Positions 1-64,000 of a stretch of DNA of 64,000 nucleotides are shown here, piece by piece. The stretch is taken from positions 1 through 64,000 of the forward strand of contig JAFXFC010000052.1 in NCBI GenBank assembly GCA_017513525.1. The letters run 5' to 3'. Below the pieces are notes generated by a model that worked only from the letters and a program-made list of their open reading frames with translations, had not been told where the DNA came from and made no database searches. Source of the DNA: Clostridia bacterium. GTDB taxonomy: Bacteria > Bacillota > Clostridia > Oscillospirales > Acutalibacteraceae. Position 1 is the first letter of the stretch, and every line of letters starts with the position of its first letter. The position numbers were made by a program, and so were the translations under genes.

Positions 1-2
1 AC

Positions 3-260
3 TTTCTATTAAAACCGTTCTTTGGTATTGAAACACTCAGTTGGGTGTGCATTGTAGGTGCAGCTCCTTTTGCAACTCTCGGCTTTTTTAAGTATCACGG
101 AATGACGGCAGAAAAGGTTTTAATCACTTATCTTAAAAGTGAAATCCTTATGCCTAAAGAATTGAAATTTATTTCAAAAAACTATTATGATGTAATTGAA
201 AGGAATGGTGACGATGTTCGACCTAATCGGAAGCATAAAAAAGAAAACAGGACTCGATGA
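3..260 (+). CDS. PrgI family conjugation protein, C-terminal part
   Basis: The frame is open from the left edge, so the start lies outside the window. The visible part carries a hydrophobic stretch followed by a segment resembling the C-terminal portion of PrgI-family proteins of Gram-positive conjugative elements (KYHGMTAEK, then KSEILMPKELKF). PrgI proteins are small membrane components of the mating channel and are normally encoded just before a VirB4 ATPase, as here. The end overlaps the start of the next gene by about 47 bases, typical of tightly coupled conjugation genes. The family call rests on this motif and context. Confidence 0.7.
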   Translation, partial: FLLKPFFGIETLSWVCIVGAAPFATLGFFKYHGMTAEKVLITYLKSEILMPKELKFISKNYYDVIERNGDDVRPNRKHKKENRTR

Positions 261-2565
261 CTTGTTTGGGGATGGAATGTCTGTACCCAAGTCTGTTCAG
301 GATGTAATTAAAATTGATGCCGTCTATTCAGACGGTATCTTTTTAACAGGTAAAGACAGATACTCAAAAACATTTAAATTTACCGATATAAATTATGCGG
401 TATCAAGTAAGGAAGATAAGGAGGCAAACTTCCTTCGATACAGTGAGATTTTGAACTCACTTGAAAACGGTATTTCAAGTCAGATTACTATCATCAACAG
501 AAAACTCAAAAACAGTGAGCTTAAAGAAATTGCTCTTCTTGAAAAAGCAAATGATGATAAAGACAAGTACCGTAAAGAAATCAATGATATGCTCACAATG
601 ATAGCAAACGGAGCAAATGCTATCGTGCAAGATAAATATGTAACGCTCACAATTCAGAAAAAGACGGTTGAAGAAGCACGAAGCCATTTTAATCGTGTAG
701 GTGCAGATTTGATTGCTCACTTTGCAAGGCTCGGTTCAAAGTGTTCGGAACTTGATTTAACCGAAAGACTTCGTATTGTTCACGATTTCTGCAGACCTAA
801 AGAGTCAGCGGACTATCACTTTGATTTGAGAGATACGATGCAGAAAGGACAGAATTTCAAAGACTATATCACACCTGACGGCTTTGAATTTAAGTCGGAT
901 TATTTCAAAATCGGTGACAGATTTGGCAGGGTTCTCTTCATCCGTGATTATCCATCATATATCAAAGATAGTGTTGTATGGGAACTCACAGATACAAACA
1001 GAAATATGGTTTTTAACTTTGATATTATCCCGGTATCAACAGAGGAAGCACAGAAATTTGGTGAGAAACAGGCACTCGGTATTGAAACAAATATTGCAAA
1101 CTATCAGAGAAAACAGAATGCAAATAACAACTACACTTCTGTTATTCCTTATGATATGGAGCAGCAGAGAAAGGAAATCAGAGAATTCCTTGATGACCTT
1201 ACAACTCGTGACCAAAAGATGTTTAAGGTTGTAATTACTGTTATGCACACATCCGATACTCTTGAAGAACTCAATAGCGATACAGAAGCAATTCAGGCAA
1301 CAGGCAGAAAGCACATGTGTCAGCTTGGCGTTCTCAAATATCAGCAGTTGGATGGCTTTAATGCCACATTACCAATAGGAATAAATAAGATTGAAGCAAG
1401 GCGTACTCTTACAACAGAAAGCCTTGCTGTTTTTATGCCCTTTAAAGTTCAGGAAATTCAGCACGATGGCGGTGTATTCCAAGGCGTTAATGTTATATCT
1501 AAAAATATGATTATTGTTAACCGTAAGTTCCTGCTTAATGGTAACTGCTTCATTCTCGGTGTTTCAGGATCCGGTAAGTCCTTTACAGCAAAGGAAGAAA
1601 TAGTAAATGTTCTTCTTTCAACTAATGCTGATGTTATGATTATTGACCCTGAAAGAGAATATACTGCTCTTGTTGAAGCAATGGGCGGACAGGTTATCGA
1701 ATTGTCGGCAAAAAGTAAAAATCATATTAACTGTCTTGATATAAACAAGGAGTATGCAGACGGTGCAAGTCCTATTGCTTTTAAGGTAGAATTTGTGCTT
1801 TCGCTCTTTGAACAGATTATGTGTAAAAATGGTATTGATGCTATTCAGAAATCTATTGTTGACCGTTGTCTTACCAATGTTTACAAGAACTATATCAAAC
1901 GAGGTTATACAGGCAAAGTTCCTACTCTTGTTGACCTTTGTAATGATTTAAGAAAGCAGCCTGAACCCGAAGCTACTGAACTTGCAACAGCTATGGAACT
2001 CTTTGCTTCGGGTTCACAAAGCACCTTTGCACAGAAAACCAATGTAAACATTGAAAACAGACTTATCTGTTATGACATTCTTGAACTCGGCAGTCAGCTT
2101 ATGCCTATCGGTATGCTTGTAGTTCTTGACAGTATTCTTAACCGAATCACAAAGAACAGAGCTGAGGGCAGAGAAACATATATCTTTATTGACGAGATAT
2201 ATCTTCTTTTCCAACACGAATACTCTGCAAATTTCCTTTTCACTTTGTGGAAAAGAGTACGAAAATACGGAGCTTTTTGTACAGGCATAACACAGAATGT
2301 TGACGACCTTTTACAGAGTCATACCGCACGAACCATGCTAGCAAACTCAGAGTTTATTATAATGCTCAATCAGGGTTCAACTGACAGAGAAGACCTTGCT
2401 AATCTTTTGCAGATTAGTGAAACACAGATGACACACATCACAAATGTTGAAGTTGGTCACGGTCTTGTTAAGGTTGGTTCATCATTTGTACCGTTTGAAA
2501 GAAAGTTCCCGAAGAATACGGAACTGTATAAACTTATGACCACAAAGGTCGAAGAATTAAAATAA
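214..2565 (+). CDS. VirB4/TraE-type conjugal transfer ATPase
   Basis: About 783 residues. This is the cytoplasmic ATPase that energises a type IV mating channel. Walker A is GVSGSGKS at about residues 449-456. A conserved acidic motif IIDPERE lies at about 477-482, and the Walker B-like FIDEIYLLF near 660. The length fits VirB4-like proteins of Gram-positive integrative conjugative elements (about 800 residues). An in-frame TTG occurs at 196, but GAAAGGA at 198-204 is well spaced for the ATG at 214, which is preferred. It overlaps the PrgI-like gene upstream and is followed 29 bases later by the M23 peptidase, a gene order known from Clostridia elements. The gene appears intact. Confidence 0.92.
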   Translation: MFDLIGSIKKKTGLDDLFGDGMSVPKSVQDVIKIDAVYSDGIFLTGKDRYSKTFKFTDINYAVSSKEDKEANFLRYSEILNSLENGISSQITIINRKLKNSELKEIALLEKANDDKDKYRKEINDMLTMIANGANAIVQDKYVTLTIQKKTVEEARSHFNRVGADLIAHFARLGSKCSELDLTERLRIVHDFCRPKESADYHFDLRDTMQKGQNFKDYITPDGFEFKSDYFKIGDRFGRVLFIRDYPSYIKDSVVWELTDTNRNMVFNFDIIPVSTEEAQKFGEKQALGIETNIANYQRKQNANNNYTSVIPYDMEQQRKEIREFLDDLTTRDQKMFKVVITVMHTSDTLEELNSDTEAIQATGRKHMCQLGVLKYQQLDGFNATLPIGINKIEARRTLTTESLAVFMPFKVQEIQHDGGVFQGVNVISKNMIIVNRKFLLNGNCFILGVSGSGKSFTAKEEIVNVLLSTNADVMIIDPEREYTALVEAMGGQVIELSAKSKNHINCLDINKEYADGASPIAFKVEFVLSLFEQIMCKNGIDAIQKSIVDRCLTNVYKNYIKRGYTGKVPTLVDLCNDLRKQPEPEATELATAMELFASGSQSTFAQKTNVNIENRLICYDILELGSQLMPIGMLVVLDSILNRITKNRAEGRETYIFIDEIYLLFQHEYSANFLFTLWKRVRKYGAFCTGITQNVDDLLQSHTARTMLANSEFIIMLNQGSTDREDLANLLQISETQMTHITNVEVGHGLVKVGSSFVPFERKFPKNTELYKLMTTKVEELK

Positions 2566-2594
2566 AAAATTAAAACACAATATAGGAGATGCCA

Positions 2595-4574
2595 ATGGGT
2601 GAAGGTATTAATACTCGCGAAATAGTCAAAGATGTAAAAGTTCACAATGCTGCGGTTAATGTTGGTGACAGAATGAAAAACATCGGTGTAAAGACTAAAG
2701 ATACCGTTAATGAGAATATCAATCAGGCTGATAATATATCACCTGAGCAATATGCGTCTGATAAGATTACAGAAGCTATGAAATCCGGTACAGAAACTGT
2801 TGCTGTTGGTGCTGAAAAAACAGTTCGCAAGGGAACAAAAAAAGCAATAGAAAAAGTAAAGGAAAAAAGAGCAGAAGATAAGAAAACGTCTGAAGAAAAG
2901 AAAAAAGAAGATGAAAAAAAGCCTGACGAAGAAAAGCCTACTGAAGAATCTGCTCCTGAGAACGAAGCTCCTGAGCTTGAAGAAAATCCAACAGAAAAAC
3001 AATCTGAAACTACAGAACCAAAAGCTGAACCTAAACAAAAGCAAAATGATAATAAATCGATTCAGGCTAAAAAAGAAAATGGCGATGTTAAAGGTAAGCA
3101 AGATAAAACTACCGTTAAAGAAAAAATTCAAGAACCGCCTAAATCAAAACAACAGACAGAAACTCCTGTTGAAGAAATAAAGAAACCTCGACAGAGAAAG
3201 CAAACTGCACCTAAAACAAAAGGTCAGGCGACTATTAAAAAGGTAGGTGCAGAAAAGCAAATGGTCAGGACAGTAAATAGCGAAGCTCGTAAAATAAAGC
3301 AATCGAAGAGAAGTCTTGATAATGCAGCTAAGGGTATTAAAAAGGCGGACAAGACAGTAAAAACTGCAAAGACCGTAGCAAAGAAAACTGCATCTACAAC
3401 CAAGAAAACCGCAGAGGTTGCAAAAAGAACAAAGCAGACAGCACGGGGAACTGCAAGAGTAACTATTAAGATGGTAACATTTGCTGCAAAGGTTGTAGTT
3501 GAAGCGGGAAAGGCTGTTGTTTCAGGTGCAAAAAGCATAGGAGCGGCTATTGCTGCAGGCGGAATTACTGCAATAGTAATTGTAATTATTATTTGTTTAA
3601 TCGGCGCGATTGGTGGCACTTGCTTTGGCATCTTTCTTGCGAATGATGAAACAACAGGAACACACAAAACAATGTCGCAGGCTATATCTGAACTCACCTC
3701 TGAGCATTATGCAAATCTTACAGCAATGAAAGCATCCTACACTTATGATTTACTTGAAGTTAAGGGTAACACATCTATAAATTGGAAAAATGTTCTTGCA
3801 GTGTATGCAGTAAAAACAACCTCAGGCGATAATCCGCTTGAGGTTGTAACTCTTGATGATACTAAAATTGATTTACTTCGTAACATTATGAAAGATATGA
3901 ATACAATGACAGGTGTTGTTACACCTAAAGTTGTTGCGGAAACTACAGTTACAACAGATGAGAATGGCAACTCAATCAAAACAACAACTTATGTCACAAA
4001 GAAAGTTCTAACTGTTTCAATTCTTCAGTTAAGTGTAGATGAAATTTCTGCACTTTATAATTTCAATGATGAACAAAAAGCATTGTTGGAAGAACTTATG
4101 AGTGATGAATACTCTGACTTGTGGGGAGACCTTCTCGGAGCAAGCGAACAAATCATTCAAGGTAACAGTTCCTTTGTCGGCACAGGCATGTTTACTTGGC
4201 CGTTTGAAAATGACCAATATATTTCTTCTCGGTTCGGAACTCGTGTTGACCCGATTTCGGGTGAAATAAAAACACACGGGGGTACAGATATTGCAGCTCC
4301 TCTTGGTACTCCTATTCTTGCGACTGCTGATGGTGTTGTAGTAACTGCAACTTGGCATAATTCCTACGGTTATTATGTCAAGATTAAACACAATGACACT
4401 TACTCAACACTTTATGCTCATTGTTCAGCACTACATGTGTCTGTTGGACAGACAGTAAAGCAGGGACAAGTGATTGCAGATTGCGGTTCAACAGGATATT
4501 CAACGGGACCGCATCTTCATTATGAGGTAATTCAGAGCGGGGTAAGATTAGATGCTCTTAACTTCTATAAATAA
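2595..4574 (+). CDS. Membrane-anchored M23 (LytM-type) peptidase of a conjugative element
   Basis: About 659 residues. Residues 1-320 are highly charged, rich in Lys, Glu and Thr, and probably cytoplasmic. One hydrophobic helix lies at about 322-350. An extracellular part ends in an M23 domain with HGGTD (His561, Asp565) and HLH (His640, His642), the zinc and catalytic signature. Such enzymes cut peptidoglycan to let the mating channel cross the wall. AGGAG at 2584-2588 sits correctly for the ATG at 2595; the in-frame ATG at 2589 is too close. The conjugation genes that normally follow (topoisomerase, relaxase and others) are not seen; cargo starts immediately after. Two degraded copies of its 3' part occur at 5.8 and 10.4 kb. 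Confidence 0.9.
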   Translation: MGEGINTREIVKDVKVHNAAVNVGDRMKNIGVKTKDTVNENINQADNISPEQYASDKITEAMKSGTETVAVGAEKTVRKGTKKAIEKVKEKRAEDKKTSEEKKKEDEKKPDEEKPTEESAPENEAPELEENPTEKQSETTEPKAEPKQKQNDNKSIQAKKENGDVKGKQDKTTVKEKIQEPPKSKQQTETPVEEIKKPRQRKQTAPKTKGQATIKKVGAEKQMVRTVNSEARKIKQSKRSLDNAAKGIKKADKTVKTAKTVAKKTASTTKKTAEVAKRTKQTARGTARVTIKMVTFAAKVVVEAGKAVVSGAKSIGAAIAAGGITAIVIVIIICLIGAIGGTCFGIFLANDETTGTHKTMSQAISELTSEHYANLTAMKASYTYDLLEVKGNTSINWKNVLAVYAVKTTSGDNPLEVVTLDDTKIDLLRNIMKDMNTMTGVVTPKVVAETTVTTDENGNSIKTTTYVTKKVLTVSILQLSVDEISALYNFNDEQKALLEELMSDEYSDLWGDLLGASEQIIQGNSSFVGTGMFTWPFENDQYISSRFGTRVDPISGEIKTHGGTDIAAPLGTPILATADGVVVTATWHNSYGYYVKIKHNDTYSTLYAHCSALHVSVGQTVKQGQVIADCGSTGYSTGPHLHYEVIQSGVRLDALNFYK

Positions 4575-4654
4575 ACAATATTACCACCTAAATAGCCTTA
4601 GTTTTGTCAAAAAAAGACTGTTTTTAAAAAAAAATATAAAAAATTTTTAAAAAA

Positions 4655-4695
4655 TGTGTTACTTTTTTCGATTATTGACACTTATTATATGAGAA
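4655..4695 (+). promoter_or_regulatory. Shared cargo promoter element, copy 1
   Basis: TGTGTTAC at 4655-4662 is followed by TTGACAC ending at 4681 and then an AT-rich TATTATATGAG stretch resembling a -10 region. The distance from the G of GTGTTAC to the final C of the right half is 26 bases, identical in the copies at 6011-6036 and 18875-18900. It precedes the gene at 4746. I infer a promoter with a built-in inverted-repeat operator. Confidence 0.55.
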
Positions 4696-4745
4696 CGAGT
4701 TTTTATGACTTTCTCAAAACTAATTAGTTAACGGAGGTTAATTTT

Positions 4746-5618
4746 ATGGAATTGAATGAACATTCACACATTATTACATGTGTTGATATTCTTGGTTACA
4801 AGGAGGTGTTAAAACGTAATAACAAAGATGAAATAGATAGAATTAGGACTGATTTTGATTATTTTGTTTATAATAATGCCCCTATAGAATCCAATTTTCC
4901 GGCGTTTCGTTGTAAAAGTTATACTGATAATTTTTTGTTTTATTACAAACTTGATTATAATTCACATGAAAGAAAAATGCATAATATTATTAGGAAATTA
5001 TATGGTGAAAAAATCGATGATGTGAAGCAACGAATAGATAGAGTACTTTATTTACACATTTTTAATTTAGCATTGGCACAGTTTGAGTTGATTAATCACA
5101 ATTATTTTATTCGGGGTGGTCTTACAATTGGTGATTTCGATCCTAATGGTACAATTGCAAGTGGAAATGGATTATATGAAGCTCATGAGTTAGAAGAAAA
5201 AGCAACATATCCGCGCATAATTTTGAATCAGGAAGTAGTTCGTGAGTATATTTCCAGGGCAACACCAATTCCGTTGTTATTTGATACAGATGATAATGTC
5301 GTTTTTATTGATTTTTTATCAGCTTATATGAGGGTGTATTTGAATATACAATATGTAAAGAATATAAGCAAAGATGAAATAGAAAATAGAAACTTAGAAT
5401 TTTTTAAATCCCAACTGCAAAGTATTCGTGATAACATTTTAAAAAATTTAAAAGCAAATTCAAATGGAAGAGTTTTTGAAAAATATAATTGGTTAGCAAA
5501 ATATTATGATTATTTTTGTTACTCATATGAATGTTTTGGGTTAGATTCAATGGCTATAGAGCCACGAAGAGATAGCTATCCTTTTGTAATTGATTTGAAA
5601 TCAGTTTTACCAGAATGA
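4746..5618 (+). CDS. Unknown protein with possible nucleotidyl-cyclase-like fold
   Basis: 290 residues, ATG preceded by ACGGAGG. No signal peptide or membrane segment is seen. Near the N-terminus there is VDILGYKEV, then SYTDNFLFYY, then RGGLTIGDF and a downstream ELEEKATYPRIILN segment. This arrangement resembles a widespread family of class III cyclase-like hypothetical proteins with an aspartate-bearing first strand and a RGG..G turn. Whether metal-binding residues are complete cannot be judged by eye. The gene stands alone between its own promoter element and a strong terminator, directly behind the conjugation module, so it is probably a cargo gene. A role in nucleotide signalling or phage defence is speculation from fold resemblance and location. 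Confidence 0.5.
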   Translation: MELNEHSHIITCVDILGYKEVLKRNNKDEIDRIRTDFDYFVYNNAPIESNFPAFRCKSYTDNFLFYYKLDYNSHERKMHNIIRKLYGEKIDDVKQRIDRVLYLHIFNLALAQFELINHNYFIRGGLTIGDFDPNGTIASGNGLYEAHELEEKATYPRIILNQEVVREYISRATPIPLLFDTDDNVVFIDFLSAYMRVYLNIQYVKNISKDEIENRNLEFFKSQLQSIRDNILKNLKANSNGRVFEKYNWLAKYYDYFCYSYECFGLDSMAIEPRRDSYPFVIDLKSVLPE

Positions 5619-5666
5619 TAAAAATATTAATGATGTAAGAATCAAATTGTTCATCTAAAAACATGA

Positions 5667-5699
5667 AAATCGGGGTAGTAGATTTGCTACCCCGATTTT
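5667..5699 (+). terminator. Strong intrinsic terminator
   Basis: A perfect 13-bp stem (AAAATCGGGGTAG with its complement) encloses an 8-base loop and ends in TTTT. It closes the gene ending at 5618. Confidence 0.8.
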
Positions 5700-5737
5700 G
5701 AACTTATCCGAAACTTATGTATGATTATACTACTTAT

Positions 5738-5906
5738 AAAGCACTATGTGTGTTGCACGGTATTTCTTGTTTAGACAGGTCAGACAGTAAAACAGAGACA
5801 GATAATAGCAAAGGTCGGCTTAACAGAATACTTTACGGGTAATCATCTTCATTTTGAGTCTATTCATAATGAAGCAAGCGTTGATACTATGAATTTTTAT
5901 AAGTAA
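5738..5906 (+). pseudogene. Decayed fragment of the M23 peptidase 3' end, copy 1
   Basis: From 5775 a 43-codon reading frame runs to a TAA at 5904-5906. Its translation parallels the end of the M23 gene at 4574: TGQTVKQ for VGQTVKQG, TGNHLHFE for TGPHLHYE, and a shared NFYK terminus before the stop. Upstream, GCACTATGTGTG at 5741 matches GCACTACATGTGT of the intact gene before the alignment breaks. It has no start codon and no catalytic first half, so it is a remnant. It lies between two cargo units, in a 453-base gene-free stretch that also holds the terminator at 5667 and the promoter at 6010. Confidence 0.8.
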
Positions 5907-6009
5907 AATCAAGCAACGGAGTTGCATAGTGTTGACTGCTCCAATTGGCACAAGTCCGTTGAATTTTTTAGAGATTAATGATGACTAAAATAAAAAAATC
6001 AAAAAAAAA

Positions 6010-6050
6010 TGTGTTACTTTTGTCATTTTTTGTAACTATATTAATAAGAG
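6010..6050 (+). promoter_or_regulatory. Shared cargo promoter element, copy 2
   Basis: GTGTTAC at 6011-6017 and TGTAAC at 6031-6036 contain the exact inverted pair GTTAC/GTAAC. They are followed by TATATTAATAAGAGG, a likely -10 region. The 26-base spacing equals that of the other two copies. It drives the three-gene operon starting at 6072. Confidence 0.6.
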
Positions 6051-6071
6051 GATTTTTCGGGAGGTTTTTTT

Positions 6072-6845
6072 GTGAAAAAAGAGTGGATTATATCGGTGAT
6101 TATGTCAATTATGGGAATAGTTTCAATAGTAATCGATGAATTTATCAGTCCTTATCTTACAAATCATTCTTGGATAAAGTTGACAATAATTTTAGTCAGT
6201 GTTGTATTTTCCTATCACTCATTTTTTTCAATATTGACAAAGCCAAAGACTGATGTTTTATCGCAAAACATACAAGACATAAATAATAAGCTAGGAGTTA
6301 TAAAAGAAACTATATCTTACGATACTTTAAGTAATATAGAAAAAATGCATATTAATAACATTAATTCCAAAAAAAACGAAGTTTTTATCATATCTAACAG
6401 TCTTCAAGAAAGTAGTGATAGCAAAAGCGGCGAAAAGATATTAAAAACAATACACGACAATATTTTTAAACAAAATACCTCTTATTATTACATACTTCCT
6501 AAAACATCAGATTGTGAAAGTCAAGTGAATTCTTTTGTATCTCAACTCAAGTTATTAAATAGCAAATCGACTAAAACATCTAAAAAGAAAGGAAAACTAT
6601 ACATTAAGTATGACGATACACTATTAAATCACATATCTGCGGAATATTTTGATATTGTGATATATGTTGACTGTGATGCTAATGGAGAACCTTTATATAA
6701 TAATGCATATGTGGGTTATTTTTGCTTTTCTGAGAAATTAGAAAACAATCAATACTATTATTCGAATTTTAAATCTGAAAAGGCTGCTAGAATACGCAGA
6801 TCTTTTATTAAAAATATAAATGATTTTGAAGATATAAATTTATGA
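6072..6845 (+). CDS. Two-helix membrane protein with cytosolic domain, function unknown
   Basis: 257 residues starting at GTG, with GGGAGG 7 bases upstream. Two hydrophobic helices occupy roughly residues 5-25 and 33-55. The remaining about 200 residues are soluble. They contain the pattern VFIISNSLQ, then IHDNIFKQNTSYYYILPKT, then FDIVIYVD and a C-terminal KAARIRRSF. This order of strands resembles a small domain found behind regulatory or membrane modules in accessory proteins, but I cannot name it securely. The stop is 16 bases before the radical-SAM gene, so the two are co-transcribed. A membrane sensor or effector for the operon is a reasonable guess only. Confidence 0.6.
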   Translation: MKKEWIISVIMSIMGIVSIVIDEFISPYLTNHSWIKLTIILVSVVFSYHSFFSILTKPKTDVLSQNIQDINNKLGVIKETISYDTLSNIEKMHINNINSKKNEVFIISNSLQESSDSKSGEKILKTIHDNIFKQNTSYYYILPKTSDCESQVNSFVSQLKLLNSKSTKTSKKKGKLYIKYDDTLLNHISAEYFDIVIYVDCDANGEPLYNNAYVGYFCFSEKLENNQYYYSNFKSEKAARIRRSFIKNINDFEDINL

Positions 6846-6861
6846 TTATCGGGAGGACGAC

Positions 6862-8013
6862 ATGTCTCATTGTAACAAAAAAATGCTTTCTTTTTTTCTA
6901 ACAACAAAATGCAATTTGTGTTGTCGCTATTGTTATAATGTCGAGGAGAGAAATAGAATTCAAGAACAAACTATTTCTTTTGAGATAGCTAAAGCTGCTG
7001 TTGATTGGTACTTTGAAAATAATGTAAGTAGGCATATAAGATTTTATGGTCCCGGTGAACCTACACAAGAATTTGAAATGATGAAGGAAATTACTGCTTA
7101 TGCAAAAAGGCATCCTAACGGAGGCAACAGAGTTACTGTCGAGATACAAACTAATGGAGTTTTCACTAAGGAAGTACGCGAATGGGCGTTAGAGAACATA
7201 AATATAATGTGGATGTCATTTGACGGAATGAAAGATATACAAGATTATTATAGACCTTTAAATCCCAAGTTTTCTGCTGTGTTTAATGGACAAACATCTG
7301 CTGAAGTATTAGAGTCCAATGTTAAGTGGTTAATAGAGCACAAGAAAAGTCGAGAATTAATGGTTGGAGCTCGAGTTACAATTAACAAAATGAATGTCAA
7401 TAAGCAAATTGACACGATTAACTATTTCTTTGAATTAGGAATTCGATATGTTTGGACTGACCCGTTGTTTTGTTCAGTTGGCAACAAACCTGTATGTGAT
7501 GAAACAAGTAAACTTGATGAGTGTTATTTTGGAATAGAGAATTATGTAAAAAACTATATTGATGCCTATAAATATTCGAAAGAAAAAGGAGTATTTTGGG
7601 GGAGTTTTTTTGCAGTGAATTTTGATGGGGAATCTGATTATCATTGTCGCTGTTGTACACCATTGAGTGCTCCGCATATAACTGTAGATGGGTATATTTC
7701 AGCCTGTGATATGGTTCTGCTAGGTGCAAATCCATATTATATGAAGCCATTTGTTGTTGGAAAATGGAATTCGATGAATAAATCCTTTGATTTGTATAGT
7801 GACAAAATAATAACTCTTAATAATCGTCGTTCAACTGTAATGCAACACTGTGAGCATTGTTCTGCAAAAATGAATTGTGGGGGATATTGTTTAGGCGAAA
7901 CTGTTAATGAAACGGGAAGTCTTTATGGTAATAATAAAGCAAAGTGCGATGCTATTATAAGATTATATAAAGAAATAGGCAAATGTGAGCCATATGATTA
8001 TCTGCATCCATGA
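6862..8013 (+). CDS. Radical SAM protein with SPASM-type C-terminus
   Basis: 383 residues. The Cys17-x3-Cys21-x2-Cys24 cluster (CNLCCRYC) binds the 4Fe-4S cluster that cleaves S-adenosylmethionine. GPGEPTQEF and WMSFDG match the conserved glycine-rich and SAM-binding strands. The C-terminal third has further cysteines (CRCC, then CEHC, CGGYC and a final KCD) typical of SPASM/twitch domains that hold auxiliary iron-sulfur clusters. Relatives modify peptides or proteins, including sulfatase and RiPP maturases. No short precursor peptide is visible beside it, so the substrate may be one of its operon partners. GGGAGG precedes the ATG. Spacing to the next gene is 82 bases. Confidence 0.88.
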   Translation: MSHCNKKMLSFFLTTKCNLCCRYCYNVEERNRIQEQTISFEIAKAAVDWYFENNVSRHIRFYGPGEPTQEFEMMKEITAYAKRHPNGGNRVTVEIQTNGVFTKEVREWALENINIMWMSFDGMKDIQDYYRPLNPKFSAVFNGQTSAEVLESNVKWLIEHKKSRELMVGARVTINKMNVNKQIDTINYFFELGIRYVWTDPLFCSVGNKPVCDETSKLDECYFGIENYVKNYIDAYKYSKEKGVFWGSFFAVNFDGESDYHCRCCTPLSAPHITVDGYISACDMVLLGANPYYMKPFVVGKWNSMNKSFDLYSDKIITLNNRRSTVMQHCEHCSAKMNCGGYCLGETVNETGSLYGNNKAKCDAIIRLYKEIGKCEPYDYLHP

Positions 8014-8095
8014 GTTTTATTGTATTATATATCTTGTAATATTCAATTCATCGAGTTATAATTACAGTATGTTTTATTAGGGAGGCCAAAAAGAA

Positions 8096-10117
8096 ATGAA
8101 AATACCATTAAGTGTTAAAAATCAGAGTGTTGAATCATCAGGTATCACTAAAGATTTTGGGGAAGCTTTGTGTGAATTCATTTGGAATGGATTTGAGGCC
8201 AATGCGACTACGGTGATAATTTCATACATCCCAAATGTCCTTAACGGAATAGATACGATTACCATATCTGATAACGGTGATGGTATTTCATTTGATAATC
8301 TTAGTGACACATTTGGGGCTTTTTTAGCATCCCAAAAAAACTCATATTCACTTAAGGCAAAAACTAAGGCAAACAAAGGAAAAGGTCGTTTTTCTTTCTC
8401 GGCATTTTCTTCCATTGCAAAATGGAATACGGTATATAAAGATAACGATGAATATAAAACTTTTTCAATAACACTTTCAGATGCAAACAAAGAAGAGGTA
8501 GAGTTCGATGAACCTAAAGTTATTTATGATAGAAATATAACTGGTACAGAAGTATCATTTTTCAACATATCTGAATCAATTTATCCAAGTGATATTTCAT
8601 TAGAGGCTCTTGAGTATTGTTTTTTGAAAGAATTTGCGTGGTTTTTATATCTCAATAAACACAAGTCGATAAAAATTATATTAAATGATCAGGAAATAGA
8701 TTATAGTAAGTATATTGATGATAATTTTAGCTCAACAATATCAAAGAGAATAAATGAATTTGATTTTAAAATAAGCTTAATAGTATGGAACGAAAAAATC
8801 AAAGAGAAATTTCGTAGTTATTATTTTGATTCGAATGATGCGTTAAAAGGTAGCGATAATACATCTTTTAATAATAATACTGTAGCTTTTAATCATAGTG
8901 TATTTATTCAATCCTCGTTTTTCGATAAGTGGGATAAAATATCTTTATTTGATACTTCAATGCAAATTGCTATTTATGAAGAAACAGATGACCGTGAAAT
9001 TATTAAGAGCTTGAAAAAAGAGATACAAGAACTTATTGCCGAAAAAATCAAGTTATTTATGATTGGAAAAGCGGATGAAGAAGTACATAAAATGATGACT
9101 GTTAGAAAAACTTTTCCAAAATTCCCCGATGATGAGTATGGTAAACTAAGAAAAAGGGATTTGGTACGAGTAACTAAAGAACTTTATGGTTTTGAACCAA
9201 GAATTTTTTATAAGTTAAATGAGCTTCAAGAAAAATCTTTGTTGGCTTTTTTGAATTTATTGTTGGGCTCTGAAGAGCGTGAGAATCTTTTGGTGGTAGT
9301 TGATGAACTTGTTAAACTTTCTTCAAGCCAACGCAAACAGTTTGCAGACATATTAAAAAAGACGCACCTCGAGTATATAATTGATACAATAAGTTTTGTT
9401 GAAAACAGATATCAAATCATTGAAATACTTAAGGCAATAATTTATGATTTAGGAAAGTATGCAAACGAACGTGATCATGTTCAACGAATAATTGAACATA
9501 ATTATTGGTTGTTTGGAGAACAGTATAATTTGGCAAGTGCTGATAAAGCAATGAATAGTGCATTGGAAAGTTATAATTATTTATTGTACGGAGCAAAAGA
9601 TGCAACGGAAAAGCTTTCAGAAGAAACTGAAGTAGAGCGTAGAATGGATATTTTTCTCTGTAGTTCGTTAAAAGATAAGGATTCTTATGGGGTACAAATC
9701 GAAGAGAATATTGTGGTTGAACTTAAGGCTCCCAACATCACTTTGTCAAAAAAAGTTCTACGGCAAGTTGAGGATTATATGGATTTTATCCGGTCGAAAC
9801 CTCAATTTAATAGCCAATATCGAAGGTGGAAATTTATTGCTGTTGCCAAAAAGGTTGATGATGACATAAAAAACAGATATGAAACATTTAAAGATAAAGG
9901 AAGACCCGGTTTAGTAAGTTTAACGAATAATTATGAAATTTATGCTTTAACATGGGATGATGTTTTTGAAATGTTTGATTTGCGTCATTCATTTATGTTA
10001 GATAAACTCAAATATGATCGTGACAAAATTGCAAAAGAAATTAACGAGAGTTTTTCTCAAGAAAATCGTGATGCCGTCAATGTGTTAACAGAAAAGGCAA
10101 TCTGTGAGATTGCTTAA
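8096..10117 (+). CDS. GHKL (Hsp90/MORC-like) ATPase fused to PD-(D/E)XK nuclease
   Basis: 673 residues. The N-terminal ATP-binding fold shows the N-box Glu27...Asn31 (CEFIWNGFEAN), the SDNGDGIS motif at about 58-64 and a glycine/lysine-rich NKGKGRFSFS loop near 93-102. A helical middle section follows. The C-terminus resembles Shedu-type or related nucleases: a YWLFGEQYN strand, ERRMD with Asp518, then VVELKAPN with Glu542 and Lys544, and RQVEDY after it, giving the PD-(D/E)XK core. An ATPase switch coupled to a nuclease suggests anti-phage defence. It is the last gene of the operon with the radical-SAM enzyme and the membrane protein. GGGAGG lies 12 bases before the ATG. It appears full length. 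Confidence 0.85.
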   Translation: MKIPLSVKNQSVESSGITKDFGEALCEFIWNGFEANATTVIISYIPNVLNGIDTITISDNGDGISFDNLSDTFGAFLASQKNSYSLKAKTKANKGKGRFSFSAFSSIAKWNTVYKDNDEYKTFSITLSDANKEEVEFDEPKVIYDRNITGTEVSFFNISESIYPSDISLEALEYCFLKEFAWFLYLNKHKSIKIILNDQEIDYSKYIDDNFSSTISKRINEFDFKISLIVWNEKIKEKFRSYYFDSNDALKGSDNTSFNNNTVAFNHSVFIQSSFFDKWDKISLFDTSMQIAIYEETDDREIIKSLKKEIQELIAEKIKLFMIGKADEEVHKMMTVRKTFPKFPDDEYGKLRKRDLVRVTKELYGFEPRIFYKLNELQEKSLLAFLNLLLGSEERENLLVVVDELVKLSSSQRKQFADILKKTHLEYIIDTISFVENRYQIIEILKAIIYDLGKYANERDHVQRIIEHNYWLFGEQYNLASADKAMNSALESYNYLLYGAKDATEKLSEETEVERRMDIFLCSSLKDKDSYGVQIEENIVVELKAPNITLSKKVLRQVEDYMDFIRSKPQFNSQYRRWKFIAVAKKVDDDIKNRYETFKDKGRPGLVSLTNNYEIYALTWDDVFEMFDLRHSFMLDKLKYDRDKIAKEINESFSQENRDAVNVLTEKAICEIA

Positions 10118-10172
10118 AATTTTGTTAAAAAAATAAATAACTCCAAGCAAGCTAACAAAGAAATGATTTTAC

Positions 10173-10217
10173 TGAACGGTCCCAATTTGTACTGTCCGTA
10201 CAAATTGGGATCGTTCA
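10173..10217. repeat. 20-bp-stem perfect-length hairpin (terminator or element end)
   Basis: Two 20-base arms (TGAACG... and ...CGTTCA), with one G-T wobble, surround a 5-base loop. It follows the nuclease gene by 55 bases. There is no T-run after it, so it is either an atypical terminator or a palindromic element end. Confidence 0.6.
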
Positions 10218-10317
10218 TATTGATTGAGAGGAATTATTTTTATTGAAATAACAGCAGAAATTAGAAGGAGTATATTTGAAGGCAGAATTTTACATCAACA
10301 GATGAAGTCATAGTAGA

Positions 10318-10488
10318 ATGAAGAATATGTTCAAAGATGTTCTTCTATTAAAAGAATTAGGTTACAAAAAAGTGGATGATTATCAAATGTTGCCTGTAAC
10401 AATAAGTTGTAAAAAATATTGTAACGGATATTATGTTAAGATGAAATACGATGATACTTATTCTACTATTTATGTGCATATGGTTTAG
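10318..10488 (+). pseudogene. Decayed fragment of the M23 peptidase domain, copy 2
   Basis: A 56-codon frame starts at an ATG with no clear ribosome site and stops at TAG 10486-10488. From 10396 its translation (NGYYVKMKYDDTYSTIYVH) parallels the GYYVKIKHNDTYSTLYAH strand of the M23 domain encoded at about 4370-4430. The first 25 residues do not match. It covers a segment of the domain just upstream of the part preserved in the remnant at 5775. It is almost certainly not functional. Confidence 0.75.
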
Positions 10489-10897
10489 ACTAATTCTTCA
10501 TTTAGTCGTTGATTTTCTGCAGTTGTTCAATCTATATTGAAACGGACAAAAATTGATTGTATTGTTAATACGAATAAAGTAATAATTTGGTCAATTATTA
10601 CAGAATATATGTATTGCTATTTTGAAAAAAAATAATTTAACCATAAGCGATACCTATCAAAATACATAATATAGATTATGTATAAACAGAACAGATATGA
10701 AAAAAATCAAAAAATAGTCTACAAAATAGATTGCAATATAATACAAATATTAGATAGATACTTGATTACTGAGAAATGAAACGAGGGTGGTTAAGATGTG
10801 GAGATAAGTAATTATTAAATAAATCTTTGGTATCACAGTACATAGTGTATTTCAATTTAAAAAACTACTTTATAACTTGAAGAAAGGAGTTTCCAAA
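10489..10897. other. Gene-free AT-rich stretch before the RHS gene
   Basis: No reading frame with a credible ribosome site, RNA gene or hairpin was recognised here except GAAAGGAG at 10882-10889, the ribosome site of the RHS gene. Confidence 0.5.
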
Positions 10898-13800
10898 ATG
10901 AAAAATTTCAAAAAAAGTTTAGCAGTAATACTTACAATCATAACAATTCTGACAACTTTTTCGGCAGCAATGCCTGTATTTGCGATAGAAAAAGACACGG
11001 ATGAATTTTACGCCCAGGAAGAAATGGCATCTAAAATCGAAAACGAAGTAACAGAACCTCGTAATGAACACAAAAAGCCTACATACAATAATCCTGATCA
11101 CAACAAAGGAAACGGTATGTTGAAAGAAAATGATAACAGTCTAAAATTTGCTGCTGATACAACAATACAGACCGTTAATGTTTCTCAGAATTATGACAGC
11201 GTTTCTCCTGCCGCCCCTAATCTTTATGAAGAAGGCGGACTTGTATATATTTCTGCACATACAGTTGATTTTGATGAAGTAAACGACACTCCCGAACATA
11301 TTGAATATAAACTCGGCAACGGTGAATGGATTGATTATGAAGATGAACCTCTATCAATAATCCGTTCGTATGATGCAACAATTTATGCCCGTACTTGTGA
11401 TGCTGCTGGTAACATAAGTGAAATAACATCTCTCGTTCTTGAATGTAACCTTGGTGAATACACCGCATCATATACAGACATCGCTCTTGGTGAAGGTGTT
11501 CTTCCTATTGGTTTTGAACGTACTTACAGTAGCGAAGACGGTTGGTTCTTTACTTTTGAAGCAAACATTGCTGAATACACAAACGGCTATGTGTTTACCG
11601 ATTTCTACGGTAACAAACAGTATTATATTATTAATGATGAAGGCAAATATCTTTCTGCTTATGGTGAAGAACTTAAGGTTGAAGAAGGAACGCTTCTTGA
11701 AACTAACTACTCATATATGGTTACCTATGGTGAGTTTGATTGCTATTTTAATGAAGACGGAAAACTTGCAATTGTAAAGGATAATTACAATGCTGCAACA
11801 TATTCTTGGACAACTAACAATGTCTACATCACAGACGAAGCAAGCAATACAAATATCGTAACACTAAGTGACGATAGACCGATATATATTTCTGCTTCAA
11901 GATTTGACGCTATAACAAATACCACACTTTCAAAGAATGTTCAGTATCAGTGGACAGACGGAAATCTTACAAAATTTATTGATGCCGCAAATGTTGAACA
12001 TAACTACTCATATACAAACGGTCTTCTCACTACCAACGAAGCGGAAACTATCGTTTATTCTGAAGATGGCAGAGTAAAGAAGATTACTCAGGCTAATGGT
12101 GCATTCGTTAAGTATACATACAATGATACTGTCGTAAGTGCGGATGAAGAAGCACCCGGCAATATCGGTGCGGTGACTGTTTCTGACAGTAAGGGTGTAA
12201 CAGATGTTTGGTATTATGCTGACGGTTTTTCAATATCAAACGGTCTTTACAGATATTCAGATGATGCAACTTACAATCCGAATAATATTTCAGGTGCAAT
12301 TACAACTGATACTCTTTCTCAGGTTGCATACGTGATTACTGTTCCGGGTGATGAAATTGTAGAAGAAAGTTATGAAGAATATCCTCTTTATGAAGAAGAT
12401 GATGACGGTAACTTCACATTTTATTCTTATGACAGTGAAAACAATGTAACTGCCACTCTTTTTGTTAAAACAGGAACATTAACAGTTACAGAAGCAACAA
12501 CATTTGAACAGGCTGAAGCTGTTGCAGAACAGAAAGCGGAATATTCTTACGATACAAACGGTAATGTTACCTCTGAAATTTATCAAAAGAGAATTGACGG
12601 CGCACTTGTTAATCAGGAAAAAACTGTATACACATACAATGATAAGGAAAGCATTGTAACACAGAAAGATTATCAGTCGCTTGGCGGAACTTGGTATCAG
12701 ACATACGGAGAAGCATATACCTACAACGGCTACGGCAATGTTACAAGCAAAGTTACAACCTCATACACGAACATTGAAAATTCTGAAACAGGTATGATTG
12801 AAGTGTCATCAGACACGACCACAATTACCTATGAATATGACACTTGGTGTCAGCAGGTTAAGGCAACAATAAATGCCGGCACGGAAGATGAAACCGTTTC
12901 TGAAACAGTATATGATGTCTTTGGCAGAACAAAGTCTGTTACAGTAGATGGCAAGACAACCACATATACCTATGACGGTAGAGGTAATGTTCTTACAATA
13001 ACCGAAGATGGTGAAACAACAATCTATTCCTATGCAGATAACGGAAATCTTGATTCAAGAACTAATCCTAATGGTGCGGTTGCCGGTTACACCTATGATG
13101 CTTACGGTAATTTAACAGGTCACACATTTAATAGTTATGCGTTTACTTACAACACCCTCGGAAGTATTCTTACTGCAAATTCCGAAAGTGGAGAACTTGT
13201 TAATTATACATATTCAAATACTGTTGAGCAGGAAGTTTTAACTTCTAACTTTGGCAACGGTCAGAGTATTGTATACACATACAACGAAGACGGTGAAATT
13301 ACTGCCATTAAGCTCGGTGAAGAAACAAAGTATGGTTATGAATACTTTGAAACAACCGACGAAAATGGTGAAGTTACAAAGGAATGGACAGAACTTACTG
13401 ACTATGTTAACAACCTCAAAAAGACTATTGATGAAAACAAGACAACAGTAAATGACCTTAACGGCAACTTCATTTATTCTGTTGAAAATGTTTCTGCTGT
13501 TGAAGATGTTGAAAACAGCTTTGACGGTGTTATTATAACAATCGGCAGTGATGTTTATACTCTTATTTCAGAAGAAACCAAGGATACATTCAAGACTAAC
13601 GGAACAGCTGATTTTACAAGAGAGTATACTTATGTAAATTATGGTTTAACAAATGTTAAAACTGCAGAACTGACAACATCGTTTGATTACAATGCAGACA
13701 AACTGATTTCCGTTCTTGAAAACACCCTTAACGATGTTTCAAAGATCTACGGTTATACCTACGATGATAACGGTAACATTACAACTGAAACTGTTACAAC

Positions 13801-15316
13801 AAAGGATTCAAACGGAAATGTTGTATCAACCGAAACAATCATTTATACTTATGATGACAACGAACAGTTGCTTTCTGCTGAAACGTCAACAATTAAGTAT
13901 GAATACACCTATGATGACAGAGGTAATATTCTTGCTGAGAAAGAGTATGCTGTAACGGTTGACGAAAATGGCGAAAAAGTATATACTTTGATTGAAGCTA
14001 ATACCGATACCTATGTTTACGATGAAACTTGGAAAGATAAGCTCATAAGCTACAACGGTCAGACAATTACCTATGATGCAGTCGGTAATCCGACTAACTA
14101 TATGGGTAATGCGTTGACTTGGACAATGGGCAGACAGCTTGCTTCTTTTGGTGATATCAGTTACACATACAACGAAGACGGTATCAGAACAAGCAAGACA
14201 TCAAATGGTGTTACAACAAAGTTCCATCTCGACGGAACAAATATCATCGAACAGACAGACGGTACAACAACACTTTACTTCTTCTATGATTCAGTTGGAG
14301 AAATTGTTGGATTTAAGTACAATGATAGCAACTACCTCTATGTCAAGAATTCAATGGGTGATATTGTTGGTATTGCTGATGCTGCCGGTAATCTTATTAC
14401 AAGTTACACCTATGATGCTTGGGGTAAGGTAACATCTGTAACAGGTTCAAACACAGCAATCGGTGAACTCAATCCTTTCAGATATCGCAGTTATTACTAT
14501 GACAGCGATATTCAGTTGTATTACCTTCAGTCAAGATACTACGACGCTGAAATCGGTAGGTTTATTAATTCGGATGATGTGAATTTTATCGACACAAATG
14601 AATCTAAACTTTCTTACAATTTGTTTTCTTACTGTGAGAATAATCCAGTGAATTTTATAGATGCATTGGGAACACAGGAGAGTTTGTCTTCTGCAGATCT
14701 TGCTATTTATGTTACCTTGTTTTTATTAGTGGTTGATGCTTATAATTCTGCATTTGAAATAACAACAGATTCGAATAAAAAAGGAGCAATTTCAATAACG
14801 CTTTATGACCAATCTAATGGAGAAGTATTTTCTGATATCATATTTGATTTTTACGAATTAATTGGTGATGCGGTCTTTGATGTTATGGCTGCCTATGCTA
14901 CTACATTGTTTTATGAGGAGTATCATACAATACATAATAAAGTACATGAATCTGATCAAACAGCTCAAAGATATTTTTTATTTTCAGATGATTGCGTCTC
15001 AAATGAAATAAAAGAGCATGTATTAGGATATTGGTATGCTGAAGGTAAAATTAGTATAAAACCATCTACCATAATTTTGTATGTGGGAAGCGGTTTAAGC
15101 AAAGAAAAGCTAAAAAACTCTTGCAAAGTTGTTGATATAGCGGAGCAGGATGCAGCAACATTTAGGGATAGAACGGTATTTGGATATTTTTCAGGAATAA
15201 GAGAATGTTATAAATATACAATAGCAGATCCATACTGGCAAACAGGTATAATAAGAACTTATCAAAATGTTCGCAATTCTTGGAAAACCTCAAAGATTTC
15301 AACAACAATGCTTTAA
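10898..15316 (+). CDS. Secreted RHS/YD-repeat polymorphic toxin
   Basis: About 1472 residues. The signal peptide covers roughly residues 1-31 and ends at VFA. After an N-terminal region of about 170 residues come many YD repeats (for example YTYDGRGN, YTYDAYGN, YTYDDNGN). The RHS core motif PFRYRSYYYD...YYLQSRYYD...GRFINSDD follows near residues 1195-1230. The last about 240 residues are a non-repetitive C-terminal domain with a hydrophobic helix, presumably the toxin. I cannot assign it to a known toxin fold. RHS shells enclose and deliver such domains in contact-dependent competition. GAAAGGAG fits the ATG at 10898; the in-frame TTG at 10877 is upstream of it. The next gene, 10 bases on, is the likely immunity gene. 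Confidence 0.88.
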   Translation: MKNFKKSLAVILTIITILTTFSAAMPVFAIEKDTDEFYAQEEMASKIENEVTEPRNEHKKPTYNNPDHNKGNGMLKENDNSLKFAADTTIQTVNVSQNYDSVSPAAPNLYEEGGLVYISAHTVDFDEVNDTPEHIEYKLGNGEWIDYEDEPLSIIRSYDATIYARTCDAAGNISEITSLVLECNLGEYTASYTDIALGEGVLPIGFERTYSSEDGWFFTFEANIAEYTNGYVFTDFYGNKQYYIINDEGKYLSAYGEELKVEEGTLLETNYSYMVTYGEFDCYFNEDGKLAIVKDNYNAATYSWTTNNVYITDEASNTNIVTLSDDRPIYISASRFDAITNTTLSKNVQYQWTDGNLTKFIDAANVEHNYSYTNGLLTTNEAETIVYSEDGRVKKITQANGAFVKYTYNDTVVSADEEAPGNIGAVTVSDSKGVTDVWYYADGFSISNGLYRYSDDATYNPNNISGAITTDTLSQVAYVITVPGDEIVEESYEEYPLYEEDDDGNFTFYSYDSENNVTATLFVKTGTLTVTEATTFEQAEAVAEQKAEYSYDTNGNVTSEIYQKRIDGALVNQEKTVYTYNDKESIVTQKDYQSLGGTWYQTYGEAYTYNGYGNVTSKVTTSYTNIENSETGMIEVSSDTTTITYEYDTWCQQVKATINAGTEDETVSETVYDVFGRTKSVTVDGKTTTYTYDGRGNVLTITEDGETTIYSYADNGNLDSRTNPNGAVAGYTYDAYGNLTGHTFNSYAFTYNTLGSILTANSESGELVNYTYSNTVEQEVLTSNFGNGQSIVYTYNEDGEITAIKLGEETKYGYEYFETTDENGEVTKEWTELTDYVNNLKKTIDENKTTVNDLNGNFIYSVENVSAVEDVENSFDGVIITIGSDVYTLISEETKDTFKTNGTADFTREYTYVNYGLTNVKTAELTTSFDYNADKLISVLENTLNDVSKIYGYTYDDNGNITTETVTTKDSNGNVVSTETIIYTYDDNEQLLSAETSTIKYEYTYDDRGNILAEKEYAVTVDENGEKVYTLIEANTDTYVYDETWKDKLISYNGQTITYDAVGNPTNYMGNALTWTMGRQLASFGDISYTYNEDGIRTSKTSNGVTTKFHLDGTNIIEQTDGTTTLYFFYDSVGEIVGFKYNDSNYLYVKNSMGDIVGIADAAGNLITSYTYDAWGKVTSVTGSNTAIGELNPFRYRSYYYDSDIQLYYLQSRYYDAEIGRFINSDDVNFIDTNESKLSYNLFSYCENNPVNFIDALGTQESLSSADLAIYVTLFLLVVDAYNSAFEITTDSNKKGAISITLYDQSNGEVFSDIIFDFYELIGDAVFDVMAAYATTLFYEEYHTIHNKVHESDQTAQRYFLFSDDCVSNEIKEHVLGYWYAEGKISIKPSTIILYVGSGLSKEKLKNSCKVVDIAEQDAATFRDRTVFGYFSGIRECYKYTIADPYWQTGIIRTYQNVRNSWKTSKISTTML

Positions 15317-15326
15317 GGAGGTTGTT

Positions 15327-15983
15327 ATGAAAAAGATTTTTTGTATAATTATTGTTGCTATACTGATGATGTTTTTCTTGTTGATGTTTTCTTCGAGATA
15401 TACGGCAAACTATGTATATGACAATAATAGTTCAAGTAGATCTATATTGTATGGTGATGATTCCTATATCGAATGGTCAATAAAAGCAAATACCTATTGT
15501 GATTTAGGTGTTATCGAAAATGAAGATATGTATCCTTTTTTTCTTGTTTATGAAAATTTAAGAGAAAAGATATATATATCTGATAATTTTATACAAGATT
15601 TGATACCTCCATACTCTTATTTTTCATTTTGCGAGGACAGTAATGATTTTATTTTTGAATCCCCCCATGATACATCATTAAATTTGTTGTATATAAAAGA
15701 AGGTTTTGTTTTTCCAGACATTGAAAATGATGAAATTAATGAAATCTGGATGTCTTTGTCTTCTGATGATAATGATAATATCACAGATGAAAAAATAGTC
15801 AAAAAAATTGTTGATTGCGCAAAAAGCAAGTCTGCTAAAGAACTTGATAAAGATATTTATGATTATATTTCAGAAAAATCATGGGATAATCATCATATTT
15901 ATATGAAATATAAGGAGTATCCATTGGTGGAAGAGTTTTTCGTAATCAAAAGTGAGGACGGTCGATATATTATAAAGCAATAA
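15327..15983 (+). CDS. Candidate immunity protein for the RHS toxin
   Basis: 218 residues, ATG preceded by AAGGAGG. One N-terminal hydrophobic helix (residues 4-22) points to a membrane-anchored or exported protein. The rest is acidic and soluble and matches no family I know. Its position 10 bases after the toxin C-terminus is where immunity genes of polymorphic toxins normally lie, and an anchored immunity protein would fit a toxin acting at or outside the membrane. The function is inferred from position only. Confidence 0.6.
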   Translation: MKKIFCIIIVAILMMFFLLMFSSRYTANYVYDNNSSSRSILYGDDSYIEWSIKANTYCDLGVIENEDMYPFFLVYENLREKIYISDNFIQDLIPPYSYFSFCEDSNDFIFESPHDTSLNLLYIKEGFVFPDIENDEINEIWMSLSSDDNDNITDEKIVKKIVDCAKSKSAKELDKDIYDYISEKSWDNHHIYMKYKEYPLVEEFFVIKSEDGRYIIKQ

Positions 15984-16055
15984 TATAGTAAAACAATGTA
16001 CTGATGTGCAAGAATAATTTTAACTGCACAGTCATTGTGTTTTTTAATTGTTACG

Positions 16056-16100
16056 GGACTGCATCAAGCATAGAGGAAAACTGCTTGAAAGCAGTCCTTT
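16056..16100 (+). terminator. Terminator after the toxin-immunity pair
   Basis: GGACTGC and GCAGTCC close a long imperfect stem, with AAGCA/TGCTT pairing inside, followed by TTT. It ends the operon begun at 10898. Confidence 0.65.
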
Positions 16101-16289
16101 ATTTTGATAACAATACAGACATCTTTTTACTATTGCATGCAAACTTTTGTTCCCCTGAAATATATAGGAAAATGAGTTTTCATTAAAAATCCAATAAATA
16201 TATGTTCATATTTTATTATCCAAACATATTATCTAATTTTTTGATTATAAATATAAATATTAGAATAAACTATTTATGCTTGGGGAATA

Positions 16290-16331
16290 ACATTCGAATA
16301 CGCTTTATTTAGCTTATAAATATTTGAATGT
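16290..16331. repeat. Inverted repeat upstream of a small gene
   Basis: ACATTCGAATA and TATTTGAATGT are complementary apart from one wobble and are 20 bases apart. They lie 30 bases before the gene at 16361 and could be an operator. The rest of the 16101-16360 gap is AT-rich with nothing recognised. Confidence 0.4.
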
Positions 16332-16360
16332 ATTAAATTATATTTATAAGGAGAGATTTT

Positions 16361-16558
16361 TTGTATTATGATAAAAATGGCAAAGTAATTGGAATCGGAG
16401 ATATATTATACTTCGAAAAATTAGGTTTTTTTGAAGTATGTTTTGAAAAGTATTATCTCCTAAAAAAGTATAACGATGATTGTTTTCCCTGTCTTTTGCT
16501 TAATAAAATCATTTTAGGAAATCACATTGAATCTGCATATATTGTTGATAAATATTGA
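16361..16558 (+). CDS. Small hypothetical protein
   Basis: 65 residues starting at TTG, with AAGGAGAG about 5 bases upstream. The start MYYDKNGKVIGIGDIL resembles the first strands of small YopX-like or immunity-type proteins, but the similarity is weak. No membrane segment or signal is seen. It lies between the toxin operon and the PIN-like gene and ends 43 bases before the latter. It may be an orphan immunity gene. The function is unknown. Confidence 0.45.
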   Translation: MYYDKNGKVIGIGDILYFEKLGFFEVCFEKYYLLKKYNDDCFPCLLLNKIILGNHIESAYIVDKY

Positions 16559-16601
16559 ATCATCAAAAAATTTATGGTAAAGTATTTATGAGGTGGGGAT
16601 T

Positions 16602-18728
16602 ATGTATACATATGACAACAATATTGCGATTCTGTCTTATGCTGTATTAAGCGAACGATATAATAGCGGGGAAAGTGTAATATTAAGCTTTTCTCCGTTA
16701 GTTGAGGATTTATTAATAAGTATTTATGAAAATTCTGTTGAAAAATCAAAGCTGGTAAATTTGTATGAAGAACGATATGGTTATGAAATGCCTCCAGCAG
16801 TGTTAAATGAGATTTTATTGAAGTTAAAAGATAAAGGGAAAATAGATTTTTTAAAAAATGAATATATAGGAATTAATAAGCAAGAGCTTGATGAAGTTTC
16901 ATATTCCTATAAATCTTTATTAAACACCTTAAAGAATACTTTTTCAGTTTTTGCAAAAGAAAAAGGTATTGATATTAAACCGAGTGAGACTGTTCAGCTT
17001 TTTCTAAACTTTATGCTGAAGCATGCTGTTGATTTAAATTCTTTTTTTAACTGCTTAAATGAAGATGTAGATATAAATTATGAGCAAAATGATATTAATA
17101 ATAAGGTAATTGTTGATTATTTAATAAAGTGTCGATTCGAAAATACAAAGCTGTTTGAATTGTTAAATGACATTTTTTATGGTATCGCCTTGTCTTCAGT
17201 GTTAAAATTGGATCAAACTGAGATTCAAGATTTAGAAAAAAATATGAGTATAAGTGAATTGCTTTTAGATAGTAATTATATATTTCGCCTGTTGGATTTA
17301 CAGACTGCATATGAGCATCAAACAACACTTCATACTCATAGAATGGCAGAAAAAGCAGGAATTAAGTTTTTCGTTTTGCCGGAAACATTGAATCAAATAT
17401 CGATAACATTAAACAGTTTTATTGATTCGTTGAATCTTAATACAGTAACAACGTTGTCAGTATATGGTGAAAATTTGTTTTCAGGAATTCATTCAGCATA
17501 CATAAGAAGATCTTTTGATAAAACAGATATAGCCGAAATAATTAGAGATCTACAGAGTATTTTAGAAGATAAGTATTCTATAAAACTATGGGAAAAACAA
17601 ATTGCAGATGTTTCCGATGATGATAATGATTTTATTGCTTCCATAAGAAAGTTTAAACCGTATACTGATGATGATGGTGTTATTCATGATCTGAAGTTGG
17701 TAAAAACAATTGATCTTGCTCGCCCTGCATATATTCCTGATATGTCTAAAGCAGCACAGTGGGTTTTAACGGATGATAATAAATTGATGAAATGGTCCTC
17801 TTCAAAATACAATCCCAAAAGAATTCCGGAGTGTTTGACAGAATCACAGTTAACAACTATTCTTTGGCTTAGTTCCCCAAAACAATTTACAGGACAAGCT
17901 TTGGAAAATGTTGTTTTTGCTCTTAGAAATCAATCTTTAATAAACAAAGAACAATATAAAAGAATCAGTATTGCGATTGAAAAACAAAAGGAGCGTTTTG
18001 CACAAGAACCTAAAAAATTGCAAGCTATGACATTACTGTTTTCCACACAATGTTTATCATTAAACGAAATAAATGATGCTTCTGATTCGGATGAAATATT
18101 AAATAGTTTATTTGATAAAAAAATGGAAGAGTCTAAAAAATATGTGGAAGATATCAATAATGCAAATAAAAATTATAAAGATGAAAATGAAGCTATTAAG
18201 CAAAACCTTAGGGATGCTTTGCTTGCTGAAAATAAAGCCAAAAGTTTAATTTCAGAAAAGGATAAAGAAATAATTGATAATATTCAATTTTCAACTGATG
18301 AAATAGATTTATCTTTGGACGATAAACGGAAGCAAATAGACAGATTAAAACAACTAAAAGAAAACGAGAAAAGAGGAATTATTAAATTATTTAATTTTAT
18401 TGTTGTTTTCGTTTGTTGTTGTATAGTTTTAGCTATTATTCTCTTAAATTGCAAAACTTCTCTATTTGATGAACACGGCGATTTGGTAAGCATAATTATG
18501 AGTTCTGTTTGTGTGGCTTTTTTTGTGGTTTTCGGAACAGATATCTCAAGTGCAATTAAACAAAAGAAAGAAGGTTTAGCTGAGAAGCTTTTGTTATATA
18601 GAATAAAGACTGGAAAAATTGAGGACTTTTTTGATTCAATTAGTAAGATTGATGAAGATATTAATAATTTAGAAGAGCGAAAAGCTGAAAAACAAAAGCA
18701 AATTGCCGATAAATTAGAAAAGAATTAA
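16602..18728 (+). CDS. PIN-like nuclease domain with coiled coil and two membrane helices
   Basis: 708 residues. The N-terminal about 200 residues are helical. A PIN-like domain follows: LLLDSN (Asp223), VLPETL (Glu261), a charged HDLKL (Asp363) and WVLTDDNKL (Asp391/392). These give the acidic residues and the terminal TxD of PIN ribonucleases. Residues about 500-590 are charged and coiled-coil-like. Two hydrophobic helices lie at about 594-617 and 628-650, before a short helical tail. Similar PIN-plus-membrane proteins occur in defence islands, where RNA cleavage at infection is suspected. ATG 16602 is preferred to GTG 16593 because GAGGTGGGG overlaps the latter. It is monocistronic, with a terminator behind it. 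Confidence 0.7.
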   Translation: MYTYDNNIAILSYAVLSERYNSGESVILSFSPLVEDLLISIYENSVEKSKLVNLYEERYGYEMPPAVLNEILLKLKDKGKIDFLKNEYIGINKQELDEVSYSYKSLLNTLKNTFSVFAKEKGIDIKPSETVQLFLNFMLKHAVDLNSFFNCLNEDVDINYEQNDINNKVIVDYLIKCRFENTKLFELLNDIFYGIALSSVLKLDQTEIQDLEKNMSISELLLDSNYIFRLLDLQTAYEHQTTLHTHRMAEKAGIKFFVLPETLNQISITLNSFIDSLNLNTVTTLSVYGENLFSGIHSAYIRRSFDKTDIAEIIRDLQSILEDKYSIKLWEKQIADVSDDDNDFIASIRKFKPYTDDDGVIHDLKLVKTIDLARPAYIPDMSKAAQWVLTDDNKLMKWSSSKYNPKRIPECLTESQLTTILWLSSPKQFTGQALENVVFALRNQSLINKEQYKRISIAIEKQKERFAQEPKKLQAMTLLFSTQCLSLNEINDASDSDEILNSLFDKKMEESKKYVEDINNANKNYKDENEAIKQNLRDALLAENKAKSLISEKDKEIIDNIQFSTDEIDLSLDDKRKQIDRLKQLKENEKRGIIKLFNFIVVFVCCCIVLAIILLNCKTSLFDEHGDLVSIIMSSVCVAFFVVFGTDISSAIKQKKEGLAEKLLLYRIKTGKIEDFFDSISKIDEDINNLEERKAEKQKQIADKLEKN

Positions 18729-18770
18729 TTAGATAAAGGTCTAATTGACCTTTGTGAATAGATATTAAAT

Positions 18771-18808
18771 GGAGCTGATACATTATTGTGTATCGCTCTT
18801 TTTTTTGT
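18771..18808 (+). terminator. Intrinsic terminator after the PIN-like gene
   Basis: GAGC/GCTC and GATACA/TGTATC stems with one bulged base are followed by eight T. A second perfect 7-bp hairpin (AAAGGTC/GACCTTT) lies just before at 18735-18753. Confidence 0.8.
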
Positions 18809-18873
18809 TTAATTGTGAAAAAACAGCAAAAATTGTTGTTTTTTTTTGTGTATTTTGAAGAAAATAAATTTTT

Positions 18874-18918
18874 TGTGTTACTTTTTTGTGATTTCGACAC
18901 TATATATTATAAGGAAAA
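18874..18918 (+). promoter_or_regulatory. Shared cargo promoter element, orphan copy 3
   Basis: GTGTTAC at 18875-18881 and GACAC at 18896-18900 keep the 26-base span of the other copies and are followed by TATATATTATAAGG. Similarity to copy 1 extends past the -10 into a TTTTTAT segment. No plus-strand gene follows for almost 1 kb; instead the 3' end of agrB (minus strand) begins at 18974. It probably marks where cargo ends. Confidence 0.55.
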
Positions 18919-18973
18919 ATTTTTATCAGTTTTTCATTTAGGCAAATTATAAAAAACTTGTCACGATTGAATT

Positions 18974-19582
18974 TTAATGTTCAATGTGACAAGTAGTTTT
19001 CGTTTTTATTTTTCCTGCAATCATTAGCACAGTTTCAATGACAATTGCAGAGAAGAATAAACTTATGAATTGCGGTTTATTAAGTCTTAAAAGGAACAGC
19101 ATTGCTGTAAGCATCATCACTATTAATGCCATGCATTTTATCCTGATCCTTTTTACTTTTTCTTTTGCTACAGGCTTTGACAGAGAATCACAGGGACATA
19201 GAGATAAAATAATCAATGAACATATAACAGAAATACTCAAAATGATATTGAAATTTATTCTGTCGGCATAAAGATTCATTATTTTAATTAATATTATTCC
19301 TGTCAGAAAATATACGGATGAAATTATAAGACAGCGATTTTCGGTATTTGCGTGGTAGCCTCCGGCATATCGGCGAAGCAGTGCAATACTTATAAAAAAC
19401 ACTACACTTTGAAAGGGAACACCGAGAAGTGTTCCGAGTATTAATGAATACCCAAAGAAAAACAGATAATTGAGTATTATAAAAAATACATATTGGTACA
19501 CTTCCCGGTATTGCGAATCTTCTGCATTTTCAGCATTTTTCATAAGTAAATAGGTTAAACGACAAGAAATTTTACTTATCAT
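18974..19582 (-). CDS. agrB: AgrB-like peptide-processing membrane protease
   Basis: 202 residues with five or six hydrophobic helices. The signature RRYAGGYHANTENRC supplies the conserved His and Cys of AgrB cysteine proteases, which cut the AgrD propeptide and help close its ring. The length is normal for the family. Its ATG at 19582 overlaps the end of the agrD frame by 11 bases, so the two are translationally coupled. It is transcribed away from the LytTR regulator and kinase genes, which presumably detect its product. Confidence 0.9.
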   Translation of the reverse strand: MISKISCRLTYLLMKNAENAEDSQYREVYQYVFFIILNYLFFFGYSLILGTLLGVPFQSVVFFISIALLRRYAGGYHANTENRCLIISSVYFLTGIILIKIMNLYADRINFNIILSISVICSLIILSLCPCDSLSKPVAKEKVKRIRIKCMALIVMMLTAMLFLLRLNKPQFISLFFSAIVIETVLMIAGKIKTKTTCHIEH

Positions 19583-19721
19583 TTTCCTTTTTATTCAAAT
19601 ACTGCTTTGCATTTTCAGGAACTTCAGGCTGATATGCTAATATGCTTGTAATTCCGTTCAAATTTGCCTTTAAGACTTTTGCTGAAAGCTTGTCCAAAAG
19701 CTTTTTTGCGTTATTTGACAT
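19572..19721 (-). CDS. agrD: AgrD-like autoinducer propeptide without cysteine
   Basis: 49 residues. A lysine-rich amphipathic leader (KKLLDKLSAKVLKAN) is followed by NGITSILAYQPEVPENAKQ. The YQPEVPE segment is the typical charged recognition tail of cyclic lactone autoinducer peptides. Where the family normally has a ring-forming Cys, five residues before Gln-Pro, this one has Ser (TSILAYQP), so the ring would be a serine lactone. AAAGGAGA is 9 bases before the ATG at 19721. A second ATG at 19728 is out of frame and too close to the site. Confidence 0.85.
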   Translation of the reverse strand: MSNNAKKLLDKLSAKVLKANLNGITSILAYQPEVPENAKQYLNKKENDK

Positions 19722-19778
19722 AAGACATATTCTCCTTTCATAAATTTACTTTAAATTTAAATAATTTTGTCTTTTTTT

Positions 19779-19806
19779 ACAATTAAGTGTGATAAATGCA
19801 GAAATT
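19779..19806 (-). promoter_or_regulatory. Recurrent 28-bp motif upstream of agrDB
   Basis: Read on the minus strand it gives TTTCTGCATTTATCA, then TTG exactly 13 bases after the TTA core. The same layout occurs at 22312, 30111, 31064 and 51225. It lies 58 bases before the agrD start, a natural place for a LytTR regulator to bind. This copy is the least perfect one. Confidence 0.5.
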
Positions 19807-19888
19807 TTAATAATATCAGAAGAAATTTATATTTCCGGCGAAATTATTTTGCCGTATATGAAAAATTAATTTTAACGAGGTGTGTTAA

Positions 19889-20596
19889 ATGAAAATAGCA
19901 ATATGTGATGATGTATTATCTCACAGAGAAACCTTAAGACCTTTTGTGGTTGAATTTTTTCGCAGTAAAGAAATTCCGACAGAAATCAGTGACTATTCCT
20001 CAGGTGATGATATTCTCGGCTGCGAAGAAAACTTCGATATCGTATTTCTGGATATAGAATTAGGAGATATGAGCGGAATTGAAATTACAGAAAAACTGAA
20101 AGAAAAAAATGCAAACTGTATTATAATCGTTGTGACTTCATATACGGATTATCTTGATGCCGCAATGGATCTTCATGTTATACGGTTTCTTAAAAAGCCC
20201 GTTGAACAGAAACGAGTTTATTCTGCTCTGGAAAAAGCATTACAGGAAATGAATGAAAAACTTATTATGTTTTCAACAAAAGATAATCAGATTATAAGGG
20301 TTAAAAGCCGTGATATAATTTATGTTGAAGCAAATCTCAAAGCAGTTACAGTTTGTACGGATAAAAAAACATACACAGTCAAAGAAAGTCTTAAAAAAAT
20401 CAAAACAATGCTGACAGCTTCAATTTTTGCTGTACCTCATAATAGTTTTATTGTAAATATGAATTATATTTCTAATTTCAAGAGAGAAGAAATTACGGTT
20501 GAAACCTCGAAAGGGGAAGTGAAAATTCAAATTTCTAACAGAAAGCAACCAGAATTCAAGAGAAGATTTTTAGAATTTATTGGTGAAGGTGAATAA
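19889..20596 (+). CDS. AgrA-type response regulator (receiver plus LytTR)
   Basis: 235 residues. Receiver domain: IAICDDV with acidic Asp8/Asp9, phosphoacceptor Asp in VFLDIELGDMSG near residue 56, TSY as the switch Thr, and KKP as the conserved lysine. The C-terminal half is a LytTR DNA-binding domain (IIYVEANLKAVTV, FAVPHNSFIVNMNYI). This family responds to AgrC-type kinases and binds direct repeats upstream of autoinducer genes. ACGAGG precedes the ATG. The stop is one base before the kinase start, so the two are one operon, divergent from agrDB. Confidence 0.92.
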   Translation: MKIAICDDVLSHRETLRPFVVEFFRSKEIPTEISDYSSGDDILGCEENFDIVFLDIELGDMSGIEITEKLKEKNANCIIIVVTSYTDYLDAAMDLHVIRFLKKPVEQKRVYSALEKALQEMNEKLIMFSTKDNQIIRVKSRDIIYVEANLKAVTVCTDKKTYTVKESLKKIKTMLTASIFAVPHNSFIVNMNYISNFKREEITVETSKGEVKIQISNRKQPEFKRRFLEFIGEGE

Positions 20597-20597
20597 G

Positions 20598-21914
20598 ATG
20601 TTTAAAGTATTTATTGATATTTTAATGTACATTTTTGAATTTTTGTTGTTTTATAATTATGCGGATTCATTATTTTATTCAGAAAAAAATCGTAGGCTTA
20701 AAATAGGCTCTGTGATAGGAATAAATATTTTACTGTGCATTTTGTATCAATTTGGAATCAGTTATTTAAATGCAGGAGCAATTTTTTTGCTATACACCTT
20801 TGTTTTTGTTAAAGTATTTGATACAAAGCTTAAAAATGCTGTTTTTCATTCTGTAATATTTATGAGCATAATGATAGCTTCTGAATTGGCTGTAATTAGT
20901 CTTTGCACATTATTGTTTAATGATTTTAATGCAATGCATTCAAATCTCGGAGCCTATATTTTTGTTGTCGTATCCAGTAAATTAATTTATTCTTCGGTAA
21001 TGATCGCAATAAAAAAGTTTTTTGCTGCAAAGAAAACAAAGGAAACAAAGGATAATTTTTTTTGGATACTGTTTTTGCTTCCGCTGACAAGTCTTATTAC
21101 AGTTTTATTGTTCAGTTATATTTCATATGATTATAATGTGTCAGACATCAGCAGTATATTTATTTCAACTGTTTCGATATTGTTATTGTTTGCGGACATA
21201 ATAGTTTTTATTATTTATGAGAGAGCGCAAAAGAACTATGATGAATTATATGACATAAAAACTATAAGTTTTCAGCAAGAGCTTGATAAAAAGTATTTTG
21301 AAGTAATTGAACAGTCAAATGATGAGATCAAGCATTTTTCTCATGATATAAAAAATCATTTGTTACAAATAAGATATATTGATGACATAGAAGAAACACA
21401 CAGATATCTTGACAGATTAATTACTGATGTTGAGAAAATATCGTATGTAGGTATCAGTGAAAATAAGATGCTGAATCTCATTGTCAGTAAATACATATCA
21501 ATTTGCGATAAAAAAGGAATAAAATTTACTCCTTCGGTGAAGCTTGCAAATTTAAGTTATATCAATGATGTGGATTTATCTACATTACTGAATAATTTGC
21601 TTGATAATTCGGTTGAAGCGGCAGAAAAATCTGAAAATTCAGAAATCGAATTATATGTGTTTTCTAAAAACAGCAGATATGACGGAATAATAATAAGAAA
21701 CACTTGTGTAACTCCTCCTCAATCTGAAGACAGAAAGCTTATAACCTCTAAAGCTGAAAAAGAATATCACGGATTGGGACTTAATATAGTAAAAAAAATA
21801 GTAAAGAAATATGATGCCCTGTATGATTGGAAATATGACGGTAAAAATCATATTTTTGAGACAGACATAGCAATTCCCAAGCAACGCAGAGGGGAGAAGA
21901 TAAAAAATGGCTAA
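20598..21914 (+). CDS. AgrC-like sensor histidine kinase
   Basis: About 438 residues. Six hydrophobic helices fill roughly residues 5-210. A cytoplasmic kinase follows with HFSHDIKNHLLQI (phosphoacceptor His), LLDNSVEAAE (N-box) and GLGLNIVKKI (G-box), the layout of quorum-sensing HPK10 kinases. It probably senses the serine-lactone AgrD peptide encoded in the divergent operon. The frame opens at TTG 20580, but ATG 20598, directly after the regulator stop, is the likely start. The next gene overlaps its end by 8 bases. Confidence 0.9.
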   Translation: MFKVFIDILMYIFEFLLFYNYADSLFYSEKNRRLKIGSVIGINILLCILYQFGISYLNAGAIFLLYTFVFVKVFDTKLKNAVFHSVIFMSIMIASELAVISLCTLLFNDFNAMHSNLGAYIFVVVSSKLIYSSVMIAIKKFFAAKKTKETKDNFFWILFLLPLTSLITVLLFSYISYDYNVSDISSIFISTVSILLLFADIIVFIIYERAQKNYDELYDIKTISFQQELDKKYFEVIEQSNDEIKHFSHDIKNHLLQIRYIDDIEETHRYLDRLITDVEKISYVGISENKMLNLIVSKYISICDKKGIKFTPSVKLANLSYINDVDLSTLLNNLLDNSVEAAEKSENSEIELYVFSKNSRYDGIIIRNTCVTPPQSEDRKLITSKAEKEYHGLGLNIVKKIVKKYDALYDWKYDGKNHIFETDIAIPKQRRGEKIKNG

Positions 21915-22218
21915 TAAGCTTAAAGCTTTCGGCAAAAGAATATTCAGGCGCAGAAAAGAACTCGGAATAAGACAAAAAGAGCTTGCAGAAAAAATCAATA
22001 TTTCTAACAATCATCTGTCAAATATTGAAAACGGCAAAGCCTCACCCAGTTTTTTTACTTTTCTTGATATATGCACTGCTTTGAATGTGAATCCGTCATA
22101 TCTTATAGACGGAAGTGTGTATTCACTTGAAAGTGAAATAGCAGAAAAGCTTAACAGAAAATCGGAAGAGCATAAAGAAATAATATCAAAGATAATTGAT
22201 ACCTTCCCCGACAAATAA
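21907..22218 (+). CDS. Cro/C1-type helix-turn-helix regulator
   Basis: 103 residues. The helix-turn-helix covers about residues 10-65 (RRKELGIRQKELAEKINISNNHLSNIENG). A short helical tail probably mediates dimerisation. GGGGAGA precedes the ATG. It overlaps the kinase gene by 8 bases and so shares its transcript, an unusual third member for an agr operon. It probably adds a second regulatory output to the quorum system. Confidence 0.88.
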   Translation: MANKLKAFGKRIFRRRKELGIRQKELAEKINISNNHLSNIENGKASPSFFTFLDICTALNVNPSYLIDGSVYSLESEIAEKLNRKSEEHKEIISKIIDTFPDK

Positions 22219-22235
22219 TAATCAAATAAACTAAA

Positions 22236-22276
22236 CTCCCGTAGTCAGTTTTAATGCTGATTACGGGAATTTTTCT
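22236..22276 (+). terminator. Terminator of the regulator operon
   Basis: CCCGTAGTCAG and CTGATTACGGG form an 11-bp stem with one wobble, followed by AATTTTT. Confidence 0.8.
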
Positions 22277-22311
22277 TTTTGTAAGGAAAATTTTTCTACG
22301 TTTACTCCTGA

Positions 22312-22339
22312 TTTTTCTTCAGTTGTCATAAATTATTGA
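22312..22339 (+). promoter_or_regulatory. Recurrent 28-bp motif upstream of a lipoprotein gene
   Basis: TTTTTCTTCAGTTGTCA is followed by a second TTG 13 bases after the first (22323 and 22336). It lies 77 bases before the lipoprotein start. Confidence 0.55.
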
Positions 22340-22415
22340 AAAATTGATAAGAAAAAAGATATTGTTAATGAGAAAGTGAATATAACTTAGTATCTCTGAA
22401 AAAAGGAGGATCAGT

Positions 22416-23138
22416 ATGAAACGGATAGCTGTCTTTTTCTTGATTTTATGTTTGGTTTTTGTTCTTGCCGCATGTAAGGATACCATAGGAGAGGAAACAA
22501 CCTCATCTGACATAACAGCTTCTGAAACTGCAGGCAGCGAAGAAACAAGCGAAGCTGTTTCCGATACTGTCGAAATTGTTGAAACGAACAGCTCTGAAGA
22601 AGAGAACTCCTCAGAGATTTCTGTGTCAGCAACACAAAATATTGAAAACTCAACAACAGAAGCTTTCACGGTCGAAACTCCGTCAGAGGTAACCACAGTA
22701 AAAGAAGAGCCTGTAACCGTTACTGACGATAAAATTATTGCACCTGCCTACAGTCTTGAAATTCCGAAAGACTTTGAAGTGAAATCAGACGGTAATGATC
22801 CTCTTCTTGAAAACAAGCAGGGAACTATACAGTTCAATATAATGGATAAAACCAAAATTGCAAAAGACTTTGATTCTTATGCTTCAGATACATATAAATT
22901 TGCAAAAGCAACAGGTATTGCAAAAAGTGAGCTTGAAGACGTAAGCATCAAAAATATTCAGATGAAACGTTTTGCAATGACAACGGCTGATGATGACGGT
23001 ACACCGCTTGAAGCATATGTATATTTTGCAAAGGTCAACAGTAAAGCATTGATGATTACTCTTACTTCAAAAGACGGCGGACTTGAAGATGTGAGTGCCG
23101 CAGACAAGTTTGTTGAAGAAATTGATTTTATGCGTTAA
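22416..23138 (+). CDS. Lipoprotein, function unknown
   Basis: 240 residues. The signal peptide ends in the lipobox LAAC (Cys at residue 21), so the protein is lipid-anchored on the outer face of the membrane. A Ser/Thr/Glu-rich linker spans about residues 25-100. A compact C-terminal domain (YSLEIPKDFEV..., ending near KFVEEIDF) follows, resembling small extracellular domains of unknown role. AAAGGAGG precedes the ATG. It stands alone behind the recurrent motif at 22312, so it may be under quorum control. Confidence 0.75.
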   Translation: MKRIAVFFLILCLVFVLAACKDTIGEETTSSDITASETAGSEETSEAVSDTVEIVETNSSEEENSSEISVSATQNIENSTTEAFTVETPSEVTTVKEEPVTVTDDKIIAPAYSLEIPKDFEVKSDGNDPLLENKQGTIQFNIMDKTKIAKDFDSYASDTYKFAKATGIAKSELEDVSIKNIQMKRFAMTTADDDGTPLEAYVYFAKVNSKALMITLTSKDGGLEDVSAADKFVEEIDFMR

Positions 23139-23472
23139 TAATTTTTTTCGGATATAAATTGAACCGCTTATGATTATTAGATTTATTAAAACACTGTATA
23201 TAAATCATAAAGTTTGATTTGTAGATATATTCTGGAGTTGAAAGGAAGTGATACCAATGGCAAGTATATGTGAGTGGGCAGGGGTTTATCACAATTGATT
23301 CAGGGTGTGGTTTGATATCAAACCTGCTCATTCTGACCGCTTTGCAATACTATGCAAAAAAATAACACCCTATTTTTGAAAAGACGAAAAAATGCATGAT
23401 ACTGAAAATTTGCTTCAAAAGCAAATCAGAAGTACATATTTTTTCGGAATACCAAAAAAGGAGGAAACTAAT
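23139..23472. other. Leader region of the large secreted protein gene
   Basis: This 334-base stretch has no conventional gene. It holds a structured segment at 23272-23333 and a 13-codon frame starting at ATG 23258 behind AAAGGAAG at 23240. GGAGGAAAC at 23460-23468 serves the next gene. Confidence 0.5.
23272..23333 (+). ncRNA. Possible structured leader RNA
   Basis: GAGTGGGCAGG (23272-23282) can pair along all 11 positions with CCTGCTCATTC (23323-23333), allowing two G-U pairs. Inside lies the palindrome GGTTTGATATCAAACC. The short frame starting at 23258 runs into this stem. No known riboswitch class is recognised. Confidence 0.4.
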
Positions 23473-26400
23473 ATGACTAAGTTCAAAAGAATAATGGCTG
23501 TTCTTATGTCGGTTGTTATGATTTGCGGTACAGTTTCGGTTGCCGCAACAGCCGCTTACAGTCCTTATCTCGGCGATGCAATTATTGACCAGTACAATTC
23601 TATTGATAAGGTTGATTTGTCTATAGAACAGAAAGCATCAATTATTCTTGATGATCTTGATGTTATGCTCGAAAAGGAAGATATTTTCCTTGATATTCCC
23701 GTTATCGGTACAATTGACCTCACATCAATAGACGGCGCACTTAATTCTATTTACAATCTTACCGGCAACTGGCTTTTCGGTACCTTGACAGTAGGCGACC
23801 TTGCTGTTCTTGAAGACTACAGAGGAGACATTGCTTCTGAGAGAAGATCTTCAGCTGACAATACCGATATGGATGTTATCAGAAGTCTTGTAACATACCT
23901 TTCAAATTGTGCACCTACTCTTCTCGGAATGTTCGGAGATGATTTCAACTGGGGAATCGTTCACGGCTTCCTGCCTCCCGAATTCCGTATGATCATTGAC
24001 GATTTCAACAGATGGCTTGATGATCTCATCTGGGATCTTCTTCATCCCGTTAATGATGAAGCAATGCCCTTGAATCCCACACTTGATTATTTCGTTCAGT
24101 TCCTCTGCGATAACCAGCTTGCAGGAAAGAGACCCGAAATAATGGGCTTTGACGGCGTAATGCCTGGTTTCGAAGTAAATGTCGAAACCGATAAAGCTTA
24201 TAAGGTAATCGAACAGGGCATCTATGAAGCTCTCAATGCTTTTATCGTTCCCGTATTAAACAGTGACCTTAAGACCGTTATCAGAGAAGCTGTAGAATCA
24301 AATCAGGCTGAAGGCGGCGAGCTTTATCTTCTTATCGACACAAATTATGTTGTCGGAAAATATGAGTTCGATCATGAGCTCGGTTTTGCTGAACAGGTAA
24401 ACGATATGCTTAAGAGCGTTGTTGATACAATGCTTCTCCCCGATAACTTTAACTGGAAATCAACCGCAGAGGGTGTCGAAGAAGGTATGAGCAATACTCA
24501 GAATCTTCGAGCTAACCTTGTAGGACTTCTTAAGACCATAATTGAAGCCGGCGGCGAAACGGAAGATGTTTCAACTTATTCACTCAAACAGCTCGGTGAC
24601 TATATTGCCCGTGTAGCTGTTGAAGAGTTTGTGAAGCACCTTGATTTTGAAAAGGGCGACACAATGGAAAAAATAGCATACGAGGGACTTCGTGAGCTTG
24701 TTGTAAGATTTGCTCCCGAAGTAACTTATCCCGATATGCCTGCAGGTACAACATCTGAACAGTACCGCGAAAAGCTTTATGAAATGGGCGCAGATATTGC
24801 TTGCTATTATCTTAACGCAAGTATAGGTCTTGAATGCTCTTTCGATACTACAGCTGATGAATTCATTTCTGCCTTTATCGCTTGGTGCATGCCTTATATC
24901 GACGGTCTTTTTGATGTTACAGAATTCAATCAGGCTGAAAACGGTTGGGAAAAAATAGATGCTATTCTTTGGCAGTTTATCCCCAAGGATTGGTTCAATG
25001 TAGCCGGTATGTTTGGTGGTGCTACAGAAGAAGCTCTTACCTTCAAATCTCTTCTTGATTATATCATTGATATCGTATTCAATATGGATATAGAAAAGCT
25101 CTTCGCTTTCTTTGATAATGTTGAAAACAGTGCTCTTAACAGACCTGTTCGCAATGTTATTCTTGAATTCGTTGCAAATATCTTAAATACTGCTTTCTAT
25201 GTAGAAGAAAACGGTGTTAAGAAGGATATAGTTGATCTTACAAAGATTACAAGCTTTGATTCCATTGTAAATCCCATTTCAAATGCTGCAGATATTATTT
25301 GCGGTCTTCTGAAATCTCTTGCACAGCGTCCCGCACTTCAGAATACTGTTCTTAATCTTGTAACAATGCTTATGGGTCTTGGTGATCCTCAGAGTCTTGG
25401 TGAGGTTGGTATTGACCTTGACAGCAGAATCAACTGCACATCAGGTTCAATTCCGTCTGATACCAAGATGAGAATTACTAACTATTCTGACGGTGTAAAC
25501 TCAGGCTGGCTTCCCGAAAACTCAACTGTAATCGACCAGGATAAGATGTATGAAATTGAGCTTGTTTCTCTTACAAATAATGCAGGGCTTACAGCTTCTG
25601 TTGCCGCAGGCACAAAGATTGCTGCAAATGCTTATTATGATGTAGCTGTTTCAGGTGCTGTTTCTGAAACTAAAGAAGCACGCTTCGATCTCGAATATTA
25701 CATTCTTGATGAAGACGGAGTAAGACTTAATGACGGTACTCCTCTCGTTAAGTCTGTATTCACCCACCTTTATACAGAAAACAGTGAGTATTATGATGAA
25801 AACAGTGCTGAATCCTCAGCAAACAATGTAACATTTGAAGGTTTTTCAACCTACTACTATACAACAGATGTTTACAGTGTATCGCTGTTTTCAATTTTAG
25901 CCACCAATGAAACGGGCCTTGTAACTAATGCAGTTGATGTTACAAGAGCTATTATAACAGGTACATTGCCTGCAGGTATCGCAGCTCACGCACCCGAAGA
26001 CGGTGTAATCGTTCATATTGACGATTCATCTATCACAAGTGCTTCTTACGGTACCGTTAATCCCTATGTTTCTGTTATCACTGACCCCAATGCCGAACAG
26101 CCTTACGGTATCTATGATGATATTACCATTCAGTTTGAGGTTAGAGGCAAGAACTGGCTTGGTCAGACAACTACCGCTACAACGGCAGCAAGAGACCATA
26201 AGATAGTTATTTATAACGATTTCGGTCTTCCCGGTGTTCTTGACGAGGTTATGGGTGCTAACAGACAGAGAGTAGACTTCATTAATGATGCACAGACTGA
26301 ATGGGATGCTTACCTTGCAGCAGTTGCTGACGGTTATGCTCTTCTTAACGGAAATCCCGACCACGGCAAGATGTTCAACGATGTAGTTGCTGACCTTGAA

Positions 26401-27354
26401 GGTGTTCAGAATGAATACTATCTTAAGGTAGAAGCTATCAATGCAGCAGTTGAAGCACTTGATGCTAAGGCAAAGGCAACTGATGCCGAAAAGCTCGCAG
26501 TTCTCAATGCTGAAATTGCCGAATACGAAGATGTTGACAGCGACAACTATGTTCTCTTCACCTATGACCGCTTTGAAGATGCTTATGACAGAGCAGCTTC
26601 TCTTGCAAATTCACAGGTAGCCGAAGAGGGTGACGAAGACTTTGTAGCTCCTTCAATCCCCGTATTTGACCTTGTATATGCAGCTCAGCAGCTTGATCTC
26701 TGGGGCTCACGCCTTATTAAGAGAGCAACTGTTAAGACTCAGTTTGAAAATGTTCTCGGTCCTGTTGAAAATTGGACAGAAGATGATGTTGCACTTGAAT
26801 GGTGGGATTCATTTGATGCAGCCCGTGATGCAGCAGTAGCCGTGAAGAACGATCCTGATGCTCTTCAGACTGAAGTTAACGATGCTCGCATTGAGCTTAT
26901 GAAAGCCATGAAAGGCATTAAGCCGAGATATCTTAATGCTGCAGAAGATACAGAAACTGTTATTGATTCTGTAAATATGCTTATTTATGGTATTGAACCG
27001 GAAATTGAAGAAATTACTGATTTTATTAATCCTGTTTTAGATTATACTGTTGAATGTAATATGTATATTGAAGATGGATATTATATCGGCACAGGTTCAA
27101 CCGTTAATGTTTCTGACACAACAGGAATTATTGCAACATATACTGTTATCCTTTATGGTGATATAAATGGTGATGGTGAAATTGATTCTAATGATGCTGC
27201 AGTTATATATGCATACCTTAATGGCGGTTCTACATTAATTGAAGAAGGAAATGTTTTCTTTGAAGCTGCTGATGTTAATTTCGACGGAATTATAGATGCA
27301 ACAGACAGAAACATAATTAATGCAGGGACAGTAGTACAAATTCCTACAAATTAA
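23473..27354 (+). CDS. Large secreted protein with C-terminal dockerin
   Basis: About 1293 residues. The signal peptide ends near ATAA (residues 1-28). The body is mostly helical for about 650 residues, then turns into beta-rich segments, and a helical FIVAR-like stretch lies near 990-1150 (ALDAKAKATDAEKL). The terminus carries two dockerin-type calcium loops, GDINGDGEIDSNDA and ADVNFDGIIDATDR, which dock to cohesins on a scaffoldin or cell surface. No catalytic domain is recognised, so a structural or binding role is likelier. GGAGGAAAC fits the ATG at 23473. The last about 400 bases look more AT-rich than the body. Confidence 0.75.
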   Translation: MTKFKRIMAVLMSVVMICGTVSVAATAAYSPYLGDAIIDQYNSIDKVDLSIEQKASIILDDLDVMLEKEDIFLDIPVIGTIDLTSIDGALNSIYNLTGNWLFGTLTVGDLAVLEDYRGDIASERRSSADNTDMDVIRSLVTYLSNCAPTLLGMFGDDFNWGIVHGFLPPEFRMIIDDFNRWLDDLIWDLLHPVNDEAMPLNPTLDYFVQFLCDNQLAGKRPEIMGFDGVMPGFEVNVETDKAYKVIEQGIYEALNAFIVPVLNSDLKTVIREAVESNQAEGGELYLLIDTNYVVGKYEFDHELGFAEQVNDMLKSVVDTMLLPDNFNWKSTAEGVEEGMSNTQNLRANLVGLLKTIIEAGGETEDVSTYSLKQLGDYIARVAVEEFVKHLDFEKGDTMEKIAYEGLRELVVRFAPEVTYPDMPAGTTSEQYREKLYEMGADIACYYLNASIGLECSFDTTADEFISAFIAWCMPYIDGLFDVTEFNQAENGWEKIDAILWQFIPKDWFNVAGMFGGATEEALTFKSLLDYIIDIVFNMDIEKLFAFFDNVENSALNRPVRNVILEFVANILNTAFYVEENGVKKDIVDLTKITSFDSIVNPISNAADIICGLLKSLAQRPALQNTVLNLVTMLMGLGDPQSLGEVGIDLDSRINCTSGSIPSDTKMRITNYSDGVNSGWLPENSTVIDQDKMYEIELVSLTNNAGLTASVAAGTKIAANAYYDVAVSGAVSETKEARFDLEYYILDEDGVRLNDGTPLVKSVFTHLYTENSEYYDENSAESSANNVTFEGFSTYYYTTDVYSVSLFSILATNETGLVTNAVDVTRAIITGTLPAGIAAHAPEDGVIVHIDDSSITSASYGTVNPYVSVITDPNAEQPYGIYDDITIQFEVRGKNWLGQTTTATTAARDHKIVIYNDFGLPGVLDEVMGANRQRVDFINDAQTEWDAYLAAVADGYALLNGNPDHGKMFNDVVADLEGVQNEYYLKVEAINAAVEALDAKAKATDAEKLAVLNAEIAEYEDVDSDNYVLFTYDRFEDAYDRAASLANSQVAEEGDEDFVAPSIPVFDLVYAAQQLDLWGSRLIKRATVKTQFENVLGPVENWTEDDVALEWWDSFDAARDAAVAVKNDPDALQTEVNDARIELMKAMKGIKPRYLNAAEDTETVIDSVNMLIYGIEPEIEEITDFINPVLDYTVECNMYIEDGYYIGTGSTVNVSDTTGIIATYTVILYGDINGDGEIDSNDAAVIYAYLNGGSTLIEEGNVFFEAADVNFDGIIDATDRNIINAGTVVQIPTN

Positions 27355-27396
27355 AATCATGAGTAAGAGAATTATCATTAAGTTGATACTTCTCCG

Positions 27397-27433
27397 CCGC
27401 AGGGTGCTGAAAATACACCCTGCGGTGTGTTTC
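27397..27433 (+). terminator. Terminator of the dockerin protein gene
   Basis: CCGCAGGGTG and CACCCTGCGG form a perfect 10-bp stem followed by TGTGTTTCT. Confidence 0.8.
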
Positions 27434-27529
27434 TAAAGTAATTAAAATTTTGAACTGAGTAGAGTTATGCTGACGGGAAATGTACCAATTTGTCAACAAT
27501 GGAATCAATATGTTTTTTTTATAAAAATA

Positions 27530-27560
27530 TTGTAAAAAAATAAAAACTGCCAGAAGGCAG
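27530..27560 (-). terminator. Terminator of the minus-strand regulator
   Basis: On the minus strand CTGCC-TTCT-GGCAG is followed by TTTTTATTTTTTT, just beyond the stop of the regulator at 27571. Confidence 0.75.
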
Positions 27561-27570
27561 TGATAGTTTG

Positions 27571-27774
27571 CTATTCATCTTTTAGTCCCAGCATATAATC
27601 GGCAGATTTGTTAAAAAATTTACAAATACTTATGATTTCATCCGTTGTCGGTTCTGATTCCTTACATTCTAATCGTGATATTTTTCTTTGTGACATAAAT
27701 AATGCTTCGCCTAAGTCTGTTTGAGTCATATCTCTATCTTCTCTTTCATTTCTTAATCTTTCATGAAATTGCAT
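27571..27774 (-). CDS. Cro/C1-type repressor
   Basis: 67 residues, essentially a bare helix-turn-helix domain (MTQTDLGEALFMSQRKISRLE) with the SADYMLGL end typical of small XRE regulators. AAAGGA precedes the ATG. It diverges from the secreted-protein gene at 28021. Between them lie two TAGAC...CTA palindromes overlapping a strong promoter, which is what an autoregulated repressor controlling both directions would need. Confidence 0.88.
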   Translation of the reverse strand: MQFHERLRNEREDRDMTQTDLGEALFMSQRKISRLECKESEPTTDEIISICKFFNKSADYMLGLKDE

Positions 27775-27811
27775 AAAAACATTCCTTTCAGTTTTTTTTA
27801 TTAATATATCA

Positions 27812-27856
27812 TAGACATTTTTTGTCTATTGACATTAGACATTTTTCGACTATAAT
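27812..27856 (+). promoter_or_regulatory. Promoter with two operator palindromes
   Basis: TTGACA (27829-27834), a 16-base spacer and TATAAT (27851-27856) form a consensus promoter towards 28021. TAGACATTTTTTGTCTA (27812-27828) lies directly upstream of the -35. A weaker TAGAC...GACTA copy (27836-27852) fills the spacer. A repressor bound there would shut off the promoter. Confidence 0.8.
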
Positions 27857-28020
27857 AGAATTTATAACCGGTTATGTTTATTAAAGAAATTTATAAAAAA
27901 CTGATTAGGAGGAGTTAATATATAATTAAATTACTTTAGATTATTTTAATATTTGAATAACAAAAGAGAGTTATTCAAATATTTGTTATTTTATTATATT
28001 TTTTGAAAGGATTTGGTTTT

Positions 28021-29859
28021 ATGAGTAAAAAAAGCAAAATGAAATGTACTAAAAAAACTTTGCCGCTTTTTTTAAGTTTAATTTTGTTAGTAATGTCAAC
28101 TGTAGTTGCTTTTGCAGTAACACCAGTTTCTTTATCAGAAGCTAATGTTACTGTTTGGCCTACAGCGAGTGGTGAAATATATTTTGGACAGAAAATAAGT
28201 GATGGCATTACTCTTAATGGTGGAGAGGTTCAGTATGAAGGTGTAACTGTTTCCGGTAGTTTCGAATTTACAGATACAAGTTTTATTCCTACTTCAACAG
28301 GTACTCAATTTGCAAGTCTAAAATTTGTTCCTGAAGATTCAAGTAATTTTCTTGGATTTACTATTGAGACAGCTTGGGATGTTACTTACACAGTTAACAA
28401 AACCACTCCTGTATTAGTTGATGAAAATAATGTTCCTGTAGCTACAGAAGTTGAGGCAGGTGCTAAATTATCCACATCTATTCTTTCTGGTGGTCAAATT
28501 ATGAACCCTTATTATCCTGAAGAACCTAAGGCTCTTGCTGGTGTTTGGAAGTGGGCAAAGGGTACAACTATTGTAAATGAAAGCGGATATTATGAGGCTA
28601 GAATTACTGTAAGTGGTTATGAAAGACTTACTGCACAGGTTTATGTGAAAATTGCTTCCGATATTCCAGAAACAACAATTTCAGAATATCCTACAATTTC
28701 CGAATTAACATATAATCCCAATGTAACTTGGGGTGATATTGAACTTACAGGCGGTAAAGCAATTATAAAAGGAACTGACACAGAAGTTGAAGGTACATTT
28801 ACATTAAAAGACAGATGGCTTAATGCTGTTCCTAATCCCAATATTACTGAATTAGAAGTAGTGTTTACCCCTGTAAATGCAGAAGAAGCTCTTCCTGTTG
28901 AATTCACAATTCCCGTAAAGGTTAATCCTCTTCCCATTTCATTTAATGACGGCGAAGGCAATTTTGTTGTTGACGGTTTTGTTTATAAAACAGAACCCGG
29001 TACACAGATGTCTGATATAGAGGCTTATTTTAAAGGCGGAATTCTCAATTATCCCCCTCAGTCTGTTATCGGTGTTGAAGACAGAAATTCTTATGCCGAA
29101 AACGGCAGAACCTATAAGCTCACTGTTATTCACGATAACCCCAATTATGTAGGCACTGAGCTTTACTTCACCGTAGCCTTTAATGAAGTAGAATTTACCC
29201 CCACAATTGCAGTTGCCGGAAATAATAAATTCAGAGTTGACTGCGGTAATTACAGCCCCGACGGTACATTTACAATTACCTGTAACGGCAAAGAAATTGC
29301 AGAAGTAAAAGCGGGCCGTTCCTTTGACTGCGTAGTTTATACAGACGAAGGCGGCACATATGAAATCACAGCTAAGTATAATCCCGTTGAAAACGATTAC
29401 TTCACTGTAAATGATGCTTCTTATTCAATTACAGTAAACCCGGCAAGAAACATTACAACAATTTCAGGTATGCACTTCACAGTAAACGGCAGCCAGACAT
29501 ACAATGCTATCAGAACAGGTGACGTTATTGAGCTTAACTACACAATGCCTGAATTCGCATACTTTGTTGTAAAAGACGGCAGCGGTAAAACAGTCACTCT
29601 TGACGGTGTTGACCTTACAAGCAAAAAGATTAAATTCACAATGCCTGACTGTGACCTTGATTTTACAATTAAAACACCTGCTCAGCTTGAACAGGAAGAG
29701 GCAACAGCAAACTGTAAGCACCTCTGCCACAGCGAAAATCCGCTTGTTCAGATGATATGGAAGCTTCTCCACATCATATTCAGACTCTTTAATGTGCAGC
29801 AGTTCTGTGACTGCGGTATCACGCACTATGATGCACCTGTTTTCGGATTTTTCGCCTGA
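28021..29859 (+). CDS. Secreted multi-domain protein with Cys/His-rich tail
   Basis: About 612 residues. Signal peptide of about 32 residues (ends VVAFA). Several beta-sandwich, Ig-like segments of 80-100 residues follow, repeating a strand pattern of the type TLNGGEVQYEGVTVSGSF and ELTGGKAIIKGTDTEVEGTF. The C-terminus is distinctive: CKHLCHSE, a hydrophobic helix WKLLHIIFRLFN, then CDCGITHY. I believe this tail recurs on many secreted proteins of Clostridia but know no assigned role; surface attachment or metal binding are possible. GAAAGGA precedes ATG 28021. Expression is probably repressed by the neighbour at 27571. Confidence 0.75.
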   Translation: MSKKSKMKCTKKTLPLFLSLILLVMSTVVAFAVTPVSLSEANVTVWPTASGEIYFGQKISDGITLNGGEVQYEGVTVSGSFEFTDTSFIPTSTGTQFASLKFVPEDSSNFLGFTIETAWDVTYTVNKTTPVLVDENNVPVATEVEAGAKLSTSILSGGQIMNPYYPEEPKALAGVWKWAKGTTIVNESGYYEARITVSGYERLTAQVYVKIASDIPETTISEYPTISELTYNPNVTWGDIELTGGKAIIKGTDTEVEGTFTLKDRWLNAVPNPNITELEVVFTPVNAEEALPVEFTIPVKVNPLPISFNDGEGNFVVDGFVYKTEPGTQMSDIEAYFKGGILNYPPQSVIGVEDRNSYAENGRTYKLTVIHDNPNYVGTELYFTVAFNEVEFTPTIAVAGNNKFRVDCGNYSPDGTFTITCNGKEIAEVKAGRSFDCVVYTDEGGTYEITAKYNPVENDYFTVNDASYSITVNPARNITTISGMHFTVNGSQTYNAIRTGDVIELNYTMPEFAYFVVKDGSGKTVTLDGVDLTSKKIKFTMPDCDLDFTIKTPAQLEQEEATANCKHLCHSENPLVQMIWKLLHIIFRLFNVQQFCDCGITHYDAPVFGFFA

Positions 29860-29993
29860 TTTATCAATAAACCCTGATAAGGTTTATTCATTGTTTTCAT
29901 GTTAAACCTATATGTATATTTCGCAATACCCGGATATATACAAAATCATAACTTGTTGATTTGCGGTTTAGCATAATTTCATTCCTTTTAGAC

Positions 29994-30040
29994 GCACACC
30001 CCTCCGAAAGGTCAGACTTCGGAGGGGTGTGTGTTTTTTT
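29994..30040 (+). terminator. Very strong terminator
   Basis: CACACCCCTCCGAA and TTCGGAGGGGTGTG pair fully and are followed by TTTTTTT. An additional AATAAACC/GGTTTATT hairpin lies just after the stop at 29859. With the motif at 30111 these account for the 339-base gap. Confidence 0.9.
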
Positions 30041-30110
30041 CTGTATAAACAAAACTTATTCAATAAATTAATACAGAATTATGTATTATTTGAACTTGAT
30101 TTATTCCCGA

Positions 30111-30147
30111 TTTTTCTGCATTTGTCAAAATCTATTGAAACTATAAT
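30111..30147 (+). promoter_or_regulatory. Recurrent 28-bp motif with a -10 box
   Basis: TTTTTCTGCATTTGTCA, then TTG 13 bases after the first (30122 and 30135), then TATAAT at 30142-30147. There is no good -35 other than the motif itself, as in activator-dependent promoters. The gene starts 52 bases downstream. Confidence 0.6.
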
Positions 30148-30198
30148 ATTTTTGGCTAAAAATAAAATGTACAGTAGAAAATTTTGCGAGGGAAGAAT

Positions 30199-31002
30199 AT
30201 GCAGTTATTTACAGATAGCTCTGATATATGTAAAAAATCAGAAAAAACAAAAAAATATGAAAATGGTAGCTATATTAAAGCTACAGAATTAGAAACTAAA
30301 GGCGAATACGAACAGGCATTAAAACTGCATGAAGAAATTCTTGTAAACAGATATAAATCTACAGATATAACGGCTCTCGCAGATTCACTTAATAGCATTG
30401 CTTGTTTATATATGATGAAAAATGATTTTTTTAAAGCCGATCAATGTTTTCGCAAAGCATTAAAATACCGCTCGCTTGAAAATGATCTGATAGGTTTTTG
30501 CACAGTTCATATAAACTTATCAAAAATGTATTTTTTACAATCTTTATACACAAATGCTTCAGAATATTTGACTCACGCAAAATGGTCGCTTGATATTGCA
30601 TTAGTCCATTTATCAGAAGAAAGTCAGCCTGAGCTTTATAAAATATGGAAGATAAAATACATAATTTTACAGGCACAAATGCTGCGTTTTTCTTCTGAAA
30701 CCGAATCTGAATGCTATCGGAAAGTATTATCCGAGCTGACAGCATTTTATGAAACGATAAAAGAAAACTCCCAATCAGAAATTCAAAAGCAAAGAATGAC
30801 CGCAGAAAACAACATAGCGGTTATTCTTGCCCTCATGGGAGAAAAAGAAAAATCTGAGAAGCTTATGACAAAATGCCTTTCAGAAAAAGAAACCGTCTAC
30901 AACATAACCACCAACCCCAAAAACACCCCCTGCACCATAACAAGAAACAACCTCAGAGCCATAAAAGAAAATCGCCTGCAGGATTTAATATTTGAATACT
31001 AA
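30199..31002 (+). CDS. TPR-like protein
   Basis: About 267 residues, all helical. The repeats follow the TPR spacing (GEYEQALKLHEEIL, then LADSLNSIACLYMMKNDFFKADQCFRKAL, then VHINLSKMYFL). These are protein-binding scaffolds. It has no signal or membrane segment. ATG 30199 follows GAGGGAAG; the frame also opens at TTG 30184. It has its own terminator but shares its promoter motif with the kinase gene downstream, so it probably belongs to the same response. Partner unknown. Confidence 0.7.
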   Translation: MQLFTDSSDICKKSEKTKKYENGSYIKATELETKGEYEQALKLHEEILVNRYKSTDITALADSLNSIACLYMMKNDFFKADQCFRKALKYRSLENDLIGFCTVHINLSKMYFLQSLYTNASEYLTHAKWSLDIALVHLSEESQPELYKIWKIKYIILQAQMLRFSSETESECYRKVLSELTAFYETIKENSQSEIQKQRMTAENNIAVILALMGEKEKSEKLMTKCLSEKETVYNITTNPKNTPCTITRNNLRAIKENRLQDLIFEY

Positions 31003-31048
31003 AAAAACAGCAAGAATTCATAAAATCAGAATTTTTGCTGTTTTTTTC
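31003..31048 (+). terminator. Terminator of the TPR gene
   Basis: AAAACAGCAAGAATTC pairs with GAATTTTTGCTGTTTT with one mismatch, and seven T end the run. Confidence 0.8.
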
Positions 31049-31063
31049 TTTATTTATTCCCAT

Positions 31064-31091
31064 ATTTTCTGCATTTGTCATAATTTGTTGA
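31064..31091 (+). promoter_or_regulatory. Recurrent 28-bp motif upstream of the sensor kinase operon
   Basis: ATTTTCTGCATTTGTCA with TTG at 31075 and again at 31088, the same 13-base spacing as the other copies. It lies 139 bases before the kinase gene. Confidence 0.55.
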
Positions 31092-31229
31092 TTTGTTTAT
31101 TATTTTGTTAAATATTGTAATTAATAATTTTATATCTGGCACACAACAGAATAACAAAATTTACAAGCGTGCATATATTAATTATTAAGTTTTATTCAGT
31201 GAAAATTTTTAACAGAAAGGGTAATATCC

Positions 31230-33500
31230 ATGGCAAACCAAAAAACACCCCCCACCCCTGTAAAAGCCCCCGCCGAAAAATTCATGCTCTACCCGACTAA
31301 ACTTTTTAATGCTACGGATGATGAAATAATTACTGATGGTTCATCTGCAGTAGCTTCACATACTTATCTGAGAGGTCTCGTTATGGGAACCTGTGACAAA
31401 TTCGGTCATCCTGTAGTAATCCTTCAAAGAAATAATAATACAGAAAACTGCGCAAGATGTGAAAATTGCGGTAAAGATGAAAACACGGCATTTTGCGGTG
31501 ACGGTAAATTCTTAAGACTTGAAAGCACATTGTTTTACGATCACTGGGCGAAAGTTTGTAAAAAAATCCGTGATAAAGGTGGTAAAACTCAGTGTTGCCA
31601 AAGAGATGAAATAATTGCGGATTTGTTGCTTAATAATCTGAATAGAGAAGCAATTGATACAGAAGGATTCAATTTAACTGGAGTGAAAATAAAAACTTGT
31701 GCAACAAAATTTGATGGTAAAAATTCTCATCTGTGTGTACATTATGAATGTCCTATTTCTCACTATGATGAAATAGCTGTAAATATTAATGTTAACGGCA
31801 TTGAGGGAGTTTTGATAATAGGACAACTGTTATTTTCAGATACTTCAGTAGAACAGGTTAATGAATTCAAGGAAAATTCAAAAGAATTAGGATATAGAGA
31901 TGAGGAAATTAAACTCTTAATTGAAAGTGCAAAAGTAAAGAGAAAAAATTTTGTGAATAAAAATGCATCATCAAAGATGAGTAAAAAGAAATTAAATGAA
32001 GCATTGACGGTAGAAGAAATCATAAGCGAAATTTTTGAATGTGTAGAAAAACTTGAAGCAGCATTGGAAAGAGAATATACACACAGAATTGATAATAATG
32101 TTAAGAATCTTCAGGAAAAAATGATAAATAGCTTTAATGCTTCTTATTGTGTTCCTGAAAAAAATGACAAATATAATATAAGTAAAGTTAAAAAGTGTGA
32201 AGAACAATATAAACTTTTAAGAGCGGCATTTTATTCTTCACTCAAAGTATTTTGTGCAGCAACGGATACTGTAACAGAATTATATTCTTTGATGCCTAAG
32301 GGGCTTTATTTTAATAGTCCTAATGTGCTTGGAAGAATAAAAACGGATAGCACTTATTATGATGCCATGTTTTTAAGTTCAGTTTTAATAAATGAGTTTG
32401 ATGTGTTTACAGAAATCGGAAGAGAATATTCTGGTATATGTAAAAAACTTGATGTTACAGAGGAAAAATATATTAAAATTATAATAAAGATAACAAAAAC
32501 CGATGAAGCAATTAATAGGATTTTTAACGGATTTTTGCAATTTGTCAGTCTTTATATAACAGAGCTTTTTGCTCAATATAACGGTGCACAGATATCTGAA
32601 TATACAAAAATGATGCGTCATGAAATGGGACAGCTAAATGAAGCTATTTTAATAAGAATAAATACATTTCAGGAGGCAGTGGGGAAACAGGATGAAGATT
32701 ATTACACTTATAACTTTTTGTCAGAGTGTAATCATGTCATAGAGGATTTTAAAGCACACGCACATTCAACAATGCTCAGATGCAACAGCAGCAGATATTT
32801 TAATCAATTACCGGATATGCATAAGGAACTTTTTTATCCTTATGAAAGCTTTTTATATAAATGGCGGTATATATATGAAAGAGCGGCAAGAAACAAACAT
32901 GTTAATTTTAACATGGAACCGGTGCAGTTCTTTGATTTGTCCCGTCCCAGAATGTATGCGGATAAATCTATGATTGAGCAGGTGGCGTATAATCTTACAA
33001 ATAATGCAATAAAATATTCAATTCCGGGAACAACAATAAGTATTGACTGCAGGCTTAATGAACAAAAAGATGCTTATCAGCTTATTGTAACAAACTACGG
33101 AAGACAATTACGTGAGGAGGAAATAAACAGTATTTTTGATTACGGTTTCAGGGGCAGCAATAATAATGAAGCAAACGGTTCAGGCTTGGGGCTTTTTCTT
33201 TCAAAAGAAATTGCGAATGCTCATAACGGCAACTTAACTGTTGAAACTGAAAAAATCAGTGATTATGATGTTTCCTGCTTATATCTTTATTCTGAAATGC
33301 CTGAAAAATTTCAAAATCGTGAAATAAGAAAGGCTATAGAAGAAGAACTTAATAGACTAAAAGAAAGCAAATTTTCATATGATTTTGAAATTCCCAAATT
33401 AAATAATCAATCCTTTACTCCCTATTTAATTAAGCGATATTTGAATACGGGAACTATGAAATATAAATTTATTTTATCAATTCCGTATGAAAAAAACTGA
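31230..33500 (+). CDS. Soluble sensor histidine kinase with PocR-like domain
   Basis: 756 residues, no membrane helix. The N-terminal about 230 residues carry paired cysteines (CARCENCGK, then QCCQRDE, then CVHYECP), resembling a PocR-like ligand or metal-sensing domain. A helical centre holds KMMRHEMGQ, the likely phosphoacceptor His near residue 464. The ATPase domain shows NLTNNAIKYS and GSGLGLFLSKEIA. After the kinase there is an extra about 75-residue tail. It starts an operon of four genes with 24, 11 and 23 bases between them. A cytosolic signal detected by the Cys-rich domain probably controls the HD/ATPase protein. Confidence 0.82.
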   Translation: MANQKTPPTPVKAPAEKFMLYPTKLFNATDDEIITDGSSAVASHTYLRGLVMGTCDKFGHPVVILQRNNNTENCARCENCGKDENTAFCGDGKFLRLESTLFYDHWAKVCKKIRDKGGKTQCCQRDEIIADLLLNNLNREAIDTEGFNLTGVKIKTCATKFDGKNSHLCVHYECPISHYDEIAVNINVNGIEGVLIIGQLLFSDTSVEQVNEFKENSKELGYRDEEIKLLIESAKVKRKNFVNKNASSKMSKKKLNEALTVEEIISEIFECVEKLEAALEREYTHRIDNNVKNLQEKMINSFNASYCVPEKNDKYNISKVKKCEEQYKLLRAAFYSSLKVFCAATDTVTELYSLMPKGLYFNSPNVLGRIKTDSTYYDAMFLSSVLINEFDVFTEIGREYSGICKKLDVTEEKYIKIIIKITKTDEAINRIFNGFLQFVSLYITELFAQYNGAQISEYTKMMRHEMGQLNEAILIRINTFQEAVGKQDEDYYTYNFLSECNHVIEDFKAHAHSTMLRCNSSRYFNQLPDMHKELFYPYESFLYKWRYIYERAARNKHVNFNMEPVQFFDLSRPRMYADKSMIEQVAYNLTNNAIKYSIPGTTISIDCRLNEQKDAYQLIVTNYGRQLREEEINSIFDYGFRGSNNNEANGSGLGLFLSKEIANAHNGNLTVETEKISDYDVSCLYLYSEMPEKFQNREIRKAIEEELNRLKESKFSYDFEIPKLNNQSFTPYLIKRYLNTGTMKYKFILSIPYEKN

Positions 33501-33524
33501 TGTTGAAAGGATTGGAGAAAAAAG

Positions 33525-33953
33525 ATGAATATTTTAGTTCTGGAAGACGATCCTATAGCTTTCAGTGTAATTGAGTATCTTAATAAGCTTGGTCATAATG
33601 TGTATCATATGCAGAGCTTACTTGATGTTGCATATTGTTTGGAAGAAACTCCTGGAGTGGAGTTTTTTGATAAGCTTATGTTTGATGTTTCGGTTCCCAA
33701 AGAAACTTTTTCCGTTTTTAATAATGAAGAATTTAAATACGGAAACAAATATAATTTTAGCGGATTTGAATTTGTTGCCAAAAACTATAAATATATATGT
33801 CATAGAGAAATTGCGTTAATAACTGCATATAAGGTAACCTTATTTGATAAAGTTAAAGATGAAAAGGACAGAGAAGTTCTTAAAAATTTAACCATCATTG
33901 ATAAAGGTTCTGATGATTTTATTATGGAAATGCTAAGTTTTTTAAACGGTTAA
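33525..33953 (+). CDS. Stand-alone receiver-like protein
   Basis: 142 residues. MNILVLEDDP supplies the acidic pocket, DKLMFDVSVP the likely phosphoacceptor Asp, ITAYK the switch Thr, and TIIDKG the lysine, so the receiver fold looks complete but is divergent and carries an insertion of about 25 residues after the aspartate. There is no output domain. It lies between the kinase and the HD/ATPase gene, so it probably passes phosphate-dependent signals by protein contact. Confidence 0.7.
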   Translation: MNILVLEDDPIAFSVIEYLNKLGHNVYHMQSLLDVAYCLEETPGVEFFDKLMFDVSVPKETFSVFNNEEFKYGNKYNFSGFEFVAKNYKYICHREIALITAYKVTLFDKVKDEKDREVLKNLTIIDKGSDDFIMEMLSFLNG

Positions 33954-33964
33954 AGAGGTAAAAT

Positions 33965-36900
33965 ATGTGTAAAGAAAACGATTATTCATTTGACAGAGAC
34001 CGTTTTAATGCATATTACGGTCTTGAAGAACATCTGAAATCCTTTAGGGACATTCCCTTATATGAAAAGCTCTGTTGTAGCTGGGAAGTGGATAAACAGA
34101 GATATATAAATAATATTTCAGTAAGTGTACAGCGTTTTCCGCATTACAGCGACCACGGAGAAAGCCATTCAAAGGCTATTATCGCAAACATAGAATTTGT
34201 TTTAGGTAAAAAGAGAATTAAACAGTTATCTGTTGCTGATACCTGGCTTCTTCTTCAATGTGCCTATGCTCATGATATAGGAATGAGCATAAGTGCAAAG
34301 GACCTTATAAGTCAGATGGCGGAGGATAAAGATATTTATGAAAAAGTCAAAGCCATTTGTCAGAAAGAAGAAAGTGCCAGAGAGGCGTTTGAATTTATTC
34401 AGCCTTTGTTTGAATATTATCGTTATAAGAAAAAAGAAGACTGTCCCGATGATGACAGTGACGAGTATCTTGCAAAAACAAGCATTTCACAGCGCCTTGA
34501 TGCAAAAGCGCAGTATGATATTTTTTCATCAAACGATTTTGCCCGCTGGCCCATAAAGCTCATAAACGCTTTTACAATTATTCTTGAAAATTATGTCCGT
34601 CCCCGTCACGGAGAATTTTCTGAAAATATTCTATCGGAAGATTTTGCACAGATTTGCGATAACGGCATAGTTCCCATAAGACTTCGTTATCTCGTGGCAA
34701 GAATATCCTCTTTTCATATGAAAGACCGTGAGTTTTTATTGGAGGAATTTCCAAAAGAAACACTCGGTATATGTAAAGACTATATGAATCCCCGTTTTGC
34801 AGCAATAATGTTAAGGCTCGGTGATCTGCTTGATCTGGATAACGGCAGATTTAATCAGTCCCAGCTTAATATTCTCGGTGACAGCCCTTATGTGACACTT
34901 ATTCACCAGTTCAAACACGAGGCTGTTACCCATTTTTTGGTAACTCCCCTTGAAATAAGTATAAAAGCCAATTTTACTAAAAAAACAGCCGAAGCATTGA
35001 TACGTCTTGGAAACACAAGCGATACAGTATGTGAAATAGATGACCGGGCTAAAATGCAGCTTTGTATGAAATCCTGTAAATCTCTTCACGAATGGCTTGA
35101 AATGTTAAGAGAAGAACTTGATTTTCTTGCTATAAACTGGCTCAATATTGTTCCGAGAAAATTTGAAGGCTCCTGTCCCAATTTTGTTGAACCTGAACTT
35201 AGAATTGACGGCAGAATAATAAATAAACACGAGTTAGGGCTTAGTTATCAAATCACAACCAAGCGTTCAGCGGAAATAATTGAAGGTTCAAGCTTGTATC
35301 AGGAACCTCAATATACGTTTATCAGAGAAATATTGCAAAATGCCTTGGATGCCACGAAACTTAAAATGTTCCGTGACATTATGTCTGGTTTTTATCCTGA
35401 ATTTTATGACAACACTGGTAAGCCTAATCCCGAAATGATTAAAAAGCTGACTCCTGCGTGTTTTGCTGAAAAAATTAAAGATAATATTGATTTCTATAGA
35501 ATAGAATATGATATAAAACCAGATGAAAAAAATAAAACCGTTACTGTATCTATAAGAGATTACGGTGTTGGGATTACTTATAATGATTTGACCGGAATGC
35601 TAAAAATCGGTAATTCCAACAAAACGGAGTTTAATTCAGAATATGAAAAAATGCCAAATTGGCTTAAGCCGACAGGCAGCTTCGGCATAGGTCTTCAATC
35701 AATATTCTATGTCGCAAAATCCTTTAAAATATTATCAAGACCGTATTTTGAGCCGGAACTTGCAAAGCCTCCGCTTCGTGAAATGGTTTTTCATTCCGCA
35801 AGGATGGGCGGTGAAATTGAAGTTTCCATATGTAATAAGCAAGATGCTGAAAAATTTGGCTACGGCACGGAAGTTCAAATAGTTATTGATTTTAATAACA
35901 GTACAGATAAACTTTTGCTTTATATTAATAACGAAGAAGAAAAAAATATATTTGATATATTCTGTGAAAGTATGGAGCAATTATGTGTAGGTTTCATTAA
36001 TTATCTTCAAGATGTTTATTCTGATTTTATTATTCCCTGTGTAAAAAAAGAAACTGCAGTTACTGTTAAGCAAAAAAAATGTGAAAAATTACCAGAGAAA
36101 GCAGTTATTAAGAAAAACCTTCTTAATAAAACCTTCGGAAGTTTTTGCATTTTAAATGAATACGGTACAATTAAAAGATTCAGTGACGATTTTTCTCACG
36201 GTTTTTCCTGTTGGAACGGAAAATACGGCATTCTTATAAAATATAAACCAAACGGTGACGTAACAGGTAACAGAAGTAATGTTGTTTTATATTACAAGGG
36301 AATAAAAATTAACGGTGACCGAATGAAAAAACTTATTCATATTCCGTTTTTTGATGCAGAAATTCATATTTTTTCTGAATTTGCAAGTGCCATTCTTCAG
36401 ATAAACAGAGAAGATTTTCTTATAGAAAAAGTAAGTGAAATTGCATCAAATATTCATAAAACTCATTTTTGTTGTTTACAGTTTATCTTCAATAGAGATA
36501 ATTTAAACTTATATAAAGAAGAACTGGAAAGCATATGGATATTTAATGCTGATTCTCAAAAAACAGCATATATGATTCTTTCAAAATCTTATCTTGCTTT
36601 GCTAATGTTTTTTATTTCAAACAAGGATAAAACAGATATAGCATTAAAAAATTGGTTTATTACTTCAAATGAAACTATATATAATGATAAATTGGTACTA
36701 TACGATAAGATTTCTTATTATGTAATGTACAATAATTTTTTACGCTACCGTACTATTGATAAGAAAAATGAATATATTCTGTTTAACAAGTTGTTGATTG
36801 ATAATCTTGAAAATCTTTATTTTATTGCAAATAAGGCATTGCCGCCCAATGATTTGTCGCTTCAATATTGTAAAACTTTTGAAGAGGACTTTGCTGTACA

Positions 36901-37480
36901 TATACTTGAAGATTATTTTTATAATTATTCACAATTTGCAGCATATCAATTTAAGATATTAATGGTAACAGGCTGGAGCGAACCTGTAATCGTTTATAAA
37001 ATCTGCAGAAGAAACGGTGGCATTGTTCGCTCTGAAGATGAAGATTTCTGGACGTTGTGTGTGCAGTTATATAAATCTGCATTAAGAAAAAATAAAAGTG
37101 CTATAAAAAAACAGCAATTCAGATTGGTTTTTCCTTCAAAAGCAGAATTTGAAAAGGTATCTGTATCAAAACTTACACAGGGAATAGAGCATGAAGAAAT
37201 AACAAAATTCAACAGCTTTATTATTTCTCCCTTGTCTTTATATGAACTTGAAATGCTTGTTAATGCATGTGCCGGTAAAAAAGACAATATTAACAGCGTG
37301 TTAAACAAATATTTTTCAGAGAATTGGCTGGACAGAAATCATTCCCTTGTTGAATATATCAATAAATACCGTATCAGCCAAAGAAACAGCCGTAGCTGTT
37401 CCGCACAGGAGACAGACTGTGAAACATATCTTGAGTACAAGCGTTTCTTGAAAACTTTCCTCGGAAAGCTGCTTGATTAA
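33965..37480 (+). CDS. HD-domain plus Hsp90-like ATPase protein
   Basis: 1171 residues. The N-terminal part has HYSDHGESHSK (about 59-69) and CAYAHDIGMS (about 99-108), a metal-binding HD hydrolase signature. From about residue 450 an Hsp90/GHKL ATPase begins: REILQNALDATKLKM (N-box, about 453), RDYGVGITYNDL (about 530) and PTGSFGIGLQS (about 571). The remaining about 500 residues are mixed helix and strand without a recognised family. Large proteins of this HD-Hsp90-like design are known from accessory regions, and some are suspected defence or stress effectors. The substrate of the HD domain is unknown. It is coupled to the kinase and receiver genes upstream. Confidence 0.78.
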   Translation: MCKENDYSFDRDRFNAYYGLEEHLKSFRDIPLYEKLCCSWEVDKQRYINNISVSVQRFPHYSDHGESHSKAIIANIEFVLGKKRIKQLSVADTWLLLQCAYAHDIGMSISAKDLISQMAEDKDIYEKVKAICQKEESAREAFEFIQPLFEYYRYKKKEDCPDDDSDEYLAKTSISQRLDAKAQYDIFSSNDFARWPIKLINAFTIILENYVRPRHGEFSENILSEDFAQICDNGIVPIRLRYLVARISSFHMKDREFLLEEFPKETLGICKDYMNPRFAAIMLRLGDLLDLDNGRFNQSQLNILGDSPYVTLIHQFKHEAVTHFLVTPLEISIKANFTKKTAEALIRLGNTSDTVCEIDDRAKMQLCMKSCKSLHEWLEMLREELDFLAINWLNIVPRKFEGSCPNFVEPELRIDGRIINKHELGLSYQITTKRSAEIIEGSSLYQEPQYTFIREILQNALDATKLKMFRDIMSGFYPEFYDNTGKPNPEMIKKLTPACFAEKIKDNIDFYRIEYDIKPDEKNKTVTVSIRDYGVGITYNDLTGMLKIGNSNKTEFNSEYEKMPNWLKPTGSFGIGLQSIFYVAKSFKILSRPYFEPELAKPPLREMVFHSARMGGEIEVSICNKQDAEKFGYGTEVQIVIDFNNSTDKLLLYINNEEEKNIFDIFCESMEQLCVGFINYLQDVYSDFIIPCVKKETAVTVKQKKCEKLPEKAVIKKNLLNKTFGSFCILNEYGTIKRFSDDFSHGFSCWNGKYGILIKYKPNGDVTGNRSNVVLYYKGIKINGDRMKKLIHIPFFDAEIHIFSEFASAILQINREDFLIEKVSEIASNIHKTHFCCLQFIFNRDNLNLYKEELESIWIFNADSQKTAYMILSKSYLALLMFFISNKDKTDIALKNWFITSNETIYNDKLVLYDKISYYVMYNNFLRYRTIDKKNEYILFNKLLIDNLENLYFIANKALPPNDLSLQYCKTFEEDFAVHILEDYFYNYSQFAAYQFKILMVTGWSEPVIVYKICRRNGGIVRSEDEDFWTLCVQLYKSALRKNKSAIKKQQFRLVFPSKAEFEKVSVSKLTQGIEHEEITKFNSFIISPLSLYELEMLVNACAGKKDNINSVLNKYFSENWLDRNHSLVEYINKYRISQRNSRSCSAQETDCETYLEYKRFLKTFLGKLLD

Positions 37481-37503
37481 GTAAAAAGTAAAGGAGTATT
37501 GCA

Positions 37504-38001
37504 ATGAATGAAGTTACAGTCGCTTTAATAAGCCTGTCTGTGTTAACTATAGTTTCAATGGTTCTGAGTCTTTTGGTTTATATTCAGAACAATCAAAAGC
37601 ATTATTCAACCACAATTTCAAAAGAGCGAATGGAATGGATCAAAGAAACAAGAAAGATTGCCGCAGATTTTCTTGCCTTTTGTGAGAAATATGATACTCT
37701 TGATGAAAAGAATTCACTGGAGTATTACAAGCTCAAAAATCTATTGCTGCTAAATTTGAATTCAGATATTAAGTATACAAACGATGTAATCATCCGTAAT
37801 GCAATAGAAGATAGAGATTTTACTGAAGTAAAAGCAGCATTACCGCAAATCAGAACTGCATTTGCAAGTATATTTAAATCTGAATGGGACAAGGCAAAAC
37901 TTGAGTCAGGCAGAAGTAAATACTATGTAATATGGCTTGATAAAAGAAACCGTGATTTAAAAAAATACTATTCAGATAATCAAAATAACACTATTGTTTA
38001 A
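37504..38001 (+). CDS. Small membrane-anchored helical protein
   Basis: 165 residues. One N-terminal membrane helix (about residues 4-27), then a charged helical cytosolic part (MEWIKETRKIAADFLAFCEKY). The family is unknown. AAAGGAG precedes the ATG, 23 bases after the HD/ATPase gene, so it closes that operon. It could anchor the system to the membrane or act as its effector. Confidence 0.65.
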   Translation: MNEVTVALISLSVLTIVSMVLSLLVYIQNNQKHYSTTISKERMEWIKETRKIAADFLAFCEKYDTLDEKNSLEYYKLKNLLLLNLNSDIKYTNDVIIRNAIEDRDFTEVKAALPQIRTAFASIFKSEWDKAKLESGRSKYYVIWLDKRNRDLKKYYSDNQNNTIV

Positions 38002-38015
38002 TATTTTTAATGTAA

Positions 38016-38044
38016 ACGAGGCGGCAGTAACTCTGTCGCCTCGT
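38016..38044 (+). terminator. Terminator closing the kinase/ATPase operon
   Basis: ACGAGGCGGCAG pairs with CTGTCGCCTCGT (one wobble) around a 5-base loop. It separates this operon from the convergent integrase gene. Confidence 0.75.
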
Positions 38045-38092
38045 TGTATAGATGTCTTGTTATGATATCATTTTTTTTGGTATCGTCTGTCT

Positions 38093-39484
38093 TTATAGAG
38101 TACTTGCCCATTTTTTTATTAAATCTTTCATTTCCGGATTTTGAATAAGTTTTAATAACGTTTCTGATTCGTTATCTATTTCATCTACTGTAAGCTCTTG
38201 TGGTGGTGCTTGCTGATTTTTAAAGTTTTCTGAATGCGAATTTTCATATTTTGAATAAAACGCTTCTTCAAATTTTGCTGCATTATATTTTCGGTCTTCA
38301 TCTATAATATGTGAATAAACATCGGTTATCATTTTGACTTGTGAATGTCCTGAGTCTCCTTGAACAGATTTTACATCACCACCGTTAAGTTTAAGCTTGT
38401 ATGTAACACTTGAGTGCCGTAAACTGTGAAAAACAATGTGAGGCAGGTTATTCTCTTTTATCAACTTTTGTAGTGCTCTTGTTATAATCTGACTTTCCAT
38501 AGGTCTTCCGTTTGGTGAACAAAACACAAGATTATAATCAAAATATTCTTCTCCAAAAAGATCTATCAGCTCCTGAATGTCACCATATCTTTTTCTGAGC
38601 ATCGAAGCTACCGTTTTTGGTAAATAAATCTTTCTGACACTGCTTGCGGTTTTTGGTGTTTTAAGAACCAAAACGGTGGTGTTTCTGCTAAATACAGCAG
38701 GGAATTTTTTTATAACATCTTTTTCGCCGAGCTTCTCCATAACCTCTTTGTTAACTCTTTGAAGCTCTTTATTGATAATGATGTAAGATTCTCCTGATGC
38801 AATACTTGCTTCAGAGATTTCTATACAGTCCCAAGTAAGTCCAAGCATTTCGCCAATACGCAAAGAACAGGCAAATGCAAGATTAAGCGCTAATTTTAAT
38901 ATTTCATCATCGCAAAGTGAAATTGCCTTAAAAAGTGTTTCTGAATCCCATATTTCTCTTTCCTTGCGTTCGGTTTTCGGAACAGTTGCATTCAGGCAAG
39001 GATTTTTTGATATTAATTCCCATTTGATAGCCTGATTAAAAGCACATCTTAATAGCTTGTGTATTTCTCTGATAATATTTGCGGACACCGCTTTTTCGGG
39101 TGATTTATATGAACTCACAAATTTCATATTAAGCAAATCAAGATAATATTTTTCTATAATTCTTGTGTTTATATCTTTCAATTCAATTTGTCCGATAACA
39201 GGATTAATATAATGAGATATCAAGCTTTTTCTGCCTTCATATGTCGACATAGCCCATTTATTTACACCGTAAATTGTTACATAGTCATTCAACAAATCTG
39301 CTACAGTTTTAGCTTCATAAACCAAGAATGTTCCGTTTTGTTGTTGATATTCAATCTCACTCTTTCTTTTCCTGGCAGCTGTATTTGTATCAAAAGTTTC
39401 CCATTTCTGCCGTTCTTTTCCCTGCTCATCAGTATATCTATAAACAACACAGTACTTATTCTTTCGCCTGTATATCGAAGCCAT
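38093..39484 (-). CDS. int: Tyrosine integrase of an integrative element
   Basis: 463 residues. The N-terminus resembles the arm-binding domain of Tn916-type integrases (YRRKNKYCVVYRYTDEQGKERQKWETF). A SAM-like core-binding domain follows. The catalytic domain shows SLRIGEML (Arg), VFHSLRHSSVTY (His-x-x-Arg), SGHSQVKM (His) and TDVYSH (Tyr). The enzyme cuts and joins element ends. AAAGGAGC precedes the ATG. It overlaps the excisionase-like gene by 29 bases, as expected for an int/xis operon. The gene looks intact. No flanking repeat pair that would fix the element ends was found. Confidence 0.92.
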   Translation of the reverse strand: MASIYRRKNKYCVVYRYTDEQGKERQKWETFDTNTAARKRKSEIEYQQQNGTFLVYEAKTVADLLNDYVTIYGVNKWAMSTYEGRKSLISHYINPVIGQIELKDINTRIIEKYYLDLLNMKFVSSYKSPEKAVSANIIREIHKLLRCAFNQAIKWELISKNPCLNATVPKTERKEREIWDSETLFKAISLCDDEILKLALNLAFACSLRIGEMLGLTWDCIEISEASIASGESYIIINKELQRVNKEVMEKLGEKDVIKKFPAVFSRNTTVLVLKTPKTASSVRKIYLPKTVASMLRKRYGDIQELIDLFGEEYFDYNLVFCSPNGRPMESQIITRALQKLIKENNLPHIVFHSLRHSSVTYKLKLNGGDVKSVQGDSGHSQVKMITDVYSHIIDEDRKYNAAKFEEAFYSKYENSHSENFKNQQAPPQELTVDEIDNESETLLKLIQNPEMKDLIKKWASTL

Positions 39485-39920
39485 TATTTGAGCTCCTTTC
39501 TTTTTCAGATTTCTTTACATAATGATGTTGGTTTTTATACCAATTATCATAACTCTTTTTGTCCACTCTTTTAGTGTTTTCAACGTTTATTATTTTGATA
39601 GTCTTTTCTCGGTGCATAAGCTGGGATGCTGTTGTTCTTGATATACCCAAATCTTCAGCAATTTGCTGTATTGAAATAACTTCTCCGAACTTACTCCCCG
39701 GTGGGGGACCATTAGTTTTTTTATAATGAAACTGTCCTGCATACCATTCCTCGAAGCTATCAATCATTACTCGAAGAACTCCGGCAACTTCTCTTGTCTC
39801 AAAGAAATTCTTTTTTATAAGCCAATATGATTCAACCTTTTTTAATCCTAACAACTCCCCCATTTCTATTACAGACATACTCTTTTTCTGCTTTGTTACA
39901 GTCATACAACTTTTATCCAT
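39456..39920 (-). CDS. Double helix-turn-helix excisionase-like protein
   Basis: About 154 residues. Two similar winged-helix-like segments occur: MSVIEMGELLGLKKVESYWLI...VMIDSFEEWYAGQ and ISIQQIAEDLGISRTTASQLM...VDKKSYDNWYKNQ. Each resembles an excisionase/MerR-type DNA-binding unit, so the protein looks like an internal duplication. AAGGAGTG supports ATG 39920; the frame opens earlier at 39965 without such a site. It probably controls direction of integrase action. Confidence 0.75.
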   Translation of the reverse strand: MDKSCMTVTKQKKSMSVIEMGELLGLKKVESYWLIKKNFFETREVAGVLRVMIDSFEEWYAGQFHYKKTNGPPPGSKFGEVISIQQIAEDLGISRTTASQLMHREKTIKIINVENTKRVDKKSYDNWYKNQHHYVKKSEKERSSNNGFDIQAKE

Positions 39921-39994
39921 ATCAGACACTCCTTTTTTATTTTCAGTATGTCTTAATTTTATCAAATAAATTTATTTTTGTGAAATGTGCGATT

Positions 39995-40225
39995 TTACTC
40001 CAACATTCTATTATCCAGCCATTCATCAAAACTTTTCTTTGAAATGCGTATTGAATTTCCGATTTTTACAGTTCTGAACAAGCCTGAATTTGCAAGGGTA
40101 TAAGCAGCATTTTTTCCAATGGCAAGAATGCTCTGTATTTCATTTACCGTATATGTCCTTTTATCTGTTATTAATAAATCTGAATTAATCTGCAACTTTT
40201 TTTCTTTGTGTTTATCATTTCTCAT
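39995..40225 (-). CDS. Excisionase family DNA-binding protein
   Basis: 76 residues with the layout YTVNEIQSILAIGKNAAYTLANSG...VKIGNSIRISKKSFDEWLDN, the standard helix-turn-helix 17/excisionase pattern. AAAGAGAGG lies before the ATG. It belongs to the int operon and probably acts as xis or as a regulator of it. Confidence 0.82.
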   Translation of the reverse strand: MRNDKHKEKKLQINSDLLITDKRTYTVNEIQSILAIGKNAAYTLANSGLFRTVKIGNSIRISKKSFDEWLDNRMLE

Positions 40226-40344
40226 AAAATAAAGCCTCTCTTTAGTAAGTAATAATGTGTTTCACTTATTACCACCGAGAGAGGCTTTTTGCATACCTTT
40301 AATTGTAAACATTTACAATTATTTAAATGTGAAAAATATTACAA

Positions 40345-40878
40345 TTAGTTTTTTGAAAAATATAAACGTAATGCTTTTAGTCCGGCTTCTATGGATTTAT
40401 CTACAGCACTATAATTAACCCCTTCTTCCTTCGCAATTGTTCGTGAATTTTTTCCGTAAATAAAATGTTGGACTAACCGTTCTTTTTGTTTTTCAGATAA
40501 TGTATCAAGACCTTTATAAAGAATTTCTATGTCTGACTTTTTTATAAAATCTATCAAAAAATCATCTTGCACTAATTCTTTGTTATGTAATTGGCATTCA
40601 CCATCAACAAAACCATAAATGTCTTCAGAACGGATTGCTCTCATCAAATGTTTGTTCTCATTTCTGTTATATTCCGTTCTTACTTGAACATAGCTCATTG
40701 AAACTAATTCATACGGTGAATATACCGAAAGAATATCAGAATACTTATCATATAATTCTTTGAGTGTTAAATCTGAGGCAATTATCCATTTTATTTTTCC
40801 TTTATAATTCGGATATTCTTTTACCATATTAATTACTACTAAATCATCGTTTTTTAATTCTGTTCTATTATTTATCAT
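40345..40878 (-). CDS. Sigma-70-like regulator of the mobile element
   Basis: 177 residues. The C-terminal third is a sigma region 4-type helix-turn-helix (LDTLSEKQKERLVQHFIYGKNSRTIAKEEGVNYSAVDKSI). The N-terminal part is poorly matched to region 2. Proteins of this type accompany int and excisionase genes in Tn916/Tn1549-like elements of Clostridia and probably activate their transcription. Upstream, at 40909-40940, a 12-bp perfect hairpin (CTTAATTTTTGA with its complement) could act as attenuator. Confidence 0.75.
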   Translation of the reverse strand: MINNRTELKNDDLVVINMVKEYPNYKGKIKWIIASDLTLKELYDKYSDILSVYSPYELVSMSYVQVRTEYNRNENKHLMRAIRSEDIYGFVDGECQLHNKELVQDDFLIDFIKKSDIEILYKGLDTLSEKQKERLVQHFIYGKNSRTIAKEEGVNYSAVDKSIEAGLKALRLYFSKN

Positions 40879-40964
40879 TTTATAGTCTCCTTAATTTTTG
40901 AATTTTGTGTCAAAAATTAAGGGACTATGGGTATTTAGCTATATAACATACCCAACAAAACATA

Positions 40965-41014
40965 AAACCCTTTCTTACGGCATTGCCGAAGAAAGGGTTT
41001 CGCTATATTTTTTT
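40965..41014. terminator. Bidirectional terminator before module A
   Basis: AAACCCTTTCTT pairs with AAGAAAGGGTTT, and GGCATTGCC pairs inside the loop. T-rich tracts lie on both sides. It isolates the sigma gene from the left repeat of module A. Confidence 0.7.
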
Positions 41015-41117
41015 TGTTGAGTAAACAATAAATAAGATATGATAAATACTGTTTTTTCTCAACAGCAACTATTCAGCTGCCTTAAAAAATTATTCTTATC
41101 TCTATTTGAATTTCTTT

Positions 41118-41147
41118 TTACAATAACTGTTAATTATTGGGAGATGA
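41118..41147 (+). repeat. Module A left inverted repeat (30 bp)
   Basis: Begins TTACAATAACTG and ends GGGAGATGA. Its exact reverse complement is at 44914-44943. It contains CAATAA-N7-TTATTG, two inverted arms around a 7-base core (CTGTTAA), like a tyrosine recombinase crossover site. GGGAG within it serves as ribosome site for the gene at 41157. Confidence 0.9.
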
Positions 41148-41156
41148 AAATATAGT

Positions 41157-42296
41157 ATGTTATATCATTTAGATGATATAGAAAAGATACGTAGTTACGA
41201 AAAACTTCAACGAAACAAAGGACATAATGTATTTGATATATCGCATTGGGATTCAGGAAATGAATACAAAAAAAGTCTATCTTCAATACTAGATTTTAAT
41301 TGTACATTTGAGCCATTTGATTACATATACAGTTATGAAATAGACAAAAAAGTACATTCAAAAGTACAAAAAGAATTAATTGGTGCTAGTGACGATTGCA
41401 CCATTTTCTTTCAAAATAGCACAATTGCAATTGTAAATATATGCAATTTCCTGCAAAAAAACAAAATAAACAATATCTGTGTTTTGCAACCAGCATATTT
41501 CACGGTTAGTCCCTGTTTGAGAGCGTTTGAAATTAATACTAAAAATGAAAGTTTATTATTCCAAAATGAAGTTTATAGAATTCCGATAGAGAAAATAATA
41601 AACTCTAAATACGATGCTATTTGGATAACTTCTCCTATTTTTTGCACTAGTACATATTATAGCCAGCAAGAGATTGATAAACTTCAATTACTATTAGACA
41701 AGGGTTATTATGTTATTTGTGATGAAAGTTTGTCGATTAAGGAATATAATTTAAGACATCAGCTAACCAACAATGAAAGACTCTTATCTTTATATAGTCC
41801 TCATAAAGTCATAGGTACCAACACAATAAAATTTTCTTGTTTAATTTGTAACCATGAGTATGAAAACTTTTTTGATCAATGGACGGATCTGTTTTCTGGT
41901 GGATTATCCAATTCATCAAAAATAGCTATAAATCATTTTTTGACACCCAATTATTATAAATGTCTAGATTTTCATACAAATTATACTAACAGTGTAAAAA
42001 AGAAAGCGTTAGAGGTTATTGCAATTAATAATAAGGATGGAGATATGTTTTTTTCTCATTCAGTCGGTCAATATATGACCATTTTTTGTCCATCAGTACC
42101 ATATCACCAATCGACTAAACAAACTTTTATTAGAGATATTATTTTCAACACCAATGTTTCTATATTGCCAGGTTATTTAGAAGGATTTTATGAAGAAATG
42201 GGATTTTGCTTTCGTGTGAACTTAACTTCAGATGAAAGCCGATTAATAACAAGTTTAAATAGAGTGTTAAAATACATAAATGCTAATTATTTGTAA
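41157..42296 (+). CDS. PLP-dependent aminotransferase-like enzyme
   Basis: 379 residues with the fold-type I layout: a glycine/serine strand followed by FFQNSTIAIVNI, AYFTVSPCLRAF, an aspartate strand YYVICDESLSI (PLP ring contact) and YSPHKVIGTN with the candidate Schiff-base lysine. The C-terminal domain contains FCFRVNLTSDE (carboxylate-binding Arg). The closest general resemblance is to class I/II aminotransferases such as histidinol-phosphate or threonine-phosphate types; the substrate is unknown. The ribosome site lies in the module A repeat. It converges on the pentapeptide gene, overlapping it by 10 bases. Confidence 0.75.
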   Translation: MLYHLDDIEKIRSYEKLQRNKGHNVFDISHWDSGNEYKKSLSSILDFNCTFEPFDYIYSYEIDKKVHSKVQKELIGASDDCTIFFQNSTIAIVNICNFLQKNKINNICVLQPAYFTVSPCLRAFEINTKNESLLFQNEVYRIPIEKIINSKYDAIWITSPIFCTSTYYSQQEIDKLQLLLDKGYYVICDESLSIKEYNLRHQLTNNERLLSLYSPHKVIGTNTIKFSCLICNHEYENFFDQWTDLFSGGLSNSSKIAINHFLTPNYYKCLDFHTNYTNSVKKKALEVIAINNKDGDMFFSHSVGQYMTIFCPSVPYHQSTKQTFIRDIIFNTNVSILPGYLEGFYEEMGFCFRVNLTSDESRLITSLNRVLKYINANYL

Positions 42297-43750
42297 AAGT
42301 ATTCCACACTACTTATATTGTTCCTATTAAAACCTTGATAGTTATTATTTATTGTCATTCCGTTAATAACAAAAACATTGATGGCACTCGAAACATCCTT
42401 ATCTGTTTGAATTTGATTAATCTGCTTACTAATTGTATCTGGTAAATTTAATACTACAGTATTTCCAACGCCTTGCTGAGATACATTGTTAACATTATGA
42501 TTTGGTTCTTCTTTTTGAACATCCTTTGAGGGTTTGGGCTTTACTTTAACGATTATACCTATAATCGAAAGTAATATTTGTAAACACTTGAGTATATTGT
42601 CTGGTGACTCAATCCATTCAATAAAAGACCCCTTCTCTGTTTTGATTTGTATAGGTTCAGATGCACAAATTCCCAACTGCTTTTGAAGCGACTGCAATAA
42701 AGCACAAGTTTCAATTGTTGGTTTTTCCTTAAATGTGAATTTTATTATAATGTCAGAATTATTTACATTAATCTCCGAAATAGCAGAATCTAATTCATCA
42801 ATATAGTTTTGATATGCTTTAAACAAAGTATTATGTATAAAGTTTATATCGCTTTTTGATTTAGTGGCGGCAATATTTTTTATTTCTGATTTTTTAAATG
42901 TATCAATTAATGATATCAGTTGAATAATGGTTATTGGAGAAATCAAGTCGTGCTCTAAAGAATGAGCTAATACAAGTTCTATGAATCTAATTTCCTCAGA
43001 ACGTACTATAATGTTATTTTGTATTTGTTGCAAAATAACATTAATACAAAAAACGAGGGAGTATTCATATGAATAGTTATTAGAATTAAGCTCTACAATT
43101 GCAGCATTAATAAGTTCCTTGTTATCTATAAGTTTTTGTTGCAATTTCTCAAGTTCATCATAATTTATACCTAATTCTACCAAATTTTTTGGAGCAATTC
43201 CAAAATTTGATGACATAACTAAAGGATCGATACTTGTTTTTTCGAACGCAGAATTAATAAGTAGATTAAAAACGAAATTTCCATTTATCTGTGAATTAAG
43301 CCAATTACATTCAATAAAAGTATTCAAAGATGTAGAACTTTGTCTTAGATTCATATTATCTATCACACAACTCGTAAAGGTTGAATCGCTCATTGTTATG
43401 TGATTAAAATTACACGATATAAAAATACAATTTTCAAATGTATTGCTCATCATTGTTGAACCTTTAAAGTTAACTCTAACAAATTTACATTTTTTAAAAT
43501 CGCAAGAGATAATATCAGAGTTTTGAAAAGATTGGTTATCAAACGAACAATTTTCTATGTGCGAACTGTCAAAATCAGAATTTGCAAATAATGTTTTAGA
43601 AAAATCGGTTTCTTCAATTATACAGTTCTTAAATGAAATTGAATGCATGTCCGTACCTGAAAGATTTTTCCGGGTAATTTGTAGAAAAGTATAAATTTCA
43701 TTTGGGCTAAAGCTTTCGTTACATTGATTGTAAATAGTCAAGTCGTTCAA
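42287..43750 (-). CDS. Pentapeptide-repeat protein with C-terminal hydrophobic segment
   Basis: 487 residues starting at TTG behind GGAGGTG. Residues about 35-165 form an irregular pentapeptide-repeat helix (CSFDNQSF, CDFKKCKF, VNFKGSTM, CNFNHITM). A helical middle follows, then a short hydrophobic helix near 375-395 (LQILLSIIGIIVKV) and a Gln/Asn-rich tail. Pentapeptide helices mediate binding, sometimes mimicking DNA. The start is 27 bases from that of the divergent decarboxylase gene, so the two share a regulatory region. The role in the module is unknown. Confidence 0.7.
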   Translation of the reverse strand: MNDLTIYNQCNESFSPNEIYTFLQITRKNLSGTDMHSISFKNCIIEETDFSKTLFANSDFDSSHIENCSFDNQSFQNSDIISCDFKKCKFVRVNFKGSTMMSNTFENCIFISCNFNHITMSDSTFTSCVIDNMNLRQSSTSLNTFIECNWLNSQINGNFVFNLLINSAFEKTSIDPLVMSSNFGIAPKNLVELGINYDELEKLQQKLIDNKELINAAIVELNSNNYSYEYSLVFCINVILQQIQNNIIVRSEEIRFIELVLAHSLEHDLISPITIIQLISLIDTFKKSEIKNIAATKSKSDINFIHNTLFKAYQNYIDELDSAISEINVNNSDIIIKFTFKEKPTIETCALLQSLQKQLGICASEPIQIKTEKGSFIEWIESPDNILKCLQILLSIIGIIVKVKPKPSKDVQKEEPNHNVNNVSQQGVGNTVVLNLPDTISKQINQIQTDKDVSSAINVFVINGMTINNNYQGFNRNNISSVEYFYK

Positions 43751-43777
43751 AAAAACACCTCCGAAAGGATAATAATA

Positions 43778-44908
43778 ATGAATAATGATTTAATTGATAT
43801 TTTAAAGACTCCGTGTCATATAGTTGATATTGAAAAAATTAAACTAAATATAGATAGCTTGTTGTATATCAAAAACAAAACAAATGCAAAAATATTATTT
43901 GCAATAAAAGGATTTTCAAATGATAAAATAACTCCTATGTTTATATCTAGTTTTGATGGTGTTAGTGCTAGTGGCCTTTGGGAAGCAAGATATGGCAAAG
44001 AATTGTTAAAAAAAACAGTGCACACATATTCTTCTGCTTATAAAAAAGAGGATTTTTCTATCATAAATAATTATAGCGATTACATTATTTTTAATTCTAT
44101 ATCACAACTAAAAGCTTTTACTTCAGAGGGTAATATAAACAGTCAAAGAGTGGGAGTAAGAATCAATCCTGAGTATTCTGAAGTAAAAAAATATTCGATC
44201 AATCCATGTCATCAGTTTTCTCGCTTTGGGGTGACTATAGACAAACTATCCAAACTTGAACTGAAAAATGTTTCGGGGCTACATTTTCATTCGATGTGCG
44301 AACAATACGAAATGACACTTGATAAAACTTTAAGTATAGTTTCAAATAATTTTAATGAGTATTTATATCAAATTAATTGGCTTAATATAGGCGGTGGCCA
44401 ATTATACTCCGATGAAAACTATAATTTAAATCAAGCTGTATCTAGCATTAACTTTTTACAAAATAAATATAATTTAGATGTTTTTCTTGAGCCTTGTGAA
44501 ACAGTAGTATTAAATGCCGGGTATACTGTAGCAAGTGTAGTTGATATTGTACATAATGGAATAGATTCAGCTATACTGGACTTGTCTGCAATTTGTCATT
44601 TGCCCGATATAGTTAATTCTCCATATAGATGTGAAATCTTAAACGCATCACTGCCATACGAAAAAGAACACACATATAGGTTAACCGGTTGCACTTGTTA
44701 TGCAGGCGACATATTTGGAGATTATTCTTTTGACAAACCGTTAGAAATCGGAAGTAAAATTGTTTTTTTAGATACAGCCGCATATTCTATGGTAAAAAAC
44801 AACTATTTCAATGGGATGATTCCGCCTTATTATGCTGTCCTAGATTCTAATAAAAAAATTAATATTGTAAAAGAATATGATTATAAAACATTTTTGTCTA
44901 TTTTATAA
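43778..44908 (+). CDS. nspC: NspC-like PLP-dependent decarboxylase
   Basis: About 376 residues, ATG behind AAAGGA. The fold III PLP enzyme pattern is clear: FAIKGF with the cofactor lysine near residue 42, RINPEYSE, SRFGVT, GLHFHSMCE, NIGGG, EPCETV, and TGCTCYAGD with the active-site Cys. The ending (YYAVLD) also matches carboxynorspermidine decarboxylases. The usual partner, carboxynorspermidine dehydrogenase, is absent here, and the gene sits with an aminotransferase, so it may act on another amino acid product. The stop lies 5 bases from the right repeat of module A. Confidence 0.85.
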   Translation: MNNDLIDILKTPCHIVDIEKIKLNIDSLLYIKNKTNAKILFAIKGFSNDKITPMFISSFDGVSASGLWEARYGKELLKKTVHTYSSAYKKEDFSIINNYSDYIIFNSISQLKAFTSEGNINSQRVGVRINPEYSEVKKYSINPCHQFSRFGVTIDKLSKLELKNVSGLHFHSMCEQYEMTLDKTLSIVSNNFNEYLYQINWLNIGGGQLYSDENYNLNQAVSSINFLQNKYNLDVFLEPCETVVLNAGYTVASVVDIVHNGIDSAILDLSAICHLPDIVNSPYRCEILNASLPYEKEHTYRLTGCTCYAGDIFGDYSFDKPLEIGSKIVFLDTAAYSMVKNNYFNGMIPPYYAVLDSNKKINIVKEYDYKTFLSIL

Positions 44909-44913
44909 ATATA

Positions 44914-44943
44914 TCATCTCCCAATAATTAACAGTTATTGTAA
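44914..44943 (-). repeat. Module A right inverted repeat (30 bp)
   Basis: Exact reverse complement of 41118-41147. Read on the minus strand it would lead into the 3' end of nspC, where no minus-strand gene starts, so it is not explained as a promoter. Confidence 0.9.
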
Positions 44944-44974
44944 GTTTTTGCTTATAACCATAAATGCCTAATTG

Positions 44975-45936
44975 TCATAATTTATCTTTTGCTGAAGTTT
45001 CATAATACTGATTTGTTAATTCTGAATGCAAAAATGAATCGATCATTAATTTAAGAAAGGCATCCTTTGATTTTTTTTGTCAAGTCGAATTGCTTGTCCA
45101 TCTTCGCTATATTTAAATCTTCCTGCAAGTTCTTTTGTAGTTTTCGTGAACTGGACTATTGTTTCTTTAGGAATATTTAAACTAAATATTGGAGAAGTTT
45201 TTTTAACTTTTGACAGCTTTCTTGCAAAATTTATTTCTTCTGCAGAGTCTTTTAAAACTTGAATATCATCTAACAATCCAAGTACATCTATTGCGTCAAT
45301 AGTTTCATTAGCTGCTTTGTTTATTAATACACTGAATTTGATATTTTGTTCTAAAACTTTTGTATCTAAAACATATATTTCTCCATCAATAAGCATTAAT
45401 TGTGCATCTCCATTGAGTCTTAAAATATCGTCCCCTTGGATAAGTTCAAATCGCTTTTTTGCTTTTTTTATGCCTAATAAAAAACTATCTCTCTTTATAA
45501 GTGATATTGAATAGTGTTTTTTAAATAAAACTATACCGTTTTCTATTGTGCCAAGGTATATTATGTATCCGTATAGGCTATTAATGTTGTCTTTGTGAAA
45601 ATTGAACTTATCCATATTGTTGATGCTAGAATTAATATCAAATTTCTTAAAAAGTTTTAATTCTTACGGATATTCATCATAATCGTAATGATATGATGCA
45701 TTAATACGTTCATCTGCAGTTGACAGTTCACAAAGCTGAAGTTCGTCATTATTAACAATTTTATTAACAATAAATTCATTAAAAAGCTTGGTAACTTCAG
45801 TTTCTGTTTTTCCGTTTTCAAGGTCAGCTCGCTTTGCAATGAACTGCTCATCCTGCTTTAATAATAAAAAAACTTGGGCTGATATAGGTTGAGATACAAT
45901 GCTCTCAATATTCTTTTTTTAAATTTCCACTTCCAT
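44975..45936 (-). pseudogene. kwaB: Broken kwaB (Kiwa anti-phage protein B, DUF4868)
   Basis: Joined reading frame of about 320 codons, the normal KwaB length. The recognisable core is the segment with FLLGIKKAKKRFELIQGDD, LMLIDGEIYVLDTK and a helical C-terminal part. It is interrupted by in-frame TAA at 45919-45921 (codon 6) and 45664-45666 (codon 91). A lost base in the T8 run 45071-45078 (A8 on the coding strand) diverts the end; adding one base restores KDAFLKLMIDSFLHSEL up to a TGA at 44975. The longest uninterrupted piece runs 45046-45615. KwaB binds DNA and works with membrane KwaA against phage. Its ATG overlaps the kwaA stop (TAATG). Confidence 0.8.
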
Positions 45937-46523
45937 TATTTTATCTTCTTTGCAAACCAAACATGTTTATCTACTTCAATCCATTTAATAGAACTATCTT
46001 TATCCAGGCTATCTTTAGTAATAAGTATAACTTCATTAATTTCCTCTTTTCTATCAATTTCAACTTTATATAATTTGTAACCTAATATCGCTAAAGTCGG
46101 ATTGCCATAATAGAGATCCATTTTAATAAAAATTATACCGATAACAAATAATAAGATTACAAAAACAGCAATGTATCTTACATCTTCAAAATCAATGCAA
46201 ACAAGAGGAATAATACAGGTTGTTGAAAATGTTAAATATTCATAATTTTCATTTTAAATTGCTTTTATCGTGTAAGGGGGATTGCACGATCCTTTCCATG
46301 CAAATTCTGTAATTGATACCAACACAAAACATAAAATACACAAAATGATTGTTATAGTTGGAAAAATATTAGTTTCCAACAATAGCATTATTTTATCGTG
46401 AATTGGTATTGTTGATTGTAGACAAGGTATTTTAATAGTACATATTGTCACCAAAAAGAAGAGTCGCCACAAAGAGATAATATAGAAACGAACTTTTAAC
46501 AGCATATTTTGCGTGTTACTCAT
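45936..46523 (-). pseudogene. kwaA: Broken kwaA (Kiwa membrane protein A)
   Basis: 195 codons, normal length for KwaA, with four hydrophobic helices. One in-frame TAA at 46254-46256 (codon 90) splits it, just after the conserved-looking FAWKGSCNPPYTI. Reading on without frame change gives NENYEYLTF, IIPLVCIDFEDVRYIAVFV and the C-terminal VDKHVWFAKKI. GAGGAGG precedes the ATG. The protein anchors the Kiwa complex at the inner membrane. Only the stop codon separates it from an intact gene. Confidence 0.8.
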
Positions 46524-46544
46524 AAAACAACCTCCTCAATATGT

Positions 46545-47240
46545 TCATTTCTTTCTTTCTTTTTTCGCCATAATTCCGTTGTTAAACTGAGTATCCAATA
46601 TGCCTTGCAAGTCATTTGAAAAACTTTTTATTTTTGCATATTCACTTTTTTTTAATATACTTATGAAAGATATAAAACCAAACAATGTAACGACAAGAAA
46701 CGATGGAATTAAGACTGCAAAAATTCCGTAGGTAAAAATCATATTAATATCCACTTCTTTTTCCATTATGACAGCCAATATTGTTAAAATAACCGGAATA
46801 ATTAGCACTTGAACAAAACGAAAAAGAACATCAAAAACTTTTTGTTGATGCTGTTCATGTTTTTTTATATGATTATCGATTCGATTTTTTATATCTTCTA
46901 TGTTTTCTTTTTTAGAATTTGTTAAAACACCGCTTAGCCAAGTATAAAGGTTGTTGCAATACTCTTTGTAATCATAAAGGTTAGTTAAACTATTATTTAT
47001 TTCATATCGCTGTGTGTATGTAAAATTTATAATAGAAACAACAATTTCAATAATTAATGCTGCAAAATAATATCGTCTAAGAGGCTCAAGTATAATAGTA
47101 AGCAAAGCGAATAACACTGCGATTGATAAGGCTACGAGCAATATAATGATACTTTTGGGTGCTTTTTTTATAACATCAGTGATTTTTGAAGAGTTTTGAT
47201 TAAGATATAGCAAATAGTTTTTGTACAATAAAAGTTCCAT
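46545..47240 (-). CDS. Four-helix membrane protein upstream of kwaA
   Basis: 231 residues. Hydrophobic helices at about 30-50, 58-75, 142-163 and 172-200 flank a charged helical loop (KNRIDNHIKKHEQHQQK). It has the SLATT-like look of small membrane proteins from conflict systems, though I cannot prove it. AAAGGAAA precedes the ATG. It ends 21 bases before kwaA, so it was probably the first gene of the same operon. Unlike kwaA and kwaB it has no internal stop. Confidence 0.6.
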   Translation of the reverse strand: MELLLYKNYLLYLNQNSSKITDVIKKAPKSIIILLVALSIAVLFALLTIILEPLRRYYFAALIIEIVVSIINFTYTQRYEINNSLTNLYDYKEYCNNLYTWLSGVLTNSKKENIEDIKNRIDNHIKKHEQHQQKVFDVLFRFVQVLIIPVILTILAVIMEKEVDINMIFTYGIFAVLIPSFLVVTLFGFISFISILKKSEYAKIKSFSNDLQGILDTQFNNGIMAKKERKK

Positions 47241-47268
47241 AATGTATTTCCTTTATATAAGTATTTTT

Positions 47269-47294
47269 GCCACCTTTTTTTAGGTGGCTTTTTT
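47269..47294 (+). terminator. Terminator before module B
   Basis: GCCACCT and AGGTGGC around a T loop, followed by six T. It blocks plus-strand transcription from entering module B from the left. Confidence 0.75.
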
Positions 47295-47328
47295 GTTGTC
47301 CTGATGTCCAAATTACTATTTATCTCTA

Positions 47329-47392
47329 AATAACTTCTTATTATTGTGAAATTAGATAAAGGATAATTCTTTATTATTCTTAAGAGAAAGGA
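47329..47392 (+). repeat. Module B left inverted repeat (64 bp)
   Basis: Begins AATAACTTCTTATTATTGTG and ends AAGAGAAAGGA. It is exactly repeated in reverse at 50125-50188. The 7-base core CTTCTTA lies between AATAA and TTATTG, the same design as in module A but with another core. The inner part supplies the leader and GAAAGGA ribosome site of the gene at 47399. Confidence 0.9.
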
Positions 47393-47398
47393 CCCCTT

Positions 47399-49090
47399 AT
47401 GGAAAAGGATTATAGTGATGTTTTACAATTTTTTAGAGAAAATCAAGAGGGTTTTACAGTTTATGTAGTTGAACGTAGATTTGCAGTTCGTCGAGGAAAT
47501 GAATTTTTTAAGTCATACAGTGGCAGTAAGCATTATATACGTAATGAAGCAGATATGAAAAAAACAATCAATAAAATTCTTGATTATGTTCAAAAGAGTA
47601 TTCCCAATATTTTAGAATTAATTGGCCTTGCAACTAAATATCCTCAAAAAGTAGGTATTCCAGAATTATTAAATGTTTTACTCAAATTATTCTTTACAAA
47701 TGAACATCAAGCAGCGGGACCTGAAGTAATTGACCCTATTATAATTGAGGAAGAGTCCATTTCACCATTGTATATGTCTCAGTTAATATCTTTACATAAG
47801 CATAGTACTCTACGTCCTGTAATAATTATAATTCTAAAAGACAATGATTTTATTCGTGCAAAAGAAATTTTAGAAACTTGTCCACATGGATTAAATGTTA
47901 AATTAATACGAAATAGTGGGGAAACAAAAATTTTTAAAATCATAAATACTGGTGCTGCTGATGTCGAAGGTTTTTTGGATGCATTTTCCAGACAATGTTT
48001 TAGCACATGTTCACAAACCCAAAGAAGTGTTTTAATTAATAATGAATGGTCTAATAATGCTATAGCAAATGAATATGCACCATCCATTTTAAAAGTAAGA
48101 ACAAATTTGCTTTTTGATGAAAAGACCGAAGCACTGCCAATAATAAATGACATTATTAAATCTTTAGAAAGTAAAAATAATAATAGTATTCTTGATGAGA
48201 AGCTTGTGGAAGGCTTCCTCTGTGCAGTAAAACTGATGAATGTTTATGCTAACGATGCACCTGGTTCTGATCTAAAAGATGCATATGAATTAGCAAAAGA
48301 CTTAGACAATGAATTATTGTTGGCACACGTATATCGTTATGTAGATTATTTTAAGAACATAAGTAGACAAGAGAAAATAGAATGTCTAAACAAAGCCAAA
48401 GAAATATTTGATGCTAATAAAATAGAAGATCATGCAATTTATTGTGAGAACAATAAGCTTATTCAACAGTTTTATTCACAGAATATAAAAGTACGTGATT
48501 TTAAAAAAATGCATGAAAATGCAATTAACAATGTTCCAGGACTTGTAGGTATGTCAATAATATGTAACAATGCAGGTGTAGCACATTTATATACTGGTAA
48601 TCCTAATGCCGCAGTAGATTATTTCAACAAGGGACTAGACTACGCACAAGATAGGTTAGTACAGTATTTGGGGTTAAAGTGCAATAAATTAGTTGCACTT
48701 GATTATTCGTTGACAAAAATTGAAGAGAAAGAGATTAGAGCAACGATAGGCGAGATTATTGGCATATTCGGGAAAAATCAATTTTCATTTATTACAGCTA
48801 ATTATTTGTTAAACCTCCTTACTATTGTCCTACGTCAAATCCCCGAGGCTTATAAAGCAATTATAAATGATTATCCGATATTTGACATTATAAATAATGC
48901 AATTAAAATAAATGAATTAGGTTCTGGTAGTCTGCAAGCGCAATTGTCATCCATGGCATCTAAATACAGTCAATTTGATACAGAAAAAATACTCAAAGTT
49001 AAATCTCCCAAATCTACTATTTCAGGAATAAGAGAATTTTTTGTTGAGGATAATAAATATAGCCCCACTATTTTTAATGCTTGGCTTTAA
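47399..49090 (+). CDS. Large helical (TPR-like) protein of module B
   Basis: 563 residues. The N-terminal about 240 residues are mixed, with a hydrophobic strand LRPVIIIIL near 140. The rest is made of helical pairs in TPR spacing (for example IICNNAGVAHLYTGNPNAAVDYFNKGL). No signal or membrane anchor. TPR proteins usually bind partners; the partner may be the ligase of the same module. Its 3' end overlaps that of the convergent ligase gene by 17 bases. The leader is identical to that of the ligase gene because both lie in the repeat. Confidence 0.65.
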   Translation: MEKDYSDVLQFFRENQEGFTVYVVERRFAVRRGNEFFKSYSGSKHYIRNEADMKKTINKILDYVQKSIPNILELIGLATKYPQKVGIPELLNVLLKLFFTNEHQAAGPEVIDPIIIEEESISPLYMSQLISLHKHSTLRPVIIIILKDNDFIRAKEILETCPHGLNVKLIRNSGETKIFKIINTGAADVEGFLDAFSRQCFSTCSQTQRSVLINNEWSNNAIANEYAPSILKVRTNLLFDEKTEALPIINDIIKSLESKNNNSILDEKLVEGFLCAVKLMNVYANDAPGSDLKDAYELAKDLDNELLLAHVYRYVDYFKNISRQEKIECLNKAKEIFDANKIEDHAIYCENNKLIQQFYSQNIKVRDFKKMHENAINNVPGLVGMSIICNNAGVAHLYTGNPNAAVDYFNKGLDYAQDRLVQYLGLKCNKLVALDYSLTKIEEKEIRATIGEIIGIFGKNQFSFITANYLLNLLTIVLRQIPEAYKAIINDYPIFDIINNAIKINELGSGSLQAQLSSMASKYSQFDTEKILKVKSPKSTISGIREFFVEDNKYSPTIFNAWL

Positions 49091-50114
49091 AATATGCCAT
49101 AATTGAATTTGATAAAATTAATCCTGTTAATGTAGCATTCTGTATCTGACTTGAGTATAAGTCCCAACAATTTTTCATATTGTATTCATCCGTAAGAGAA
49201 CTTAATGATGTATGAAAATTAATATTTTTCTTTATAGTAGGCATAGGATTTATTTCCAAGAAAAAGAGTTCAGAGTGCTCTATCGGTCTGTTTTTTCTGT
49301 CAATTAATTCAGATATGGATTTACATTTTATTCTAGCATCTATTCTACAATATGTATCTACCAATAAAGACTTTGCCATGTTAATATAATAGCATTTTGC
49401 TTCATCGCTTAAATTGACGCATATTTTCTCATACCCCATATGTTTTGACTTTTCTTCCTCACCTAAAAACCATGAGTTATCTTTGCTATTCGGGTAATAT
49501 ACTACTGCAGGCATAACCTCGAGTTGTTCTGATAGTGGATTGTACATAATTGGAGTAGTTATATCAAACCCGTTAATAAATTCTTGATATACATAAGACC
49601 TATAAGTGTTTATATGTTCTTGGCTAGGATTCTTTACAACTCCTTTACTGCTACCAAAACCGATTGGTCTAAATATTCCGCCATTATCATTTATATTTAA
49701 ATCTCTTGGTACATTCATCCCCTTGGCTCGTGCAATAAGATTTGAATAATGTTTATTCTCTCCGACAAGAGATACATAAGCATTACAAGGAATGCATGGA
49801 ATATTAAGAAAGCCACATGTTGCAGGAACTAAGCCTAATGTAGATAAAGATATTGTTCCATTACATAAATTTACAACAAAATCTGTCTGTGGTAATGAGT
49901 TGTTCATTGCCTTGAATACAAACGTTCTAACATCCATAATTAACGGAAGGCAACCTATTTCTTCAATTGCAGAAAGCCAATCACTGATAACATCACTTTT
50001 CCAAGCATCGTATTGTTTTAAGCCTTCTTCTTGTTCTCCTCTAAATGAGTATACAAGTATTATTGTTTTTCCTCTAAGTTCATCTAACAATGATAAATAC
50101 ATTTCTTGTTTCAT
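49074..50114 (-). CDS. ATP-grasp ligase, D-Ala-D-Ala ligase-like
   Basis: 346 residues. The layout follows D-alanine-D-alanine ligase-type ATP-grasp enzymes: an N-terminal fold with VVNLCNGT, a central KGVVKNPS strand, SYVYQEFINGFDITTP as the hinge Glu region, then YCRIDARIK and LFFLEINPMP, which supply the Mg-binding Asp, Glu and Asn. These join a carboxylate to an amine using ATP. Substrates are unknown and it lacks a cell-wall gene context. GAAAGGA lies in the module B right repeat. With the PLP enzymes of module A it hints at a small amino-acid-derived compound. Confidence 0.8.
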   Translation of the reverse strand: MKQEMYLSLLDELRGKTIILVYSFRGEQEEGLKQYDAWKSDVISDWLSAIEEIGCLPLIMDVRTFVFKAMNNSLPQTDFVVNLCNGTISLSTLGLVPATCGFLNIPCIPCNAYVSLVGENKHYSNLIARAKGMNVPRDLNINDNGGIFRPIGFGSSKGVVKNPSQEHINTYRSYVYQEFINGFDITTPIMYNPLSEQLEVMPAVVYYPNSKDNSWFLGEEEKSKHMGYEKICVNLSDEAKCYYINMAKSLLVDTYCRIDARIKCKSISELIDRKNRPIEHSELFFLEINPMPTIKKNINFHTSLSSLTDEYNMKNCWDLYSSQIQNATLTGLILSNSIMAYFKAKH

Positions 50115-50124
50115 ACTCTTATTT

Positions 50125-50188
50125 TCCTTTCTCTTAAGAATAATAAAGAATTATCCTTTATCTAATTTCACAATAATAAGAAGTTATT
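50125..50188 (-). repeat. Module B right inverted repeat (64 bp)
   Basis: Exact reverse complement of 47329-47392. Its outer side reads TTACAATAA, as in both repeats of module A, so the two modules share the outer arm. It contains the ribosome site of the ligase gene. Confidence 0.9.
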
Positions 50189-50204
50189 GTAAGCTTCTAC
50201 AAAT

Positions 50205-50260
50205 CTCCTCGAAATTTTGATAAAATGATTTTGCGCACACATTTTTAAAATTTCGAGGAG
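50205..50260 (+). promoter_or_regulatory. Hairpin that can hide the recombinase ribosome site
   Basis: CTCCTCGAAATTTT (50205-50218) pairs perfectly with AAAATTTCGAGGAG (50247-50260) over 14 bp. The right arm contains GAGGAG, the ribosome site for the ATG at 50269. Folding would block translation of the recombinase. Confidence 0.7.
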
Positions 50261-50268
50261 TTGATTAA

Positions 50269-51180
50269 ATGAAAAGCATAAAAACAGCAAGTGAGGAATT
50301 TATACAAGTCATTCAATCTACAAAAAATTTATCTGATAAAACGATACTTGCATATCGTTCGGATTTGAATGATTTTCATGTGTTTCTTCAAGACAATATA
50401 CTTGATGAAACAGTTATCCTGAAATATGTTCAAATGTTATCTAAAGAAAGAGAACTTAAAGATAACACGGTTTGCCGAAAGTTAATTACACTAAAGATGT
50501 TTTTTGGTTTTCTTTACGAAAACGGCTACACAGATTGTAATTATTATAACAATCATCACTTTCGATATAAAAAAGAACGGAGATTGCCCAAGACATTAGC
50601 AGTTAAAGAAACATCAAAATTGCTATCTTATCTTACACAGGTAGCAAATAATGAAACCAGTTATTTTGAATATTGGAAAAACTGTCGTAATCTTGCATTA
50701 ATTGATATTTTAATAAGTACCGGTATAAGAATCGCGGAAGCATCGAATATAGCTTTTAGCGATGTGATATTTTCAGAAAGAACGATTTTAATTCACGGTA
50801 AAGGTCGTAAGCAAAGACTGATATATATATCTTGTACTGAAACATGGAGTAATCTTACAAAATGGTTGAAAGTCCGCAAGAGCAGACCTATTAACACAGA
50901 TAAAATATTTGTAAATAGATACGGAGAACAGTTGAGCATTCATGGGATTGAGTATATTTACAAAAACGCAAAAAATGCCAGTGGAATAAATCAAAAATCA
51001 ACTCCTCATTATTTGCGACATACTTTTGCCACTAATCTTCTTTCAAACGGAGCAGATCTTCGCTCTGTGCAGGAAATACTGGGACATAGTAGTGTTGCAA
51101 CTACTGAGATTTATACCGAAGTATCGACAAAGAGAAAAAAGCAAGTTCTTAATAAATATAACTATCGGAATAAATTATAA
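50269..51180 (+). CDS. XerD-like tyrosine recombinase
   Basis: 303 residues, the size of XerC/D-type recombinases and invertases. SAM-like core-binding domain (TILAYRSDLNDFHVFLQ), then the catalytic set: STGIRIAEA (Arg), HGKGRKQRL (Lys loop), PHYLRHTFAT (His-x-x-Arg), LGHSSVATTEIYT (His, Tyr). It starts 80 bases from the right repeat of module B, pointing away. That position and the Xer-like crossover layout in the four repeats make it the best candidate for inverting both modules. It could also be the integrase of an element ending near tRNA-Arg. Confidence 0.88.
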   Translation: MKSIKTASEEFIQVIQSTKNLSDKTILAYRSDLNDFHVFLQDNILDETVILKYVQMLSKERELKDNTVCRKLITLKMFFGFLYENGYTDCNYYNNHHFRYKKERRLPKTLAVKETSKLLSYLTQVANNETSYFEYWKNCRNLALIDILISTGIRIAEASNIAFSDVIFSERTILIHGKGRKQRLIYISCTETWSNLTKWLKVRKSRPINTDKIFVNRYGEQLSIHGIEYIYKNAKNASGINQKSTPHYLRHTFATNLLSNGADLRSVQEILGHSSVATTEIYTEVSTKRKKQVLNKYNYRNKL

Positions 51181-51224
51181 TGCTATACTTTTTCTATATA
51201 TTTTCATGCAAAATTAGTACTTAA

Positions 51225-51252
51225 TCAACATTTTTTGACAAATGCAGAAAAT
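51225..51252 (-). promoter_or_regulatory. Recurrent 28-bp motif, minus-strand copy
   Basis: On the minus strand it gives ATTTTCTGCATTTGTCA with a second TTG 13 bases later, nearly the same as the 31064 copy. It points towards the 3' end of the recombinase gene, so no sense target is evident. Confidence 0.45.
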
Positions 51253-51296
51253 ATTGGAACAATTAAAGAAAATTAATATAAACAAGAAAACCAATA

Positions 51297-51446
51297 ATGA
51301 TTTTTATGTTATAGATTAGCAATTTATGTTTGTTTGCAAAATGTTTGCATAACTCAAAAAAAGTATTGTTTATTTAGCTTTATTTGCTAACATTTGTTTG
51401 CAAATAAAACACTTTATTATGATTTGAGAGATGATTTTTATGTTAT
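51297..51446. repeat. Direct repeats between recombinase and tRNA-Arg
   Basis: ATGATTTTTATGTTAT occurs at 51297-51312 and 51431-51446. TTTGTTTGCAAA occurs at 51329-51340 and 51393-51404, with a partial TGTTTGCA in between. Such iterated sites beside a tyrosine recombinase gene and a tRNA look like arm-type or attachment sites. Nothing else was seen in the 51181-51494 gap apart from the motif at 51225. Confidence 0.6.
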
Positions 51447-51494
51447 CGTTAATAAGTGAATCACATGCTCAACCATTTAATTGTTAATAGCAAA

Positions 51495-51539
51495 AAAACA
51501 TCGCAGAATCCTTGATTTACAAGGATTCTGCGATGTTTT
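51495..51539 (-). terminator. Terminator of tRNA-Arg
   Basis: A perfect 20-bp stem (AAAACATCGCAGAATCCTTG with its complement) with a 5-base loop. On the minus strand it ends in a T-run, directly after the tRNA. Confidence 0.9.
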
Positions 51540-51542
51540 AAT

Positions 51543-51617
51543 TGGCACCCTCTACCGGAATCGAACCGATATCTAAGTCTTAGGAGGACCTTATTCTATC
51601 CGTTGAACTAAGAGGGC
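51543..51617 (-). tRNA. tRNA-Arg (CCT anticodon)
   Basis: 75 bases including an encoded CCA. The cloverleaf is readable on the minus strand: acceptor GCCCTCT with AGAGGGT, anticodon stem AGGTC/GACTT around loop CTCCTAA (anticodon CCT), and TTCGATTC in the T arm. tRNA-Arg genes are frequent integration targets, and the adjacent accessory region fits that. Confidence 0.93.
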
Positions 51618-51680
51618 ATATTAAGTTTTTTTATTAAAAATCAAACACTTTTTGTAAAAAAGTATTTGGTTTGAATTACC

Positions 51681-51720
51681 CTTAGGAGGGGCTTATTCTA
51701 TCCATTGAACTAAGGAGGCA
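51681..51720 (-). pseudogene. Degenerate 5' half of a tRNA-Arg gene
   Basis: 40 bases match the 5' half to anticodon loop of the intact tRNA-Arg with only a few changes (shared TTATTCTATCC and TTGAACTAAG on the plus strand). The T arm and 3' acceptor half are absent. The rest of the 51618-51902 gap is AT-rich, with AAAGGAG before the next gene. Confidence 0.8.
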
Positions 51721-51902
51721 GAATATTGATTTAACCGGCTTCATTTTAGCAAAAACCCCCTTGCTTGTCAATGATTTATTGCCCTTTTTGCATTATTACC
51801 CTTGATTAGTTTTTTTGTGTATGGTAAAATGATTTTGAAAATAGGGGAGTGTCGGTTTTATTCGGTGCTTTTTTGTTTGTTTTATTAAAAGGAGTAATAC
51901 CA

Positions 51903-53804
51903 ATGAATAAATTCAAAGGGATAATATGTTTTTATATTACGGTGACTGTTCTGCTGACGGTCGCTTTATCTCCCTTTGCTTACGGAGTCGGGTTTTCTGT
52001 TGATACTGTCCCTGAGAAGCTTTCTGAGATATATCAGGATGAAGTTACGATGGTTTTTTCGGAAACAGAAACTACAGATATAGATCGTGAGATTTTTGAA
52101 GAAACAACGCAGAGTACAGTAAAAGAAGAAGTTACTTATCACGAAGAAACAACGAAGTCTGTTGCTGAAAATAAAGCACCTGAAAAAACACAAGCTCCGA
52201 TTTCAGAAAATAAAACCGAGGAAAAAGATTTAACCGAAGAGTCACAGACAGAGTATATAGAGTCTTCACATTTTTATTCATATGCACCTCAGAACGCCAA
52301 TGAGAATATATACGAACTGTATTTTCTGTCTTCCAATTCCGGCAGTCTGGCTTCTTCAGATTCAGTTAACATTTATGCTTTTACTCTTGAGAACAGGAGT
52401 GTGTTCAGTTATAAGGTAACACATGAAGAGATTGCAGGAGCGGCAGGCTGGAAGTTTTCCCTGTACGGAGAATATTATGTAAACGGTGACGGTACGGATA
52501 TATCCTACAGACTCATTGATACACTGAATACAACCGCGAATTCAGTTGATTCTTCTTCTGAAATAGGTCTTCCTGCAGGTGAATACCGACTGGTAGTAAC
52601 CAAGGGAAATGCCTTTACTTCTGCAGAGTATCAGATAGATGCTGTTAAAAAAGATACCAATAAATATGAAATGGAATGTAATGATAATATTTACAGATAT
52701 ACTGAAATTTACAGCTCTGTTCCCGTAATGGGAAGTGCCTCTCTTTTTTCTGACAGACAGGATGAGGACTGGTTCTTGTTCCGCATGTATCAGGACGGAT
52801 TTGTTGAGCTTAAGTTTGAGCATCCGACAGTAAAGGACAAAACTTCTGTTTGTTGGCAGGTAATTTTCTATAAAGAAGACGGTACGGAGCTTTATTCTGT
52901 AAATTCGTTGTTTACAGATTCCGTAAATAAAAGCGGAACTATAGGTCTTACTGAGGGAAATTATTATGTTCTTGTAAAAAACAGAGTTTATGCAGATATG
53001 ACATATACTCTCACTCTTACGAGGACTGACGACCTGACCTTTGAAAACGAAAAGAACGACACCAAGGAAACAGCAAACAGTATCCAACTGAATTCCACTG
53101 TAATGGGAGCAATAACTTCTCTGATAAGCGGTATTGACAGAGATTACTTCAGGTTCAATGTTGAAAAGCCAGGTTTCGTTGTGCTTGATTTCGCACATGA
53201 GCCCATCAACGGTGCTGAGGATAAGCAAGGATGGAATTATTCGATTCTGGATGATAACGGCGAATTGCTGTATTCGGGAGTGTCTGATTTGAGTGATGAT
53301 GTGTCCGCTTCTCCTGTAATAGGACTTGATATCGGTACATATTATGTGCTTATAGACAGCGAAGATCTGTATCATGATTCCGAAAAGTATTATCTTACGT
53401 TAAATTTTACGGAGAGTGGCGAATGGGAAACAGAATTCAATAATTCCTTTACTAAAGCCGATACTCTCGAAATGGGTAAAACTGTTTTTGGCCTTCTCTC
53501 TGATCTGGGCACAGATTATGATTTTGACTATTACACATTTACGCTCACGAACGAAACGGATATTGATGTTACTTTCAGCCATGAAGTGCTTTCTTACAGC
53601 AGGGATATATTTGCTTTCACGGTTTATAATGAAAATATGGAGCCTGTAGCTAATTATAATGACGGAGGCACTACTGTTAAAGTATCCTCCGATGCCGAAA
53701 GCGTAACTGCAAGCTATAAGACGCTGCAGCCGGGTAAATATTACATAAAGGTTGCAACAGGTCTGTATTATGACCGTATAAAATACAGCATATGCGTTAA
53801 ATAA
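51903..53804 (+). CDS. Secreted repeat protein (PPC-like domains)
   Basis: 633 residues. Signal peptide of about 28 residues ending AYG. A Thr/Glu-rich linker spans residues about 40-105. Then come four repeats of about 120-130 residues. Each holds a D-[RY]-D-[WY]-[YF]-F strand (for example DRDYFRFNV, DFDYYTFTL) and a PAGEYRLVV or GTYYVLI ending, the pattern of pre-peptidase C-terminal beta-sandwich domains. No protease domain is attached, so it is probably a surface or binding protein. AAAGGAG precedes ATG 51903; earlier in-frame starts lack a site. Confidence 0.75.
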   Translation: MNKFKGIICFYITVTVLLTVALSPFAYGVGFSVDTVPEKLSEIYQDEVTMVFSETETTDIDREIFEETTQSTVKEEVTYHEETTKSVAENKAPEKTQAPISENKTEEKDLTEESQTEYIESSHFYSYAPQNANENIYELYFLSSNSGSLASSDSVNIYAFTLENRSVFSYKVTHEEIAGAAGWKFSLYGEYYVNGDGTDISYRLIDTLNTTANSVDSSSEIGLPAGEYRLVVTKGNAFTSAEYQIDAVKKDTNKYEMECNDNIYRYTEIYSSVPVMGSASLFSDRQDEDWFLFRMYQDGFVELKFEHPTVKDKTSVCWQVIFYKEDGTELYSVNSLFTDSVNKSGTIGLTEGNYYVLVKNRVYADMTYTLTLTRTDDLTFENEKNDTKETANSIQLNSTVMGAITSLISGIDRDYFRFNVEKPGFVVLDFAHEPINGAEDKQGWNYSILDDNGELLYSGVSDLSDDVSASPVIGLDIGTYYVLIDSEDLYHDSEKYYLTLNFTESGEWETEFNNSFTKADTLEMGKTVFGLLSDLGTDYDFDYYTFTLTNETDIDVTFSHEVLSYSRDIFAFTVYNENMEPVANYNDGGTTVKVSSDAESVTASYKTLQPGKYYIKVATGLYYDRIKYSICVK

Positions 53805-53816
53805 AGGAGAGATAAT

Positions 53817-54680
53817 ATGAAATTTTCAGTCAGTTCCTACAGTTATTCACAGCTTACTTCTTCAGGTGAGTATACGGAAAAGCAGTTGATAGCCCTTGCC
53901 AAGGAAATGGGCTTTGACGGGATTGAATTTGCCGAAATTCATCCCGAAGACGGCAAGGACAAGCTTTCCTATGCAAAGGAATTAAAAGAAGAAGCAGAAA
54001 AACACGAAATTGATATAGTTGCATACTGTATAGGTGCAAATCTTCTTTATGATACTGAAAAAGAAATCGAAAGATTAAAGGGCGAAGTAGATGTTGCTGA
54101 GGCACTCGGATGCCCTGTTATGCGCCACGATGCTACAGGCGGATACAGTAGTGAGGATAAAAAGAAGGGAATGGGCTTTAATAATGCTCTTCCTACGATA
54201 ATTAAGGGCTATAAAGCAGTTACAAAGTATGCAAAAACCAAGGGAATTCGTACCTGCATTGAAAACCACGGCTTCTTTGCACAGGATTCAGCCAGAGTAG
54301 AAGCAATTATAAACGGTGTTAACAGTGATAATTTCGGTGCTCTCGTAGATATCGGAAACTTTATGTGTGCTGATGAAGACCCGGCGGTCGCTGTCGGAAA
54401 TGTAGCACCTTATGCTTTCCATGTGCACGCAAAGGACTTTCATTTTAAGAAGGGAACTGATTTTATTCCTTCAGACGGCTTCTTTATGACAAGAGGCGGA
54501 AATTTCCTCAGAGGTGCCATTATCGGTCACGGTGCTGTGCCTGTTACTCAGTGTATGAGAATTCTTAAGAATTCAGGTTATAACGGTTTTGTTACCGTTG
54601 AATTTGAAGGTATGGAGAATGCAAAAACAGGCGTAAAATGTGGTCTTAATACATTGAAAAGAGTCGATGAGCTTATATAA
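53817..54680 (+). CDS. Sugar phosphate isomerase/epimerase-like TIM barrel
   Basis: 287 residues. The AP-endonuclease-2-type TIM barrel pattern is clear: MGFDGIEFAE, IDIVAYCIG, MRHDATGG, TCIENHG (metal Glu), ALVDIGNF (metal Asp), FHVHAKDF and FVTVEFEG (final Glu). These enzymes bind a divalent metal and isomerise sugars or polyols. The substrate is unknown. AAAGGAGAG precedes the ATG, 12 bases after the secreted protein gene, so they may be co-transcribed. The stop overlaps the proposed tadA start. Confidence 0.88.
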   Translation: MKFSVSSYSYSQLTSSGEYTEKQLIALAKEMGFDGIEFAEIHPEDGKDKLSYAKELKEEAEKHEIDIVAYCIGANLLYDTEKEIERLKGEVDVAEALGCPVMRHDATGGYSSEDKKKGMGFNNALPTIIKGYKAVTKYAKTKGIRTCIENHGFFAQDSARVEAIINGVNSDNFGALVDIGNFMCADEDPAVAVGNVAPYAFHVHAKDFHFKKGTDFIPSDGFFMTRGGNFLRGAIIGHGAVPVTQCMRILKNSGYNGFVTVEFEGMENAKTGVKCGLNTLKRVDELI

Positions 54681-55128
54681 TATGGAATTTATGGAAAAAG
54701 CTCTGCTTCTCGCAGGAGAAGCGGCTGCGGAGGGTGAAGTGCCTGTCGGTGCTGTTATAGTCCGTAACGGTGAAATAATAGCCACTGGCAGAAACCGCCG
54801 TGAAAAAGAAAAAAATGCACTGTGTCACGCAGAGCTTGAGGCAATAGATAATGCTTGTAAAAAACTTGGCGGCTGGCGGCTTCCCGGATGTGAAATGTAT
54901 GTTACATTAGAGCCTTGTCCCATGTGTGCAGGTGCTATTATAAATTCCCGAATAGAAAAAGTTTATTTCGGTGCATACGATAAAAAAGCGGGCAGTGTCA
55001 GAAGTATTGTAAGACTTTTTGATTTGCCGTATAATCACAGGCCGCAAATAACAGGCGGTGTCATGGAAGAACAAAGCGCCGCAATTCTGACAGAGTTTTT
55101 TAAGAACTTAAGGAATAATAAAAAATAA
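54667..55128 (+). CDS. tadA: tRNA adenosine(34) deaminase TadA
   Basis: 153 residues. Zinc-binding and catalytic motifs are CHAELEA (His and the proton-shuttling Glu) and EPCPMCAGA (two Cys). The enzyme converts A34 to inosine in tRNA-Arg(ACG) and is essential in most bacteria. The length fits. ATG 54667 overlaps the previous gene by 14 bases; ATG 54682 is an alternative giving a slightly shorter N-terminus. This is a core gene in an otherwise variable region. Confidence 0.95.
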   Translation: MSLYNMEFMEKALLLAGEAAAEGEVPVGAVIVRNGEIIATGRNRREKEKNALCHAELEAIDNACKKLGGWRLPGCEMYVTLEPCPMCAGAIINSRIEKVYFGAYDKKAGSVRSIVRLFDLPYNHRPQITGGVMEEQSAAILTEFFKNLRNNKK

Positions 55129-55148
55129 GAAAATATTTTACAATATAA

Positions 55149-55180
55149 GCCAAGACCATCGGTTCAATCGGTGGCCTTGG
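55149..55180 (+). terminator. Terminator-like hairpin after tadA
   Basis: CCAAGACCATCG pairs with CGGTGGCCTTGG (one mismatch, one wobble), followed by TTGTT. Confidence 0.6.
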
Positions 55181-55251
55181 TTGTTATAATTGTTAATATA
55201 AAATAAAATGGAAGATGCTTCACTGCAAAAAGAAAAAAGGGAGAGAATGTT

Positions 55252-58113
55252 GTGCCTAAACTCAATTGGAAAACAAAAGGAGAAACAAATCCAAGCGGCA
55301 AACCCAGGGTGTATTTCTGCTGTCATCCTGATGATTTCAGTAGATACTTTCAAGAAATTTCTGCAGAGATTTTGAAAAAACAGAACTGTGCAGTTTATTA
55401 TGACAATGAACCTATGGGTGAAATAGATGAGGAAGAATGGCTTGCATACCTGGGCGAAATGCAATTATTTATTATTCCTGTGACAACAAGATTTCTGTCA
55501 AGTGAAAGCAGGGCATTAAATCTCGAATTTCAGTTTGCGAAAGAAAGGCACATACCTGTTCTGCCTCTTATGCAGGAAAACGGACTTGACGAATTGTTTG
55601 CGCAAAAAGTCGGTTCTCTACAGTATCTGAATAAGTATAAAAAAGATGAAACCGCTATAGGCTATGAAGAAAAATTAGAAAAGTATCTTAACTCTGTTCT
55701 TGTCGGAGATGAGCTTGCTGCTAAAGTAAGATCTGCTTTTGATGCTTATATTTTTCTGAGCTATCGAAAAAAAGACAGAGTTTATGCTCAAGAGCTTATG
55801 CGTCTTATACATAAAAATGAGTTTTGTCGTGATATTGCTATATGGTATGATGAATTCCTTACTCCAGGTGAAAACTTTAACGATTCTATTGAAGAGGCAC
55901 TGAAGAAAAGTGATCTCTTTGCTCTTGCTGTTACACCTAACCTCGTTAATGAAGAAAATTATGTTATGAATGTTGAGTACCCAAAAGCAAAAAAAGAAGG
56001 AAAAACAATTCTTCCAGCTGAAGTTGTGTCAACAGATAAAGATGAACTTAAGAGAAAGTATGAAGGCATACCGGATTGTGCAAATACTCATAATGATGAT
56101 GAGTTTTCCGAAGCCTTACAGAATTCCCTTAAAAGTATTGCTGTAAGAGAAAAAATCGGAGATCCTCAACATAATTTTTTCATCGGTCTTGCATATCTTT
56201 CAGGCATTGATGTTGAAGTGAATAGTGAAAGAGCAGTTAAGCTTATTACTTCTGCTGCAAAGGAAGGTATCACTGAGGCTATGGAAAAGCTTGTTTCCAT
56301 GTACCGCAACGGTGAGGGTGTTGAAGCTGATGCAAAAAAAGAAATATTCTGGATAAAAGAATTGATTCGAAAAGCAAAAAAAAGAGTGTTGAAAAAGCCG
56401 GATAAAAAAAATTTAACAGCTTTGGCTGTTAGATATAATGAACTGGGAAAAGCACAATTGACTGTGAATCAGTTGAAAAAAGCAAAAAACGCTTTTCGGA
56501 CAAGCCAGAGAATAGTTGATTATCTTTATAAAATTAAACACTCTTACGAAAATTTGTTATTATTCAGTGATAATTATGAACAGCTATCATCGATATATCG
56601 GCTTGAGAGCAATATCACAAAAGCAAGCAAAATGTCAAAGAAAATGCCGGGTATTTTTGATATAAATAATTCTGAGTGGGTCAGCGATCATGATATCAGC
56701 ATATATTTAGTTAATGAAATCAAAAACGCAAGAGTATGGTTATATGATGACAGAGCCCCCGAAATTGCTGAAAGGTATTATACGGAAGCATTAACATTTC
56801 TGAATAATACAGATAGAGTTCCCGTTGAACTAAAAAACAGCTGTTTTTTGATGGTTTATGAGGGATTAGCTGAAATTAACAGGATTAATAAGCAGTACAG
56901 TGATGCCATGGAAAAAATCGATGCATCGTTAATGCTACAGGAACAGCGCGTTGCCGAGATTCAGAATATGGAAAATCAGATCACACTTGCAAAGCTTTAC
57001 CGTGAAAAAGGCAATGTTTTTTTGGATATGGCTGAAACGGAAAACGCGGAGAAATATTATTTTGATGCAATTGAGCTTCTGGAAGAAATATATAAGGAAA
57101 ACTTTTCTTTTGATGTAATTTTTGAAATTATAAAGACGAAATTATTGGTTTCATCTATTTGTTCAAAAGAGGATAGCAGGCAAATTTTATCAGAGCAGCT
57201 TGTTCTCTGCAGAGATGCCTATGAGCAAAGTCAAAGAGGGCAGTTTTGTGAGCTTCTGATATCAATACTTCTTAAAATAGGAGTGTTGGATTTTGATGAA
57301 GGGAACATAAGTCAAGCTGAGATTTGTTGGAACGAGGCATTAACACTTGCTAAAAAATTATACAAAAAAATTGCGGATCGTTATACGAAAGCACTTTTAT
57401 TGGAGGCAAGATTAAGAGTTACAGATCTTTCTGTTGCTAAGGGAGATTATCATTTTGCAAAATCTGAATATAAAAAAATATATAAAATATTAGAAAATAA
57501 CTATAAACAAAAAATCGACTTGTTCTTGGATGACGAAAATCGATTGGAGCTTTTATGTTCTGTAAGGTTGGTTGATGTATATATTGCATTGCGCAATCCT
57601 CTTAAATCGGAGTTGTTTTTTGCTGAGCATTTAAAAGATGACATTCCGTTTACGGAAGAAATTAAAATGACTTTGAGAAAAACTGCAGATTTATATTGCG
57701 CTCACGGTGATTTAGTTTCAAAGCCTGAGCTCTATAAAAAACCTTTGCATATGCTTGATGCCTGTGTGGACTATGTGTCTGCATATGATATTCTGAACTG
57801 GTTATATAGTAAGACACAGGATGTAGACTTGCTCGAAAAGATGCGAGAGATCTGTTATCTGATAGCTTTTGAGTGTGAAAAAAGAAGCAATAGCAGTGAG
57901 TGCGGAATGGTAAAATATTGGAATGAAAAAGCACAGAATATACCAAGTGATGATTACCGGGAAGAGTTTGAAAGTATATATGATGTCTGTGAATTTTGCA
58001 GTTGTGAGATGAAAGATAGATGTATTACTAATGAAGAACCTGTTTCAAGAAAAGAACATCTATTTGCATGGTTAAAAAGAGTTATAGTTTCATATTGGTA
58101 TTTTATACAATAA
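55252..58113 (+). CDS. Double TIR-domain protein with Sel1 and TPR repeats
   Basis: 953 residues starting at GTG behind AAGGGAGAG. The first TIR-like domain covers about residues 17-150 (RVYFCCHPDD...NLEFQFAKERHIPVLPL). The second covers about 165-300 (AYIFLSYRKKDR, IWYDEFLTPGENF, MNVEYPKAKKEGK). The Glu in each (LEFQFAKE and VEYPKAK) sits where TIR NADases have the catalytic glutamate. A Sel1-like repeat pair follows (FFIGLAYLSGIDVEVNSERAVKL), then about 500 residues of TPR. A TIR sensor-effector that degrades NAD or relays signals through its repeats is plausible. It has its own hairpins on both sides and may be a defence gene outside the main islands. Confidence 0.82.
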   Translation: MPKLNWKTKGETNPSGKPRVYFCCHPDDFSRYFQEISAEILKKQNCAVYYDNEPMGEIDEEEWLAYLGEMQLFIIPVTTRFLSSESRALNLEFQFAKERHIPVLPLMQENGLDELFAQKVGSLQYLNKYKKDETAIGYEEKLEKYLNSVLVGDELAAKVRSAFDAYIFLSYRKKDRVYAQELMRLIHKNEFCRDIAIWYDEFLTPGENFNDSIEEALKKSDLFALAVTPNLVNEENYVMNVEYPKAKKEGKTILPAEVVSTDKDELKRKYEGIPDCANTHNDDEFSEALQNSLKSIAVREKIGDPQHNFFIGLAYLSGIDVEVNSERAVKLITSAAKEGITEAMEKLVSMYRNGEGVEADAKKEIFWIKELIRKAKKRVLKKPDKKNLTALAVRYNELGKAQLTVNQLKKAKNAFRTSQRIVDYLYKIKHSYENLLLFSDNYEQLSSIYRLESNITKASKMSKKMPGIFDINNSEWVSDHDISIYLVNEIKNARVWLYDDRAPEIAERYYTEALTFLNNTDRVPVELKNSCFLMVYEGLAEINRINKQYSDAMEKIDASLMLQEQRVAEIQNMENQITLAKLYREKGNVFLDMAETENAEKYYFDAIELLEEIYKENFSFDVIFEIIKTKLLVSSICSKEDSRQILSEQLVLCRDAYEQSQRGQFCELLISILLKIGVLDFDEGNISQAEICWNEALTLAKKLYKKIADRYTKALLLEARLRVTDLSVAKGDYHFAKSEYKKIYKILENNYKQKIDLFLDDENRLELLCSVRLVDVYIALRNPLKSELFFAEHLKDDIPFTEEIKMTLRKTADLYCAHGDLVSKPELYKKPLHMLDACVDYVSAYDILNWLYSKTQDVDLLEKMREICYLIAFECEKRSNSSECGMVKYWNEKAQNIPSDDYREEFESIYDVCEFCSCEMKDRCITNEEPVSRKEHLFAWLKRVIVSYWYFIQ

Positions 58114-58208
58114 ATTTTATGGCAAAGCGGCTCATTGTAAATGTAAAAGCAAATAACTTAATTTTACGCTAACTTCATACATGAACCTGTGCTTTTTTTG
58201 GATAGTAG

Positions 58209-58239
58209 AAAGCCTGCAGATTTTTTTTCTGCAGGCTTT
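58209..58239. terminator. Bidirectional terminator
   Basis: AAAGCCTGCAGA and TCTGCAGGCTTT flank a T7 loop. It serves the TIR gene and the convergent dockerin gene. Confidence 0.85.
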
Positions 58240-58244
58240 ATGTT

Positions 58245-60185
58245 TTAGTTGTTTGGTTTGTATATCTGAAGTATTACAGTGCCGTCATCGCCGAATGATG
58301 CGGGGATCTTGAATGAGTAGACTCCGTTTGATTCGCTGGGAGTAATCTCATTGCCTGTGGGATCCATTATCATAATGTGCATATCTTCGGTTCCGCCTGT
58401 AATTGTGAATTCAACTGTTCCGCCGACACTTACATCAATGTCATTGCTGAATGTAACTGCAAAATCATCTGCAAAATTACCTATGGCTTGAATACGTATT
58501 CTTGTAATATCTTCTATATCTGATTCATCGCCGCAAGCGGAACAAACATTTCGGGCTTTAATGATGTAGTTGCCGTTTTCATCTGTACTGCCTTTATCGG
58601 AGGTTATGATTCTCTCATAAGTGTGCTCGAGCTTTTCGATTGCCCTTGTATCTGTGACTTCACTGCAAACAGAGCATTTGGCCACTTCGCTGCCTTCTTC
58701 TTTACAAGTTGCGGGTGTTACTTCCTCATACTCACCGGGGATATGTCCTGTAGCAGGAACAGTTTCATATTGAATTTCAGTACATCTTGAACACTGGCGT
58801 TCTCTTGACCCTGCATCTGTGCAGGTTGCAGGTTTTGTATCTGTCCAAGAGCTTTCTGAATAATCGTGACCGAGAGGTTTACCGGTTGTTTTTTGAGTAC
58901 CTTCAATATCTTTGCTACAGTAGTCGCAAACATTGATAGAAATATTAGCTTCTGTACAGGTTGCCGCTGTTAAAACTCTGGTGCCTTTGCTGTTTTCGTT
59001 TGTACAGCTTAATTTCTTGATCTGGACATCCTGTTTCTCATTACATTTTTTGCATTCGATATAACCGATACCTGTTCCTTCACAGGGAATGCCGGCTGTC
59101 CAATGTATTTCTTTTTCATTGAAATCATGCTTTAATTTTGCAGTCTCTTGAGTAACGGTTTCTTTACATGCAGAACAGGTTCCTTCTTTAAGTCCTGCAA
59201 CTGAACATGTGGAGTAGCTTACAGTTTCCCATGTTGATACTTTATGACCGTGTGCGGGGATCTCTTCAGTAACAGGACCGCAGAAAGCACATATACCTTC
59301 TTTTACGCCGGTTTCTGTGCAGGTGGCAGCTTCAAGTATACTTGTGCTGTCATATTCATGACCGAGAGCCTTAAGCACACGCTGGTTCTTTTCATTGGGG
59401 TTTTCTGCACCGCAGTGGCTGCATTTATTTACCTGGAAGCCGTCTTCGGTACAGGTGTTTTTCTTCTCTGTGATCCATTTGTATTGGTGCGAACCCTTGG
59501 GATTTTCGATATTTGTTTCAGCAGTTCCGCAAACGGTACAGGTTCTGGTTTTTTCTACGGGGTCATAGCAACTTTTTCCGTTGGGATAAGACCATTCACC
59601 GCTGTGCTTACCTGTTGCAGGAATTTCAGCTTCATCGAGGATCGTGTTACATGCAACACATTTGAATTGCTTAAGTCCGTTCTTTACACAGGTGGGTTCA
59701 ACAGTAGTTTTCCAAAGCGGAATATGAAGGTCGGTTGATGCAGGAACTGTGACTTGTGCATAAATTTTCATACAGCCCATGCATACTCTTACGGTAAGTC
59801 CTTCTGTTTTGCATGTTGCAGGTACAATGACCATTTCATGTACATCATGCTCGGGAAGCTTATCAAGTCCGACAGCAAGACGAAGTGCAAGTCTTGCATC
59901 ATTTGCTGAAATTTTTCCGTTACCGTCAAGGTCGGCTTTTAATAAAGCTTCTTTTTCGAGAGTGTTAAGACCGACACTTGTTCTTAAAATGATACGGGCA
60001 TCTTTTGCTTCAATTTTTCCGTTTTCGTCAACATCGCCCTTTGAAACACATTCATAAAGATTTTCGATCTTGTCAAGTTTCTCAATTTCCTCTTTATCAA
60101 TGTTGAGTTCTGCAAATGCTGAAAAAGCAAAACAGCAAAGAAGAACTGCAACAGTGAAAAATACATATAAGATTTTATTTTTCAT
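58245..60185 (-). CDS. Secreted dockerin protein with CxxC repeats
   Basis: About 646 residues. Signal peptide of about 25 residues (ends AFA). Two dockerin-type calcium loops lie next to it: GDVDENGKIEAKDARI and ADLDGNGKISANDARL, so the dockerin is N-terminal. About ten repeats of 45-60 residues follow, each with ATCT..G, a C-x2-C pair and a GH tail (for example ATCTETGVKEGICAFCG). A final beta domain of about 100 residues closes the protein. The CxxC pairs could bind zinc or form disulfides. GGAGG fits ATG 60185; the frame opens 8 codons earlier without a site. Confidence 0.8.
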   Translation of the reverse strand: MKNKILYVFFTVAVLLCCFAFSAFAELNIDKEEIEKLDKIENLYECVSKGDVDENGKIEAKDARIILRTSVGLNTLEKEALLKADLDGNGKISANDARLALRLAVGLDKLPEHDVHEMVIVPATCKTEGLTVRVCMGCMKIYAQVTVPASTDLHIPLWKTTVEPTCVKNGLKQFKCVACNTILDEAEIPATGKHSGEWSYPNGKSCYDPVEKTRTCTVCGTAETNIENPKGSHQYKWITEKKNTCTEDGFQVNKCSHCGAENPNEKNQRVLKALGHEYDSTSILEAATCTETGVKEGICAFCGPVTEEIPAHGHKVSTWETVSYSTCSVAGLKEGTCSACKETVTQETAKLKHDFNEKEIHWTAGIPCEGTGIGYIECKKCNEKQDVQIKKLSCTNENSKGTRVLTAATCTEANISINVCDYCSKDIEGTQKTTGKPLGHDYSESSWTDTKPATCTDAGSRERQCSRCTEIQYETVPATGHIPGEYEEVTPATCKEEGSEVAKCSVCSEVTDTRAIEKLEHTYERIITSDKGSTDENGNYIIKARNVCSACGDESDIEDITRIRIQAIGNFADDFAVTFSNDIDVSVGGTVEFTITGGTEDMHIMIMDPTGNEITPSESNGVYSFKIPASFGDDGTVILQIYKPNN

Positions 60186-60271
60186 TCCATTACCTCCAGA
60201 GAAGTACAAAAATACATAGTCATTGTAACATAAACTTCAGTCAATTGCAATATAAAGAATAATAATTAATA

Positions 60272-61591
60272 TTATAAATCTTTATATTTTTTCAACCATT
60301 TTTGCACTTTTTTATCATCCCATACGGCGGGCATCATTTTATAGATATCTGACAACTCCGTAATCGGTTTTACCGTTTTGATAAGATCGGGGAGCAGTTT
60401 TATAAGTGGGGCCGCCGCCATTAGCTTGTCAAGGATATAAGATGCCGTGATGCCTGAAAAGTTACCGCCTGCCATGTTTATTTCTTTTTCCGTAAGAATA
60501 TTGTTTTCAAGGAAAAAGTCGATATCTTCGGCTGTTACAGAGCTTAAAAAACGGCGAAGGATGCTTATGGGTATAAGGGGATTTCCGAAAAGCGTGAAAT
60601 ATCTGTATTGGTACTGCCAGAGGTCTTCTTTTCTGAATCCGTTTTTGCTTGCAGCCATAACTGCAGATGCCAGAAGCTTGCCTGCCTGAATAGAAAGGTC
60701 TATGCCCGAGCCGTTTAATGGCACTGTCATACCTGCGCTGTCACCTACAAGTGCATAAGAATCGGCAACCAGCAGTGGCAGAGTCTTTGAAAGCGGTATT
60801 TTTTCAACGCTTCCGCCTCTTATGGGAGTTTCTCCGATACCGGGATAATTTTCTCTTATATCCTTAAGGGAAGCTTCTATGTCTTCCTGTGTCAGTGTTC
60901 CGAATTTTCCGATAAGGACATCCATATATTCTTCTTCTGTTATTACCCAGTCAATGCCGGGTTTTCCGCAGTTGTAGAAAAATACAGAGTAATTGGGGTC
61001 TGTTACATATTTTTCGGTGTTTTCATAGTAAGCTCTAAAGACTTCAAAGGTGTCCTCATGTAAAAAATCTCTTTGAATTCCGAAGTTTTCGGGAAGGGTT
61101 CTTCTGACAGGTGAATTCATGCCTGCGGCATCAATTATCATATCTGCAAGAAATTCCTTTTCTTCACCGTTAATATAGGCTTTTAGACCGCAGACACGCT
61201 TGTCAGCGGAAATAACTTCTTTTATTTCAGCGTTGAAAATGAATTTTACACCGCAGCTTTCACAGTGCTCAATAAGATAGTTTATGAGAAATTTTCTGTC
61301 GATAGTTATACAATCGGAGCTTGAAAGACCGGGACCCGCATCCATGTTAAGCCTTACAGTCTTTTTTGGATTGTAATAGCACATATGAAGTCCTCTTTTG
61401 AAGCACTCTTCGGGAGGAATCGGGATATCGGCAAATTTGAAAGCAGGTATATCCATGGCATCGTGCCAGTCATGTCCGATAGTGTTTCTGTCGGCTTTTT
61501 CAAGCACTGTAACAATGTATCCGTGTTTTGCTAAGATCGCAGCGGCTGAAAGACCTCCGTGACCTGCACCTGCTATCAGAATTTTGTTCAT
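60272..61591 (-). CDS. Geranylgeranyl-reductase-like flavoprotein
   Basis: 439 residues. FAD-binding Rossmann motif GAGHGGLSAAAILAKHG at the N-terminus and ALVGDSAGMTVPLNGSGI near 300, characteristic of geranylgeranyl reductase and related group A monooxygenase-like flavoproteins. It may reduce prenyl chains of lipids or quinones or oxidise a small molecule; the substrate is unknown. AAGGAG favours ATG 61591 over the adjacent ATG 61600. It lies alone, between the dockerin protein and the membrane-fusion-like gene. Confidence 0.85.
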   Translation of the reverse strand: MNKILIAGAGHGGLSAAAILAKHGYIVTVLEKADRNTIGHDWHDAMDIPAFKFADIPIPPEECFKRGLHMCYYNPKKTVRLNMDAGPGLSSSDCITIDRKFLINYLIEHCESCGVKFIFNAEIKEVISADKRVCGLKAYINGEEKEFLADMIIDAAGMNSPVRRTLPENFGIQRDFLHEDTFEVFRAYYENTEKYVTDPNYSVFFYNCGKPGIDWVITEEEYMDVLIGKFGTLTQEDIEASLKDIRENYPGIGETPIRGGSVEKIPLSKTLPLLVADSYALVGDSAGMTVPLNGSGIDLSIQAGKLLASAVMAASKNGFRKEDLWQYQYRYFTLFGNPLIPISILRRFLSSVTAEDIDFFLENNILTEKEINMAGGNFSGITASYILDKLMAAAPLIKLLPDLIKTVKPITELSDIYKMMPAVWDDKKVQKWLKKYKDL

Positions 61592-61667
61592 TTTTTTCAT
61601 CTCCTTTATGTTTAGAGAGGGTGGAAAAATGGGAAATTCAATTTTATTTTGGACTATGCCAAAAAAC

Positions 61668-62573
61668 TTAATCGGTTTTTACTCTTATTCCTTCGTGAAG
61701 CACCTCGGGTGAACAGGAAAATGTAACAGCTATGCGGTCTGATTTTTTGATTCCGTTAGTTATTTCAGTTCTTCCGTCGGAGGATATTCCGATGTTTACA
61801 TCCTGTTTTGAAAGCGTTTTCTTAAACGGGGAATATATCCATACGAAATGCTGATTGCCGTTTATAAATACTGCGGATGAGGGGACAGTCAGTGCATTTT
61901 CGGAGGTTTTTGTGAGCACCTTTGCGGAAATTTCCGTTCCTTCTTCCGTAAATGAGTCTGAATTATCAAAGGTAATATAAACAGCATATACCGGTGTTGA
62001 GGGGAGAGAGCCTGTAAGGATCGGATAATGCTTTGTTATAAGGGCACTGTCGGGTGCTTCCTCTTTGATGTCTGATACGGTACCGGTGAAGGTCATGTTT
62101 TCAGGTGAACTCAGTTCAACCTTTTGCCCTTTTTCTATAAAGTGCACATCGTAATCATTGTCTATAAAGACAGCCCCCTGCTTTACGGAAACGGCAGTGT
62201 CTGTGTGGTATCTTGAAATCGTTTCCGTGACAGGTTTTTCTGCTGATATTGTCGGGATTTTTGAGTCTTCTATAACAAAGTTTATAATACTGACAGTGAG
62301 AAAAAGGGCGAGTATTGCTGAAAGTATTATAATAAGCCGGGTTCTTCTTTTATTTTTATTTTCTCGCTTTTTATTGGCCTTTTTTTCTTTTTCGAGAGCT
62401 TTCTTCGCATCCTTTGGTAAAAAACGCTGAGCGGCATCTGATGTAAGAATAGGCTCTGTGATTTTTGCTGTGTCCGGGTCTTTTGCAATCATTTTGTCCG
62501 GAATAGTACTTTCATCTATATCAAATACCCCTGAAATATCGGGATAATCATTCTGATTGTTTTTCTTATTCAT
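61668..62573 (-). CDS. HlyD/membrane-fusion-like membrane protein
   Basis: 301 residues. A lysine-rich cytosolic N-terminus (about 1-75), one membrane helix (about 78-100), then an extracellular part with a lipoyl-like strand pattern (SVKQGAVFIDNDYDVHFIEKGQKVEL) and a C-terminal barrel-like region ALTVPSSAVFINGNQHFVWIYSP, the hallmark of membrane-fusion and efflux adaptors. It lacks the long helical hairpin. No transporter gene is next to it. It may belong to SpoIID-adjacent-like HlyD families; the role is not known. Confidence 0.7.
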   Translation of the reverse strand: MNKKNNQNDYPDISGVFDIDESTIPDKMIAKDPDTAKITEPILTSDAAQRFLPKDAKKALEKEKKANKKRENKNKRRTRLIIILSAILALFLTVSIINFVIEDSKIPTISAEKPVTETISRYHTDTAVSVKQGAVFIDNDYDVHFIEKGQKVELSSPENMTFTGTVSDIKEEAPDSALITKHYPILTGSLPSTPVYAVYITFDNSDSFTEEGTEISAKVLTKTSENALTVPSSAVFINGNQHFVWIYSPFKKTLSKQDVNIGISSDGRTEITNGIKKSDRIAVTFSCSPEVLHEGIRVKTD

Positions 62574-62681
62574 TCAAGATCCCACCTTTTATTGTTCTAT
62601 TAAAATATTATAGTACATAAAATATAAATATGGAATAGTCAAACGCAAAAAAAGAGTTTTGACAGGGTGATTATATTAATT

Positions 62682-63179
62682 ATGTTAAAAAAAATAATAT
62701 CCCTTTTGTTGATAATTGCTGTAAGTTTTTCTGTAGTTTCGTGTAACAGAGAAAACCGTTTTGTCTTTTCGGAGCTGCTTAAAAGAATCGAAAAAGAGCT
62801 TCCGGATGTCCCGGTAAATATGGAGGATGCATTTTTCTCCGACGGCGAATGGTTTCTGTTTCTTTCTATGTCTGAAGAAAATGATATCATCATAACAGCC
62901 TCGGAGGATGAAAGCAATAAATATCTTACATCTGTTGCCGTAAGCTCCGTAAATATGGGGCTTGAGGGGCAAGCAGAACAATACATAAAAGTATGCGAAG
63001 CGGCGGCAGATGCTTTTATTTTCGGTATAGATGCAAAAAAGGCATTGGAATCAATAGGCTTTTACACTGAAAATATCATATTTTCCGATGAAGTAAGATT
63101 TTTCGAGGAAGGGAGATTTAAGCTATCCTTTTTTAATGCAGATATCGGAAGCACACTTTTTATGGAAATAATATATTAA
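62682..63179 (+). CDS. Small lipoprotein
   Basis: 165 residues. Lipobox SVVSC places the acylated Cys at residue 21. The following domain is mixed and acidic with no recognised family. ATG 62682 lies behind AGGGTGA; an in-frame start at 62667 is less likely. It faces away from the membrane-fusion-like gene and converges on cysS. Confidence 0.7.
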   Translation: MLKKIISLLLIIAVSFSVVSCNRENRFVFSELLKRIEKELPDVPVNMEDAFFSDGEWFLFLSMSEENDIIITASEDESNKYLTSVAVSSVNMGLEGQAEQYIKVCEAAADAFIFGIDAKKALESIGFYTENIIFSDEVRFFEEGRFKLSFFNADIGSTLFMEIIY

Positions 63180-63184
63180 AAGAT

Positions 63185-63218
63185 AACCGCAGACAATGTA
63201 AAATCAAAGTCTGCGGTT
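63185..63218. terminator. Bidirectional terminator beside cysS
   Basis: AACCGCAGAC and GTCTGCGGTT form a perfect 10-bp stem between two convergent genes. Confidence 0.8.
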
Positions 63219-63228
63219 AATTGATTGT

Positions 63229-64000
63229 TTATGCTTTGTGCCATTTTACGCCCTGTGGAGTATCTTCAAGCACAATGCCCATTTCAGTGAGCTTGTTTCT
63301 TATTTCATCGGCTTTTGCCCAGTTCTTTTCTTTTCTCGCTGCAGTTCTTTCGGAAATAAGTGCTTCAATTTCTGATGCATCTTCGTCATTATCATCGGAA
63401 TTTTCGTTATAAACGATACCGAGAACTCCCGTAAGCTCATCAAATATTTCCATAGCTGCTTTAAGAGCTGCTTTCGATGCGTCTTCCACGAGAACAGTCT
63501 TGTTGATATATCTTACGAGATCAAAGAGAGTGCCTATTGCATCTGCGGTGTTAAGGTCATCATCTAATGCATCACAGAACTTATTCTTGAAAAGTGAGAA
63601 ATTCTTTAAAATTTCTTCAGATACAGTTCCTTCTTCAGTTGCATTTGCCATAGCAAAATCAAGTGAATCTCTGCAGGTGTGAAGACGAGTGAGTGAAGCC
63701 TTACACTGCATGAGGGAATCATAAGAATAATTGATGGGGCTGCGGTAATGGCATGATATCATAAGAAGTCTTATGGGCTCATATCCGAATTGCTTTGCAA
63801 CATCTCTTACGGTAAAGAAATTTCCCTTTGATTTTGACATTTTTTCATTGTCAACGGTTATAAATCCGTTATGCATCCAATAATTTGAGAAGGGAACTCC
63901 GTTGCAGCATTCGCTTTGTGCAATTTCGTTTTCATGGTGAGGGAAAACAAGATCCTGTCCGCCGCAGTGAATGTCAATAGTTTTTCCGAGATATTTTCTG
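63229..64000 (-). CDS. cysS: Cysteinyl-tRNA synthetase, C-terminal part
   Basis: The frame runs off the right edge, so the N-terminal part with the HIGH motif is outside the window. The visible part contains KTIDIHCGGQDLVFPHHENE (zinc/cysteine pocket region), the KMSKSKGN loop and the helical anticodon-binding tail ending in KADEIRNKLTEMGI and PQGVKWHK. The enzyme charges tRNA-Cys and is a single-copy core gene. Confidence 0.97.
   Translation of the reverse strand, partial: RKYLGKTIDIHCGGQDLVFPHHENEIAQSECCNGVPFSNYWMHNGFITVDNEKMSKSKGNFFTVRDVAKQFGYEPIRLLMISCHYRSPINYSYDSLMQCKASLTRLHTCRDSLDFAMANATEEGTVSEEILKNFSLFKNKFCDALDDDLNTADAIGTLFDLVRYINKTVLVEDASKAALKAAMEIFDELTGVLGIVYNENSDDNDEDASEIEALISERTAARKEKNWAKADEIRNKLTEMGIVLEDTPQGVKWHKA

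Follow-up and report, generated by a model that had tools for sequence, protein, structure and literature searches.

Inversion of whole genes by an Xer-like recombinase is already known. In Ureaplasma parvum, XerC inverts the mba locus (MBA/UU376) at short inverted repeats, and two opposed genes are alternately expressed (PMC3599477, PMC3047005). In the G segment of phage Mu and the C segment of phage P1, inverted by Gin and Cin, respectively, two convergent gene sets are read from one outside promoter. The pdif modules of Acinetobacter, which are gene modules between inversely oriented Xer sites, shuffle between replicons; they use the host XerC/XerD and, to our knowledge, have neither a dedicated recombinase nor a fixed two-strand cargo rule. 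Phase variation by inversion is also found in gut bacteria, in the form of PhaseFinder-type invertible promoters (PMC8748976). At invertible hsdS and BREX pglX loci, a recombinase is linked to phase-variable defence genes; phase-variable type I RM has been described (PMC10790761).

Here we analyse a 64,000-nucleotide stretch of DNA (hereafter, the window) from a bacterium of the Acutalibacteraceae, which contains two modules, A and B, that are likely to be recombinase-flipped either/or gene pairs, with flipping in this particular genome, the promoter, the expression switch and cargo function all remaining inferences. The modules resemble mba in combining an Xer-family tyrosine recombinase, short inverted repeats and two opposed genes. 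However, the mba recombinase gene is unlinked and the mba genes encode surface proteins, whereas the modules described here have an adjacent recombinase, carry varied enzymes opposed to STAND, TPR, TIR or pentapeptide proteins, and occur in tandem with different cores. The presence of two convergent units is reminiscent of Mu G, but the Mu and P1 segments rely on a serine recombinase and swap versions of one function, whereas the units here encode unrelated proteins. Similarly, PhaseFinder-type elements invert a short promoter rather than whole gene groups, and the hsdS and BREX pglX loci shuffle variants of one specificity gene. The literature searched for this combination of cargo and switch yielded nothing nearer than Ureaplasma mba and the pdif modules.

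Modules A and B and the adjacent recombinase

A repeat search of the window upheld the claim of an initial annotation, made from the sequence alone, that both modules are bounded by exact inverted repeats. Those of module A (41118-41147 on the plus strand and 44914-44943 on the minus strand) are 30 bp long and those of module B (47329-47392, plus, and 50125-50188, minus) 64 bp, with 100% identity in each pair. Also upheld were the presence of AATAA-N7-TTATTG at all four ends and the pattern of the 7-bp cores, which are equal within and different between the modules: CTGTTAA in module A (left site 41121-41139, CAATAA-CTGTTAA-TTATTG, with the same core inverted at the right end) and CTTCTTA in module B (left site 47328-47346, AATAA-CTTCTTA-TTATTG; recombinase-proximal site 50171-50189). 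The outer arm TTACAATAA is common to three of the four sites, as claimed; that of the left site of module B, CTAAATAA, is degenerate. All seven strand matches to the motif in the window fall within the four repeat ends, compared with 0.37 expected from shuffles of the window; none of 100 shuffles reached seven, and a chance origin was rejected on this basis. The left repeat of module B includes the leader and Shine-Dalgarno sequence of the neighbouring TPR gene.

The recombinase gene (50269..51180, plus strand) encodes a Xer-like tyrosine recombinase of 303 aa, and its ATG lies 81 bases past the last repeat of module B (80 in the initial annotation). A profile search matched it to Phage_integrase (PF00589, 2.6e-37), and the R-K-HxxR-H-Y residues are intact. 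By curated equivalog cut-offs it is not the housekeeping XerC (225.6 versus 335) or XerD (215.7 versus 330); one other full-length Xer-like protein is encoded elsewhere in its own genome. Within the genus, the recombinase or a close relative is present in only 2 of 26 genomes, that of the window being one of them, which makes it an accessory gene. Relatives with 56-87% identity were found in several Clostridia, and R-K-HxxR-H-Y is kept in every intact one; the copies in loci L014 and L020 are truncated. A recombinase scan found no relatives among viral contigs, so the system does not look phage-borne. We propose, by inference, that this recombinase is the invertase of both modules; participation of a host Xer protein alongside it is possible and has not been excluded.

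Module A encodes a PLP aminotransferase-like enzyme (379 aa; 41157..42296, plus), a pentapeptide-repeat protein (487 aa, Pfam; 42287..43750, minus) and a carboxynorspermidine-decarboxylase (NspC)-like enzyme (43724..44908, plus), the real start of which is likely to be an ATG near 43780. The pentapeptide gene is opposite in strand to both enzyme genes, and the 3′ end of the aminotransferase gene overlaps it by 10 bp. An inward-reading gene is present at just one end of this module. Module B encodes a TPR-repeat protein (563 aa; 47399..49090, plus) with an unassigned N-terminal domain and an ATP-grasp ligase-like enzyme (346 aa; 49074..50114, minus), the genes overlapping by 17 bp at the 3′ end of the latter.

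The functions of all these proteins are family-level inferences of unequal strength. The NspC-like label, proposed in the initial annotation, is strong, with 377 bits to TIGR01047 (cut-off 409) and 3.5e-91 to a carboxynorspermidine decarboxylase in the PDB. The aminotransferase fold has weak NCBIfam support (3e-6, far under the cut-off), and so does the ATP-grasp assignment by HMM (D-Ala-D-Ala ligase, 6.6e-4), although the latter protein contains the D-Ala-D-Ala-ligase-like motifs GSSKGV, CRIDAR and FLEINPMP, mostly kept in its homologues; these two labels thus rest on weak matches and motifs. The AlphaFold model of the ATP-grasp protein (pLDDT 48) was too poor for use. The ‘binding-type’ proteins of the initial annotation correspond to the TPR and pentapeptide-repeat proteins, and its suggestion of a biosynthetic or defence system half held, in that each module pairs both classes on opposite strands. 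PADLOC models did not match any module protein of the window, and the TPR protein was not found in ~365 genomes of the order, bar the window's own copy.

Between the modules lies a decayed Kiwa defence locus (44971..47240, minus; PF16162 and tblastn) comprising a broken KwaB, KwaA and a membrane protein. A tblastn comparison with L015, whose intact copy PADLOC recognizes as KwaB, shows that the KwaB frame of the window is broken; the KwaB matches occur only between modules, and a TIR-TM protein was matched in L015. The module-Kiwa-module-recombinase order recurs in genome G776 with intact Kiwa and other cargo, and in G276 an AbiE toxin-antitoxin locus is located between two module sites. Mobilisation genes and serine recombinases are found near several loci.

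Site pairs and cargo in related Clostridia

Relatives were gathered through the recombinase, so that loci with sites but no recombinase lie outside the sample. We identified 10 site pairs in eight genomes: the two in the window, those of L015, L017, L018 and L023, and those of G775 (L030), G276 (L071), G776 module C (L087) and G253 (left and right contigs L072/L073). Cores are identical within the pair in all 10, with eight distinct cores overall, and neighbouring modules differ in core in all four sets available (window, G776, G276 and G775). Equal cores are associated with different cargo in different genomes. The site is 72-83 bp upstream of the recombinase start codon in 16 of 17 loci, and ~170 bp upstream in L022. 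Some loci (L014, L016, L026) have a single site without a module. Stray motif matches, including those on contigs G247:C16 and G182:C74, were dropped as unrelated on inspection.

The cargo follows a rule that the initial annotation had missed. Each module consists of two convergent units, one encoding STAND, TPR, TIR or pentapeptide protein(s) and the other metabolic enzymes. Unit junctions were convergent in 10/10 scored cases, eight with an overlap of 4-29 bp, one with a 1-bp gap and one with a 278-bp gap, compared with none of 41 convergent neighbours outside the modules that overlap by 4-30 bp. Five of these 41 outside pairs overlap by more (71-179 bp) and look like spurious ORFs. The invertible modules span ~2-7 kb.

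The two classes take diverse forms. The TPR versus ATP-grasp pair of module B is also carried by L017, where the TPR protein has a homologue, and the pentapeptide protein that opposes the aminotransferase and NspC-like decarboxylase in module A weakly resembles that of G276, which is opposed to ATP-grasp/radical SAM and radical SAM proteins and accompanied by a membrane protein. L018 and L023 combine a membrane STAND protein with GNAT-SHMT (a PhnM-like protein is added in L018); the GNAT-SHMT protein was not found in ~365 genomes of the order, in a search without positive control. In G776, module B opposes TIR to a P-loop kinase, and module C opposes an Mrr-STAND-TPR protein to UDP-galactopyranose mutase and a GT2 glycosyltransferase. 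The G775 module has STAND and PHP proteins on one strand and SHMT, CYTH and NDK-like proteins on the other; its PHP protein violates a strict enzyme/effector split. The class that faces the recombinase side differs among loci. Furthermore, four loci (L016, G253, G776 and G775) have a left end of ~400 bp in common, beyond which core and cargo differ or, in L016, only a bare site follows; the cargo at that slot is thus exchangeable.

Evidence for inversion and transcription signals

For the RGIG genomes, 150-bp reads had been assembled using MEGAHIT with default settings and IDBA-UD with maxk 124 (PMC8199421). The maximum k of MEGAHIT was taken to be the program default of 141, a value not given in that paper. 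With repeats of only 20-64 bp, below k in length, an assembly would be expected to run through a fixed copy unbroken. Seven of the 17 recombinase contigs end 4-116 bp past the site (L019, L021, L022, L024, L028, L084, L085). In G775, contig C47, in which the recombinase flank is joined to both module ends, starts with a 123-mer, that is, k-1 for k=124, consisting of 98 bp of reversed recombinase flank, the 19-base site and 6 bases common to the module ends, and the left-flank contig C39 ends precisely at the base from which the two module ends differ. In G253, the end of the recombinase contig is a 141-mer composed of 116 bases of cargo, 19 of site and 6 common to the left and right flanks, as expected of a branch node when one module end joins both flanks. 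In addition, the homologous STAND and GNAT-SHMT modules of L018 and L023 (SHMT 62%, STAND 38%) are opposite in orientation.

Thus, both orientations exist in relatives, as shown by the assemblies of G775 and G253 together with the comparison of L018 and L023; the assembly junctions are the strongest support for flipping, with the proviso that junctions in metagenome assemblies may include chimeras. The claim of the initial annotation that the modules flip is well supported in relatives, the core identity of all ten site pairs included, and remains inferred for the species of the window, which was assembled in one orientation, with no reads or second isolate. Its further claim that each module flips independently has only indirect support, from the different cores of neighbours and from sites of outer modules without their own recombinase that also lie at contig ends (G775:C53, G276:C29).

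As for transcription, a terminator-like hairpin with a T-run (47269..47297, plus) ends ~40 bp left of the left site of module B. Seven of 13 loci, this one included, have such a hairpin outside the left site, at a distance of 28-46 bp, compared with 7% of random stretches. On the other side, five loci of the 56-69% identity subgroup (L021, L023, L026, L028, L084) have a near-consensus leftward promoter in the recombinase flank that points into the module; no more than 1 of 100 shuffles gave an equally good match. These observations favour activity on one side, that of the recombinase, with the left end silent. A search of the recombinase flank in the window subgroup gave no consensus leftward promoter, and the promoter of the window is unresolved. 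An imperfect palindrome, CTCCTCGAAATTTT...AAAATTTCGAGGAG (50205..50260), located between the site and the recombinase and kept in the 84-87% identity subgroup, could be a promoter/operator region. Judging only by gene order, transcripts of the Kiwa operon might read through into module A, which is no more than a guess.

Proposed switch and alternative explanations

In the model that we favour, the adjacent Xer-like recombinase would flip modules A and B at arms of the CTTACAATAA / TTATTGTAAG type around the 7-bp core. The core would set the direction of the site, equal cores allowing the two ends of one module to recombine and different cores keeping neighbouring modules apart. Each module comprises two facing transcription units with touching or overlapping 3′ ends; the product of one is of sensor or effector type (STAND/TPR, TIR or pentapeptide), and the other encodes small-molecule or glycan enzymes. 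Inversion would swap the unit beside the transcribed flank, on the recombinase side for module B and perhaps on the Kiwa side for module A, so that the cell would express one unit or the other. The inferred payoff is alternation of a defence-type protein with a metabolic or surface modification. Points that weigh against the model are the single assembled orientation of the window, the lack of a consensus promoter in its subgroup, the degenerate left outer arm of module B, the restriction of inward-reading genes to one end of module A, the loci with one site and no module, and the chance of chimeras among the metagenome junctions.

The alternative that survives best, albeit an unlikely one, is that inversion is real but each unit has its own promoter in the repeated leader, and flipping alters read-through or antisense transcription without an either/or switch. 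Consistent with this possibility, the inner repeat contains the leader and Shine-Dalgarno sequence and, in G253, the start codon too; the window subgroup lacks a clear external promoter; and a promoter-like TTGTGA-N16-TATAAT was noticed by eye inside the module at one G775 end. By contrast, the terminators beside the site in the left flank, the strong promoter that reads inwards from the recombinase side in the 56-69% subgroup, and the overlap of the 3′ ends of the units, without an intervening terminator, all speak against it.

We also consider it unlikely that the segments are mobile cassettes akin to pdif modules, with gene shuffling as the main role and inversion as a by-product. The inversely oriented Xer-type sites, the tandem arrangement of modules around defence genes (window, G776, G276), the variety or absence of cargo beyond the shared left end, and the occurrence of equal cores with different cargo across genomes fit this view. 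However, the dedicated recombinase at a fixed distance, the strict convergent layout and the within-sample inversion indicated by assembly branches do not. Finally, static repeats, either relics or gene-conversion products without active recombination, would agree with the single assembled orientation of the window and the truncated recombinase copies but are very unlikely, because contigs break at repeats that fall far below k in length, G775 and G253 have the junctions described above, homologous modules lie in opposite orientations and the catalytic residues are intact.

Returning to the either/or model, the literature searched does not describe a recurring family in gut Clostridia in which STAND, TIR, TPR or pentapeptide proteins are placed head-on with small-molecule or glycan enzymes, with tandem modules separated by different cores and set among Kiwa and AbiE genes. 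The simple sequence signature can be used for finding further modules. Under the model, expression of the defence-type genes should exclude that of the metabolic genes, and vice versa. A bolder reading, which we regard only as a possibility, is that several modules, each coded independently, share one dedicated recombinase as their driver (2^n states), with an immune-receptor-like protein opposed to an enzyme set in each; if true, this would mean that coexistence of the receptor with the enzymes is impossible or unnecessary, for instance, because they represent two incompatible routes to phage resistance.

Surroundings of modules A and B

A tyrosine integrase of the integrative-element type is encoded immediately left of module A, together with a small helix-turn-helix/excisionase-like gene (38093-39965, minus strand). 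Modules A and B lie on either side of a decayed Kiwa-type defence locus (44971-47240, minus strand), a homologue of which is intact at the equivalent position in L015 of the related genome G776. Directly past the recombinase gene lies a tRNA-Arg(CCT) (51543-51617), with a perfect, terminator-like 20-bp inverted repeat (5-base loop; 51495-51539) between the two. A 45-bp partial duplicate, 84% matching one tRNA half, follows 102 bp further on (51681-51725), and the pair might be a trace of integration.

Motifs and an apparent remnant at related recombinase loci

Immediately within certain module ends (L015:7878-7940 and L018:4551-4603), there is a second palindrome-like motif, GATAA-N7-TTATC, with spacing resembling that of the recombination site. 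Two loci represent empty slots, with a lone site adjoining the recombinase and no module (L016:1752-1770 and L026:7774-7792). At a further locus, L014:8344-10952, the recombinase is truncated and adjoins one site; an ATP-grasp homologue is encoded there too, as is a TylF-like methyltransferase, and the locus appears to be a locked remnant.
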